This document shows positions 1 through 64,000 of a stretch of DNA of 64,000 bases, in pieces. The DNA is from Benincasa hispida. Its lineage: Eukaryota; Streptophyta; Magnoliopsida; Cucurbitales; Cucurbitaceae. The position numbers and the translations under genes were made by a program. Numbering within the stretch: position 1 is the first letter of the stretch; the number at the start of each line of letters is the position of its first letter. The stretch lies in assembly GCF_009727055.1 (NCBI RefSeq), contig NC_052356.1, forward strand, positions 6,051,629 through 6,115,628, written 5' to 3'. The notes beneath the pieces are model-generated. The model ran no database searches, was not told the origin of the DNA, and worked only from the letters and a program-made list of their open reading frames with translations.

Positions 1-480
1 GGTAAACGATTTACCTTACGTTACTAAGCAATCGTTTAGTTAGTTACTAAGCGATGAAGCTTGCTGACCTAAACGATCGTCTAGTGCATGCACGCACATT
101 AAATGATACGCGAGCATCCCATCATCTACACGACCCGATACTCAGCGATCGCGTACTCGATCGTCTACACAATGCGATCAACCCTTGATCGTCTCCTTCC
201 TCGAAAAACTGTAACGCTTGCTCCGATCTTCTTCACGAACGACTCAAAACTCAAACAGACTTTGAATTACAGACTCGATAACGATTATTAATGCCCAAAA
301 CCGCAGAAGCCTTTACAAACAACCACAAATGTAAAAGAATTAAATCAAACTGAGGTAAACATCCATGAAAACATCCATTAATCCACACATCCACAACAAT
401 TTAACGATTAAACAGAGTAGAAATGCACCCACCAAGAATGTATATGTAATTCATTGCAACAATGAAATTGGAATATCAGA
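1..480 (-). mobile_element. Internal leader of a minus-strand copia element (left end cut by window)
   Basis: This stretch lies just inside the primer-binding site at 485-499 when read on the minus strand, so it should be the untranslated leader of the element whose 5' LTR is at 500-2600. I see no convincing coding sequence. It contains several copies of a short motif of the type CGATCGTTTAG or CGATCGTCTAC, which is also clustered in the adjoining LTR. The rest of the element, including its 3' LTR, would lie beyond the left edge. Confidence 0.55.
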
Positions 481-484
481 ACCT

Positions 485-499
485 GACTCTGATACCAAT
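485..499 (-). other. Primer-binding site (initiator tRNA-Met type)
   Basis: Read on the minus strand this is TTGGTATCAGAGTCA, matching the TGGTATCAGAGC primer-binding site that plant Ty1/copia elements pair with initiator methionine tRNA. It directly follows an LTR terminus ending in CA. The same spacing is seen at 31766 and 40857 in this window. Confidence 0.8.
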
Positions 500-2600
500 T
501 GAAGGATCTCTTGACGAAGAGCATCCATGAGCACGTTCGAATCTTTCTGATTTCACCATAATCGAAATACAACATATACATTCTAACAGACAGTTATGCA
601 AACAAACAGTACTTAACGACATGCTTTGAACACTAAAGAGTAAGGGAAAAAATTCTCATACTAGTTGAAGACGCTCTTCAAGCTTTGGAACTCAAATGTA
701 GCGGAAGACCTCTACTCGATCTATATCGCCTAGCAAATGCATCGTCTGCAGCAGCGTGATCGTCTACACGAACGACAGCAACACGAACTATCACGAACAA
801 GAGAACACAGCGGGAACGACACCACCAAAAAGGAGCCCTTGGTATTCTCGGAGTGAGAATCCAAAGTGTGGCCTTTGGTGAGTTTGGTAGAGGTTAGAGA
901 ATGAACTAATCGTGTAGACGATAAGCAAGTGGGAGAGAAAAGAAAGCTATCATATAGCTAAGTGCTTATCGTTTAGAAGAAGCTACACGATCGTGTAGGT
1001 TTTACTAAGCGATCGTTTAGTAAAAGGTAGACGATCGTTTAGAAAACACGGCACACTATGTGATCGTTTAGGAAAGCTAAACGATCGTTTAAGGAATAGC
1101 GTGCGATCGTTTAGGCGCGAGGTGTGCTATCATTTAGGCGCTGAGCGACTATCATATAGGCTCTCAACTTATGTGATCATTTACGTTTCCACACTGATGC
1201 CAATTTTTCCGAACCTTTGTGAAATGAAACCAATTTTCATTTTATCCTTCGGTTACCATAACCACTAACGCACGTCCGAAAGAAATTTTAGGCCAATTAT
1301 CATATAATTAACCAATTCAATAATTAATAAATATAATCATATTATATTCTTACCCTATAATTTGATATCACATATCTACTATAGTAATTTCTCCTCTACT
1401 TGATATAAATCATATTTATATCTAATTTCCTCCAAAATAATGTATCTCATACATTTAATCAATTATATCATATATAATCGAACTCTTTCTTGTCAATTTG
1501 AACATTTCAAATTAACCCAAACACTGATTCTCGACTTTATCCAAGCTACCCAGGGGACCTAATGGACCTTTGGCTTGAAGCTCCAACGGTTCGTGAATAG
1601 TTGACTAAACTCTTTAGCCACGAGATCCACCATCCGTTAACTGTCGGCATTCCACTAAAGACCAATAACTGAACTCTTCTTACCACAGATATATTTCTGT
1701 GTCCATTGGATATAACCAATCATGAGTACGATGATCCTTCATAAATGCTCGTAAGTACAACTGGGCCAATTTACCATTTTGCCCCTATAGTTACATCTCA
1801 TCCTTAAGTACCACTGATTTCTCTAATGAACAATATAACATAGTCCAACTATGTGTGAACACCTTTCGGGTCTAGAGAAAGTGTGTGGCTTTACATCGTT
1901 CAAGCCCTGAAATCAGCCTCTACGGGAGCTATCTATCTACTTATCCCTTCCTTGAGAAAGGAGTGAATTTCATCTTGTGTAGCTGAGTTCCCAGCTCCCA
2001 AATCAGATGAATCCCCAAAATGGTAGGTTTGAATCGGCGACCTGGCCACTCACACCCATACAAATCAAAGGACCGCCCTCAATGGTAGGAGTTCCCAACT
2101 CACTCAAGATTGAGGTCATGTTACTTATGGTCATCCTAGTGAAGTGAAGTCTCTGTCGTGAACGGTGTTATATAATGAGACGTTAACACTTCGTGGTCAG
2201 GTCTTATACATACTCTTTGTATAGGATGCCCCCGCTTGTATGTCTCCAACACAAATGATCAGGATCAGACCATCTATGATAAGTCACAACACTTGTGACC
2301 ATTCCACAAAGCGGGCCACATCCGTAGCGTTACCAGGATAAGGTTTCCCTCCTATATCCATATACTATAGACCATTATGGTTATCTCTCAAGACATGATC
2401 CACTTGTATGTCACCACATACATGCTTAAGTTACATACAGATAACCAGGGATTTTATGTTTATTGGTTTGTGGTAAAACAAATAAAACATGTAACTGAGC
2501 ATAAAACAAGATGTGAAGTAGATATCATATATTACACAAGCATTCGTACAAGCTGTTTACAAACTACAGGATACAATACTTTAGGGCATAAACCCCAACA
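500..2600 (-). mobile_element. Copia LTR, 2.1 kb, minus strand
   Basis: The LTR begins on the minus strand with TGTTGGGGTTTATGCCC at 2600 and ends in CA at 500, next to a primer-binding site. Blocks around 1560-1810 and 1960-2340 recur at 27025-28700, 29856-31766, 39590-40857, 48206-50209, 61170-62925 and 63408-64000, which defines one LTR family of about 1.9-2.1 kb. The 900-1190 part carries a cluster of GATCGTTTAG-like motifs. No protein is encoded. Because the primer-binding site is present, this is a 5' LTR rather than a solo LTR. Confidence 0.85.
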
Positions 2601-2602
2601 GT

Positions 2603-2765
2603 TAAGCTATAGAAGATAGCCTTGGATTTTAATTTATTGGTTTTGTGGGTAAATGCTACTAGTTGTTGAATAAAATATCTCAAATTTTATTAAATAAATA
2701 AAATCTTTTGTACATTACAATTACAAACTACGGGACCCACGAGATTTAGGGCATCAACCCTAACA
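2603..2765 (-). mobile_element. Older copia LTR head fragment, minus strand
   Basis: Reversed, this begins TGTTAGGGTTGATGCCC and matches the first 160 bases or so of the LTR at 29856-31766, including the stretch around CCAATAAA. It is cut at 2601 by the LTR at 500-2600, so that element probably inserted into this older copy. Its other end abuts copia RNase H sequence at 2766. Confidence 0.65.
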
Positions 2766-2766
2766 C

Positions 2767-3350
2767 ATGGTTGCCCCTCGAACCATTCATTTTATTGCTG
2801 TTCTTCATATTCTTCGCTATATTAGAGGAACTCTAGGACATGACCTTCAGTTCTCATCTCAGTCATCCTTGGCCCTATCTGGTTACTCTGATGCTGATTG
2901 GGTTGGTGATCCTACTGATCGACATTCTACCTCAGGTTACTGTTTCTATCTCGGTGACTTTCTTATTTCTTGGTGGAGTAAGAAACAGAGTGTTGTCTCT
3001 TGTTATAGTATGGAGTATGAATATCACGCCTTGGCTGATGCTACGTCCGAGTTGGCTTCGTTGGCTTTTTACTGATATAGGAGTTCCTTAATTGTCTGCC
3101 ACTATCATTCACTGTGACAATCGTAGTGCTATCCAGATAGCTCACAATGATGTTTTTCATGAGTGTAACATGCATATCGAGAATGACTGTCATTTTGTTC
3201 GACATCATATTTAGAGTTACAACTTTTCTTTTGCGAGCTGTTTCTACTATTGAGCAATTTATCGATATTTTCACCAAAGCTCTATCCCCTGGGCGCTTCC
3301 TCTTGCTGCTTAATAAACTCAAGTTGATTCCTATTTTACCACCTTGAGTT
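2767..3350 (+). pseudogene. Ty1/copia reverse transcriptase tail and RNase H (degenerate)
   Basis: An open stretch of 102 codons encodes the end of a copia polyprotein. It contains a connection segment (HILRYIRGTLGH), the RNase H motif GYSDADWVGDPTDRHSTSGY, and ISWWSKKQSVVS followed by a degraded TEAEYRALA-type block (MEYEYHALA). A stop follows at 3073. Recognisable family sequence then continues out of frame through a block ending near 3346 that corresponds to the usual DIFTKAL region. It belongs to a different copia family from the long-LTR elements in this window. Stops and frameshifts make it non-functional. Confidence 0.85.
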
Positions 3351-3490
3351 TGAGGAAGGGTGTTAATGTATACTTAGTCCATGTGGTTAGATAGTCTTTA
3401 GTTAGTGGTTGGGTCTATTTTTAGTTCCTTTATTCTGTATATATACCCTCTACTTCTTTGTAAACTTAGTGAAATACATTAATATTTTCA
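3350..3490 (+). mobile_element. Polypurine tract and short 3' LTR of a copia element
   Basis: A purine-rich tract (TTTGAGGAAGGG, 3349-3360) immediately follows the RNase H remnant. It is followed by TGTTAATGTATACTTAG at 3361, the usual arrangement of PPT then 3' LTR. The LTR probably ends at TTTTCA near 3490, giving about 130 bp; that right limit is an estimate. A TATA-like segment (TGTATATATACC) lies inside it. Confidence 0.6.
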
Positions 3491-3949
3491 ACTATTCGAT
3501 CTCCTATTCCCATCATTATTGTACTAAAAAAAGTGTATTATTTTATAAACTAGTATTTTCTTTAATCATTATATTTTGTTAACATGAACATTGATGTTTC
3601 TTAATTTAATATTATTTTATTTGTTCATTTTAAAGAAAAAAGAACGTGCATTTCACGTTTACACTCTAACGTTGAGGTCGATAGAGCATTATGTCAATTG
3701 AGATACGCTCATTTTGACCACTTTTACCTATTTTAATTGAGGAAAGGTTTCTCAAAAAAAAAAAAAAAAAAAAAAAAGTTAGGAAACCCAACCCGAAAAG
3801 AGAAGAGTGCAACTCGGATCCCTCCCACCAAGTGGCGACAATCTCAGAGCTGGGCTTTCACGAAGGTCTGATCGCGTTCAATTTCCTTCTCTTTGATCAG
3901 CAAAGCTAAAGTTTTCAATCGGAAAACGATTCAATTTCTATTCACAAAC
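3491..3949 (+). promoter_or_regulatory. Upstream region and probable 5' leader of MON1
   Basis: This is the short space between the copia 3' LTR and the MON1 start codon. A run of more than 20 A residues lies at about 3752-3777. Downstream of it, 3778-3949 is less AT-rich and free of ATG in the MON1 frame, as expected for a 5' untranslated leader. I see no unambiguous TATA box placed well for a transcription start. The promoter must lie within, or extend into, transposon-derived sequence, since the nearest retroelement ends only about 460 bp from the start codon. Confidence 0.45.
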
Positions 3950-6900
3950 ATGTCTTCTGGGTTGAGTTCACTATCATCCAGTGATGAACTCGACAATTTC
4001 AACCCTAGAACATCATCCGCTACGCCACCTAAACCTCTCGAAGAAGAATTGGCGTCTCTAGCATTGACCTTACCACATCCCCACCGGCTCTCCGACCAAG
4101 AGGATGTTAATGGCGTCTCAGATGGATCCGAGGGCGACAGCACTAGGTTTGAAATTCAACGGAGTGACGAGGAAACGGGGGTCGGCGTAGTTTGTGAAGC
4201 GAATTCGGCTTCGGTGGTTGAGGGAGCGACGGGGGGTTCTGATGGTGCTGCTGGGGTTGTGTGGGGGAGGACGAATTCGGAGATTGAGGTGGATAGACCT
4301 GCCAGTCCTAGCAGCAGTGGGTATGCAGGTGAAAGAGGAAGCAGCAGTGCTAGTAGCGGGAGGTCGGAGATGGATGGAGTTGCTGAGGATGAGATACAAG
4401 AACTGAGAGATGACGCTTCTGTTGGTGAGAATTCGAAATCTGTACCTTCGTGGGTTCCTGGAAAGCGGCATGGTGATGAGGTAATGTAATTTGGCAACTT
4501 GTTGAAGACTGTTTGATTGAAGAATTTTGAACTCCATGCCTCTCATTGTCTGTAGAGTAGATCATGAACGAATATTGATGTTTGTGCCTTCCTTGGTATC
4601 TGTTTCCGTTATATGTTTGGTTAGAAGGGACATTGTCTCTGAATCTTTTGAGGAGGGTGGGCTGGATTTAAGGAAATTTGAGACTTAGAAATTTGGTACT
4701 TCTAGCTACATGGCTATGGTGGTTTCCTCTATAATTGAATACTTTCTTGTTAGGTTATAGTGAGAAAATATGGGTGATATTATGTTGGGTGGGTCTTGGC
4801 CTAGTCAAGTGTAGATCATTTTTGTCCTAGTCAAGTGCCCTTCATTTTCATATGTTTTTCCACTATTCCCTTGCATTGGAAGGTATAAACCAAGGTTAAA
4901 AATTTGGAGGATTAACATGACTTTACCCAAAGGTCTTCCTCGCTAATGTTAGAGGCTCTTGGTAGTGCTTTTTGTGAAAATGTGTTTTAAGAAGATTTAA
5001 ACCACGTGCTGTGCAGCAGTAGTATTGTAGTAGTTAGTTTGCAATTTTGATTTGGGAATTGGGATAGCCTAAAATGTAGCAGATGATGTTGTGTTTCTTC
5101 ATCTGCCATTTCAGGATAAGAGAAGAATGCTCTGTCATGTTACTTTTATTTGGGGATCCTTTAGCTTGCGAGAAACAAGAAAATATTCAGAAGGTTTGAG
5201 AGATCTTTGGGTAGGTGTTGTTCCAATTCACTTTGTAATCTTTGGTAGTCTTTGTTTTTCTTATGTTGGCTCCTTTTCATTGTGGGCTTCCTTTGTCTGG
5301 TATTTTTTTCCTCGTTCTTTTATTCATTTCACTGGGTGTTTGTTTTCTCAATAAAGAAAGGGAAAAGCCACTTTAAGTCTATTTGCAAAGATTTTGAATG
5401 GGTTGGTGCCTTTGGTGGTCAAGTGTATAGCTGAAAGAATTCTATGAAAAAAAAAAAAAAGTGTATAGCCGATAGAAAGTCTCTTACCTCCTTTGCATCC
5501 ATTTTCTCTGATATATGGGTTAATAAGGTTTCATTTACAATAGCATAAAATGATTCCTTTCTCACTAAAAATCTTCCTTTCTCACTAAAAATCATGGAGC
5601 TTCATCATGATATCATTTCATGGCATGCTAGTTTCTTTGCTATCTTGAGGGGAATAGGGCTTGAGAGGAATAAACACCAATTAAAACCAACAATCATAAT
5701 TGCCACAATAACAATGAATGCAAAAATTGTCTTGAACCGATTGACAACAGATTGATGGCCTGTCAGAATGGTGTGGTGGATGCTGGCAGACTGTCAAAGC
5801 TATTCGACTGTTGCAGCATGCCAGCAATTGACGAGCAGATGGATGAGTCATGAGGCGCAATGTTACAATGTGGTTGGTTGGTGACGGTCGAAAGAGACAA
5901 AAACGATGAGCTCCTGGATCTGAATCGATTTGTGTTAGAAATGGTGGTGTACAAAGACAGCAACAATGGAGACTAGAATGGAGGCAACTAACGGCTAGGG
6001 TTAGAATGAAAGAAAAAGTAGGTGGGAGGTCCAAACGAAAAAGACTTGCAGGGAGAGCTAGCTGAAATAGAGTACTGACTGACAGGGAGTGGCAGGAAGC
6101 AGTGGTTGAAGATGGAACGGTGTGGCGGTCGGAGGCAGCTGTGGTGGCTTGAGGCTGGTTGGAGGTGGCTAGGGTTTTAGAAGAGAGAGGGCCGAGGAGG
6201 GTCGGGGAAAGAAAGAAAGAAAGGGTCGGATTTTTTATTATTTGACAAACTAACAATGACCTCCTAACGTCTTAAGTTTAATGGTATTTTTCTGCAACAT
6301 CAAACAACACCAGTCAATTAACTTCAATTTAATAAGAGGAAAAGGCAACTTGCCTGAGGAGCCACAATCTGGGTTTTCAGTAAAATGATGATTGCAAAAA
6401 TTCCTGGTCTCTCTCTACCCTGCCTTTAAGTTGTTACAGGCTAAGGTTCTTACGTCAGAGTGCTGTTTCCAAATCAGACCCAAACACTTCCTCTATTTCA
6501 CACTCAGTTAGATTTCTTCATTAATCGTTTAAGGAGGGATCAGGGATCAAGTTCTCCTTTCACATTGGTCAGCCCGGTCTAGGAAATATTCAGGTAAAGA
6601 TCCTTGTGGAATAATATGGGGGAAATCCTCATTTTCTTGTACTAAGGTTTTACTATTGTCCTAAACAGCAACAACCCCAACGAGTATGTATCATCAGACT
6701 CAAAATTTCAGTGTTGTATTTTGTGGGTGATGGGTAAATTGATTAGTTATTTCACTTCTGCGTGCTCTGTTATAATTATCATTATCTTCTTTTTTGTTTT
6801 TGTTTTTTTGGTTGACTTACACATGTTGCTATGGTTTCAGACACTCATTTGGATCTGTTCCCTTGTAGACTCTACATAACTACCTGTTTGAACGTAACTT

Positions 6901-9900
6901 GATGCACTTGAATTTCAAGTCATTATGAGCTTGCTAGCATATGTTGACATTACTGTATGTGGCATGGAGCAATGTTTTGTTTATAGTTAAGCCCAGTTAT
7001 CAGTAGTTATAATAAAATATAGGCTTTGAAAGTATAGCCCCTTTGAATCCTTTTCAAAAAAAAGTATAGCCCCTTTGAATACATCGTTTTAATTGCCAAG
7101 AAAAACTACTCATCACTTTTGCTTCATAGTGGTGACTGACCTAACAGACATTGATTATTATCACTACACCTTCCCTGATCAGTTAATTCTTAAAGTTCAG
7201 GATGATGCTTCCATATCGTGGAGAAAAAGGAAGAAGCATTTCTTTATTTTGAGCCATTCTGGAAAGCCTATTTATTCCAGGTTTGTTCTTGTATAAAAAA
7301 ACAGTTTTACCTGCTCAAACTTTAAAGCACCATGATTTTCAACCTTCTACTGGGAGCTTATTTAAATTTAATTAATGACATCCAGGTACGGAGACGAGCA
7401 CAAACTAGCAGGATTTTCAGCCAGCTTGCAGGCAATCATTTCCTTTGTGGAGGATGGGTAAGTTGCTGGACTTTGCTAAGTTATCAATGAGTTTTACGAT
7501 ATTTAAGCATTATGATATCCAACGTTTCCTGAATCAATGCTCCACATTTATGATTAAAGAATTGCCTTTTCAGGGGTGATCGAGTCAAATGGGTTAGAGC
7601 TGGAAAACACCAGGTCTGTTTTCTTTTTCTTTTATGTTATTTTTATGTGCGTGTGTGTATCTAATTGGTTACTTCCAATGTTGGTTATTGCCTTATTGGA
7701 GTTGCATATTCTTATAACTTTAGGTGATTTAGGGGAGTCAGAATGGATCTTTTCCATTGCCCGTTCTTGATGTGCACTTCTTTAAGTGACAAGGGAATGA
7801 ACTGATAGAGTGGGGCTGACTTAAAAAATGAGAATAATTCTGAAATGTCATTCCTTCACCAATGAAACAAGGGAATAAATTCCATTCCCATCCTCATTGT
7901 TGGGTCCTGCTAAATTTTTTTATTTATTTCTTTGCTTTCTACTTGGTTTGGATCTCACATGCGTTTGAATTTCAGTTTCATTTTATAAATGGGTATACAA
8001 AATCAGTGACGTTCTCTTTGGTCCAATTTCTATTCCAAAATACTTTCTGCAAACATGATTTTAGAAGTGTTCTGCACCCATTCCACAAATTTTCTTTTCA
8101 GTCAATACTCTTTCCATTTCTCTTCGGTTCTTATTCTCATTAAGTAGATGAGGCCTTAGTTCTATTTGTTGACTCAAACCTATTGAAGCAGCTCTCACTA
8201 ATCTCCCAATGTACTGTATTTATCTATTTTATAAGCCTACAAACGTAATCTAAATCATCAAGAAGGTATTTAGACACTTTCTTTCAGAAGGAGCCAATGT
8301 GATAGGCAGCACTCATTTTTGTGAATTGTAGCAAAACTCAATAGTCCTCTCCCCTAGTGACTAGGGGGTCTTAGCATAGGGAACATTACACAAAGATATT
8401 GATCTTTTCTAGCAAAAATGGATATGAAAAATTGTTGAAAAAATGAATGGATATCCTTCACAAACAAAATGAATGGATGTGGGTATGGGTGTGGCTGTGT
8501 TGGTTTCAACCCAAGTAGGAAATATGTGTGCACATTAAACAGAAGTGTTTTCAGTTTTGCTCACTGGTTGAAGTGGCTACTTTTACTTCCTGATTTCAAC
8601 CAAAGTAATAATTGTTTTTTTTCTTCTCTTTTTCTTCCCTTCTTTTTTGGGAACAATGAAATAGACGGGTGGAAACACCTAACACCTATAGGTGATTGAC
8701 AAACTTACAAGAAAGATATCCAATTTTAAATAAAAAAAGACAGACTATAATCTGAAAAAGGGTGTTTACATTTACACCAGTATCAACCTGAGCAATGTAT
8801 GTGCGTGCAAAATTTGTAAGTATGCTGTATCTTTAAAATTATATGTACGCAAATGTTATTATTTCATTTTCAAAGAGTTATCTATGTTTATGAAATTATC
8901 TTATGGTGCTTGTGATACTAGTGTAGTGAAACTGGAAATTGGAGGGACAGATCCTGTTTGTTCGTGTTTGTTTTGTTTTGTTTTTTCCCCCCCTGATTTC
9001 AACTTTCATATTTTGCTTCTGTTATATTAAACTATGACTATTGCCTCCCCATCTTCAGGTCGTCTTTCTTGTGAAGGGTCCAATTTACTTGGTTTGCATC
9101 AGCTGCACAGAAGAGCCTTTTGAATCATTAAGAGGCCAGTTGGAACTTATTTATGGTCAGGTAGCCTTGGTTTTGCTTGTAACCCATTGAAATATTTCTT
9201 CTTTTCTTTTGTCTCTAGCTTTTGTACCTGAATTGCTGCTTCTTTGTGCAATCGAGTGATCATCTTTCTTATTGTATGCTTAAATTTTATGAATGAATAT
9301 TTGTTGCTGTCATGGTTTCTTCACTTATTTGATATATTGTAATACGTGCATGCAGATGATACTTATTCTAACAAAGTCTGTAAATAGATGTTTTGAGAGA
9401 AATCCCAAGTTTGATATGACTTCTCTTCTTGGAGGAACAGATGTTGTCTTCTCCTCTCTCATCCATTCATTCGGTTGGTTAGTTTCAGCACTCTTGACCT
9501 ACCTATATGTTTTTCTGGATGGGAAACACCGGCCTGTTCCCTTTCTCAGTGTAAACTGCTTAAAAAAAACTGCATTTGCTCTTTCTTGAACTGTTATTCT
9601 GCTTATGCTAAAATATGGCATCTATTTTAGCATCTATTTTAGCACCATCCAGACAACTCCAGTGTTATAATAAGGCATTTATTGACTAAGATTTTGAATG
9701 GAAAATATTGGACATTGTTACACATTTTAGTTAACTTAATTTTGCAGTTTCTGCGTCAATAGCAGTGTATATAGATTTTAAGAGCATAGCATCTATCTGA
9801 CTATTTCTGGATTGTTCTTTTTCTACTACACATAACTTAGGAACTTTCCCTTTTTTTGGTTTTTATTTTAATTCAGTCAGTTTATTAGGTTTTTTTTCTC

Positions 9901-12900
9901 TCTCCATATAAAATGTATGTATGACTATTCTTATCATCGAGTATGGCTGGTTGTACTTTTTGATATCATGTTTCAGTGAGGGGCAGTGGAATTTCATTTT
10001 GGAATGTATGATTTTTTTCCCCCTTATTTCTAATTGATTGGTCCAACTTCAGGAACCCTGCCACTTTTCTTCATGCATACACTTGTCTTCCTCTTGCTTA
10101 TGGTACAAGACAAGCTGCAGGTGCAATATTACAAGATGTTGCTGATTCAGGCATTCTTTTTGCAATTTTAATGTGCAAACATAAGGTGAACTTTCATCTT
10201 CTTGGCCCCCTTCCTGCCCTTTGGCTCCATGTAGAATATATAAGATTTGGATTGTGATTGCAGGTTATCAGTCTTGTTGGTGCTCAAAAAGCTTCTCTTC
10301 ATCCTGATGACATGTTATTACTTGCCAACTTTGTGATGTCGACAGAATCCTTTAGGTAAGTTTCAAATTTTAGGTTATATTATTCTGCTTCATTTAGAAA
10401 ACAACCAAATTTTGCTTCCAACGTAAGCTCAATAAATTAACTTCGGCACAAGTGTGGTAAGTCTACTGATTTTATTATTTTCTGGTACAATGTACAGTCA
10501 GGGTGGTGTCACAGTTAAAGAAAATTATTCCATAACTTGCTCTTATCCATGATCCTTCAGGATGATTGGTGTTTTTGTATTTTGCTTCTGTTTCTGGAGG
10601 GGGAGCCGTCTTCTCTTGGCTCTTAGGATGTCCTTATTTTCCTTTTGTTCAATTCATCATTTCAGGTTTCTTATAAGAAAAGGAAAAAAAGAACCTCGTG
10701 TCTTTATGAACTCTTAGACACATGGATTTTTTTCTTTTTCTTTCTTGGGTAATTACGGTCTTGCTCAAATCCTCCACAATTGGGAGGCCTTGATGCTTTA
10801 GTTCTGTAGGGGGAGGGGCCTCTTGCCTCTCTGCACCTTGGCTGTTCTAATTGTGATACGGTCCTGTTTCTTATATAAAAAAGTTGTAGTCGTAATGTTC
10901 TGTCCTTATTTCTTTGGTGCCTTTGGATACCTTTGCTACTCCATGTGAGAGATTGTAAAATGTTTCTTACACGCATGTTTGCTTTATGTGCTGATATCTG
11001 TCTGTGAATATACATGCACATATTCACATAATAGTTTAATCATGATTGTAGTTTCCTCTTATCTTATAGAAGATTTAAGCTATTTTCATTGCTACGAGTT
11101 ATTCATTTGATTTAAGAGGCAACGTTGATGTCTTCTTGAAATTCCAAATAGGTTTCTTCACCATCTTCTATTTTCTGTTTTGTGTTTTACATTTCATTCC
11201 CCTGTTTGTCGAGATTCACTCTTTTTACAACTGCACATTAGGTTTTTCTGATATGTAAATGTCATTGACTAAATGAGCGGTGGGTGCTTTAGATATCTTC
11301 AATTTGATTGACGTGGATCATCTTAAAAATTGACTCGCCTTATCAATAAACAAGTGGGTACCTGTTCATTTTATCTTCTCTCCCTTTTAATGCAGGACAT
11401 CCGAGTCTTTCTCTCCAATATGCCTTCCAAGATACAATCCTATGGCGTTTTTGTATGCATATGTTCATTATTTCGATGTAAGTGAGACTAATACTTTGTT
11501 TTGTTTTTTTTTTGTTTCTTTTAAAAGTGAGTCTAATACTTCAAATTTTATTGGGTAAAATACTTGGGGTAGGATTTAAACTTAGTTTCTATGTGGTCCC
11601 TGACTTTCCAGCTAACACTTGTTCCTTGAGACATGAACTTAGTTTCTATTTGGTCATTGATGTTTCAAGATCGACAAGTTTGGTTATTGCAATTTAAATT
11701 TGATTTCTAATTTTTCCTTGAAGTTTGGCCAAAATGAGGGAGAAATGTTCTCATGAAAGTTTTGTGATGCAAGTGTGGGGGTATTTTATAACTGCATTAG
11801 TGATGAAGAAGAGGGCATATCTAGACTAGAGAGTGAATAGGAATCTCTTCTGTGGATGAGAAGTAAATTCTGGCTGTAGTCAGTCTGAGGTAGGGAGAGA
11901 GGAACTTTCTCTCAACTTCTCTTAGGCTTGTACTTTTTTGGAACTTTTTGAATGAAGTGGAATCGATACTCAAGACCTAATTAGTGTAAGATTTTTACTT
12001 TTCAATTTAGTATCAGCAACACCCCTACCATGTTTTTTTTTCCACCCTTATTTAATATTAGTAGTCTAGATTAGTGTCCAATTCCTTACCTCGGTAAACT
12101 GTTGTGATTTGGAAGAATGCAAGTATTGTGATATTCTTCATCGATTGAGCTTTGTAATTTAATTGGTTTTATAGTGGCTATAAGTAATTGTGATGTTCTA
12201 TATATTATCCGCACTGCATATTGACTGAATAAACGTCTTATGGCAGGTTAACACTTACTTGATGCTCCTTACGACTAATTCAGATTCATTTTATCACTTA
12301 AAGGAATGCAGGTGAAATAGATGTCATATATCATTACTATTAGAGTGTCTTTTGGCTGTCAACTAAGGAAAAAATGGAACATGTTTTTACCAACCATAAT
12401 GTTTTTGTTTTCTTTACACCATGGATGCCCTGTCCTGCCAACCCACCTGACATGCTTTTAAAAATTCAGGTCGGCTACATAAATTGCATTTAAGTTTGAG
12501 GAAATTACTTTATTCCTATCAAGCAAAAATTTTTCTGACCACCCTCTTTATCATGTATTTTATTTAGGATGATTCACTGTATAAGATGTCATGATTAAGA
12601 AGCATACTGAAGCAACATAGAATGACATTAAAATTTTTGTCAAGAGTTAGGCTGATGACAACCTCATTGTGCCTTTATGATTATTTTAAACCTCAAACCA
12701 ATTACACACTGCAATTTTTCTTGTTATTCAAAAACATACGTGGGTGCTTACTCAATAATTGATAGTTGATACTTTTTTTCCATCTTTGCATGGTCTGGAA
12801 AATGGTCGACATCAAAGGATTCGTATTGAGACTGTCCTTTTGAAGTCAAATGTTCTTAGCGAAGTTCAGAGATCCATGTTAGATGGTGGGATGCATGTTG

Positions 12901-15900
12901 AAGATGTGCCTGTCGATTCTTTACCTCGTTATAGAACTATATCTCCTCATTTGGGCCAACAAAGAGCTCCATCAGAATTTCCTGAAAGATTCAAGGAATC
13001 TTATGCTGGGATGGGTGGTCCTGGTGGACTGTGGCATTTCATTTACCGTAGTATATATCTGGATCAGTATGTATCTTCTGAATTTTCATCTCCAATTAGC
13101 AGCCGTCAACAACAGAAGAGGTATTTGTGGCAAATTTCTAATCTCATACATAACGCTTTGATAATTTTTTTAAGCCCTCCTTATTTTTTTTGAAAAGGAA
13201 ACAGCCTTTATTAATCAATAAAAATAGTACAAGAGATGAGTACTTTGATAATAAAGGCGAATACAAAGAACCAAACAAGAAACCAAAGGATCAGTAGGTG
13301 CACCCAGACATCTTAACTAGGTTGACACCCCCATAGCACCCTCATCATGTCCAACATAGAGATAAAGCCATCAAAGGCTAATAGAAGAGCAGTCTAATGA
13401 GACAATACAAGGAAAATCTTGCAACCGGACAATGAAAAGAACTAAGCTACAAAAATCTAAATTACATCAAAGAAGTTAAGACAATTAAGAATACTAATGA
13501 AAGAGAGGCTGCTGTCTCTATCGCCGGTGCTTCGATTAGTCTTCCATTTGAAAGAAAGGCTGCCAATTTAAACTTATGTCTTGCAAGGAATAGGCTTCAA
13601 AGCATAAGCCCTCCTTATTAATCACACATTTTTTAGATAGAATTTATTTCTTTTCATATTTGTTTTGATTTCTTTATTGCAGATTGTACAGAGCATACCA
13701 AAATATTTATGCTTCAATGCATGATAAAGAAATTGGCCCTCACAAAACCCAGTTTAGAAGAGATGAAAACTATGGTACGTTTTTTTGTTTTTCCTTGACA
13801 TTGCCAATTGGATGGACACAATAATTTATTTTTGGATAATTATACCGCACGCACTCTTGATGGTAGGTAAGAGGGTTATTTGTTGATGGTAGGTAAGAGG
13901 GTTATTTGTTTATGTATTTATTTTATTCTTATTAGTAGTATTTTTTTCCTTTCAAATTCATAATTTTCTTGTTATTGGTCATATCTGTTCTTTATTCAAT
14001 GTGTATTTCTTTACATCAGAATCAGACGTTTTGCTTTGACTTTAGTTTATCTTTTATTATTTTTTTGTTTCGATAATCCATCACAATCTATTTCTGTTCT
14101 ATTACATCTAATTCACCCCTCTGGATTTTTCCTATCGTATACCACCAATCCATTGTCATGATAAAGAGTTTGCTTTTTATTGGAGTTTTAGCCTTCCAGA
14201 GCCTAAGTATGCTCCAAGTCGAACACCTTATTAGTGTGCCATAAACATCTGAACAGATATTTATATAATAAGAACCAACACCTTTTAATATGCAGAATCT
14301 TGTATCAGGTGTATGCTTAGGTTTGAATTATGCAATAGTGGAAAGAGTGGCCCGTATCTGTTTCAGTTGCATTAAACCCATTATCTGCTTAGATATAAAG
14401 ATATGTGAACATAATGGCATTCAAGTTTTAATGATGGTTTTTATTGGCAGTTTTACTCTGCTGGGTCACCCAAGATTTTGAGCTTTATGCAGCATTTGAT
14501 CCATTGGCTGATAAGGTATTTCTTTTTTTCGATTTATGAGTATTTCTGGTTGGCTGAAAAAAGTTCTTATATAAAGGCATGGTGACCATGTTCTTACTTG
14601 TAGGTCTTTCATGAATGTTGGTATGGTGAATTTTAATGTAATTTAATTAACTATTTTTCTATTTGACAAGAAAAACACTTTTCATTGATGTTTGAAAAGT
14701 TCCAACTTGAAATTACTGGTGAAACAATATGAACTTTAATTAGATCTCAACTCTTTAATACATGAATGGTATATTTGGATTAAACTCCCAATTTGAAAAA
14801 ATGGTGCTTGGACATGGTTTGGCATGTACGAAATTTGTGGATGAATATTTTGGTCCTACTTCAAAATTTGGATTGAAGGGAACGGAAGAGTCTTGAAAGA
14901 TAGTCTGGAAGACATTATGAGTTATTTGGAGGTTTCTGTTCCATGTATCTAGTTGGCTTTTCTGCTTATAGAGATTCCAATTTGAGTGGTCTCTTTTACA
15001 GATCCAACTTTTTGAGTTTTCTTGTCGTCAATTCTAATTTCATTCTCTCCTCTGAAAAGAAATAAAAATAAAAGGAAACCTCTTGATTGTTTACTCATAG
15101 TAGATACATGGGTTCTGGGTGATATCCATGTTCAATATTAAAGATTTGGATAAGAAGGAAATTGTTATCTTATACCGTTTGTTTTGCATACTTTGTGATG
15201 GTAGCATCTTGTCTTACTTTAATGACTTTTTGCACCTACACATTTGTTTTTGACAAGAAACAAAACAATGAAAACAAAACTTATTGAAGAAATTAAAATA
15301 TAGTAATGCTAAAAAATCAAAATATACAAACTCTGCAAAGGAGTGAAAGAAATACAATTACAACGGAAATGTAAAAGGCATCCCAATTTAAGCATATATC
15401 TTGTAAAGAACAATCAAGTAAAGACTTGGGAAGAGAACACAATGAGGAGGGATTTAATCTGATGGACCCAAAAGATCTATCTATTGAAGATGCCTACTTT
15501 TGAGATTCTCTCCCTTCCCAACCATAATTCTGATCAGAGAGCTTTCAGTGCATTAATCCATATGAATTTATGCTTATTGACTTCTAAAACTGCATTAATC
15601 CATAATAAGTTTGGTTTTGGTGCCAATGAAAGCCCAACCAGTAATTGAAGAACACTACACTTTTATTAGTGACGTGCTACTCTGATTCTGACCCTGCTTG
15701 TATTGGGATGATAAGAGGTTTTTCTGAATCTTCCATAGTAAAGGAAATTTTGGCAAGCTGGTTGTTTCTGCTCGAGATGGACTTTTTAGGATAGAAGTAA
15801 ATAAAAGAGAGTTTGGAGCCTCCTCCTTTGTTTTTTAACTCTTCCTTGCTTCTTCCATTTCCTCTTCTTCATTTTTTTCTTTCTATTACTGGTCCACTGG

Positions 15901-16155
15901 AACCTCACCCTTGTAAATATATGTTTTTTCCTCTACTGTTCCCTTTATGTGGCTGTGTATGCCTGTTGCCTTTCTTTTATGTTTCCCTTGATAATGTAAA
16001 TTTGATTTTCTTTTGGGGAAACAAGAGCTTTTCTGACTGTAGAACATATGATTTCACAGGCTTTGGCGATAAAGATCTGCAATCGAGTTTGTCAATGGAT
16101 TAAGGATGTGGAAAACGAAGTTTTTCTTCTGGGTGCAAGCCCATTTTCATGGTAA
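3950..16155 (+). CDS. MON1: MON1 / SAND family vacuolar fusion protein, 14 exons
   Basis: Exons: 3950-4480, 7201-7280, 7386-7457, 7574-7613, 9059-9160, 9356-9477, 10053-10185, 10264-10355, 11396-11477, 12247-12311, 12818-13120, 13683-13774, 14451-14515 and 16060-16155 (stop TAA). All introns are GT-AG and the exons join in frame to 1,875 bp, or 624 residues, close to the roughly 600 residues of Arabidopsis MON1. Residues 1-177 are an acidic, Ser/Gly-rich, probably disordered tail. The longin core then begins with [17 protein letters not shown] and [12 protein letters not shown]. Further conserved blocks are [57 protein letters not shown] and the C-terminal GASPFSW. MON1 pairs with CCZ1 as the guanine-nucleotide exchange factor for Rab7 on late endosomes and prevacuolar compartments, driving Rab5-to-Rab7 conversion and vacuolar delivery. 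I chose ATG 3950 because no in-frame ATG precedes it. The least certain junction is the exon 11 acceptor (12816-12817), which has a poor pyrimidine tract but restores the conserved ECRIRIE reading. Confidence 0.95.
5080..5370 (+). mobile_element. LINE-like 3' tail remnant in MON1 intron 1
   Basis: The sequence is T-rich and ends in GTTTTCTCAATAAAGAAAGGG, which resembles the 3' ends of plant L1-type LINE transcripts (a hydrophobic, tryptophan-rich C-terminal coding tail followed by AATAAA and a short A-rich tail). One frame is open for 87 codons (5091-5351) but has no diagnostic domain. I found no clear target-site duplication. Confidence 0.35.
5690..6235. repeat. Unidentified GC-richer block within MON1 intron 1
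   Basis: This block is clearly richer in G and C than the rest of the intron and is open for 191 codons on the minus strand (6256 to 5681). The predicted peptide is rich in Ser, Thr, Pro, His and Cys and has no domain I recognise. Composition suggests an inserted repeat rather than an antisense gene. A (GAAA)n run lies at its right end (about 6207-6222). I could not define termini or a target-site duplication. Confidence 0.3.
7614..9058 (+). other. MON1 intron 4 (1.4 kb), no internal feature recognised
   Basis: The donor follows the GKHQ codons and the acceptor precedes VVFLVKG, phase 0. The intron is T-rich. I see no gene, RNA or clear transposon inside it, only simple G/T-rich and T-rich stretches. 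Confidence 0.8.
10356..11395 (+). other. MON1 intron 8 (1.0 kb)
   Basis: The intron splits the codon for the Arg in SFRTSESF (phase 2). Within it, 10590-10700 resembles the T-rich, short-A-tailed ends of plant LINEs, but no target-site duplication is visible. A 107-codon minus-strand open frame (11027 to 10704) has no recognisable domain and is not called as a gene. Confidence 0.7.
11478..12246 (+). other. MON1 intron 9 with dispersed 'acttagtttctat' repeat
   Basis: The intron contains two near-identical phrases, AACTTAGTTTCTATGTGGTC at 11579 and AACTTAGTTTCTATTTGGTC at 11637. These are typical of an AT-rich dispersed plant repeat carrying blocks such as TGGTCCCTGA. Related-looking phrases (AGTCCCTAAACTTTTA) occur in the intergenic region at 22540-22560. 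No coding content is seen. Confidence 0.5.
13171..13619 (-). mobile_element. 5'-truncated retroposon in MON1 intron 11 with 15-bp target duplication
   Basis: The 15-mer TAAGCCCTCCTTATT occurs at 13171-13185 and again at 13605-13619. The 419 bp between the copies starts on the plus strand with a T run, which is the A tail of a minus-strand insertion. Upstream of the tail on the minus strand is ATTGATTAATAAAGGC, a polyadenylation-like context. Direct repeats of this length plus an A tail are the signature of LINE-type target-primed insertion. The body has no intact reading frame and is probably the 3' end of a LINE, or another transcript it mobilised. It lies between exons 11 and 12 without disturbing their splice sites. 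Confidence 0.8.
13858..13909 (+). repeat. 26-bp perfect tandem duplication in MON1 intron 12
   Basis: The unit TGATGGTAGGTAAGAGGGTT (first 20 bases of 26) occurs at 13858-13883 and is repeated without change at 13884-13909. It is a recent small duplication. Each copy contains GGTAAG, a potential cryptic splice donor. Confidence 0.9.
14516..16059 (+). other. MON1 intron 13 (1.5 kb)
   Basis: The intron lies between the LADK and ALAIKICN codons, phase 0. It contains a retroposon-like segment at about 15247-15430 related to the insertion in intron 11, and a short, similar T/A phrase (TTTGACAAGAAAAACACTTTTCATTGA) starting near 14663. The remainder is AT-rich with no gene. Confidence 0.8.
15247..15430 (-). 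mobile_element. Second, diverged copy of the intron 11 retroposon family
   Basis: The phrase CCCAATTTAAGCATATATCT at 15382 parallels GCCAATTTAAACTTATGTCT at 13562 in the intron 11 element. In both, the left edge begins with a T run followed by GAC/GAA-type A-rich sequence. No target-site duplication was found and the ends are approximate. Confidence 0.45.
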
Positions 16156-18775
16156 CACTCCATGTATTATAATTTTTGTGTATTCATGTTTATACACATC
16201 CACGGTTTTGCATTTTATTTATTATAGAGTGTAGGCTAGCTTACAAAACTTGTATTCAATTAATTCCATCTACTGGAAAAATAGGTACATTATATTAGTG
16301 AAAATCTATGAAATGAAGATCTAGTTTTTCTAACTATTGTACAGGTAGGTGTACCAATAGCTCTTACAAATTAGACATTGAATAATAGCAATTCTTTTGA
16401 AGTTAATGCCCCAAGAGTAAGGTTGATGATCTGCTTACATGATACACTTTAAGTATTGAATCGTTTTTTATATTTTGGTGATGGGATTGAGTAATAGAGA
16501 GCAATGATCAACTGGTTTTTCCTACATTCTCATGGTGGTCGTCTTACTGTACTGTAGGGTAGGGCTAATCCAAAGTCAACCTTATAATAGTACCTTTTAG
16601 AGGGTGTTTGGGGCGTTGAGTTGAGTTCTGAAATTTGGAGTTAATATGTAAGAGTTAGAAAGTCTGTATTTGAGGTGTTAAGTTTAGTTGGAGTTTCTCG
16701 ATAAATATGCAAAAGAGAGGGGAAGATCTTTGTAGTCTGTTATTTCAACCAATTTGCTCTAAGCCTCTCTTTGTTGTAAAATTTCCTCAACCAAGTATAT
16801 GGAGTCCCAATTTATACAAGTCTTTAAGTGGCAAGTGAATCGAACTAAATGGATCAATACCGATTGTCCTTAAATGGTTTGGAGGTTTAACAGTAGAATA
16901 TCAAAGAGCAGAAAAAGGAAAAAAAAATTAAGCATCTTTATGCTTTAACCTCCAATTTTGAATGGGAGGGTTTTAATCTCTGGAAATGGTTGCTGTATAA
17001 AATAATCAGAACTAGGAGAATGCTATAATCTGGAGTCGAAATAATGTACGTATAGTACGAAATCTCATCTGAGTTTGGATGATTTAAATGTAAAGTTTAT
17101 GGAACACAAGTGTGTAAATGCAGGTCCCCTATGGCTCTGAATTACAGGACTTTTTCCACTTGGAGATTTGTGATTCTAACTCTTGTTTTTCTCTTTTTCT
17201 TTTTTCAAGAGAGAAACAAAAACCTTTCTAGTGTTTGCCCCTTTTGTGGATGTTGAAACTGAACATTATTTCAGTGGGTTTTTGTCAACTTCTGGTTTTG
17301 CTTTGCTTTGCTTTTTAGCCTGCCAAAAAGATCCCAATCTCCACCTTAAATCTGCCTTTTTGAAAAAGATATTTCCCATAAATTTAGAAATTGAAAGATC
17401 ATCTATCAATATTTAGAAAGTACTCTTTTAAAATGGAGCACCCAATAAATGTATGTGTTTTTTCCCCCTTGGTTTTGAAGTGCTCATTGGGCACTTTAAC
17501 CAATAAATTAAGCACTCAAATTAATTGTGATGGTAATTGTGGCATTGAAAAAAAGTATAAAATACAGTAGTAAAGTGTACACTGTACAGTGAGTTTAATA
17601 TGTTTTTGTTTTTGTTTTTGTTTCATTTTTAATAAAAAAGTGTGATATGTCAATTTATTTTGTTCAATTTGCCCACTTCTCTTTTCTCTTTTTTCTATTC
17701 TCTATTTGTTATGTTATGTCAAATCAACAAGGGATATCCAACAAGTATAATGGTGCTGTTGTTGGGGATTATGGTAACATCATTCATTAACCTCATGTAA
17801 GCTATTTAAAAAGAAAAACATGGACCAAAGCTCATAATTAAAATTTTAATTTAATTTGAAAAAAGAATTTTACTCAATATTTTTATTTATTAGTCATTAT
17901 TTTCTTGTGTGTTTGTATGCAAGTTTTTCCTTCTGGTTAGCTGGAATAGTTCGGTTAAAAGGTCATCCATGGCTCGACTCATCGATTCAAATTTAAAAGT
18001 TATCGATGCTTGATTATGAAATTATTATCATTGATCAAATGTCGATTTATCAGAATCATCCATAAGAATAAGATAAAAAAGGAATATATCATGTGATAAT
18101 TCGATGCACTGAAGTTAGGGAGAAGAAATGCCAAAGTATGATATCTTGTGAAAAAAGAAAAGAAAAGAAAAGAAAGTACAATATAGGATTGCATGTCACT
18201 CCTAAATCATTCTAATTGTAAATTTACAATGTCAGATTAATTAAATTCTCATATCCAATCATAGGTTTGGTTAAGAATTTATTGTCAACTATCAGTAGAG
18301 AGGTTAATTAACAATATTAATATTTTTTTGCAATCTATAATACTGCACATACTAAATATTATGATATCATTATTGGCCTAAAGTAGAACAAATCAAATTA
18401 ACTATTAAGAAATATTACTAAGGTTAGCCTATACAAATTTGGTCCTTTCGCTATCGATGACATGCTTATTAAATCTCATTATTGTAAGAAGTTTTTAAGA
18501 CATCACTAAACTTTTAAAATTGTGTCTGTCTAATTCTAGTCCATGTAGTTTAGTTGTTTTTAAAAGACATTTGTACTTTTCAACTATGGTCTTAAGAAAA
18601 TAGCCATATTTACCTCCAATTGTGTTAAATAAGAGCTTAAAACTCTTTTATCTATTCGTCGAATGCCTAAAATTGACCAATTAGTCATGTAATCTAAAAC
18701 TTTAGAGATCAATTTAAAATCTTGAGGAATGTGTTAATTTATATAATTTTGGGGATGCATCAATTGACACTCTAA
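16156..18775. other. AT-rich downstream intergenic region, no gene seen
   Basis: Just after the MON1 stop this should include its 3' untranslated region; several AATAAA-like hexamers occur, but none is clearly the used signal. Near 16598 the phrase GAGGGTGTTTGGGGCGTTGAG looks like one terminus of a non-autonomous DNA transposon, but I could not find the matching end. Short A/T and GAAAA repeats occur (AAAAG units at about 18155-18176). No open reading frame carries a recognisable domain. Confidence 0.6.
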
Positions 18776-19027
18776 AGGGATGTTTGGAGAGCTTGAATGT
18801 AATCAGGCTTACTGGAAATCAGAGGAGTGTTGGAAAGCGTGAATAATCGAAGACAGAACGAAAATGACTATAAAGTGTGAAAAGGGTGAAAAGAAAGTTG
18901 GGTTAAAAACTATCGGAGCAGAGTGAGTTTTGTATTACAAATCAGGTAAAAAATGTTCAATCCAAATATGGATTTTAGATTATATTACATTACAAACTCA
19001 TCCCATTACGAGTCACCAAACACCCCT
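18776..19027. mobile_element. MITE-like element with 12-bp terminal inverted repeats
   Basis: The left end reads AGGGATGTTTGG. The right end, reversed, reads AGGGGTGTTTGG, a 12-bp inverted repeat with one mismatch around a 252-bp non-coding body. The GGGTGTTTGG type of end is common among plant hAT-like and PIF-like miniature elements. Flanking 3-bp sequences are TAA and AAA, so no perfect target duplication remains and the superfamily is undecided. Confidence 0.5.
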
Positions 19028-20921
19028 AAACTAATAATAATATTAATTTAAATCCTAAACTTTGATAAATAAACCAATTATTAATGAATACAAATATAAT
19101 TAATATATATATTTTTTTTTATATTGGAAGTTTGATCTCTCATTTTTATTGTTGCATTAAAATAATTTGTCAATTTGATTTTTTAAAAAATTATAATTTA
19201 ACCTACTTCAATCATTTGGTAACAAAATTGGTGGGAGAGAGAAAAATTGGATTTCATTGTAAAGGATTTGAGATTTTTTTTCCCCTTTTTATCGTGGGGC
19301 CAATCTTATAAAGAAGAGAGAAAAAGGATGAGATATAATTGGAAATGGAAATGAAAAGTAAGCACAAGGGTTGATGCACACCCATGTTTGCGGTGTGTTA
19401 ATTACCAAAATAAATAAATAAATAAATAAAATAACAATAATAATAATAATAACAACAATAATAATAATAAAACTATTTCAACGGTTCACCAATGTTTAGT
19501 GGTGAGGCCATCAAATCATTAATTTGCCTCCAATCACTTTTTCATTAATTGCTCTTTTTTCCCACTTTTTTCAATTTATTTTTACCCATTCCTTCCTTTT
19601 TACTTTTCCACCATCTTTATGAGAAATTTTATACAAATGTTAGTATAATATTTACTTTTATTTCACTATTTAATACGTCACTGAATGATATTATATTTAA
19701 ATTTAAGTTTTATTTTAGTTGGTAAATTTTTTAGGGACTATTTGAGGGTATTGAGTCTGTCTACTATACGGGATGGAAACCTTCCACATCCCATTCTCGC
19801 CTCCTATTTCAATTCCCATCCTTGTAGAATTCCTCATGAGATCGGGGTGGAGATTTTTCACAAGAAAAAAAATTTTCCGTTTGTATTTTTAAATTTATTC
19901 ATTTTTTAATCTTGTAATTTTTTTTTTCTCAATCTTGATAAAATTTTATATATTAAATGAGTCATTTTTAATATATTTTTATTAAAAAAATACTATATAA
20001 AACAATAATATTTATATGCAAATATATAATCAAAATATTTAATCACATAGTTTCTAAAAATTAAAATTTGAATATTACACGCTTAATCATTCAACATAAA
20101 TATTATAACATTTATGGTTTTAAAGTAATAAAGTCTTAACTATATTGAAGTAAAAAACATTGACATGAAAAGTAGGAAAAAAAAAAAAACGAAAGCATTT
20201 TAGTTAAATTAATTAAACCTAATTAGAAGAAACTAATTAAAATAAACTCACTTGAGTTTATCTATATATTTATATATAGTTATAAAAGAAAATGATATAT
20301 ATGCATATAGCCTTTCCATTCAGGTGAAGATGAGGTTGGGAGGGGGAATGTAATCCTCGTCCTATCCCCATTTAGTGTAGCAAAAATTTTTCTTTGCTCC
20401 CTCCCGATTTCCCATCCAATCGTAGATTCTCCACCTCTTTCAAGGGCCCCACTATGGACATTTCTAATATTGAGTTGAACTCATGTCAGTGTTTAAGGTA
20501 TTGAGGTGTTGAGTTGAGTTTATATGATAGGGATATTTGATGCATTTTTTTTTTTTACATAAATAATAATATGTTTATATGGTGATTATTTATGTATAGA
20601 AACTTTTTTTATTCAATAATTCTACATACATATATGTATTTAATAAATTATGGATTGCATTTTGTTTTATTATATATTTTTTAAAGTACACATGTATTGT
20701 TGGGAGATTTGAGAAATGGGGTTTAGTGTTTCCTTTTGGATAATGCATTTCATTTAATCATTTTTTTTAAAATAAAACACTCATGTATGTGTTAAACGTG
20801 TTTTTATATATAAGTTTGTTCGATTTGTGTGTTGTGTATATGCTAATAGCATTTTTATTAATGTCAAATTATTATAAAGAACGACTATAAAATATTATGA
20901 ACTAATAAAAAACTGAGAATT
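19028..20921. other. AT-rich intergenic region with simple repeats and GC-rich islets
   Basis: A compound microsatellite of AAAT and AAT units lies at about 19408-19471. Two isolated C-rich patches (19760-19860 and 20325-20455, each with phrases such as CCCATCC and GATCGGGGTGGAGATTTTT) look like the two arms of an old non-autonomous DNA transposon, but I cannot define its ends. No gene is seen. Confidence 0.5.
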
Positions 20922-21156
20922 CACTGTTATGACAGAATGTACGTACTTTTGTGTCAACAAATGTGTTTTTATTGACGTTTTTGTGCGTCGACTTGAATGT
21001 AAACATTTATTGACGTTTTACAACTATCAATATATGTAGCTCTAAATTAATAGTTAGTTTTAGGCTCTAAATTAAGGTTTTATTGACGCATTTATGTCAT
21101 GAGCATCTACAAAATAAAAAACTAGTGTGTCAACAAAACCCAAATTTATAGTAGTG
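20922..21156. mobile_element. Possible miniature CACTA-type element
   Basis: The segment starts CACTGTTATGAC and ends TTTATAGTAGTG, which reversed reads CACTACTATAAA. Terminal CACT(A/G) ends are typical of the En/Spm superfamily. A short motif TTATTGACG recurs at 20969, 21008 and 21082, as subterminal repeats do in that superfamily. Flanking triplets are ATT and ATA, so the 3-bp duplication is imperfect. Nothing is encoded. Confidence 0.35.
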
Positions 21157-24100
21157 ATAATTTAAAATAATGGTTAGCGGAATTGGTGGAGGTGGCAGCT
21201 GTCGGTGGTCGCTCACGATAGTGATGGTTGGAGTTGCGCAACAGGAGTATCGATGGTGATGAGGGTTGAGTGCATTGTTGATGGACATGGGTATAAAATA
21301 TTGTGGCATACAAAATTGACCCTCCAAACATTGATTTGGGTTCATATCTCAACTCATAACAACTCATACCCTCATTTCAAACAGTCCTTAAGTTTGTTCT
21401 ATTTTGCTTCTTACACTTTTAAGATCTTTATTTTAGTATTTAAACTTTTAAGTTCGTAAAAATCTAAAATATCTATTTTATCCTTAAACATTTAAAAACA
21501 ATAATTTTAGTCCTTGTTGTATTACTTTTCTAGTAGGTTCACTTTGCCTTTAAAAAAATATTAATTAAAGTGTAAAATTAAATATGACATTAATTTTAAG
21601 TGAATATAGATATGATTTAGAGTGATCTTGCACATGAAAAAAGTAATTTTAACACTTTCAAAATCACTCACAAACATGCAACTCAATTGCTGTCTAATAT
21701 GTATAGCAACTAAGAAATCTTCGGTTCGATTCCTCCACTTCTATTTTTTTTTTTTTAAAAATCGTTAGTATAGTAAACGATAAATAGAAGAATTTAACAA
21801 TTCATGAGCCTAACCCAATTGATTAAGAATGTGTTTGAAATATATTTTCAAGTATTTAGTTTTTTTAAAAAATATTTTTTTCTTAAGTCAGTCTAAACAG
21901 ATAGTAAGACTTTCTACTATCGACCACAAAGTCGTTCATATATCCACACCATATTTAAAATAAACAAAGAAATAAATAGAGGGACCAAACGTTTGGAGAA
22001 AGATATTTATGTCTACCACTGAACTTTTTAACAACTAGAAGAGAGACAAAATATATATATATANTATATATATTTTTAATAAAAAAGTAAATGTGTAAAA
22101 AGTTTAGTAGTGAGCCATGAAATTTTATTTCATTTTTTTTTTTTTATCATTCCTTAGGAGAGAATTTTCCTTTACTTTTTTTCCTTAACAATTTATCACT
22201 TCTTTTGCTCAATGCTCTTCCTTTTTCTCAAGTTTCTATATAATAAACCATCTAATAATTTCATTACAATATAACATTTATTCCTATTTCATAAATGTTT
22301 TTCCTATCTTTTATCTTTATCTTTTCATTTTATACTAACTTCTCAACTTCTATAATTCCCATGAATAATACTGTACTCTCATTGAACTTTAAATTATTTC
22401 TGGTAAAACAAATTGAAGAATTAAAGGAAATGAAATTCTTACATCTAAGAAGTGTCTTAGAAAAAAAGGAAAAATTATCTTTTTAATTCCCGAGTTTTTG
22501 AAGATTATTATGTTTGATTTTTGAGTTTTCAAAATGTATCTTCTTAGTCCCTAAACTTTTAAGAACACATTTAACATTCTTCAAACCTTGGAGACTAAAA
22601 AGGTAATTTTTATCCAAATAAAATGTTAAAATATCATTTTGATCTTTATAATTTAGGATTTATTCTATTGTTTTTATTTCTTCCTTCAGATTTAATCTCC
22701 ATACTTTTATAAGTAAGTTAAATTTTTCCACGCAATTAGTTAATTAGCTTTGGTTTAAAAAGAAAAATGTTTCTTGTAAGTCTTCCTTCTAAGAAAAATA
22801 ACTCAAAACTAATTTCAAGAATTATTTCTATGATTTACTACATATGATGACTAATTTATAACACTTAAAAAGTACAATGAAAAAAAGGTAGCATACTTTT
22901 GATATTAATCTTAAATTTTTTTAACTCATCTCTTTGAACTTAGAAGAAGAAGAAGAAAAAAGAGTGATATTGTTTTCAAAGTGATATTGGAGGAATAATA
23001 TGAACATGATTTTTTTTTAGTAATTTGTACATCCAAGTAAAATTCTTAATTGACCCTTCACTTTTTAATATTTAATTTTATTTGTGCTACTAAATATAGA
23101 CTTGAATGAAAAGAAAATACATACATTAAAAATAACTTTTTCAATTTTAAAATACTAGTACGAATAATTAAGGTCCCATTTCGTAACCATTTGATTTTTT
23201 TTATAAAAAAATTATGCCTATTTCATCTATAATTCTTACAATGATTTGCATCTTTTTTAAGTACAATAGTTGAATTCTTAGCCAAATTCCAAAAACAAAA
23301 ACAAATTTTTTTTAGTTTACAAAATTTGGTTTGGATTTTTAAACCATTGATGAAAAGTAGATAACAAAGGAAGAAATTTAGAGGTGGAAGTAGTGTCTTT
23401 AAGTTTAATTTTGAAAAAAAAAACGAAAAACAAAATGATTACCAATTAGGGTCTAAAAAAATTAGATTTTCGTTGTATAATCCGAAATAATTAGAAATAA
23501 TTAGAAAGAACCATGAAAACAAATATCCAAGAATATATATATATATATTTAAGAAATAGAACAAGAAAAGAAGAGTGGAAATTAATGGAGCAATAAAGAA
23601 GATGCATATTTAATAGTGGGGCAGTCCATATGTGAAGACTGATAAATGAAACCCAACAAAAGTTGTTCACCTCTATAATGACACTCTCTCAGCATTCAAT
23701 TTGTTTTTGGGTTGACCAAACACATTGCCTTTTCATTTCCTTCCCTTCTTCAGCACAGGATTATCACTCCGCCTTGTGCTTTTGTTTTTATTTTGTTTGG
23801 ATATTGTGAATTAATGGAATCAAAGTCAAACATAAATATAGACACGTGTGACTGATTCGAAGGAATCTTATGTTCGGCGAAGTCTTAGGAATTTTTTTCT
23901 AAAAAATATATTAGTACCAAACAAAAAATACTAGAAAGATTCGTGTTGGTTTGTGAAGTTGGTCTTCTCTCGATCAAACTATTCAAAATAAGTAGGATGA
24001 AGTGCCCTACTCATTGAAATATCGTGGCTATCAGATATCAAGTAAAGATTTTGAATCTTAAGTATGAAATGTTACACCATAATAGGTCATTACTTATTAT

Positions 24101-24539
24101 TTACCTTACATGTTATAGTAAAACACGACATCAATTATATTCTTTACCAAACATCAGTTAATATATTTTTTTCTAGAGCATATAATTCTTTGTCTACTAC
24201 AAGTAAAAATAAATCTTCTCTAGTTTGTTATTTTTAAAATGTAATAATCCAACTCAATCGTTATGCAGCTCAAACCACTATACATTTAGATTGAACTCAA
24301 AGTTTTTCGCACAAAGAAAACATGTCTTTTGGCCAAAAGGCTAGTGACTATATTTCAAATGTTACATGAAGTTCAGATTATATTATTTAAATTAGGCTTG
24401 GTTCGTATCCAAATTATAATATAGGGTTAATTCTTTATAGGTAAATTAATATTTTCATTATATTTATTATTATTTGTATACTAAATTAGGGTTAAAATTC
24501 AATTTTTATAGAAAATAATAATATATGTTATTGCAGAAT
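21157..24539. other. AT-rich intergenic region, no gene seen
   Basis: This stretch is extremely AT-rich. It contains dispersed-repeat phrases such as AGTCCCTAAACTTTT (about 22543), an AT microsatellite around 22051-22076, another at about 23532-23548, and many homopolymer runs. No reading frame longer than about 85 codons is present and none has a recognisable domain. Confidence 0.6.
22064..22064. other. Ambiguous base (N) inside an AT microsatellite
   Basis: The only undetermined base in the window sits within a (TA)n run at 22051-22076. It marks an unresolved base or a nominal gap, so the true repeat length here is unknown. Confidence 0.95.
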
Positions 24540-24634
24540 GGTTGACTGATCTTTTACAGTCAAAATGTTTTGCATCTTGTCAACAACTTATTCTCTGGAG
24601 TGCATAATTTGTTGAGAATTATTTTCCTCATTTA

Positions 24635-24874
24635 TTGCAGATTTGCGGCATTGTTTTCCTTATGTCTTGTGCAGAGGTTTCTTTTCACTCTGAGATTATT
24701 TTGAAAGCTGCACCATATATATTGTTTGTGCAATTTGTGTTTAGGGTTAACGCTTTCAACTATAATCCACTGTATGGAAGAGGATTGAAAAAGTTTTCAT
24801 CTAATATGCTAGCTGCTAGAGAAGTTGTATTAGCCTTGCCATTGAGGTGCGTTGTTGATGGTCATATAGACTAG
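24635..24874 (+). other. Exon-like open stretch of unknown origin
   Basis: An open stretch of 79 codons follows a plausible 3' splice acceptor (TTTATTGCAG ending at 24640). The part after about 24700 reads smoothly as protein (for example NYNPLYGRGLKKFSSNMLAA, then REVVLALPLRC), more like a real exon than random AT-rich sequence. I do not recognise the family, and no partner exons are evident nearby. It may be a captured or relict gene fragment, or part of an unrecognised retroelement. No ATG-initiated gene is supported. Confidence 0.3.
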
Positions 24875-25266
24875 GTTGAAATGTTCTCTACTTGTTGTTT
24901 TACTCGTGAGTGTTGAAGAGATCATAGTACTTAAGTTTTGATGGCTACCGAAGAGTGTTGAGTTCTCCCATGGATCAAATGAAGTTTTGTTCTTACCTCA
25001 ATTCTATAGAATATGGCAGCACATGCCGAATCCATAGAGAATCGTTCGTTTTTTCAATTCAAATATTCAATTTCTCAAGGTAATGTAACCAAAAGGGGTG
25101 TGTGTTTGTTGTTTGTAAGAAAGTAAAAAGTGCATGAAAATTAAACTTAGCGATGAAATTAAATGTGTGAATAATGTAATGATGGAAATAGTGAGAATTG
25201 TTCTTATGATTGAGGGGATTGAAAAGCACTTGCTTCTTATTGAGAATTATTTTTATTAGATTTGAT
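24875..25266. other. Spacer before gypsy LTR, no gene seen
   Basis: AT-rich sequence without coding features or clear repeats. It precedes the approximate start of the gypsy LTR at 25267. Confidence 0.5.
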
Positions 25267-26400
25267 GTGATTGTTAGTGTTTTTTTAGAGAATTATCAAG
25301 AAAACGAGTATTAGAGGTCAAAAGAAACAAATTGGAGCCAAATCTTCAATGAAAAAGTGAAGAACAACTCAAGTTGTCAAGACATAGGATAGTACCGCGA
25401 CGCTGATCCTAACACTTAAACTAGAGACATAGGTACTTAATGTCGCAACACATGGCATAATGTTGCGGTACTGTAGCAAGAAGGCATCTTCAAGGATTTC
25501 AACATGGCAATGCTGCGGTACTAGTTCAATTTAGGAAAAAAAAAATTACAAGTTTAGAAAATTATTCTCTATAAATTCTCGGGCAATTCAGTAACCTCAA
25601 ACACGAAATTCTAGAGCCCTAAAGTGTGTTTATGTTGTAAAAGAGAGTAGAAAGTGTGAGGGATTTATTTTTGAGGCCATTTGAGTTTCCTAGGTGAAGA
25701 TCAAGGTGTTCTTGGAGGATTCACAAGACGATGGAAGCTTCAATAGTAGTTCTTCTTTGTTTCCCTTGATCTCTTTACTATTTATGCTTGCAAATTTGTA
25801 TGAGAATATGTATTTGAAAACTACGAGTGACTAAGCTCTCTTGCTTTAGGGTGTTGGTGAATTATGAATTTAAGTTGATTGCTTAGGATTTTCATGGGTA
25901 TTATAGAATGATATGTTTTGTAGTGTTAGCATGTTTATGTTCTTGTTGATTGATCATCAATACATGTTAGGTTAAAGATATAATTGAGAGATTGTATGTT
26001 TAGCTGGAACTCTAAAATTTTAATCTTTTTTAATTTATCAAGAGAATAATTAAGTTAATAAAGAAAGTTGCTAATGACATTGCTTAGTGTCATGTTTCTA
26101 GACTTATGCATATTATTTACATGAAATTCCATGAAAACTTGAGCATGACTTATGAAGTAATTGATGAAATCAACACCCTATAACTTTTTTATCTATGAAA
26201 TTTTCACTTTTGTTTTCTAATTTTATTTTTGTTTTAAAAATTCAAAAACTCAAACTCAATTTCCAATCTTTATGTAAAATTGACACGATTCTAAATTAGA
26301 TAATCGAAACAGTGAATTTGATCCTTGAGGATGATACTCGGCCTCTCATGCCATTTGAATTTACTATAACTTGACCATGTGCGCTTGTATGCTCGCATCA
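25267..26400 (+). mobile_element. Ty3/gypsy LTR (family A, copy 1)
   Basis: The right end is fixed by CA at 26399-26400, immediately followed by AGTTTTTGGCACCATTGTCG, a degenerate form of the tRNA-type primer-binding site usual in Athila/Tat-like plant gypsy elements. The left end (TGTTAGTGTTT near 25267) is an estimate. The segment contains the 'tgttgcggtac' motifs and the late-LTR phrase GATGATACTCGG also recognisable in the family A copy at about 50490-51853. No protein is encoded. Confidence 0.65.
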
Positions 26401-26425
26401 AGTTTTTGGCACCATTGTCGACGAT
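26401..26425 (+). other. Degenerate primer-binding site of gypsy family A
   Basis: TTTTTGGCACCATTGTCGAC corresponds to the TGGCGCCGTTGCCGGGGA-type site of plant gypsy elements, with several substitutions. It lies directly after the LTR's terminal CA. Confidence 0.6.
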
Positions 26426-26625
26426 CAAAATTAACGATTTTATTTAATATTTCAAGAATTGTAGATATTAGAGAATAAGGTGTATTTTATTTGTTTGAAA
26501 AATTGGTTGGAATTACTTTTGTGCATGCCCCGTGATAAATACTCTAATTTTTTACCTTTTGATCATGAGATTGAACATACTTTAAGAAAAAAAATCTAAC
26601 GAATAAATAAGAAACAAGAGGAGAG

Positions 26626-27024
26626 ATGGTTGAAGAAGCGGAAAAGGTAATACGAGATTATTTCAAACCATCCCTCCGACAACTTAACCTAGAATAGTAC
26701 ATGCTCCTATTAATGTGTGATTTTGAATTGAAGTTGGAGTTGATCCAAATGGTGAGGGAGAATGCTTTCAAAGGACGTCCTACTGAGGATCCACACAAAC
26801 GTATTAGCTCCTCCATCGAAACCTATGGCATGGTAAAAATTAATAGAGTAACCAATGATGCTCTAAAATTAAGATTGTTTCCTTTTTCATTGTAGGACCG
26901 CACAAAGAATTGGCTAGAAACAATCCCCTTTGATAGCATCACAATGTGGGACAAGCTAGAACAAGTATTATTGAACAAATATTTCCCACTTATTAAGACT
27001 ACCATGAAAGGATACACGAGTACC
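26626..27024 (+). pseudogene. Ty3/gypsy gag remnant (family A, copy 1)
   Basis: From ATG 26626 the frame reads MVEEAEKVIRDYF, then the retrotransposon gag core FELKLELIQMVRENAFKGRP, TEDPHKRISS, INRVTNDALKLRLFPFSL and NWLETIPFDSITMWDKLEQV. In-frame TAG codons interrupt it near 26695 and 26893. The frame runs to about 27024, where the minus-strand copia LTR starts, so capsid C-terminus, zinc knuckle and pol are missing. Gag would form the virus-like particle. Confidence 0.75.
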
Positions 27025-28700
27025 TGTTGCGAAAGTGATCGCATCCTAAATCTAATTAAGCATATTTCTGTGTAGAAATTCTAAAAGAAGAAAAATATAA
27101 AAGACGGAAACAAGATATACAAGATCTATTAGGCATATTTTTGTATAGAAATTAAGTAGGAAAAAGAGATTCAAAAGTCATATACCCTTGAAGACTAATC
27201 TCTTCTCAATTCCTCTTCGGAACTCGAACACAACGAACGCTTTGATTGAAAAAACGTAGCAATTAATCGAACACCACCACGTAGAAACCTTATTATTCTC
27301 GGAGTAGAAAATCGATGAGAGTTGTGGACTTCATGATTAATTTGGAGAAAGGACTTGAAGGAAGTAATTTGAGAGAACAAGACAATATCAAAAGCACCCG
27401 AAATCTACACACTTTGGGTATATTTATAAGTGGGCAAGAGGAAGATGAAAGAACAAATCCATTCATTTTCCATATGCCAATTAATAAGAAAATATGAAGA
27501 GAAAAATTTATTTAAAACCAATTCTCTAATTAAAAAAATATTTAATTAAGCAAAAAACTAATTTTCTTTAATTAATAAATATACATAAACTATCAAATTC
27601 ATCCATCTTCTATATGCCAACTAATGAAAGAATATGAAGAGCAAATGTTATTTAAAACCAATTCTCTAATTAAAAAATATTTAATTAAACAAAAAAACTA
27701 AATTTTCTTTAATTAATATATATATACATAAATTAACTAATTTAATATATAGTTAATATATATATAAAGAACAAAACACATTCTCTCATTTAACCAACAT
27801 TATTTAATGGATCAAATTCATATTAATATTTGAATCATATTTAAACAATTATTTTTCTTTCAAATAAATCTTTATATTATAAAGTATCATATACATTATA
27901 TTATATCTCATAATTATATCTTATATAATCAATTTTCTTTATTAATTTGAACAATTCAAATTAATCTAAATTAATTCAATTCTCACTTATCTCAAATGAG
28001 CTAACGAGGGGACTTTATGGACTTATAGTTTGAAGCTCCAATGGTACTCGATTAATTAATCAAACTCTTTGATTAAGTTAACCAACTTTCATTAACTGTT
28101 GATCACTCCAAAGACCAACAACTGCACTCTTTACACTATAGATATATTTTTGTGTCCATTGGATATAACCAGTCAACAGTACAATGACACTTCATAAATT
28201 GCTCGTAAGTACAGCTAGACCATAATTACCGTTTTGCCCCATGTAGTTATATCTAATTCCTTAAGTACCATTGACCCTTCTAATGAACAATATGTTATAG
28301 TCCAACTACAACCTTACCCTTCTTGGGTCAAAAGAAGGTGTGACACCACATTGTTCAAGCCTCAGAATCAACCCTTAAGGGAGCAATTTCTCTTCTTTCT
28401 CTAACTACAGAGAATAAGTGAATTCTTTCCTATGTAGTTGTGTTCTCAGTTTCCCAATCAGACGAATCCTCAAAATGGTAGGCATATTAAGTCAGCGAAC
28501 CGACCACTCTCACCCATGCAAATCAAAGGACCCCCTTCATAGTAGGAGTTCACAACTTACTCAGGATTCTAGTCAAGTCACCTATGGTCATCCGGTGAAA
28601 TGTAAGTCTCTTCTAACAATGGTGTTATATAGAGAGACTATTCATGTAGTTGTTCGATCTTATACAAACTCTTTGTATAATATACCTCTACTCACATGTT
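27025..28700 (-). mobile_element. Copia LTR, minus strand, head truncated
   Basis: The plus-strand left edge TGTTGCGAAAGTGATCGCAT at 27025 abuts gypsy gag directly, with no primer-binding site, so it is a solo or 3' LTR. Its body matches the long copia LTR family (for example GTGTCCATTGGATATAACCA at 28153 and CGTAAGTACAGCTAGACCAT). The head that should end in CCCAACA is missing. It stops at about 28700, where a plus-strand LTR begins. Confidence 0.7.
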
Positions 28701-28702
28701 TT

Positions 28703-29855
28703 TGTTGGGTTTTATGTCCTAAAATTCGTGGTTTGTAAAAAATAAGCTTATTCTGTTAATCAATATAGATGTTATTGAAGTTTTACTTAATAAAGTTGTT
28801 ATTGAATGTATGAATTGCTCATTTCATTTTAGAAAGAACCTAAATCCAATAAACTAAGATCCATGACTATTACATGAGTACTTGGACTTTATATAGAGGC
28901 ATAAGAGTAGATCAAGTTTGAGTAGATAGCCAAAATGGTCTACGGATAAGGCTGGATACTTTATTCTAGGGATATTATCAGATGCGACCCACTTTGTAGA
29001 TGTCACAATTGTTGTAAAGTGCTACAAACGATGTGATTCTGATTCGTTCATGTGGAGACATGTGAATGGGGGTGTCCTATGAAAAGAGTTTGTATAAGAC
29101 CGGACCAAAAAATAAGTCACTCTTACTTTATAACGCTGTTTTCTGTTTAAGACTGACTATTTCAAAGCGATGATATAGGTAATCTCGAATCGTTGGAGCC
29201 CATGATCTGTAGGTCCCCTAGGTCCCCCTACTAGCTCATAAACGGACTAAATCTTATAATAGCGTAATGCGTAAATTTGAAGCGTTCAAATACGAACTAA
29301 GAGAGTCGGTAATTATATACGACATATGAAACGTTTAATTATCGAATTAAACGAAATTGGAGAATTGGATAATATTTAAATTTGATTAAATGTTAAGTAT
29401 ATGAATAGAAATTTATGATTATGGAATTAGTGTTTTTAATTGATTCATGATTATGGAATTGGTGTTTTTCAATTTAGTTAATTTGCTAATTAATTTAATT
29501 AATTAATTAATTACAATTAATTTTATCTAAAATTAATTATTAGAATTAATTTTTTTACTTTAGTTAAAATACTAATTATTGAATTAGTATTTATGAAAAC
29601 TAAATTCTATTTCTTTGAAATTTGATATTTCAAAATCATTTTGAATTTTAAATGGAAAATTCAATAAAATTGAAGAAAGAGAGGAAGTGGGTTTTTCCAA
29701 CCCTTTCCATTCACAATTCCACAAATCTTTTTGAGAGATTGGTGTCAAATTCTCAAGATTTAGAGTTGCATGTATTTGTTAAAAAAAAGAACTCAATTTT
29801 TTGAGTAGAGACGGACATGCAATTTTGAAAATTTCTGGGTTTATGATGAAGAAGG
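28703..29855 (+). mobile_element. Copia LTR, plus strand, shortened
   Basis: It starts TGTTGGGTTTTATGTCC at 28703, which is the family's LTR head, and runs through familiar phrases (GACCGGACCAAAAAAT near 29099, GGAGCCCATGATCTGTAGGT near 29198). The middle 600 bp or so of a full-length copy is missing between about 29190 and 29200. The tail is replaced by another LTR head at about 29856. Confidence 0.65.
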
Positions 29856-31766
29856 TATTGGGGTTGATGCCCTAAATCTCGTAGGTTCCTATAGTTTGTA
29901 AACATTGTATGAACAAACTCATTTTGTATTTAATAAAATATATGATATTTTATTCTTTGTCTATAAAATATGTGATATTATAGTTGCATTAACCACAAAC
30001 CAATAAACTAACATCTAAGGTTATCTTTGTAACTTAAACATGTATGTGGAGACATACGAGTGAATCATGTTTAAGTGATAAACTAAATGGTCTATAGTAG
30101 ATGGATAAGGCTGAGTACCTTATCCTGATATCCTGATGATACGAGTATGACCCGCTTTGTAGGTTTTACAATTGTTGTAAAATACTATAAATGATATGAT
30201 CCTGATCACGGGGATATTCTAGACGAAGGAGTTTGTATAAGATCGGACACAAAATGTTTAGTTCATTATATAACACCGTTCATAATAGATACTTACATTT
30301 CACCAGGTTGACCATAGGTCCTACCTATGAGGGCGGTCCTTTGATTTGTATGGGTGAGAGTGGCCAAATCGCCGACTCAACAAGCTTACCATTGGGGATT
30401 CGTCTGATTGGGGAGCTGGGAATACAACTACACAAGGTGGAATTCATTCCTTTCCCAAAGTAGGGAAAAGTAGATAAATTTCTCCCTTAAAGACTGATTC
30501 CAGGTCTTGAACAATGTGGCGGCACACCCTCTCCTGGCCCAGAGGGGCTTAGTCATAGTGAGACTATGATCTATTGTTCATTAGAGAGATCAATAGTACT
30601 TAACGAGTTAGATGTAACTACAGGGGCAAAATGGTTATTTGGCCTAGCTGTACTTACGAGCAATTTGTGAAAGGTCATCGTACTGTTGATTTGTCCAATG
30701 GACACATAAATATATCTGTAGTGCGAAAAGTGCAGCTGTCGGTCTTTAGTGGAGTGTCCGACAGTTAACGTATGGTGAATAATGTAATTAAAGAGTTTAA
30801 TTAATTATTCATGTACCGTTGGAGCTTCAAGCTACAGGTCCACGAGGTCCCCTTGGTAGCTCAAAATGATTTAGTTGAGAATCAGTTTTTGGATTAATTT
30901 GAATTGTTCAAATTAATAGAGGGATTTAATTACATATGATATAATTGTCATAATGTATTTGATACATTATAGCTTAATGGGAGGAAATAAATATTTGAAT
31001 GAGATTCAAATATATTTTCTATGAATGGGATTTTAGCTGTTAAATTTATATAAATGAGATTTATATTAAATGCCATATAATAGATAAAAGAAACTATAGT
31101 TTATATTGTATGTGATACAATATTAAAACTATAGGTTATATGTTATATTTGATATAACATATAATTTAATATAAATATAATATGATAAGTTAGTTATCAT
31201 ATTTATTTATATTATATTATTATTATTTGAATAATAAGGAAGAGAGTCAACTCCCTTCTCTATCTTTTCTTCATCCATTTTAGTGGGTGGTTATGTTTTT
31301 TATGGCAAGAGAAATAAAAGAAAAATAGTTTTTCTTTCTCTATTACTGTACGATTGCGATAAAAAGATTGAGAGTGTAGTTACAGAAAAAGTTCTGTGAG
31401 TCTGTCTTGAGAGTTTTCAATCTTCCTCCTCAACCTAAATTTTCCCTCTAAACTAAAATAGTCAAAGCCTACTACGCCTGGGTTCTCACCCTGAGAATAC
31501 CAAGGTAGCATTGTGATTGTGTCCAGGTTTTGGTTCGAGAATTTCTTGGAGAAAGTCTTCAAGTGTACGTGACTGTACGAGGGAGGAAAACACAAAGAAA
31601 GGTTCTTCAAAGGTGAAATTCTTGAAACATTTTTTTCTTGAAAAGCTGATGTAGTTTAATTTAAATGCATATCTATCTGTATGTTACTGTAAACTTAGTA
31701 TTTGATAATTAATGTAATTTGGTTGATCCACTTTCGCTTGAGGTTCTCTTCACTAGAGTTTCTTCA
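29856..31766 (+). mobile_element. Copia LTR, plus strand, full length, with primer-binding site
   Basis: The head TATTGGGGTTGATGCCC (the canonical TG is altered to TA) begins near 29856. The end TTCTTCA at 31766 is followed at once by TTGGTATCAGAGCCAGG (31768-31784), the initiator tRNA-Met primer-binding site. The length of about 1,911 bp agrees with the other complete copies (1,912 and 2,004 bp). It should be a 5' LTR; its internal region follows but is heavily rearranged. Confidence 0.85.
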
Positions 31767-31767
31767 A

Positions 31768-31784
31768 TTGGTATCAGAGCCAGG
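31768..31784 (+). other. Primer-binding site (initiator tRNA-Met)
   Basis: TTGGTATCAGAGCCAGG is a near-perfect plant copia primer-binding site one base after the LTR's terminal CA. Confidence 0.9.
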
Positions 31785-32115
31785 TTGTTGGTTTTTTATT
31801 CCAAATTCCATTTTTGTATTGAATCGTTTACAGTACTGGTGGGTTTTATAATCTGCATTCTGTTTATGTGATAAATTTTTGTGGATGGCTTTGTTGATGG
31901 ATGTTTTGGGATAGAACTCTCAGTTTAAGGCATTCTTTAAATTTACAAAGTTGGTTTGTAAGGGCTCGTTTTTGGGCATTATTATTGCAATTGAATCTGT
32001 AAATTTGTTAGTTTTGAGTCACACATGGTGTTCTAGAGGCTTCAAAGAAGAGTTGTAGATCGGTGTTTCAATGGAGAAGACGAAATAGGGGTTTCGAATC
32101 GTGTAGCTAGAGCTA
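31785..32115 (+). mobile_element. Copia 5' leader
   Basis: Non-coding sequence between the primer-binding site and an inverted pol fragment. It ends with a CTAAACGATCAGGTAGC phrase of the same motif type seen at 900-1190. No gag start is recognisable before the rearrangement. Confidence 0.5.
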
Positions 32116-32787
32116 AACGATCAGGTAGCTTTTGTATGTTTTCTACGTTTGTGACTCCTTGGTTTTTTTGTGACTCATTGGTTCTTTTGAGTTGGCAACA
32201 ACACCACTATTGTTACAATATAGTGTGATAGATAGGTGCATATTTGGAAATACTTCCAAGTCAGCCAAGAATTTGCATAGCCATACTGCTTCGTTATCGG
32301 CTTTACATGCAGCTATGTATTCTGCTTCCATCGTGGAGTCAGCAATATAACTTTGCTTAATGCTTCTTCAAACTATAGCTCCTCCATTAAGAGTGAAAAC
32401 TGATCCCGAAGTAGATTTTCTGGAATCTACATCAGTCTGTAAATTAGAATCAGTGTATCTAGTAAGGATCAAATCCTTAGGTCCATATACAAGCATGTAG
32501 TCCCTCATTCTCCTTAGATACTTAAGGATGGTTTTGACAGTAGTTCAATGACTGTGTCCTGGATTGGACTGGAACCTGCTGATGATTTCAACTTCAAAGC
32601 ATATGTCAAGACGTGTACATAACATTGCGTACATCAAAATCCCAACTGTAGATGCACATGGAATTCTTGTCATTTCTTCAATATCTTGAGGTGTCTTAGG
32701 ACACTGTTCATTTGACAAATAAATTCCATGTGTAAAAGGTAACATACATTTTTTGGAATTTTGCATATTATATCTTGACAATATCAA
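32116..32787 (-). pseudogene. Copia reverse transcriptase C-terminus and RNase H, inverted fragment
   Basis: Reading leftward, the minus strand encodes LSRYNMQNSKKCMLPFTHGI, then PKTPQDIEEMTRIPCAST, MYAMLCTRLDICFEV and, after a break, STMEAEYIAACKADNEAVWL, KFLADLEVFPNMHLSITLYC and NNSGVVANSKEP. This is the same copia family as the element at 42552-50421. RNase H acidic residues are partly preserved but frameshifts and stops are present. It is in the opposite orientation to the 5' LTR on its left and the gag fragment on its right. Confidence 0.85.
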
Positions 32788-32872
32788 GAGGTAGACAACC
32801 TGTCAAGGTTGACAAGGGAAAATGTTTCCATTGCAACCAAGATGGACACTAGAAGAGGAATTACCCCAGATA
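32788..32872 (+). pseudogene. Copia gag zinc-knuckle fragment
   Basis: The plus strand encodes SRGRQPVKVDKGKCFHCNQD followed by GH, a stop, and KRNY. This is a CCHC nucleic-acid-binding knuckle (C-X2-C-X4-H) whose last Cys is changed to Tyr. It is only about 28 codons, cut on both sides. Confidence 0.75.
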
Positions 32873-33280
32873 TTTGGATCCCATAATCCAATCTAGGATC
32901 CTAGAGAATAGTAGAGAATATCAAGTGGTGGTCTTCAATATTTTGGAATGAAGATTCAAGCTGAATTCGAAGATTGAAGAGTTCTTCAAAGGTATATCTT
33001 CAAAAACTTATTTTAGTTTATGAACATTCTTGCTTAGTTGTTAAAATTTATTGAATTAGAATGCTTAATGATTATGTTTACTGTGCCTAATTGTAGGCTA
33101 ACTCCAATAGTTTTCACATAAATGATCAGGATCAGATCATTTGTAGCACATTACAATAATTGCAACAACTAAAAAGTGGACCGTATTCATGGTTTCACCA
33201 AGATAAGGTACCCAATCTTATCTATTTACTATAAACCATTTCAATTATCACTTAAATATGATCCACTTGTACGTCTATAC
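32873..33280. mobile_element. Patchwork of copia LTR fragments
   Basis: The left part (to about 33120) resembles the extreme 3' part of a plus-strand LTR. The right part (about 33121-33280, with AATGATCAGGATCAGATCAT) is a minus-strand LTR head piece like 2252-2420. Junctions are approximate. No coding content. Confidence 0.5.
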
Positions 33281-33924
33281 TGTTAGGTTCTATGTCTTAA
33301 AACTCATGGTTTATAAACATTAAATATATTCTATTTTACAATAAAGATGCTATTGAGGTTAATTTAGTAAACATGTTATTGAATATGTGAATTGCATCTT
33401 TTAACCCTAAATATAATAAACTAAGAACCCTTGGTTATAGCATGAATACTTAAAATTTATGTGGAAACATAAAAGTGGATCAAATTCGAGTAATAGCCAA
33501 AATAGTTTATAGTATAGTAATAAAGTTGGGTACCTAAACCTGAGGACACTATGGATGCGGTCCACTTTATATTTGATACAAACGACATGATCCTGAATCG
33601 TTCATGTAGATACATACAAGTAGGGGTGTCCTTTGCAATGAGTTTGTATAAGACCGGACCACAAAATAGTCACTTTTACTTTATAACGCCTTTACTATTA
33701 AGACTGACTATTTCAATTTGATGACCTAGGTAACTCGATCTTAATCTCGAGCTAACTATGAACTCATGTTTATTTGGGATTATCCTTTAATCTGCATGGG
33801 TGAGAGTGACTTAACATCGCCGCCTCAATAAGCCGCCCATTTTAGAGGTAAGACCGGGTAGATAGTTGGGGGGCATAGTCCTACAAGATGGAGCTCACTT
33901 CTACTCGATTCCAGGGATAGTAGA

Positions 33925-34080
33925 CACTAGAAGAATTTTTGTCTTCAATGTCGGTTGCAATCGACAAGGTCTTCAATGAAATTTCCTACCGACATTAAAA
34001 GGCTTCAATGTCGGTTGCAACCGACATTAAAACCCTTTAATGTCAGTTGCAACTGAAGACTTTTTTCAAATGAAACCTTC
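33925..34080 (+). repeat. Left subterminal palindrome repeats of the CACTA element
   Basis: The motif CTTCAATGTCGGTTGCAA, often followed by its inverted half CCGACATTAAAA, recurs about three times here (near 33942, 33978-33996 and 34000-34030), with a diverged copy AATGTCAGTTGCAACTGAAG after that. Pairs of opposite half-sites form imperfect hairpins. In this superfamily subterminal repeats bind the element's regulatory protein. Confidence 0.8.
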
Positions 34081-34928
34081 TTAACCAACATTGAAGTCCA
34101 GAATCTGTCCATTTTTTTAAAATTCCGTTGCCGAATCCATTTTTTTGGTCAAGTAGTTAAAAACAACATTATATGTCTCGTGTTAGGTCAAGAAATGTCC
34201 TTCATTATTTTATATTAAAAAGTATAAAAAAATTTGCATGACAAGCCATCAATATTTGTCTTCCACCTATGAATTTATCCACAAACAAGAATTAATATTT
34301 CCAATCCATTACATATACTCATCAAAATATGAAATAAACACACTAATCACCAACATTTGCATAACAATACTTGACTTTCATAGAATACTTACACCAAGCC
34401 ATCATTTCTCTCATTTACAAATATCAATTAGTATTAATTCCATGAATACTTAACACCAAATACCCCATGAACACAAAAAATATTATACATAAATCTTCCA
34501 ATAATAAACAGATCATGGTTAGATAAATTTGCATTCATTCTAAGCTAGCATTTACATTCTATTGAGACAAAAAACAAGAATTACATCCTTACACAAATCG
34601 GCCAACAAAACTTGCCCATTGGGTTCGAATTACGTTAATCTCTCCTTGGGTATATGCATTTTTTGTATTAAACTACAAAGAGGAAAAAAAAAGATAAATT
34701 CAACATAAGTTTACGTCTATTTATTAAATTAAAGCTAGTACTATAATAATTTACGTACGAGGCTAGTAATGAGAGTAGTAGGATTATACACTATTTCGTT
34801 TATATACTTTTACACATAGTACCCGCATCCTACATAATCTAATTAACGAGGGCACTACATATAAAAAAGTTGAAAACAATTATTCTTATGTTCGAATGAA
34901 CATAAATTGTTAAAAAATGAATGCAAAT

Positions 34929-37900
34929 TTACCTGTTTGGGCACATAGTACCCGCCTTGCAACATATAGCATTAAAGAAGAAGCATAGGTGAGTAATTGC
35001 AAGTCTTACATGTTTGGGTAAAATATTATGAATGGCTATCGGTAATAATTGTTGCATAAGAACGTGATGGTCATGCGACTTAAGTCCGTAAAGTTTCAAA
35101 TCTGTGAGCGACACAAAACTTTGAATGTTCAATGAATAGCCTTCAGGTACTTTAATTTCTGATAGTACCTTACAAAAGCTCAATTTCTCAGCTCGTGTTA
35201 ATGTATAACATGCGGGAGATAAAACGAATTTTTTCGCTCCTACTTGAGGGGCTATCTCTGATCTAATATTCAGTTCCACCAAATCTAATCAAGTTTTTAT
35301 TCCATCCTTCGTTTTACCAGGAATATCAAGCAATGTGCCAATAAGATTTGCACATACATTCTTTTCAATGTGCATCACGTCTAAAAAATGTTGCACATCA
35401 AGATACTTCCAGTATTCTAACCCAAAAAGAATAGATTTTTTCTTCCAATAAATTGAAGGGCTATCTCCACTGTTCTTTTCCTTGATAGTTTTCTTACCAA
35501 ATGAATATTGATACTTATTTGTTTCTGCAAGAATTTCTTCCCCGCCTAATGGTTCTGGAGAAAATTCTAATTCTTGTACGTCATTAAAAGCTTTCTTTTG
35601 TTTTCTATATAGATGATGGCAGGGTAGAAACTTGCGATGCCCGAGATATGCCATCTTCTTCCCTTTTAGTAAATAAGTGGATGAAGTATTCTCTCCACAA
35701 ATTGGACATGCATGATATTCTTTAACCGTACAACCACACAAGTTACCATATACAAGAAAATCATTAATGGTCCATAATAAAATAGCTTTAAGCATGAAAT
35801 GTTGTTCTTCATATGCATCATAACATTCTACCCCAACTTTCGAAAGTTTTTTCAAGTCATCTATTAACTGAACTAAATAAACATCTATGTCATTTTTCAG
35901 TTGTTTAGGACCAGATATTAGTGCAGTCAGCATAAAAATTTTCGGTTCATGCACAACCATGGAGGTAGATTGTACGTCACTAACATCACTGGCTAACAAC
36001 TATATCTACTACTAAGATCTCCATGTGGATTTACCTCATTTGTCGAAAGAGTAAGACAAAGATTTCTAGGTTCTAACACAAACTCTAACCACAAATTGTC
36101 TATTTTTTTCCACGATAGGGCATCTTTAGGATGTTTTTATAAACCATCTGTTTCTTTTTTTTTTTTTTTTAGCATGCCACGTCATAAAACTTGGTGTTTC
36201 TTTACTTTGAAACATTCTTTCAAATTTTGGAATTGGGGGAAATACCACATAACTTTTGCTGGGATATTCTCAACCCTTTCCCTTAAATTTTTTGAAGCTT
36301 CCATCTTGACGTACCACAAATGGGGCATACATTTGCATTAGAGACTTCTGTTCTAAACAAGCAACAATCATTTCTACATGCATGAATCTTCTCATACTTC
36401 ATTCAAAGAGTACCCAACATCTTTTTTGCTTCATAAGTAGAAGAACAAATTTCATTAGTACTAGGTAATATGTCATGAATTAATTCCAACAACTCAGTGA
36501 AACTCTTATCGCTCCATCTATTTTAACTTTCAAATTATATAACTTTACCAATGTAGATATTTTGGAAAAAGTTTTACATTTGGGTACAATGGTTTCTTCG
36601 CATCATCTAATAATTCTTCAAAATTATCAGATTTTGCACTAAAATAGTTATTGTATGTAGCCTCAAACATACCAATTGTGTCATTCAACATCAACATCAT
36701 CCTCATTAACTTCGTCTCTTTCACTAGTAGACACATTTTTCTTTGGTTTCTCTTAATCAGTAATGTAACACCCGTATATTTTTTTCTTAGTAATAATGTA
36801 ATTTCAGTAAAATTTTTACTAATTGAGGACATTTTTTGGAATTTTTGGACATTTAAGTGCAATTATTGGAATTTTAAAACATTTTAAGTGGAAATTAATA
36901 TTGGAAATTAATTTCGGAGTTTAGTGTTGGAAATCAAGGGCAAGAATTGTTGTTTAAAAATGGAAAGAAATAGAATGGAAAAAAAAAAATAATAATAACA
37001 ATAAAGGGGAATAGGAAGGAAACAAAATTAAATATATTTTATTTCTTTTTCTTTTCTTTTTCTTCCTTTTCTTTTCCTCTTTTCCTTTCCCCTTCCCTCT
37101 TCTTCCTCACGCAGCCTAGCAGCCACTCACCCCTATCGCCGACCTCGACCAGCAGTCTGATCTCCTCGTCGCTGACCATTCGCGCCGCCCAGATCTGGTT
37201 CCGGTCTCCCATGCTGAGCCACCCGCGCTCGTGTGCTGCCAGTTTTGCTCATGCCAAGCCACATCGTCGGATCTGAAGCCGTGCCATCCGACGCCAGCCG
37301 CCTAGGTCTGCGCCGCCTAGACATACGCACTCCCAGCTAGTCGTGCCATCCCCTCGTCGTTAGCTCGACCTTATCGTCGAACTAGCTTCCATCGCAAATC
37401 TTCTTCGCCACTTGGTTCTGATCGAATCTTGGTTGGAGTAAGATTCTTTGCGTAAGTTTTTGGGTGTTGCTGTTGTTCTTGGTTGTTTTTTGGATCACTT
37501 GTTATGTCTTGGGTTTATAATAGTGTGTATATGTGTCCCATGAAGACTATAGTAGGATAGGACTCAGTTTCCTTCTTGTTTCATGTGTATATGTGTCCCA
37601 TGAGGACTAAAGAAGTTTATATGTTTCATCAGAGGTGGGTATCTAGAGGGCATAGATGCCTAGCCTGACCCTAGTAGTGGGGTTACCTACTGAGTATTTT
37701 ATACTCATTCTTTCTCATGTTGTTGTTCTAGGTAAGGGTAGCGATGGACAAGCGGAATTCGTGATCGAGCCATTGGGACTAGTTTTTACACTTCCGCTCA
37801 TGAGATTTAGAGTTCTTTTCATGTTTCTCTTAACTTTTAGTTTTGATGTTTAAAACTTACTTTTAAGAATCGTTTTTCAGACTTATTTATTATCCTTTAT

Positions 37901-38215
37901 GATTTATGGGTACCCTACTATTGTTTTAGTATCTGAATTTAATGAAAGTCTTTTGAACTTACCTTATTTAATTAGCATTCATTTCGCCATAACCGAGTGT
38001 CGTTTTGAGTTCCATGCATGCATGTATTTAGTAACGACCTAACTTAAGTCCTTGGGGGTCGGTCGTTACAGGTAATGATTCACCGTAAAAAATCCTTGTC
38101 TGATAACTTTGATCTATACCATTAAAAAATAAGTGATCTCTTATTTTGTTCACATTTAGAGTCTTTGCATTCACACACTTCAAACATGGACAACTCATGA
38201 CATTCGGTATATTTG
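34929..38215 (-). pseudogene. TNP2-type CACTA transposase, broken
   Basis: Reading leftward on the minus strand, the transposase-associated N-terminal domain appears at about 38215-38085 (MSCPCLKCVNAKTLNVNKIR, DHLFFNGIDQSYQTRI). The frame is then interrupted by the solo LTR at 36764-38070. Beyond it come EKPLYPN-like sequence, ELLELIHDILPSTNEI and HACRNDCCLF (about 36600-36300). The transposase core is open over 236 codons (35999-35289): LTALISGPKQLKNDIDVYL, ILLWTINDFLVYGNLCGC, YHACPICGENTSSTYL, YLGHRKFLPCHH, QHFLDVMHIEKNVCANLIGT. A TGA in place of an expected Arg codon at about 35287 separates this from the in-frame continuation (LKSHDHHVLMQQLLPIAI). A frameshift lies near 35940 and stops near 36240-36420. 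It can no longer make a functional transposase. Confidence 0.9.
36764..38070. mobile_element. Solo LTR (1.3 kb) inserted in the CACTA transposase gene
   Basis: The insertion begins TGTAACACCCG and ends GGTCGTTACA, the TG...CA form of an LTR. It is flanked by AGTAA (36759-36763) and GGTAA (38071-38075), a 5-bp target duplication with one mismatch. Transposase coding sequence resumes on each side, confirming the insertion. A C- and G-rich stretch (about 37100-37440) stands out from the AT-rich surroundings. No primer-binding site or internal region is present, so it is a solo LTR, most likely of a gypsy-type element. Confidence 0.8.
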
Positions 38216-39079
38216 AATGTTATAGACCATTTTTAATAAACATCTCGACCCCTAAACCATACTCAGTTGACATTCTATTCATTTTTATTCAGGACTTATC
38301 CATGATTGTAAAATATGCAACTTAATCTACAAAAAAGAAAACCAATAAAAAAGGAAAATTTAAAAGCATAAAATTATGATTGTAAAATATGCAACATCAA
38401 TCAATTTAAAGAAGATTAATCATTGAAATAAAACATAAAATTAATTTAGCCGATTAAGTATTGCCATTTTTGTTGTTATCTTATATTTATTCATGTACCT
38501 TATGTTTCTTTATTCTCCAAATATCATTAACAAGCTCTCCACTACACAACACCATTATATTCGGTTTTCTTCACCACCTTTTCTCTCAAACATAACGAAA
38601 AGCATTTCAAATAACTCCTAAGTAACACTTGAACCACATCAATCAATAATCAACAAATTTCAAGACTACCAACCAAGTATATATTCTTCAACTAATTTAA
38701 TTCCAACATTTCTAAATTTTAATAAGCTTAATCATTAAAATAAAAATAAAATGAATTAAATAACTTTAAATTACTAAACTGAAAATTCATATGAAAATAA
38801 AATTATACCTTTCCAAGCAAAACAACTTAAATAACCCACAAACTTGAAGAGATCCGAATCGGAACTCGAAGATTGGAACGCCGACGAGCACCGGACCTTT
38901 GCGAATATAGTTGAGACAGCAGATTGACAAACCGCGAGCTGTGGTGACCCACCTCTACGACCAAAACCATTGAAAGAAACCCACCGAAAAAATCCCACGA
39001 AACCCACTGGACAATCCACCGAAAGAAACCCAACCCACTGGAGAACGGCCACCGAAAGAAACCCACCGGAGAGCGAACC

Positions 39080-39240
39080 CACGTGACCAGCCGAACAACC
39101 AATGTAACCCCACCTGAAACCGGACAATCAAGCTCACTATTAACTGTCGGACATCCAACCTACGTGATCAGCCGAAAAACCAATGCAACCCCACATGAAT
39201 ATGGACAACCAAGCTCACCGTTAACTGTCGAACACCTGAA
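39080..39240 (+). repeat. Imperfect 80-bp tandem duplication near the right CACTA end
   Basis: The unit starting ACGTGACCAGCCGAACAACC at about 39080 is repeated as ACGTGATCAGCCGAAAAACC at about 39161. The following segments (AATGTAACCCCACCTGAA / AATGCAACCCCACATGAA, then GGACAATCAAGCTCAC / GGACAACCAAGCTCAC) align throughout with scattered substitutions. Just upstream (38960-39070) the phrase GAAAGAAACCCA repeats irregularly. Confidence 0.8.
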
Positions 39241-39434
39241 GGCAACGATGACGAAAACCCCACTTGAAGGCAACAATTGATTAGCTAATGAGAGAGGAGA
39301 GAGTTTGTTTGGATAAGGTGAGACTGGCCAAGGGTTTCAATTTTGGTAAAGTGAGAGTGGTGCGAGAGTTGAAAGAAGATGTATCACAGGCGCATGAGGG
39401 AAATGAAATTTTGATAAAATTAAAAAAAAATAAA

Positions 39435-39589
39435 TAATGGGAGGCCTTTAATGTCGGTTTTAAATCGACATTATAGGCCATCTTCAATGTCGGTTTAAAA
39501 CCGACATTAAAGATCCATTTTTTTAACAGACATTATATATCCAAGAATACTATTTTCAACCGACATTGAAGCCGAAAATTGTTGTAGTG
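39435..39589 (-). repeat. Right subterminal palindrome repeats of the CACTA element
   Basis: TTTAATGTCGGTTTTAAATC and TTCAATGTCGGTTTAAAACC, each followed by CGACATTA, form hairpin-capable inverted half-sites. A further AACCGACATTGAAG lies directly inside the terminal repeat. They mirror the left end at 33925-34080. Confidence 0.8.
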
Positions 39590-40857
39590 AAGGTTGTTCT
39601 CTTAAGTGTTAACTTCGGGTCTTGAACAAAGGGCCCCACCCTCTCACTGGCCTGAGAGGTACTCAGTTTGGTGGTTGGATCACAAACCAATTGTTCATTA
39701 GAGGATTAGTGGGACTTAAAGAGCAAGATGTAATTACAAGGGTAAAACGATAATTTTGACCCAACTGTAATTACGGACAGTCTGTAAAGGATCGACTTAC
39801 TAATCATGGTTAAATCAAATGGATAAAAATGTATCTATAGTGAGAAGAGTGCAGCTACTGGGCTTTATTGGAATGTCTTGATTGTTAATGAATGTTGGTT
39901 AATTAGGTTAAAGAGCTTAGCCCATTAATCTCGACTCATTGGAGCTCATGATCTGTAGGTTCATTAAGTCCTCCTACTAGCTCATATCGGACTAAAACTT
40001 AGGACAATGTGATGAGAGAATTTGAAACATTTAAACTCGGCTTAGGGAATTATAGTTAATTATATGTGATATAATTAATGCAATTATATAGTTTAATTGA
40101 TGAATTAAATGAAATTGGAGAATTGTAAATATTATTTTTTTTTAGTATTGTACACATGAATGGGGATTCACATTCGAGATTGGTATTTTATTAATTTAAT
40201 ATTTGATATTAATTTAATTTTATTAATTAAATCATTTAATTAATTATTTAAAATTAATCATTAGAACTATATTTAAAATTGGTTTTAAACGAAATTATTT
40301 TACTTTAAATTAATTACTTGAATTAATTTTATTTAAAATTTAAATTTCTTTTATAAATTGAATTTTGAAATTCAATTTAGAGATAGTGGAAAATTTTCAA
40401 GTTTTCCACTCACATGAACACCTATTTTTCCACTTCAATTTCAAGTGATTTGGTGTCAACATTTCATGCAATTTGATTGCATGAATAACTTCTTTAAATA
40501 GAAGAAAATATGGCTGAAAAAAAAGGTTAATGCAATTTTATTTTTGTAGGAAGAATTGTTCTCTCCAAGTTATACACATCAAAATACTCTCTAGCTTATT
40601 CCCCTTCAATCTCACCACAAATTGAATTACACAATCCATTTTAAGGCCGAAGAATAGTGGAGATTCTAGCGGTGATCCATGAAGTGTTCATGATCAGATT
40701 CGTGCAAGGGATTGAATCGATTTGAAGTTCTAAAAAGGTTGTATATTATGAAACCCTATTTTTATGTTATGAACATGCATGCTTCAATCCTAAAATTAAT
40801 GTAGTTTGAGTGCTTAGAATCCTAATTGCTTACGCATGTGCATTGGATACTCTTACA

Positions 40858-42551
40858 ATTGGTATTAGAGCATGATTTAAGCATTTAATTTGCATTAATT
40901 TTGGCTTGTTGGGTGTCAATTCATGTGATGAATGTTGTAGTGGTTGAAGTGGATATTTTATAAATGCAAGTAGTGTTGCGACGCTTCTTCAACAATGCTG
41001 TGGCATTGTTCTTTAGCATTTCCAGAAACGTGCGTGCGCGAGGAGCGGCGATCCAGTTAGACCGGTTTGGTCCGATTCAGCCCATTCCGGTTTGGTTCAG
41101 CTTGTATTGGTGGCTTGGAGGTTCGATTCAAGAATTTTTCAGCTGGTTTGGGCCAGTTCGAAGTGTTCGGGAGCAGTTCGGAGTTGATTTTATTATCATA
41201 ATAATTTAGCTATTTGCTTGCTTAGGATGCCAAAACCAGTCCACTTCGGTCTGTGTTTAATTAATTATGCATTATGAATGTATGTTTTAATTAAATTAAA
41301 TCTTGTTTGTGCATATAGTATGCCATGTAGATTTAAAATCCCACCGTAGGAAAGCATGTTGCATTCATTGAAAGTATGTTATAATATATAGTATGCATAT
41401 TAGGATTTCATAAATTTTAATATAAGTTGTTATATTAAATTATGAAATATATGATGTATATTACGAAGAATGTCTAAATTATAAGTGTTACAAAATGAGT
41501 TAGACATTTAAAATCTATAATAAAGATAAATGCATGCTCACCTAGTGTTGATAAATGAAAACTCGTTTTAATAGTTAAAATAGGTCGTTATCTTGTAAAA
41601 CTTTGGTTACAAACTCACCCGACAAGATCATGTCTATGGCTGGAGGTACTTAAGTTGATGTTTATGGAACATCTGCTACCTGAGGATCGAGTCGGTTCTT
41701 GAGTTCAACCTGGTTTTATGAGCATGCGTGAGCGATGTGAGGTAATAAATGGTTTACCACTTAGACATCGTAGGTTAAATCTAGTATAAAAGTTACACTC
41801 GGATAAACACCTAGACTTAGATTGTATTTAATTAGTTGGAATACACCTAATTACAAGTTTACCCAAACTATCTAGAACACTTTAGCAGGAGATAATGATA
41901 TAAATTATTTTTAGCTCTCACGTCCCTAAGAGTTCATACCGTAAGATTCATGCTCGGCTTTGTGTCGCCTTGGGAGCAATCTCCATTCGAAAAGTGTTTG
42001 CATGAGTCAATACCAAGGTAAATAGGGGAAGTCGTTCATAGAACGTGGGAGAAGAAAGTGTGTCAACACATCCTACGGTCTTCTCCATTACGTTGCACTG
42101 TGATATTCTCATGTTCCGCTTGTGTATGATGTCAGTGCGACCACCCATTCAGAGGGTTGTGGCTTGGGGATCGAAACAATGTAAACTCCAAAAATGGATA
42201 GGGTCTCTTAGATTCTTTTTCAACATTGTATGCCCTTCGGTAGCTTGTTGATACCGATATCTGGGATCTGAAAATGGTGGGTTACACTTACAGGAATTAC
42301 TAAGTGTTAGTAGGTTCTTGACCAAAAAGCGATAATTAAATGCTATAGGAATAAGAGTTATTCTAGTATTAGTATTTAATCAAGAATGTCTTGGTTCAAT
42401 GAATGAGTAGTTGACTACCACTCGTTAGTGGTTATTCTGACTCACTAAAGTATCGTTGCAAATTAATGAGATATGGGTATCTTATTATTTTTGGTAAAAC
42501 TTGATTGGATTTAAAAGCATTTCACTAATGTAACTTGTTTAATTTTTCATC
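40858..42551 (+). mobile_element. Primer-binding site and leader of the main copia element
   Basis: ATTGGTATTAGAGCATG (40858-40874) is a primer-binding site with one change from the TGGTATCAGAGC norm. The following 1.7 kb is non-coding leader up to the gag start. Part of it (40970-41190) is GC-rich with repeated GGTTCG/GGTTTGG phrases. No independent gene is supported. Confidence 0.65.
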
Positions 42552-43030
42552 ATGTCTAGCTCAATCATTCAACTATTCACTTCTAATAAATTAAATGGAA
42601 ACAACTATACAACTTGGAAATCTATTTTGAACACGATACTAGTGATTGATGATCTCAGGTTCGTTTTAACAAAGGAATATCCTGACTTCTAGCTCGTCAG
42701 CAAACTAAAATGTTCGGAATGCCTATAAAAAATGGGTTAGGGAAAATGAAAAGGCCCGAGCCTATATCTTAGCAAGCATATCAGATTTTTTGACTAAGAA
42801 ACATGAGCGCATGGTCACTACTAATGGGATCATAGATTCATTGTAGGTAGTATTTAGACAACTGCCATTATATGTCAGGCACGATACTCTTGAGGAGGTT
42901 TACAACCACTGCATAAAGGAAGGAACCTTTGTTAAAGAACATGTTCGGGATATGAGGATAGAAGTAAATAGTACTGTCATAGATAAGAAAGATGAGAAAG
43001 CAAAACAAAGTGAATATGATTTACTCGTTG
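42552..43030 (+). pseudogene. Copia gag (main element), with stop codons
   Basis: ATG at 42552 opens MSSSIIQLFTSNKLNGNNYT, then TWKSILNTILVIDDLRFVLT and KEYPDF before the first stop. The NxLNGxNYTTWK motif and LRFVLTEE-like block are typical of copia gag. Sequence after the stop still aligns to the family in broken frames (EKARAYILASISDFLTKKHE-like near 42750, then the EEVYNHCIKEGT region near 42895). The C-terminal zinc knuckle is not present here and the gag is shortened before the protease block. Confidence 0.8.
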
Positions 43031-43037
43031 TTGAAAC

Positions 43038-43756
43038 ATGTTTATGGAGAATGATACATTGACCTGGATACTAGATTCAGAGGTTGTTAATCATATTTGT
43101 GCTTTCGCTCAGGAAACTTGTTCTTGGAAGCATCTTGTAAAAGGCGAGACAACCTTCAAAGTTGGAACAAAAGAGGTTGTCTCAACTAAAACAATGGGAG
43201 ACTTAAAGTTATTTTTAGAGATAGATTCATTTTACTTGAAAATGTGTTTTATGTTCCTACTATGAGCCATCTCTTGTTTGTTAGAACAGTTGTACAAAGT
43301 ATCTTTTGAAATAAATGAAGTGTTCATTAGTTCAAGAGGTATTCAAATTTGTTCTACAAAACTAGAAAACAACTTATATATGTTAGAATCAACTAAGGTT
43401 AAAGCTATTTTGAATACTGAGATGTTTAAAACATCCAAGACTCATAATAAAAGGCAAAAAGTTTCTCCTAATGCCTATCTTTGACACTTGAGACTTGGAC
43501 CCATTATTCTCAACAGGATCGAGAGATTGGTTAAGAGTGGACTCCTAAATCAATTAGAAGACAACTCTTTACCTCTATATAAATCATGTCTTGAGGGTAA
43601 GATGACCAAAAGATCTTTTATAAGAAAAGGTCTTAGAGCTAAAGTACATTTAGAACTCATGCATTCAGACCTCTGTGGCCCGACGAATATTAAAGCACGA
43701 GGAGGGTATGAATATTTCATCAATTTTGTGGTTATTCAAGGTATGGCTATATTTAC
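43038..43756 (+). pseudogene. Copia protease, pre-integrase and integrase N-terminus (main element)
   Basis: The segment encodes TLTWILDSEVVNHICAFAQE, which is the protease region. The catalytic DSGA signature is altered to DSEV, so the protease would be dead. After a frameshift come LEQLYKVSFEINEVFISSRG and NNLYMLESTKVKAI. The pre-integrase and zinc-binding region follows (HLRLGPIILNRIERLVKSGL, SCLEGKMTKRSF, then HLELMHSDLCGPTNIKARGG and YEYFINF). The normal HLRLGH motif reads HLRLGP. It stops at 43756 where a gypsy element has inserted, and integrase resumes at 46381. Confidence 0.85.
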
Positions 43757-44061
43757 TGACGGCTGGTGGGAAGAATTTCTTCATGAATCGCTCTTCCAAC
43801 TGGTCCCACAAATTAATCGTTTGGCTCTAGAGAATGAGCCCACCTCTTTGCCTCGTCCCTTAGTGTGTACGGGAAGAGGTATAATCTAATTCCCTCAGGA
43901 GTAACGCCAGGAATGGAGAAAATATTGCACATCTCCACGAAGTTGGTCAAATGTGCATGCGGGTCTTCTCCTTGTAGACCTCCGAATTGTCCCGCATTTT
44001 GGATCATTTGTAGCATGACCGGCTTGATCTCAACGTGCATTCTCCTCAACCGTGGGTCTTG

Positions 44062-44278
44062 AAATTCTGGGCGAGAAGTCATATAGATTCGGCACTGCAT
44101 AGTTCCTCATTGGGATATTGCGGTCCTGTCTCTTATACACATCTAGATGTGTATAAGAGACAGGTATTATCGTCCTTATCTCAAAACTTGCATTCTCTCA
44201 ACCATGAGTCTTGAAATTCTGGGCGAGAAGTCATAAATTTGGCGCCACATAGTTCCTCATTGGGATATTGCGGTCGGT
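44062..44278 (+). repeat. Direct duplication flanking the adapter
   Basis: TTGAAATTCTGGGCGAGAAG through TGGGATATTGCGGTC occurs at about 44059-44125 and again at about 44210-44275, with a few differences (GATTCGGCACTGCATAG versus AATTTGGCGCCACATAG). The adapter and a 48-bp unrelated-looking segment lie between. The duplication breaks the gag frame. Confidence 0.85.
44126..44163. other. Tn5 mosaic-end junction (Nextera mate-pair adapter) left in the assembly
   Basis: CTGTCTCTTATACACATCT (44126-44144) is followed without a gap by its exact reverse complement AGATGTGTATAAGAGACAG (44145-44163). Each 19-mer is the hyperactive Tn5 mosaic end used in Nextera libraries. Two in this inverted arrangement make the circularisation junction of a mate-pair library. 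A perfect 38-bp match by chance or descent in a plant gypsy gag is not credible, so this is contaminating adapter. Confidence 0.97.
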
Positions 44279-44544
44279 AGCAAGAAAAACAGGGTCTTGC
44301 GTTGGCTGATTAACCCCTTGATTCCCATTGGGCCTTTCATTGTTAGCTATGTTCCTTCTTCGCCGAATACGATTCTGGCGTGCTCGTGGGCAAAAAGTAC
44401 GTTCAATCTCTGGGTCAGCTTCGAATTCTAGATCAGTCCCAGGACTCATAAACCGTCAGCCTGCTCTCCGCGATAAACAGACAGTACAACATTGATCTGT
44501 CCTGCAAAATACCACAAAAATATTCAACACTAACCGTTACCAAT

Positions 44545-44567
44545 CCCCGTAAATGGCGCCAAAAACT
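44545..44567 (-). other. Primer-binding site of gypsy family B
   Basis: On the minus strand the LTR's terminal CA is followed by AGTTTTTGGCGCCATTTACG and GGGA, close to the TGGCGCCGTTGCCGGGGA-type site of Athila/Tat-like plant gypsy elements. Confidence 0.8.
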
Positions 44568-46380
44568 TGTAATATTTAAAAATTTATATCTCTTTATGAA
44601 CAATGAATGAATGAATCAAGCTCTATGCGCTCAAGTTGCTTTACGATAAAGATATTCCAATACTACGTTCTAAATGTATGCGATGATAATGATATGCGTT
44701 CGTAGTATGCAATGATGTAGTGCATGTCACAAGTTTTCTTATGTTGGAACCAAGTATAATTCCAACGCAAGTTTCTCAGATTGACCTGAGGTCGAACACG
44801 GGGATTGTTGTTGTTTAGATGCGATACTAATGTGGTAAATTCGACCGGTTTAACATAAAGAATAAAGAATTGGTTTGACAGAAATGTAAATTTCGATGAA
44901 AAGTAAATTGCATTGTAAATAAAATGCATTAAAGTAAATTGTGGTAATAAAATAAATGTCTAAACTATTAATGATACAGGGTGAGGACTGGCTGTGAAGT
45001 TGTGCAAGATAATCTAGTGAATGCGGTGGCAAATCTTGTGAATGAATCAGAAAGAGAATGGGTTGAGGGAAAGGACATCGCAAGTTTGTCAATCTTGTTG
45101 AGGACACAACTAAGGTTCTGCTTTCCCTTGGCTTACACCTTTTAGTGATCGGCCGCGTTCCCATATGTCTATGGTGAAACAGGGATGAGCGTAATGAACG
45201 TAAGGTTGTTTCCATCTCTGGAAATACTTCTCGCTTTAGTTAACACATTCTTCTAATCTCCTCTCGATAGGTGGAATAACATCTTCACTTCTGCTCTCAC
45301 AAGTGAAGATGCCGTCGAGCATGCTTTAGCTAAACTCAACCGATTTCCTTAACAAGGATTAACTCACTCGCTTAATCCTTCCCCTTTACCCAGGGGATTA
45401 GTGACACATGATGGAGAAAATGGATGATGAATGTGTGGAAAAGGACAGAGAGATGATAATGATTATGATAATGATATTAAATTGTAGAGATTAGCATTTG
45501 ATACAAATCATGAATGAAAGATTAAAGAAAGATGACACAGTAGATGAATGAAAGAATAGAAACAAATACGAAAAGAGTGTCAATGTCTTGACACAGATCC
45601 CAATCGGAGACGTTGTACTTTCCGGCGTGTGGATGAGATGAAGTGGAAAGCTTCCCTCTCAGGCTTGCTTTCCTAGTAGAAGTGACCTCTTGCACAGAGC
45701 TTCTTCTTCGGGAATGGAAAGAATTTCTTGCTCGGAGACTTACCTTTCAGTCTTGTCTCATCGTTCTCCTGGATTTTCTTGTATTGTCTCTTCAGACTAG
45801 CCTGCTTAACAATGAATTTGAGGAAGCTGTTATAGACCTTGGCTCTCTGTATTGGTGTCCCACTTTATAAATTTGATAATTTTTGCCATGGCATAGTGGA
45901 AATGTCCGTTCTGCTCTACAATCAATTTGTCAGAATGTACAATAGAAAAGCTGTACACGTCAGAAGTCCATGCAAATGCGTTGCTCTTCACATCTTCAAT
46001 CGATCGCTGCATGCGGTGTAGTTGTTTTGAATTACCGCATGCGGTGGAAATGCGTTGATCGCTTGAATCCATGATCGATCGTTTCATGTGCTGCAATTGC
46101 GTTGATCTTTTTGTTCTTGATCGATTGCCATATGCTGTGTGGATCCATTGTTCATTTTTTGTCCTCGAGCAATTAACGCATACGGTGACCTATTTCCTGC
46201 AAGACAAAGACTTGGACATTCTATTTCGCCATCTCAATGGGGTTAATAGGTGTATTCATGACACTTTACAATTTTCTTATTTCTTAGCCAATTTCTATAT
46301 TGTCAATGCAATTTTTCCTTCTTTTTACTGCATAATCTAAAGAAAACGATATAAATAACTTGTATTTCTACAAGTTATCA
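44568..46380 (-). mobile_element. Gypsy family B 5' LTR (1.8 kb)
   Basis: The LTR starts TGATAACTTGTAGAAATAC on the minus strand at 46380 and ends in TACA at 44568, next to the primer-binding site. Its first bases contain a short palindrome (ACTTGTAGAAATACAAGT). It aligns with the solo LTR at 55457-56924 along its length, for instance CATCTCTGGAAATACTTCTC here and TATCTCTAGAAATACTTCTT there. The 45960-46190 part has repeated GATCGATCG, GCATGCGGT and GCGTTGATC phrases. No protein is encoded. Confidence 0.8.
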
Positions 46381-48205
46381 TTTACCTAATGCATCACAAG
46401 TCTGAAACACTTGAAAAGTTTAAGGAGTATAAGCCAGAGGTTGAGAACCTATTAGGTAAAACAATTAAAACACGTTGATCAGATCGAGGTGAAGACTGTA
46501 TGACTTAAGATTCCGAAACTATTTGACAGAACATGGAATCCAATCCTAGCTTACTGCACCTGGTACACCCTAGCAGAATGGTGTATCGAAAAGGAGAAAT
46601 AGAATCCTGTTAGACATGGTTTGTTCAATGACGAGCTCTGCTCAGTTGCCTAATTCATTTTAGTGATATATAGTAGAGACTGCAGTATACATTTTGAACA
46701 TGATTCCTTCAAAAAGTGTTTCTGAAACACCTTATGAGTTATGGAAAGGGCGTAAAGGTAGTTTACATCACTTCAAGATTTGGGGATGCCCGACGCATGT
46801 GTTAGTGCAAAACCCAAAAAAGTTGGAACATCGTTAAAATTATGCCTATTTGTAGGATACCTCATAGAGACGAAAGGTGGTCAGTTTTATGGTCCTCAAG
46901 ATAACAAAGTGTTTGTATCGAAAAATACTACATTCTTAGAGGAAGACCACATGAGAGATCATCAACCTCACAGTAAACTAGTATTGAATGAAATTTTCAA
47001 AGACGCTATAAATAAATCAACAAGAGTTGTTGATCAGGTAGGTCCTTCAACAAGAGTTGTTAATGGAACTGGTCAGTCACATCCTTCTCAAGAGTTGAGA
47101 GTGCCTAGATGTAGTGGGACGGTTGTTCAACAGTCAGACTGGTACATGGATTTAACAGAAACTCATGTCGTCATACCTAATGATGGCATTGAGGATCCAT
47201 TGACCTATAATCAGGCAATGAATGAAATAGATAGAGAGCAGTGGATCAAAGCCATGGATCTCGACATGGAGTCTATGTACTTCAATTTCGTCTGAGAACC
47301 TGTAGATCAGCCAAATGGCGTAAAACCTATTGGTTGTAAATGGATCTACAAGAGGAAACGAGACTAAGCAGGTAAGGTACAGACCTTTAAAGCTCGATTG
47401 GTGGTGAAAGATTATACCTAAAGAGTGGGGGTAGACTGTGAAGAAACATTCTCTCCTATTGCCATGCTAAAGTCGACTAGAATACTCTTGTCTATAACCA
47501 CTTTTTATTATTATGAGAATTGGAAAGTAGATGTCAGGACAACCATTTTGAATGGAAATCTTGAAGAGACTATCTATATGGCTCAACCAGAGGGGTTCAT
47601 TAAATAGGGTCAAAAGTAAAATGTTTGTAAGCTAAAACGATTCATGGGTTAAAACAAGCGTCAAGATCCTATAATATAAGATTTGACAATGCAATCAAAT
47701 CTTATAGCTTTGAACAAAATGTTAACGAAACTTGTGTACACAAGAAGATTGTCAACAAAACTGTAGCATTCTTAGTGTTGTATGTTGATGACATCCTACT
47801 CATTGGGAATGATGTAGGATACCTGTCTGACGTTAAGCTATGGCTAGCAACGCAATTCCAAATGAAAGATTTAGGAGAGGCTTAGTATATTCTAGGAATC
47901 CAAATTGTTCGGAACTGCAAGAACAAAACGTTAGCCTTGTCTCAAACATCTTATATAGACAAGTTGTTGTCTAGATATAAGATGCAAAATTCCAAGAGGA
48001 GCTTTCAGGCATGGAATTCATCTGTCAAAGGAACAGTACCCTAAGACACCTTAAGAAGTTGAGGACATGAAACTTATTCCCTATGCATCAACAGTTGGTA
48101 GTCTGGTGTATGCTATATTGTGTACATGACCTGACATATGCTATGCAGTAGGATTCATCGGTAGGTTTAGTCCAATTAGAATATGATCATTGGGCTGGCG
48201 TTAAA
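46381..48205 (+). pseudogene. Copia integrase and reverse transcriptase (main element)
   Basis: Integrase resumes after the gypsy insertion with HHKSETLEKFKEYKPEVENL and continues through NPKKVGTSLKLCLFVGYLIE, a VFVSKNTTFLEED block and a linker containing QELRVPRCSGTVV. The reverse transcriptase follows: DPLTYNQAMNEIDREQWIKA, KPIGCKWIYKRKR, VDCEETFSPIAMLKSTRILL, NGNLEETIYMAQPEGFI, then FLVLYVDDILLIGNDVG with the catalytic YVDD at 47781-47792. Several stops and frameshifts interrupt it (for example near 47293 and 47605). It is cut at 48205 by a solo LTR and continues at 50210. Confidence 0.9.
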
Positions 48206-50209
48206 TGATGGAACGAACACATGCGCAACGGAAGGAAAAACAGATCTAAAGTACTCTAATTAGGCTAATTTGAAAGAATAAACATGCAAGCAAACAAACT
48301 ACAAAGGAAATACAATCTTTATAGACTCAAGTCTTTTCCTAATCATCTTCAATCTCCTCATAAACTGTTCGTAGACCACCACGAGAGTCTTTCCGACTAT
48401 TCTTCGGCCTTAGAAAGGTATGGTGGGATCCAGTTAGTGATTAATTTGGAGGAAAATGTGAAGTATTTAAGAGAAAATAAGGGTTGAGATTATCAAATAA
48501 TATCATAAAATTCCACTTTCTTTTTAAAGGTCATTTCATGCAAAACATACAATTTTGAGTTTGATGAGAATTTGACACTTAAACATCCACTAACTCAATG
48601 TGGGATTAGTGGGGCAAGTGTATTTAAATGAAGACAACACTTAGCAATGCAAAGTTGGAATTTCCCACTCACAATTGTTGGATCTTTATACTAACTTGGT
48701 CAAAGGTCAAAGTTTGACTATCAAAGTCCAAAGTCAACAAATTTGACTTTTTGACTTTCAAAGTCAAAAGTCAACATTTTGACTTTTGATGCCATTTTGA
48801 CTTAGTAAACTAATTTGACTTATATTGCAATTTTGACCAATTCCATTTAATTTCAAAATTTATTCAAATAATTAATATTAAAATTAAATTAATATTAAAT
48901 AATAATTAAACAATTTATGAATTAATTTAATATTGAATCCAACATTAATCCCAATTAATTGAATCCCTATTCATAATCTTGATATTTAAATCTTATTTAA
49001 ATATCTCATAGTTTCTCTCAGTTTATGTTTAATTCACAATTAAATATTAGGTTAAATATATTGTATTATATTTAACGTTTTGCTCTAAAAATCAAATTTG
49101 AACAGTTCAAATTCGTTCGTATCACTATTCTAAAGTTTAGTTTGATATGAGCTAGTAGGGGGACCTCATGAACCTACAGATCATAGTCTCCAACGATCGA
49201 GATTAACCAGCTAAACTATTTAACCTAATTAACCATCATTCGTTAACTACCGGGTCACTCCACTAAAGCCCAGTAGTTGCACTCCCCTCACGTAGTAATA
49301 TATTATGTCCACTCGATATAACCATGATTAGTAATGTTAACCTTTCACAGGTTATTCGTAATAACAGTTGGGTCAAAAGCTATTTTACCCCAAGATTACA
49401 TCTTGCTCCTTAAGTCCCACTGATCCTCTAATGAACAATTGGTTTGTGATCTAATCACTAAACGGAGTCTCTCTTGAGCCAATGAGAGGTGGGGCCCCTT
49501 TTCAAGACTCGGTGTTAGCAGTTAAGGGAACAACTTCTCTACTATCTTTAAAAGCGGGTAGGAGTGAATTCCGTCTTGTATCCTATGTTCCTAGCTATCT
49601 ACCCAATCTTACCCCTGCAATGGAAGGCTTATTGAGACGACGCTGTTGAGCCAACCCTTACCCATGCAAATCCAAGGACAATCTCGAATAAACAGAAGTT
49701 CATAGTTAGCTTAGGATTAAGCAAGTTATCTAGGTCATCGCTTTGAAATAGTTAGTCTTAAACAGTAAACAACATTATAAATTAAGAGTGACTTATTTCT
49801 TGGTTCGATCTTATGTAAACTCATTGCATAGGATGCCCCCGCTCCTCATGTCAATACACGAACGAATCAGAATCACTTCGTTTGTAGCACTTTACAATAA
49901 ATTGTAACAACTACAGAGTGGGCCCCGATAGTGGTACCAGAATAAGGTACTCAGCCTTATTCGTATACTATAGACCATTTTGGCTATTTATTAAACTTGA
50001 TCCACTTTTATGTCTTCACATAAAGTTCAAATATTCATATAATAGTCATAAATCTTTAGTTTATTGGATTTAGGTTCTTTCTAAAACAAAATGAGCAATT
50101 CATACGTTCAATAACAACTTTATTGAATAAAACCTTAATAACATCTTTATTGATAACATAATATGTTTATTGTTTACAAACCACGAGTTTTAGAACATAA
50201 AACCCAACA
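48206..50209 (-). mobile_element. Copia solo LTR (2.0 kb) with perfect 5-bp target duplication
   Basis: TTAAA at 48201-48205 and 50210-50214 flanks a unit that begins TGATGGAACG and ends ACCCAACA on the plus strand. Reversed, it starts TGTTGGGTTTTATGTTC, the head of the long copia LTR family. Reverse transcriptase coding (HWAGVK then KNILKYLKRTMDYML) joins cleanly if the LTR and one TTAAA are removed. No primer-binding site, internal sequence or second LTR remains, so it is a solo LTR formed by LTR-LTR recombination. Confidence 0.92.
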
Positions 50210-50421
50210 TTAAAAATATCCTAAAGTATCTTAAGAGAACGATGGACTATATGCTCGTGTATGGCACTAAGAATCTGATCCTTATAGGAAACACTGACTC
50301 AGATTTTCAGATCAATATAGATTCTAGGAAATCAACTTTGGGATCAGTGTTCACTCTAAATGGAGGAGATATAGTTTGGAGGAGTATATAGCAAAGGAGT
50401 ATTGTTGACTCCACCATGGAA
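50210..50421 (+). pseudogene. Copia reverse transcriptase tail and RNase H start (main element)
   Basis: The frame continues KNILKYLKRTMDYMLVYGTK, then NLILIGNTDSDFQINIDSRK and STLGSVFTLNGGDIVWRSI, a stop, and IVDSTMEAE. The first RNase H aspartate block (TDSDF) and the glutamate block (MEAE) are recognisable. The sequence diverges after MEAE, where the gypsy family A element takes over, so the 3' part of the copia element is lost. Confidence 0.85.
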
Positions 50422-51853
50422 GCTGAAAAGAATCTAAAAAGTGCTTTTATTACCTTTAAATTTAGAGCTGCTATTGCTAGTTTTTGTTTGGTTTGATGTG
50501 GTTTATTGAATGATTTCAGGAAACCAAGCATAAGGAGCAGTTTGTGCGAAAAATATAAAAAAAACCCAAGGCAAAACTCCAATTTTGAGTAATTACGGGT
50601 GAACTATGGAAGTCGTAAGAAATCAAGGACCAAAGATCAAGAAAAGAGGCAAATTTGGAAAGCAATTCGGAGTAGCCAGCGTTGGCCGAGCGTTGCAACG
50701 CTTCTCCTTGACGCTGCAGACCCGAGACCAATTGGAAACAGGGAAGCGTCGCAATGCTACTTATAGTGTTGCGACGCTTCAAACTTTATGCGCGGCTGGC
50801 ATGATGCCAGCATTGCAAAGCTGGTTTGTAGCGTTGCAACATTGCGAGCGTATTATAGATAGAACGTTGCACCGCCAAGTCAAAAAAAGGGAGAAAAAGA
50901 GGAGGTAGAGCCGACTTTGGGTGATTTTAGTCCGTACAAGAGCCAAAGTAGAGCAATTCTAATAGCTTTTGGTGAAATACTCAAGATTTCAATTGAGAGT
51001 TGATCCGAGATCATCTCTGGGCCGATCGTGATGAGAAGATTGATCGTGATTGTGTTGTTTTGTTGAAGAACAACACGAGATTCATGGCGAGAGTCAAAGA
51101 GATCGTGATTGGGATTTAGACCTATTGAGGGAAGATCGTTCTTCTACGTTTAATTTACTTTTTGCTTTAATGATTGATTATTTATGGAATATTGTTAACA
51201 GAATCATGTGTGGCTAAACTCTTTTATTCTAGGGTGTTTGTGGATTTTAGGGGATGTTACTTTGAATATTGAATTTAAAGTTGAATTATTTTGCATGGAT
51301 TTCTAAATTATTTTTGTTGAATGCTTTTGATAACTAGCCATTAATTTAATGAACCTAAGTTAATTAGATTTCTCGAGAGAGAGTTTAATTTGCTGGACCC
51401 AATAATTTATATTGTTATTCAAAATTGCATGAGAATGAATTTAGAATAATAAGGGGTGAGATTGAAAGATCTTAATGTCGTAACTATTCAAGCGATAGAA
51501 GAGATTCGGATCGATGGGTAGTTATTAGGAGAGTTTGAGCTGGAGAGAGGATTTTCTGATTTTAGAACTTCTAGCCTCAATCTATCAATTTCAATCAATT
51601 ACATGTCATATTCACTATATTTCCTAAATGAAACAACACTCTGGAATTGTTTTGCTCTAGATTTGTTCTTGTGTGTGATTGAGTTTTCGTTAGTCATAGT
51701 TATAGATAAAATTCATCTTTTGGGTTGCCTGAATAAAATTGACAAAGAATTGTGATAGCTAAGTTTAGGAAAATTTTGCTCACACTGGTCCCTGAGGATG
51801 ATACCCTATTTGGGATTTATTACTTCAATTGCGTATGCTTGCGCACCATATCA
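50422..51853 (+). mobile_element. Ty3/gypsy LTR (family A, copy 2)
   Basis: The right end CA at 51852-51853 is followed by AGTTTTTGACGTCATTGCTA, a degraded family A primer-binding site. The LTR carries GC-richer repeats of GTTGCGACGCT/GCGTTGCAACG type (50690-50860) and the late phrase GTCCCTGAGGATGATACCC. The left end is uncertain (somewhere between 50422 and about 50500). It shares its order of landmarks with the copies at 25267 and 55090. Confidence 0.65.
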
Positions 51854-51989
51854 AGTTTTTGACGTCATTGCTAGGGAGTTACAAGAAATTTTTTTCCCAA
51901 ACTTAATATTGCTAAAAACTGAGTTAATCTTAATTTGGGTTTTTTTTGTTTTTGTTTTATTTTGTAGCTTCAGTAGACTTAACTTCGAT

Positions 51990-52361
51990 GCCATGGGAGA
52001 TCAAGGGGAAGCTGATAGAGCCATTAGAGAGTATTTCCAACTAGCCATCCCTACGACCCAGACGAGCATTGTAGAGGCCCCAGTTAACACTAATAATTTT
52101 GAATTGAAACATGGTTTAATTCAAATGACACGGGACCTTGCATTCAGAGGAACTCCACATGAAGACTCGGACAAGCATATCTGCTCTTTCCTAGAAATTA
52201 GCGGAACGATAAAAATAAATGGAGTCCCTTCTGATACCATTAGACTGAGATTGTTCCCTTTTTCTGTGCAAGACAAGGCGAAAGATTGGTTGGAGTCACT
52301 TGCAATGGGAAGATTGGTTGGAATCACTTGCAATGGGAAGCATAACCACATGGGATGATTT
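51990..52361 (+). pseudogene. Gypsy family A gag (copy 2), frameshifted and truncated
   Basis: From ATG 51991 the peptide reads MGDQGEADRAIREYFQLAIP, then NNFELKHGLIQMTRDLAFRG, HEDSDKHICSFLEISGTIKI and NGVPSDTIRLRLFPFSVQDK AKDWLESL, the retrotransposon gag core. A 28-bp tandem duplication (52283-52310 and 52311-52338) shifts the frame, so the usual SITTWDDLE is read out of frame. The gag ends at about 52361 where copia LTR debris begins. Confidence 0.85.
52283..52338 (+). repeat. 28-bp tandem duplication within gag
   Basis: AGATTGGTTGGAGTCACTTG begins the first copy and AGATTGGTTGGAATCACTTG the second, with one difference over 28 bp. Since 28 is not a multiple of three it causes the gag frameshift. 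Confidence 0.92.
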
Positions 52362-53598
52362 GGAACATAAACCAATTGTTTAGTAGAAGATCAGTGGGAC
52401 TTAAGGAGCAAGATGTAATTACAGGGGTAAAATGATAATTTTAACCCATCTGTAATTATGAACAGTCTATGAAAGATCGACTTACTAATCATGGTTAAAT
52501 CAAGTTGATAGAAAAATATCTACAGTGAGGAGAGTGCAACTATTGGGCTTTAGTAGAGTATCTTGGTAGTTAATGAATGTTGGTTAATTAGGTTAAAGAG
52601 TTTAACCGATTAAACTCAGATCGTTGGAGCTCATGATTTGTAGGTCTATTAGCTCTCCTACAAGTTTATATCGGACTAAACCTTAAGATGGTGTGATGAG
52701 AGAATTTGAAACATTCAAATTCGATTTAGGGATTTATACTTAATTATATTTGATATAATTAATGCAATTATACAATTCAATTGAAGAATCAAACGAAATT
52801 GGAAAATTGTAATGATTTAAATTTGATTTAAATATTGTACATATGAATGAGATTCGCATTCGGGATTGGTGTTTTATTAATTCAATATTTGATATCAAAT
52901 TAATTTTACTAATTAAATTATTTAAAATTAATTTTAAAATAGGTCTTAAAAGAAATTATTTTATTTAAAATTAATTACTTAATTTAATTTGACTTAAAAT
53001 TGAATTTTCTTTTATAAATTGAATTTTGAAATTCAATTTAAAGATGGTGGAAAAATTCCAAGCTTTCCACTCACATAAACACCTATTTTTCCACTTTAAT
53101 TTCAAGTGATTTGGTGTCAACATTTCATGCAATTTGATTGCAAATATATCTACAGTGAAGAGAGTTCAACTATGAGCTATAGTGAAGTGACCCATTAGTT
53201 AATGAATGAGGGTTAGATCGGTCTAAAGAGTTTAGCCGATTAATCTCGGATCGTTGGAGCCTATGATCTGTAGGTTCGCGAGGTCCCCCTACTAGCTCGT
53301 AAATGGATAAACTTTAGCTAGCCTTGCAAGATGGAATTCACTCCTACCCGATTTAGGGTTAGCAGATAGGTTGTTCTCTTAAGTACTGATTCTAGGTCTT
53401 GAACAATTGGGGCTCCGCCTTCTCATGATAGAGAAAGGATTTGATTCATAGGGATTATGAATCAAAATTTTTCATTAGAGGGTCAGTGGGAACTTAAGGA
53501 ACAAGATGTATTTACAAGAGTAAAACGGTTATCTTGACCCAGTTGTGATTACGAACAACTTGTGAAGGATCGACTTACTGGTTATGGTTATATTAAGT
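52362..53598 (+). mobile_element. Permuted copia LTR pieces, plus strand
   Basis: Three blocks of the long copia LTR follow each other out of order: 52362-53141 (LTR middle to tail), 53143-53329 (middle, beginning ATATCTACAGTGAAGAGAG), then 53330-53598 (the block that normally precedes it, beginning with GATGGAATTCACTCCTACCC). Comparison with 39590-40500 gives the normal order. No coding content. Confidence 0.7.
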
Positions 53599-54120
53599 GG
53601 ACATAATAACTCTTGTAACAACTACAGAGTGGGTCGCATCCAATAGTGTTACCAGGATGAGATACCCAATTTCATCCCTATACTTATTAGACCATTTAGG
53701 CTATATACTGTTAACTTGATCATATTTATGTCACTACATAAAGTTACATTATTCAGACTATAGCCATGGATATGTTTTTGGATTTTCATAATAAGATGCA
53801 AAATCAACAATTTATTATTATTGATAAATAGAATGTTTAACACGAACTGCAAATTCTAGGACATTCCCAACACAACCTTTGTACAACTTCAAATTGATCC
53901 AATCCCTTGCACGAATTTGATCATGAAAACTTCATGGACCATCGCTAGAATTTTCTCCGCTATTCTCCAGTCTTAGAACAGATTGTGGGATCCAATTTGT
54001 GGTGAGATTGAAGGGAATTTTGAGCTAGAGAGAATTTTGATGTGTATAACTTGGGGAGAACAATTCTTCTTCCAAAAATAAAATTGCATGAACCTTTTTT
54101 TCCAGCCATATAAGTTTCTA
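53599..54120 (-). mobile_element. Copia LTR pieces, minus strand
   Basis: 53599-53873 is an LTR head on the minus strand, ending on the plus strand with GGACATTCCCAACAC. 53874-54120 is a minus-strand LTR tail matching 40556-40740 reversed (for example GATCCAATCCCTTGCACGAA). Head and tail are juxtaposed in the opposite order from an intact LTR, so this is a rearranged remnant or an LTR-LTR junction. Confidence 0.65.
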
Positions 54121-54179
54121 TAACAAAAATAGCCGAAATGTACGAAGTTGATAAGGTAAACTTTATTAAAGCTCAATTG

Positions 54180-55075
54180 ACTTCAGTTTCTAACACTTAT
54201 GCTCAATTGACTACAGATGGTCAAGTATCTTCAGATCTACAATCCGTTGCTTCCCTAGCAGCTAAGGTAGTTAAGACTGCAAATCAACAAGCATAGGAAC
54301 AACATGATGTTGAGATAGCAAACTTTGTGCATAGGAATGAAGGCATTATCGAGGCCATTAACAACAGCTCCCAACTCATGATCATCTAGGTTTGAGGAAC
54401 AATGAGAACTTTTCTTATGCTAATAATAGAAATGTTTTGTAGGCACCCCCCAGTTTTTTTTGGTGCAGTCCCATCAAACACAAAAATGAAATCATCTTTG
54501 GAGGAGTTTTTGGTTAAATTTGTTAAATAATCTAGAGGGAGGACTTATGCTTAAGAGAATACAATGTAGAGTCATGGTAAGGCAATTCATATTATAGAGG
54601 TATAACTCAATCTAATTGCTACTTCCCTTCATACTATGCAAAAAGTTAATTTTCGAAGTTATCCGGAAGAGAATCTAAAAGAGGAATGCAAGGCAATAAC
54701 CTTTAGGAGTGGTATGAAGCTTGAAAAAATCATCGAAACTAAGAAGAATGAGCCAACAATAGTGAGCTACCATTGACCCTGAACCAATAATTGAAGAAAT
54801 TAGTGAAAAGGTGCAAGTTATCCCAAAGGAAATGGTTGAAAAAAAATTAGTGAGTACTTATAACTCTTTACCTTTTGTCTCTAAACCTTACCTTATCCTC
54901 AAAGATTTCAGAAGAAGGTAGATTCATAGTTCTCTAAATATCTAAAATTTTTCAAGAAATTGCATATTAACATTCCTTTTGCAGAGGGATTAGAGCAAAT
55001 TCTAAACTATGTGAAATTCATGAAAGATGTATTGTCTAGAAAGAAGTTTGGCTAATATGAGATGGTGAGCTTAAC
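54180..55075 (+). pseudogene. Gypsy gag C-terminus to protease linker, degenerate
   Basis: Stops are frequent, but the region preceding protease in Athila-like elements is recognisable: QRFQKK-like sequence near 54900, then FSKYLKFFKKLHINIPFAEG, LEQILNYVKFMKDVLSRKKF and EMVSLTE (about 54925-55070). Earlier there is QVISKEMVE-like sequence with an ITFRSGMKLEK block near 54690-54730. It probably belongs to family A copy 2, separated from its gag by the copia LTR debris. No aspartic protease motif follows because another LTR starts near 55090. Confidence 0.65.
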
Positions 55076-55089
55076 TGAGCTTAATTGGC

Positions 55090-57790
55090 CAATATAATAG
55101 CATCGAAAATGTGATATCTTCCTCTTCTTAATTTGTCATCTTTGGTCTATATAATGAACTTAATCGATGATTTTATAAGTTTTGGGTGTCTAAGAGGTGG
55201 AACAAGGCGTTTAGTATGAATAGATGATAAAATGATCGAAATTGGAGCTCAAATGTGCACCAAGTGAGAAAGAAGGCTGAAAAATTACGAATCTACCACT
55301 TAGAAGCGTCAAGTAAAATGCAGCGGTGCCATCCGCGATGCAGTTTCTGGAGAGCTCGAATTTTGGGATAGTGGGGGAGCGCTGCGATGGTCATTCGCTA
55401 CGGTGTTGTAGAATTGTTTGTGTGCGCAATGCAAGAGTGTCACGATGTGCAAAGACTGTTGCATTTAAAAATGATGTGTCTATTGTGAGCTACACTAGAT
55501 TAAAGATGCAATATCAAAATTGTATGGCTAGTTGTAGTAATCATGCACTAATCACAAGTTTTCTCATTATCAAGCCAAGTATAACAAGATTACGAGTTTC
55601 TTAGGATAACCCAAGGTCGAGCACGAGGATTTTTACTAAGAGTTATAGGTGAATGTGCGTATGCGGCGAAGCATATATTGTCAGAATAACGTCAAGTTCA
55701 TGCGAGTAACTAATTTACATGATCTAAATATCTAAACTAACAGAGACGTCCTTGAGATAGATTATGAGAGTGCTTAAGAGAAACAACAGTCTTAACATTA
55801 AAAAAATATATGGAGAAGGTAGGGTTTAGGAGAGATTGATACCACATCACTAAGCTTATCGTGAGAGTTGTTCTTGGCTCGCAACTTCTGGTTATCACAC
55901 ACCTCTCGGTGCCAAGCCACACTTATCATATTTCTATGATGCATGAATGAGATTGCTATGAGGTTATTTCTATCTCTAGAAATACTTCTTGCTTTGCGTA
56001 ATGAGATCCACAACTACTTTTCTTCTCAGGTAGTTAGTCATAGCTACCTGACTCAATAAGTACTGATAGACAAGCATTTTAATACTCATACATTAAAGAA
56101 ACAGGATAAGTTCCACAGATTTTACTTAGATCATGATATTAATCTTCCCCTTGACCTCATTAGAATTAGTCACTCATGACAACAGATAAAGTAAAAGTGA
56201 AGATAGAGAAGATGATGAAAGTGGGCATGATGATATTAAAATAGAAATAGAGTTGTTAAATACATAAATGAGCAATATCTTAAACAAAATGCAATACAAC
56301 AACTAAAGTGGTAAAGAGATAAGGTGAAGGGCAGTTGTTTGTAATCTCTTGCTTCCGAAAGTTGAATGTCGAGGCTGCTGGTGATATAATGATTGGGTGA
56401 ATGGAGAAGGCCCTTTTAGACTCTTGCTCCAGCGAAGCTTCGATGAAGAATCGGGGTGGAATATGGAGGTGGAATTTTCTATCGTGAAAATCTCAGTCTC
56501 TGGGTCTAACAGTCTATGTTTTCTTCATGGTGTCAAGGCTCTGATAATTGCCAGGATTCCCACTATGATAAGTTGTTATCGTCTGACACGGTAGGTGCAG
56601 ATGTCAGCACATAAATCATATCAACATTTTGGATGCTTATCAGAAGATCGCTAGTACCGACTCAGAGATCCCGAGGCATAGGACCAAGTGTTTATTCATC
56701 GGGTAAGGGTTCTGTGCATGCGACGAAGTCCTGCAATCAACTGCAAAATAAACACTTTGGGACAACATAACTCATGATATATGATCAACGTGTGTTTTTG
56801 AGATACTTCAACGCAAGTTTAATATTTAGCATGAATTCTTAACTAAATTGACACATATTCTTCTTATATATCCTCATTATTCAAAGTAAAAGATTATAAT
56901 AACTTGTATTTCTAAAATTTATCAAAGACCCACCCCTATACACTCTGTGGCAAGGGCGTTGCGGTGTTGTCCCAAGCGCCGTGGCGCTGTGTATCTTCTA
57001 TAAATGAAAAGTTTGCTTGATTTGATGGGGGATCACGACATTTTTCCTCTTCCAGATCTATTTTCTTCTCATCTTCACCGTGAACACTGGTTTTTAGCCA
57101 TTCTAGTCATCTTGGATCTTGATTCTTGTATTTGAAGGATGATTAGAGGCTAAGATAACTCTTCTAGTTTAGGTTTGATAGTTTCTCTTTTCTTAGATTA
57201 TTTGTGAGTCTTGTTCTTCATCAAACGTCGTTTAAACTCTTTTTCTTATGAGTTTTAATATGATTGTACTAATTATGAAGCTATTTATTGTTATAATTGA
57301 CAACCTATGCTTGAATGTTGCTTTTTCATGCTTTAGATTTATCCTTGATTAAGGTAATAAATCAATTAGAAGCAAAGGGTTAGTTTAATTTGCTCTTTGT
57401 GAGTCGACCATCAATGACTATTGTTTTAATCAACCTTGACTTAAAACCTAGATGGTGAAAATTAATTTGTTCATCTAGCTTGATCCCTAAAGTATAATAC
57501 GATTAGACCATTTAGATTAGTATGGTTTCATATAATTTAATTGAGCTAAGGAAATTAGGATGATTGATAAAGATTCTAATCAATTTGGCTAGCTTAAGCA
57601 AACATGTTTGATCTGGAGTTCGATGAGCAATTAATCTAATTGAGAAAACATAACATCAAACCGAGCTAGATCTTTCCATTGTTGAATTTTACAAAATCTT
57701 TCTCTCTTTACCTCCCTTATTCTCATTTAATTTCATGTAAATTTATTTTCAATTTCAAACAACCAACCAACCCCCTACACCCCCCCCGGT
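55090..57790 (+). mobile_element. Gypsy family A LTR (copy 3), interrupted by a family B solo LTR
   Basis: The outer parts (about 55090-55456 and 56925-57790) resemble the other family A LTRs: GCGATGCAGTT and GCGTTGCGGTG phrases, a stretch ending in CTATAAATGAAAAG near 57000 that could be the TATA region, and the late segment with TAGTTTAATTTGCTCTTTG near 57382. The two parts are contiguous apart from the nested LTR. Both outer limits are approximate. A C8 run lies at 57780-57787. Confidence 0.55.
55457..56924 (-). mobile_element. Gypsy family B solo LTR with perfect target duplication
   Basis: AAGAC at 55452-55456 and 56925-56929 flanks a 1,468-bp unit starting TGTTGCATTTAAAAA and ending AAATTTATCA on the plus strand. 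Reversed, it begins TGATAAATTTTAGAAATACA, matching the family B LTR head at 46380. Its other end matches that LTR's tail (TTTTTAAAT...ACA). No internal region is attached, so it is a solo LTR, in the same orientation as the family B element at 43757-46380. Confidence 0.88.
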
Positions 57791-58149
57791 TGGTTAATCT
57801 ACTAAACAAGGCATAGGAATATTATTTGGTTGGGGCCATAGGTCTTAACGACACCCTATCAAAGCTTCACACCAATTGTTATACTAATCTTTTTTTTCCA
57901 CTTTTGGTGCATGACAGACTCTCTCAAGGAATCCAGATTGTTATACTTTGTAGAGATATAACGGGAGGAGAGGAGAATTATAAGAGAGAAAATAGCAAGA
58001 GGTGCAAAAAAATCATATCCGTGTAGAAGACACATCAGAGGAAGAATCTAAAGAAGAAAAGTCTAAGAAGAGACACCACCAATGGCTGAGCAAGAGAAAA
58101 TGTTTAGAGCTTGCTGCTCTTGACACTACGCAGTCACCATTATGCATCA
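57791..58149 (+). mobile_element. Leader between gypsy LTR and gag, no gene seen
   Basis: This should hold the primer-binding site and gag start of copy 3, but I cannot identify a TGGCGCC-type site, so it is diverged or deleted. Short frames here (for example 58002-58120, rich in Glu, Lys and Ser) may be the acidic N-terminus of gag. Confidence 0.4.
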
Positions 58150-59470
58150 CGTACTTCGAGGTGATATGTACGTTTGAATTAAAATATGGGTTGATTCACT
58201 TCTTTCTTTCTTTGACCTTGCAGGTGAGGATCCGCATAAACATCTCAAGAGTTCCACCTTGTGTGTGACGGGATGAGGCCAAATGCAGTGACCCAAGAGA
58301 AAACCAACATAAGGGCATTCCCTTTTTTCGTTGAAAGAAAATGCAAAGGACTGGCTTTATATTCTGTTGTCAGGAAGTATCACATCATAAGAAGAAATGT
58401 AGCAACAGTTCCTGGAAAATTCCTTTCCTGCATCACGAGCTACGAGCATACGGAATGAAATTTACAACATCTTATAATTTGATGGAGAGACACTTCACGA
58501 ATATTGGGAGAGGTTTAAGAGGATTTGTGCGAAATTTCCCCATAATCAGATATCAGACCAGTTGTTGATACAATACTTCTATGAGGGGCTATTGCAAAAT
58601 GACAAGAGCAACATAGATGCTACAACAGGAGGAGCCTTAGTTATCAAAATTCCCACTGAAGCAATGAAGCTCATAGCAACCATGGTAGCTAACTCACAAA
58701 ATTTTGGAACCCACGCTTTTGTGAGTATGAAGTTTGCATATGAAGTAAGAAAACTTAAGAGTCAAATATCTGATCTAGTTATTATGAAATAGATGGTCTG
58801 GGATACAAATAAACCCACTTCGGTATGCCAAGTATTCTTCATGACTGGCCATACATCCAACGCGTGCCCACACATCCAGCAAGGGACAATGCATGAAGTG
58901 AATGCCATTGGAGGATTTCAAAATAGGTAGAGAGACCCCTATAGTCAAACATACAATCTAGGTGGTGTGATCACCCGAACTTCAATTGGGGTAAACAAAA
59001 CGACCAAGCTCAATCGAACAAAGGGACTTCATCAAGTTCAGATATATTAATAGAAGATATTGTTAAGAGTTTAGCTGATAACTCTTTAAAATTTCAACAG
59101 GAAACCAAAATTGCTCTTGACACCTTGGGGACTCAGGTTTCTTAGCTTGTCATTTCGGTAAGCAAGTTGGAGAGGCAGTCAGGAAAGCTTTTTTCCCAAC
59201 CTAAGCCCAATGTGCAGAATATCAGTGCCATTATGATGGTGAGCTGCAATGAAGTCTCCTACACTCTTGCCTCTGAAGCAGTGAATGAGCCAGAAGAGCC
59301 TAAGAAAGATGAAGAAAATGAAGAAATAGTTGTTCGACCGACCAGTAAACGAGGGATACGTTTCAATCTTTTATCGAGCCGTAATTCTTATGTTCACATT
59401 ACCCCCTTCCCTAGCAGGTTGGCTAAAGGAGTTTGTCGCATCCCAAGCTCACCTCTCGAACCCAGAAGGA
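58150..59470 (+). pseudogene. Gypsy gag (family A, copy 3), degenerate but long
   Basis: Across several frames the order is FELKYGLIHF, EDPHKHLKSS-like sequence, a WERFKRICAKFPHNQISDQL block near 58500 and LIQYFYEGLLQNDKSNIDAT, GGALVIKIPTEAMKLIATMV, NSQNFGT (58562-58720). A CCHC-like segment follows (CQVFFMTGHTSNACPHIQ, 58827-58880, with one Cys replaced by Phe). After it are KIALDTLGTQVSQL-like sequence and SKLERQSGKLFSQPKPNVQN. A final open 131-codon stretch starts at 59167 and contains an acidic run EPEEPKKDEENEEIVVRP. Stops and frameshifts occur throughout. No protease or pol follows. Confidence 0.8.
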
Positions 59471-61169
59471 GACATGAGAACGGTAGACACTACCCTTTTG
59501 TGATACCTACAACCCATATAAACCTATTTCGCTCACTAACTAAAAGCCAAGTAAATAAATGACAACTGTTTTGCTTAACTTATTTTATTATAAACAATAT
59601 AATGTTTATATAATGCCCAAACTTAGCTCAACAACTCTAGACTCATAGTTACAGAAGTTTATAACAACAATTTAAATTTGTGCCTCTAGTGTGGTAGACC
59701 TTGACCTTAGCAGCACCTCTCTCTTTCACTACTTGGGGGGAAGGGGAAAACATTTGGAAAACATGAGCTAGAAGCCTAGTGAGTGGAAAAAATTAGTTTT
59801 TTGAGGAAACATATGCAATGCATCCAATCATATAACCACAACAAAGTATGCATGTACTCAGTCTGGTCACTGAGCATATCCTGGCATGATCACATGTATT
59901 AAATAACACTTTTTCCACGAACTCAGGAAATCTATCCCCATCACCAATTATCCCTCCGAATATGCACATGTCGACAATATCCCATTAGTCATACTCAGAT
60001 ATGCTGATAATTCCAGCCAAACGCCCACGAGGTATGCTAACAATTATGCCCAGGTGATGTTCCAGTTCCTATCACATTCACAACATACATGCATCCAATC
60101 CTGCACACAATCAAGTAGTAAAACGTATTTTCTGATTATGCCATAACTTTTAAAATCAAAACCTACAACCAACCCTGTATATATATATTACACACAAATA
60201 TATATACATTCACATCATATATCACAAGCATAATAAGGAAAGGGAAACCACTCACAATCCTTTGGGCTAATTCGTTACGATTTGCACGCCTCCCCTACGT
60301 GCGCTTATCCTTGGTACACTTCAATCGTCTTCCCCTTCGAATCCTAATCTCCAAATTTAATTTCAAGCTCAAATTATTTATTTTTCAGACATTATTTTGA
60401 GACACTTCCTTCTATAAACTTGTTTAGAAATGTCCTATTTGCCTTAAATTTTGAGCTTCAAATTCCAAATAAAGAGTTTAGAAGCTCAAGATTACTCCAC
60501 CTTGCTCGGCTGTCACTTATTTTGTGAGCTCTTCTTGGTATCCTTCAATTTTGATAGCCCTTCTCTTAGAATTTCCTCACAAAAGCCTTCACACAAAAAC
60601 TAAGCTCAATTTCCGACACTTTGGCTTAAGAATCACCTAATTCGCATGAGTATTTTGAGAGAACTTCTCGTTTGAAGTTGGTGTAGAAATCCTTATTCTG
60701 TGAGAAACTTTCCCAATGCCTGGGTGTAATCTCAACGCCCAATCAGCATTTCAACGCCTAGAGGACCTTCCTCAATGCCTGCTAGACTTCCCTCAATGCC
60801 TAATGTTTATCTGCATTCCGTATGAAGGTCTCTTGGGTATTTATAGCCTTCAGAAAACTATCCTCATCATCCTTTAATGCTCCAATGCATGACACTTGTA
60901 TTGCATGAAAATCCTAATTGTTAACTCTATGCAATGTCTAACACTTAACACTTTCCACCTCCTACTTGCATGGATTTGCGTTGTCTTCCCCATATTTTGT
61001 CTAATGCATAGGTCATTCTTGCATGTTCTAATATGCGTCTTATTCTAGTTTAAGCTCAAACTTTACTTGGTTTAGCAACTTGTACCGATGCTAGCTTTAA
61101 TCTGCAAGTTTCCTCAACTCATCGCATACTCTTCTCCTTGGTCACATAGCATCTCTTGAACGCATCCCC
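59471..61169. other. Probable unclassified LTR or leader sequence, no gene seen
   Basis: No coding sequence is supported. Between 60710 and 60800 the phrases CAATGCCT and CAACGCC repeat irregularly, as GC-poor analogues of the GCGTTGC phrases in the gypsy LTRs do. A (TA)n and ATATACA run lies near 60178-60206. TGACAACTG at 59560 could be an LTR edge, but no matching end or target duplication was found. Confidence 0.4.
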
Positions 61170-62925
61170 TGCACCTAATTACACTTAATTTGAGTTTAAA
61201 ACATGCTTTAGAAAAACTATTTCAGCAGACGGTTTGCTGAATACAATACATTTGATGAATCTTCTTCAAAACCAGCTGAGCTCTACGAAAAGATGCTTCA
61301 ATCTTCAAGTAGACCACCATAAAGATCTTTTCTACTATTCTCTTGCAATTATGTGGTGGAAACACTAAATTGAGCTGGTTTTGATAAAATCGAAGAGGGT
61401 TTGCTGAGGGTTTCAAATTATACAGAAATTTTGTAGAAATTTTGAATGCATAACTCATCATTTAGCTTAACACTCTAATTTATAAAGCTTTCAACATGCA
61501 ATCTCAAAGCTTGTATAAAGGCCAGCTCCTTCTTCATGAATTGTGTGGAATTAGATGAATAAGGTTCTTGCACCTTTAGTGGAGATTTCCAACTTTTGGA
61601 AATTTCCCTATTTGTTTTTCAAAATGTATTTTTAAAATTGATTTCTAAAATCAATTTAATAAATAAACTAATTTATTTGTTTATTAATTTTATAAAAATT
61701 AATTCAATTAATTAATTTTAGATAAACTAATTAATTAAACCTTTTAAATCATTTTGTTAATTTAATTTCTAATATTAAATTAATAAAACACCAATTTCAC
61801 TACAATGAATTTAATTTCTTATAATCAATATCTAAATCATAATTTCAACATTAATCAATTCTCCAATTTTGTTTAATTTTGATAAAATTAAACATTTCAA
61901 TTGTATCAAATACAATTAATAAAAACCCTAATTGAATTTGAACATTTCAAATTCTAAACTCTAATTTCAAATCTCATCAAGATTATTCAATTTACTAATC
62001 CAAATTACGTGCTAGTAGAGGGACCTTATGGACCTACAGATCATGAACTCCAACGATTTACAATTAATTGGTTAAACTCTTTAAACTGAATTAATCACTA
62101 TTTGTTAACTACCAAGATATTCCACTATAACTCGATAGTTGCACTCTTCTCAATATAGATATATTTCTGTCCATTTTAACCATAATCGGTAAGTCAATTC
62201 TTCACAGGTCGTTTGTATTTACAATTGGGTCTTTCATGAGAGGGCGGGGCCCCGTTGTTCAAGAAAAGCATTATCGCATAAGAGAACAACCTATTTGCTA
62301 ACTCTAAGTTAGGTAGGAGTGAATTCCATATTGCAAAGCTATGTCCCCAGCTATCTATCCGGTCTTATCCCAAAATGGGAGGCTTATTGAGCAGTGCTGT
62401 TAGACTACTCTCACATATGTAGATTAAAGGATAATCCTGAATAAACAGGAGTTCATAGTTAGCTCAGGATTCAGAGCGAGTTACCATGGGCCATTAAGTT
62501 TGAAATAGTTAGTTTTAACAGTAAACGATTGTTATAAAGAAAAGTGACTATTTCGAGGTTTGGTCTTATGCAAACTCATTGCACAAGATTCCCCTACTCA
62601 CATGTCTCCGCATGAATGATTTTCGGATCATTTTTATCAGTATACAAAATGGGCTGCATCCGATAGTGTCACTAAGATGAGGTACCACATCTCATCTATA
62701 TACTTATAAACCATTTTGGCTACATACTAAAACTTGATCCTTGTTTATGTCGCCACATAAAGTTAAAGTATTCATGTTATAACAATAGATTTGTTTATTG
62801 GATTTTTATAAAAGAATGCAATAATAATAATAATTTATTGAATAAAATGCTCAACAATATTTTAATTAATAAATAGAATATGTTTAACAACATTTATGAA
62901 TTGCAAGTTTAGGACATTCCCAACA
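61170..62925 (-). mobile_element. Copia 3' LTR, minus strand
   Basis: The head at 62925 reads TGTTGGGAATGTCCTAAAC on the minus strand and is preceded, in element orientation, by a purine tract (CCAGGAGGT) and by copia RNase H. This is the expected order RNase H, polypurine tract, 3' LTR. The body has the family phrases GAACTCCAACGATTTAC near 62045 and GGACCTACAGATC. The far end near 61170 is an estimate. Confidence 0.7.
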
Positions 62926-63054
62926 ACCTCCTGGACAAATACTGTAGCGAGACAAACATATAATGTTTACAATATTGTGAAATAAAGAGAGAAAATATAA
63001 TAAACTAGGGCATCAAAAATACCCTTTTGAAATTCTCCCACTTGCCCTAGATTA

Positions 63055-63407
63055 TGATGCTCGTAGTTCTTGTCCAACCAGGTGGTCCTTGAATACTTTA
63101 GCCAAGAGGATCTTCGTAAAAGAATCGACAAGGTTGTCTTCTAAGGCTATCTACGTGACTATCACGTCTCCTTGGTGTACGATCTCTCTGATGAGATGGT
63201 ACTTTTCTTTCGATGTGTTTTCCATGTTTGTGACTCCTTGGTTCCTTAGAGTTAACAACTGCATCGCTGTTGTCACAGTAATGGGCAGGTGCATATTTGT
63301 AACAACTTCCAAATCTGTCAAGAATTGCGCAACCACACTACTTCTTTAGCTGCTTTGCATGCAGCTACATATTCTGCTTCCATCGTGGAGTCAACTATAC
63401 AACTTTG
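63055..63407 (-). pseudogene. Copia RNase H C-terminus, minus strand
   Basis: Reading leftward, STMEAEYVAACKAAKEVVWL is followed by a frameshift, then QFLTDLEVVTNMHLPITV, NQGVTNMENTSKEKYHLIRE and IVHQGDVIVT with a stop. Beyond that comes a degraded LADPFTK region and the junction with the polypurine tract near 62940-63055. It matches the fragment at 32116-32331 closely. The 5' side is joined directly to an LTR interior at 63407/63408, so gag and most of pol are deleted. Confidence 0.85.
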
Positions 63408-64000
63408 TATTTGAACAATTCAAATTAATCCAAAATTGATTCTCATTAAATCCCTGTTGAGCTACAGAGGGGACCTCATGAACCTATAGTTAGAAGCTCC
63501 AATTGTACTTGAATAATTAATTAAACTCCTTTAATTAAATTATTCAACATCTATTAACTGTCGGACACTCTACTAAAGTCTGATAGTTGCACTATTCGCA
63601 CTATAGATATATTTCTGTGTCCATTGAATATAACTAATCAATAGCGCTATGACCCTTCACAAATTATTCGTAAGTACAGCTAGACCAAACTTATCGTTTT
63701 GTCCCTATAGTTACATCTCACTTCTTAAGCACCACCAATCCTTTTAATGAACAATAAATCATAATCCAACTATGACCAAACCCCTTTCGGGCCAGGAGAG
63801 GGTGTTTACTTACCCTGACCTCGGGGAAGGATTGAATTCCGTCTTGTGTAGTTATGTTTCCAGCTCCCCAATCAGAAGAAACTCCAAAATGGTAGGCTTA
63901 TTGAGTCGGTGATCTGGCCACTCTTACCCATACAAATCAAAGGACCATCTTTATAAGCAGGAGTTCACAACTCACTCAGGATTCAGGTCATGTCACCTAT
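63408..64000 (-). mobile_element. Copia LTR, minus strand, partial (continues past right edge)
   Basis: The sequence matches the long copia LTR family at 1500-2140 and 27950-28570, for example GTGTCCATTGAATATAACTA at 63617 and CGTAAGTACAGCTAGACCAA at 63669. Its 3' part is missing, being replaced at 63407 by RNase H. Its head lies beyond the window. Confidence 0.8.

Follow-up and report, generated by a model that had tools for sequence, protein, structure and literature searches.

We conclude that the 38 bp at positions 44126-44163 of the window (the whole 64-kb stretch of Benincasa hispida DNA analysed here) are almost certainly the circularisation (junction) adapter of a mate-pair sequencing library, i.e. 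an assembly artefact and not a biological feature. The initial annotation had read the site as a mate-pair junction adapter embedded in the assembly, and this is confirmed by the exact 38-mer, by its 9,991 copies assembly-wide and by a Tn5 target footprint beside the copies that were sampled. The adapter is made up of two 19-bp Tn5 mosaic ends, which abut with 0 nt between them and form an exact inverted pair:

44126..44144, plus strand: Tn5 19-bp mosaic end, first adapter arm (synthetic), by sequence match
44145..44163, minus strand: Tn5 19-bp mosaic end, second adapter arm, abutting the first, by sequence match

The letters of 44126-44144 are CTGTCTCTTATACACATCT, and the exact reverse complement of CTGTCTCTTATACACATCT occupies 44145-44163. 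The 19-mer is the engineered hyperactive Tn5 end, and the 38 letters are those of the Nextera junction adapter. Beyond this pair, no further mosaic ends were found in the 64-kb window at up to 3 mismatches, and dinucleotide shuffles of the window (n = 100) gave a mean of 0.02 mosaic-end matches, with two matches in 0/100. We also compared other adapter sequences (several from Illumina, 454, PacBio, Ion, ONT and SOLiD) with the window as 12-mers, and no 12-mer of those tried occurs in it. Read-through of an ordinary Nextera paired-end library was rejected: it would leave a single mosaic end running on into the index adapter, and neither of the two Nextera read adapters that we tried shares a 12-mer with the window. 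The window contains a single N, at 22064, inside an AT repeat.

Screening of the whole assembly (912,946,352 bases in 1,791 contigs) showed that the adapter is abundant and dispersed. The check proposed in the initial annotation, an assembly-wide search for the 19-mer with a count of abutting pairs, returned 21,530 exact mosaic ends (10,766 forward and 10,764 reverse) and 9,991 intact 38-mer junctions; since the 38-mer reads identically on both strands, its forward and reverse counts describe the same sites. Intact pairs account for 19,982/21,530 mosaic ends (93%), and control patterns, consisting of the 19-mer and the 38-mer read backwards, each had 0 occurrences in the whole assembly. Eight of 100 mosaic ends listed lay outside an exact pair, the second arm being shortened in seven of these and absent in one. 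The flanks of the adapter differ among the 46 distinct sites that were read (window included). At one locus (L159, positions 1001-1668, on contig C1 from 2861251), the adapter and an identical 129-nt stretch are repeated four times head to tail, with adapters spaced 167 nt apart.

The exact 38-mer also occurs in other public records, including at least 120 stretches in prokaryote genomes (the majority of them drafts, with many stretches coming from a few assemblies), 7 stretches of viral contigs and 5 of 72,556 plasmid records, and it was found in 0 of 20,395 E. coli records. An embedded junction adapter is a known kind of contamination. The plasmid records with an intact 38-bp adapter are NZ_CP032357.1, NZ_MT039157.1, NZ_KY978628.1, NZ_MF589339.1 and NZ_MF918372.1, and many junction adapters, several per contig, are present in e.g. 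Enterococcus sp. 10A9_DIV0425, Ideonella sp. MAG2 and Collinsella ihumii GD8.

In the window, the adapter lies inside a degenerate LTR-retrotransposon piece of 2,624 bp, which is itself nested in a degenerate copia polyprotein:

43488..43756, plus strand: left part of a degenerate copia polyprotein (weak match to gag_pre-integrs, 17.4 bits, cut-off 28.4)
43752..43756, no strand: target-site duplication TTTAC, left, from the sequence
43757..46380, minus strand: inserted LTR-retrotransposon piece with TG...CA ends, holding the adapter, from reading the sequence
start codon at 44449, cut off at 43757, minus strand: degenerate gag, from reading the frame
from 44561, minus strand: putative primer-binding site, from sequence hallmarks
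about 46380-44568, minus strand: putative LTR of ~1.8 kb, from sequence hallmarks
46381..46385, no strand: target-site duplication TTTAC, right, from the sequence
46386..47295, plus strand: degenerate copia polyprotein, right part (SH3_retrovirus, 33 bits, cut-off 27, in 46780-47295)

The LTR and primer-binding site are putative assignments from general hallmarks, and the gag, whose reading frame gave no Pfam match, is putatively Ty3/Athila-like. The codons of the copia frame stop with TAC at 43756 and pick up at 46386 with CTA ATG CAT CAC AAG. Given a TTTAC at either border and a copia frame that continues at 46386, the two outer borders are read as those of one insertion; the borders were placed by eye, and a 5-base match arises by chance about once per several hundred tries. 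Only the right end of the nested piece carries a putative LTR and its left end falls inside gag, yet it shows TG...CA ends and a 5-bp duplication; this one-sided structure may reflect a later deletion whose end coincides exactly with the target site, a one-ended insertion of an unusual kind, or further assembly loss. Elsewhere in the window, a 28-nt tandem duplication (96% identical) is found at 52282-52337 within a second, putatively gag-like frame (51798-52358) that had no Pfam match. Likely exons at 3893-4489 and 12759-13193, with a weak Fuz_longin_3 match at 12759 that is below the cut-off, belong to a putative MON1-type gene, and a Transposase_21 (tnp2) reading frame with 156 bits occupies 35289-35999 on the minus strand.

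On either side of the adapter stands a copy of the same stretch of gag, here called X:

44014..44125, minus strand: left copy of X (start chosen by eye), from alignment to the right copy
44164..44275, minus strand: right copy of X, starting directly behind the adapter, from alignment to the left copy

The two copies are diverged, with 87% identity over 101 columns between 44027-44125 and 44178-44275, and their final 28 nt are identical. The left flank had 39 other matches listed in the assembly, of which the best 14 loci (L193-L206) were cut out for comparison. All 14 carry X once per gag copy with no adapter within it (L202 has two separate gag copies, with X once in each), and the homologue of the left flank runs into the homologue of 44276 onward, exactly in 12/14 and with an offset of +1 base in L196 and -29 in L206; the adapter is present elsewhere within the fetched 2.6-3.4 kb at 3/14. 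Since X is single in every gag copy and free of adapter at 14/14 other loci, approximately 150 bp at this site (38 of adapter and 112 of a second X) are, by comparison with these loci, extra. At least one copy of X probably came from another copy of the element, since the identity is 87% and not the ~100% expected for one locus in an inbred line. A near-identical donor was not found for either X flank, the best being 90% for the left and 87% for the right among 40 candidates scored of 2,712 (left flank) and 2,597 (right flank).

Over longer distances the arrangement looks right. The flanks of the adapter do not appear to come from unrelated places, as they would in a long-range misjoin, and the kilobase-scale order across the site appears correct because of the TTTAC duplication, the resumed copia codons and the two halves, which are parts of one gag in the proper order and orientation. 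The initial annotation had held any join across this point to be unreliable; we would narrow this warning to the ~150 bp at the adapter, as the kilobase-scale order looks right.

We compared the window with 45 other junctions of the assembly, all located within the initial 6 Mb of contig C1, with flanks of at least 50 nt and with repeated keys dropped. Direct and inverted repeats were scored within 400 nt (E<=1e-3) and were called abutting when within 30 nt of the adapter; the mock sites were drawn from stretches containing no more than 5 N. A direct repeat was present at 18/45 other junctions vs 5/45 mock sites, and direct repeats abutted the adapter on both sides at 16/45 vs 1/45, these being 46-213 nt long and 81.6-100% identical, while abutting inverted repeats were found at 0/45 junctions and 0/45 mock sites. 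At 27/45 other junctions there was no direct repeat within 400 nt (E<=1e-3), and the route of merging is therefore not uniform. The prokaryote records (mostly drafts) had direct repeats at 42/134 junctions and abutting ones at 24/134 (mock: 2/131 and 0/131), with abutting inverted repeats at 0/134 (mock: 1/131); non-abutting inverted repeats occurred at 6/134 prokaryote and 1/3 viral junctions, and abutting repeats at 0/3 viral junctions. The repeat-adapter-repeat layout of the window is thus shared by those 24/134 prokaryote junctions, whose abutting repeats are 94.7-100% identical, in contrast to 87% for the copies of X. Palindrome hopping, in which the adapter serves as a hairpin turn, was discarded as a candidate, since it predicts abutting inverted repeats and there are 0/45 here and 0/134 in the prokaryote records.

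If one mate-pair circle of 2 or 8 kb had been retained, sequence to the right of the adapter would be expected to recur 2 or 8 kb to its left. For five repeat-free junctions, in five of 20 left-hand regions, we compared 54-57 nt of the right flank with the 9.9 kb to the left, and recurrence was found at 0/5; nor was it seen in the window.

The likely source of the assembly is the wax gourd B227 draft, for which PMC6856369 reports mate-pair libraries, five in all, with sizes of 2 and 8 kb. According to that paper, ALLPATHS-LG built the contigs from paired-end reads, the mate pairs served to scaffold them, gaps were filled with PBJelly, and 397 of 2,197 scaffolds were anchored to 12 chromosomes with ALLMAPS. 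As written there, such a use of the libraries would not in itself add bases from mate pairs to the contigs. In the main text of PMC6856369 the terms 'Nextera', 'adapter', 'adaptor', 'contaminat' and 'trim' all have 0 occurrences, 'adapter', 'contaminat' and 'Nextera' are absent from the main text of another wax gourd paper (PMC9905507), and among the matches listed in our literature search none dealt with adapters in the wax gourd assembly.

A copy number this high at dispersed sites is also what a genuine genomic element with mosaic-end-like termini would show, and this reading is rejected as having next to no chance of being correct: the 19-mer is an engineered hyperactive end, the identical 38-mer is scattered over records of unrelated taxa (prokaryote genomes, viral contigs and plasmids) and is in none of the E. 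coli records, and the homologous stretch is free of adapter at all 14 other gag loci. How the adapter was attached to the DNA can be read from the genomic ends beside it, which we scored against the Tn5 target consensus. At 91 adapter-adjacent ends of the assembly (window included), G stands at position 1 in 42/91 and C at position 9 in 35/91, with a background of 18% each, and the consensus score is 4.23, compared with 2.93 in mock ends (p<=1e-4); in the prokaryote records, 274 adapter-adjacent ends score 3.96 vs 2.79 for random letters, and both genomic ends in the window start with G. Because of this footprint, a Tn5 tagmentation (Nextera-type) library is favoured. The letters alone are no proof of Nextera, since PMC7357533 describes the identical 38-mer as a ring adapter that carries a biotin label and is attached to sonicated DNA with T4 ligase. 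Such a ring adapter, ligated to sonicated fragments in place of tagmentation, would also agree with the silence of the PMC6856369 main text on Nextera; we consider it very improbable here, as no Tn5 footprint is expected at sheared ends and one is present. In the procedure of PMC4074385, DNA is tagmented with junction adapters that carry biotin and is then circularised, which puts the adapter at the centre of correctly formed fragments. The site resembles this Nextera long mate-pair system in its two abutting inverted mosaic ends and in the footprint at their flanks, and differs from it in that the adapter sits inside an assembly, and not in raw reads, with a diverged direct repeat around it.

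For the manner of joining, the main alternative is a single chimeric molecule, in which a very short fragment closed on itself via the adapter, so that one molecule would lead out of X at its end, across the adapter and back into X at its start. It would yield direct and not inverted repeats, as observed, and the four-fold unit of adapter and 129 nt at L159 has the form expected from an assembly-graph loop. At 8 prokaryote junctions, however, repeats of just 14-27 nt abut the adapter, and circles of 14-27 nt are physically implausible; moreover, 13% of the alignment columns differ between the two copies of X in the window. PMC6856369 gives sizes of 2 and 8 kb for the libraries of the likely source, and overall we regard a short self-closed fragment as rather unlikely. 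The abutting direct repeats fit overlapping ends that each ran into an adapter at least as well as they fit one chimeric read.

The junction adapter of a Tn5-tagmented mate-pair library was almost certainly left untrimmed in reads and so carried into the assembly. In the route that we propose for the joining, each side would have been extended, during contig or gap building in this repeat, until it reached the adapter, and the two adapter-capped ends would then have been joined via the adapter and not via the ~100 bp of gag common to both. The outcome would be the retention of the adapter together with a second, paralogous gag stretch, with the surrounding kilobases in the right order. We consider the chances of this merging route via adapter-capped overlapping ends to be about even. 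The more general proposition, that adapters with an abutting direct repeat mark correctly ordered contig ends that overlap by X and were merged via the adapter, and not random misjoins, could with equal probability prove right or wrong; if true, the repeat-adapter-repeat layout flags sites at which the order is correct and X is counted twice. The initial annotation had attributed the join to an untrimmed chimeric mate-pair read. An untrimmed mate-pair adapter in the assembly is upheld, while a single chimeric read goes too far, given that the right-hand 112 nt match only the left copy in the 64 kb and that leftward recurrence was lacking at 5/5 junctions.

At 38 letters each, the 9,991 copies amount to 379,658 letters, i.e. 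~380 kb of synthetic sequence in the assembly, and about a third of the sampled adapters (16/45) have an abutting duplicated stretch. Gene models, repeat counts, indel calls and primers at adapter sites need checking. An open frame crosses the adapter at 44126-44163 on the minus strand and reads VSYTHLDVYKRQ, a possible contaminant peptide that could be added to predicted proteins; a longer string was absent from all 4 papers found in a search for it. The 38 bp are a quality warning for one assembly, from which no biology follows.
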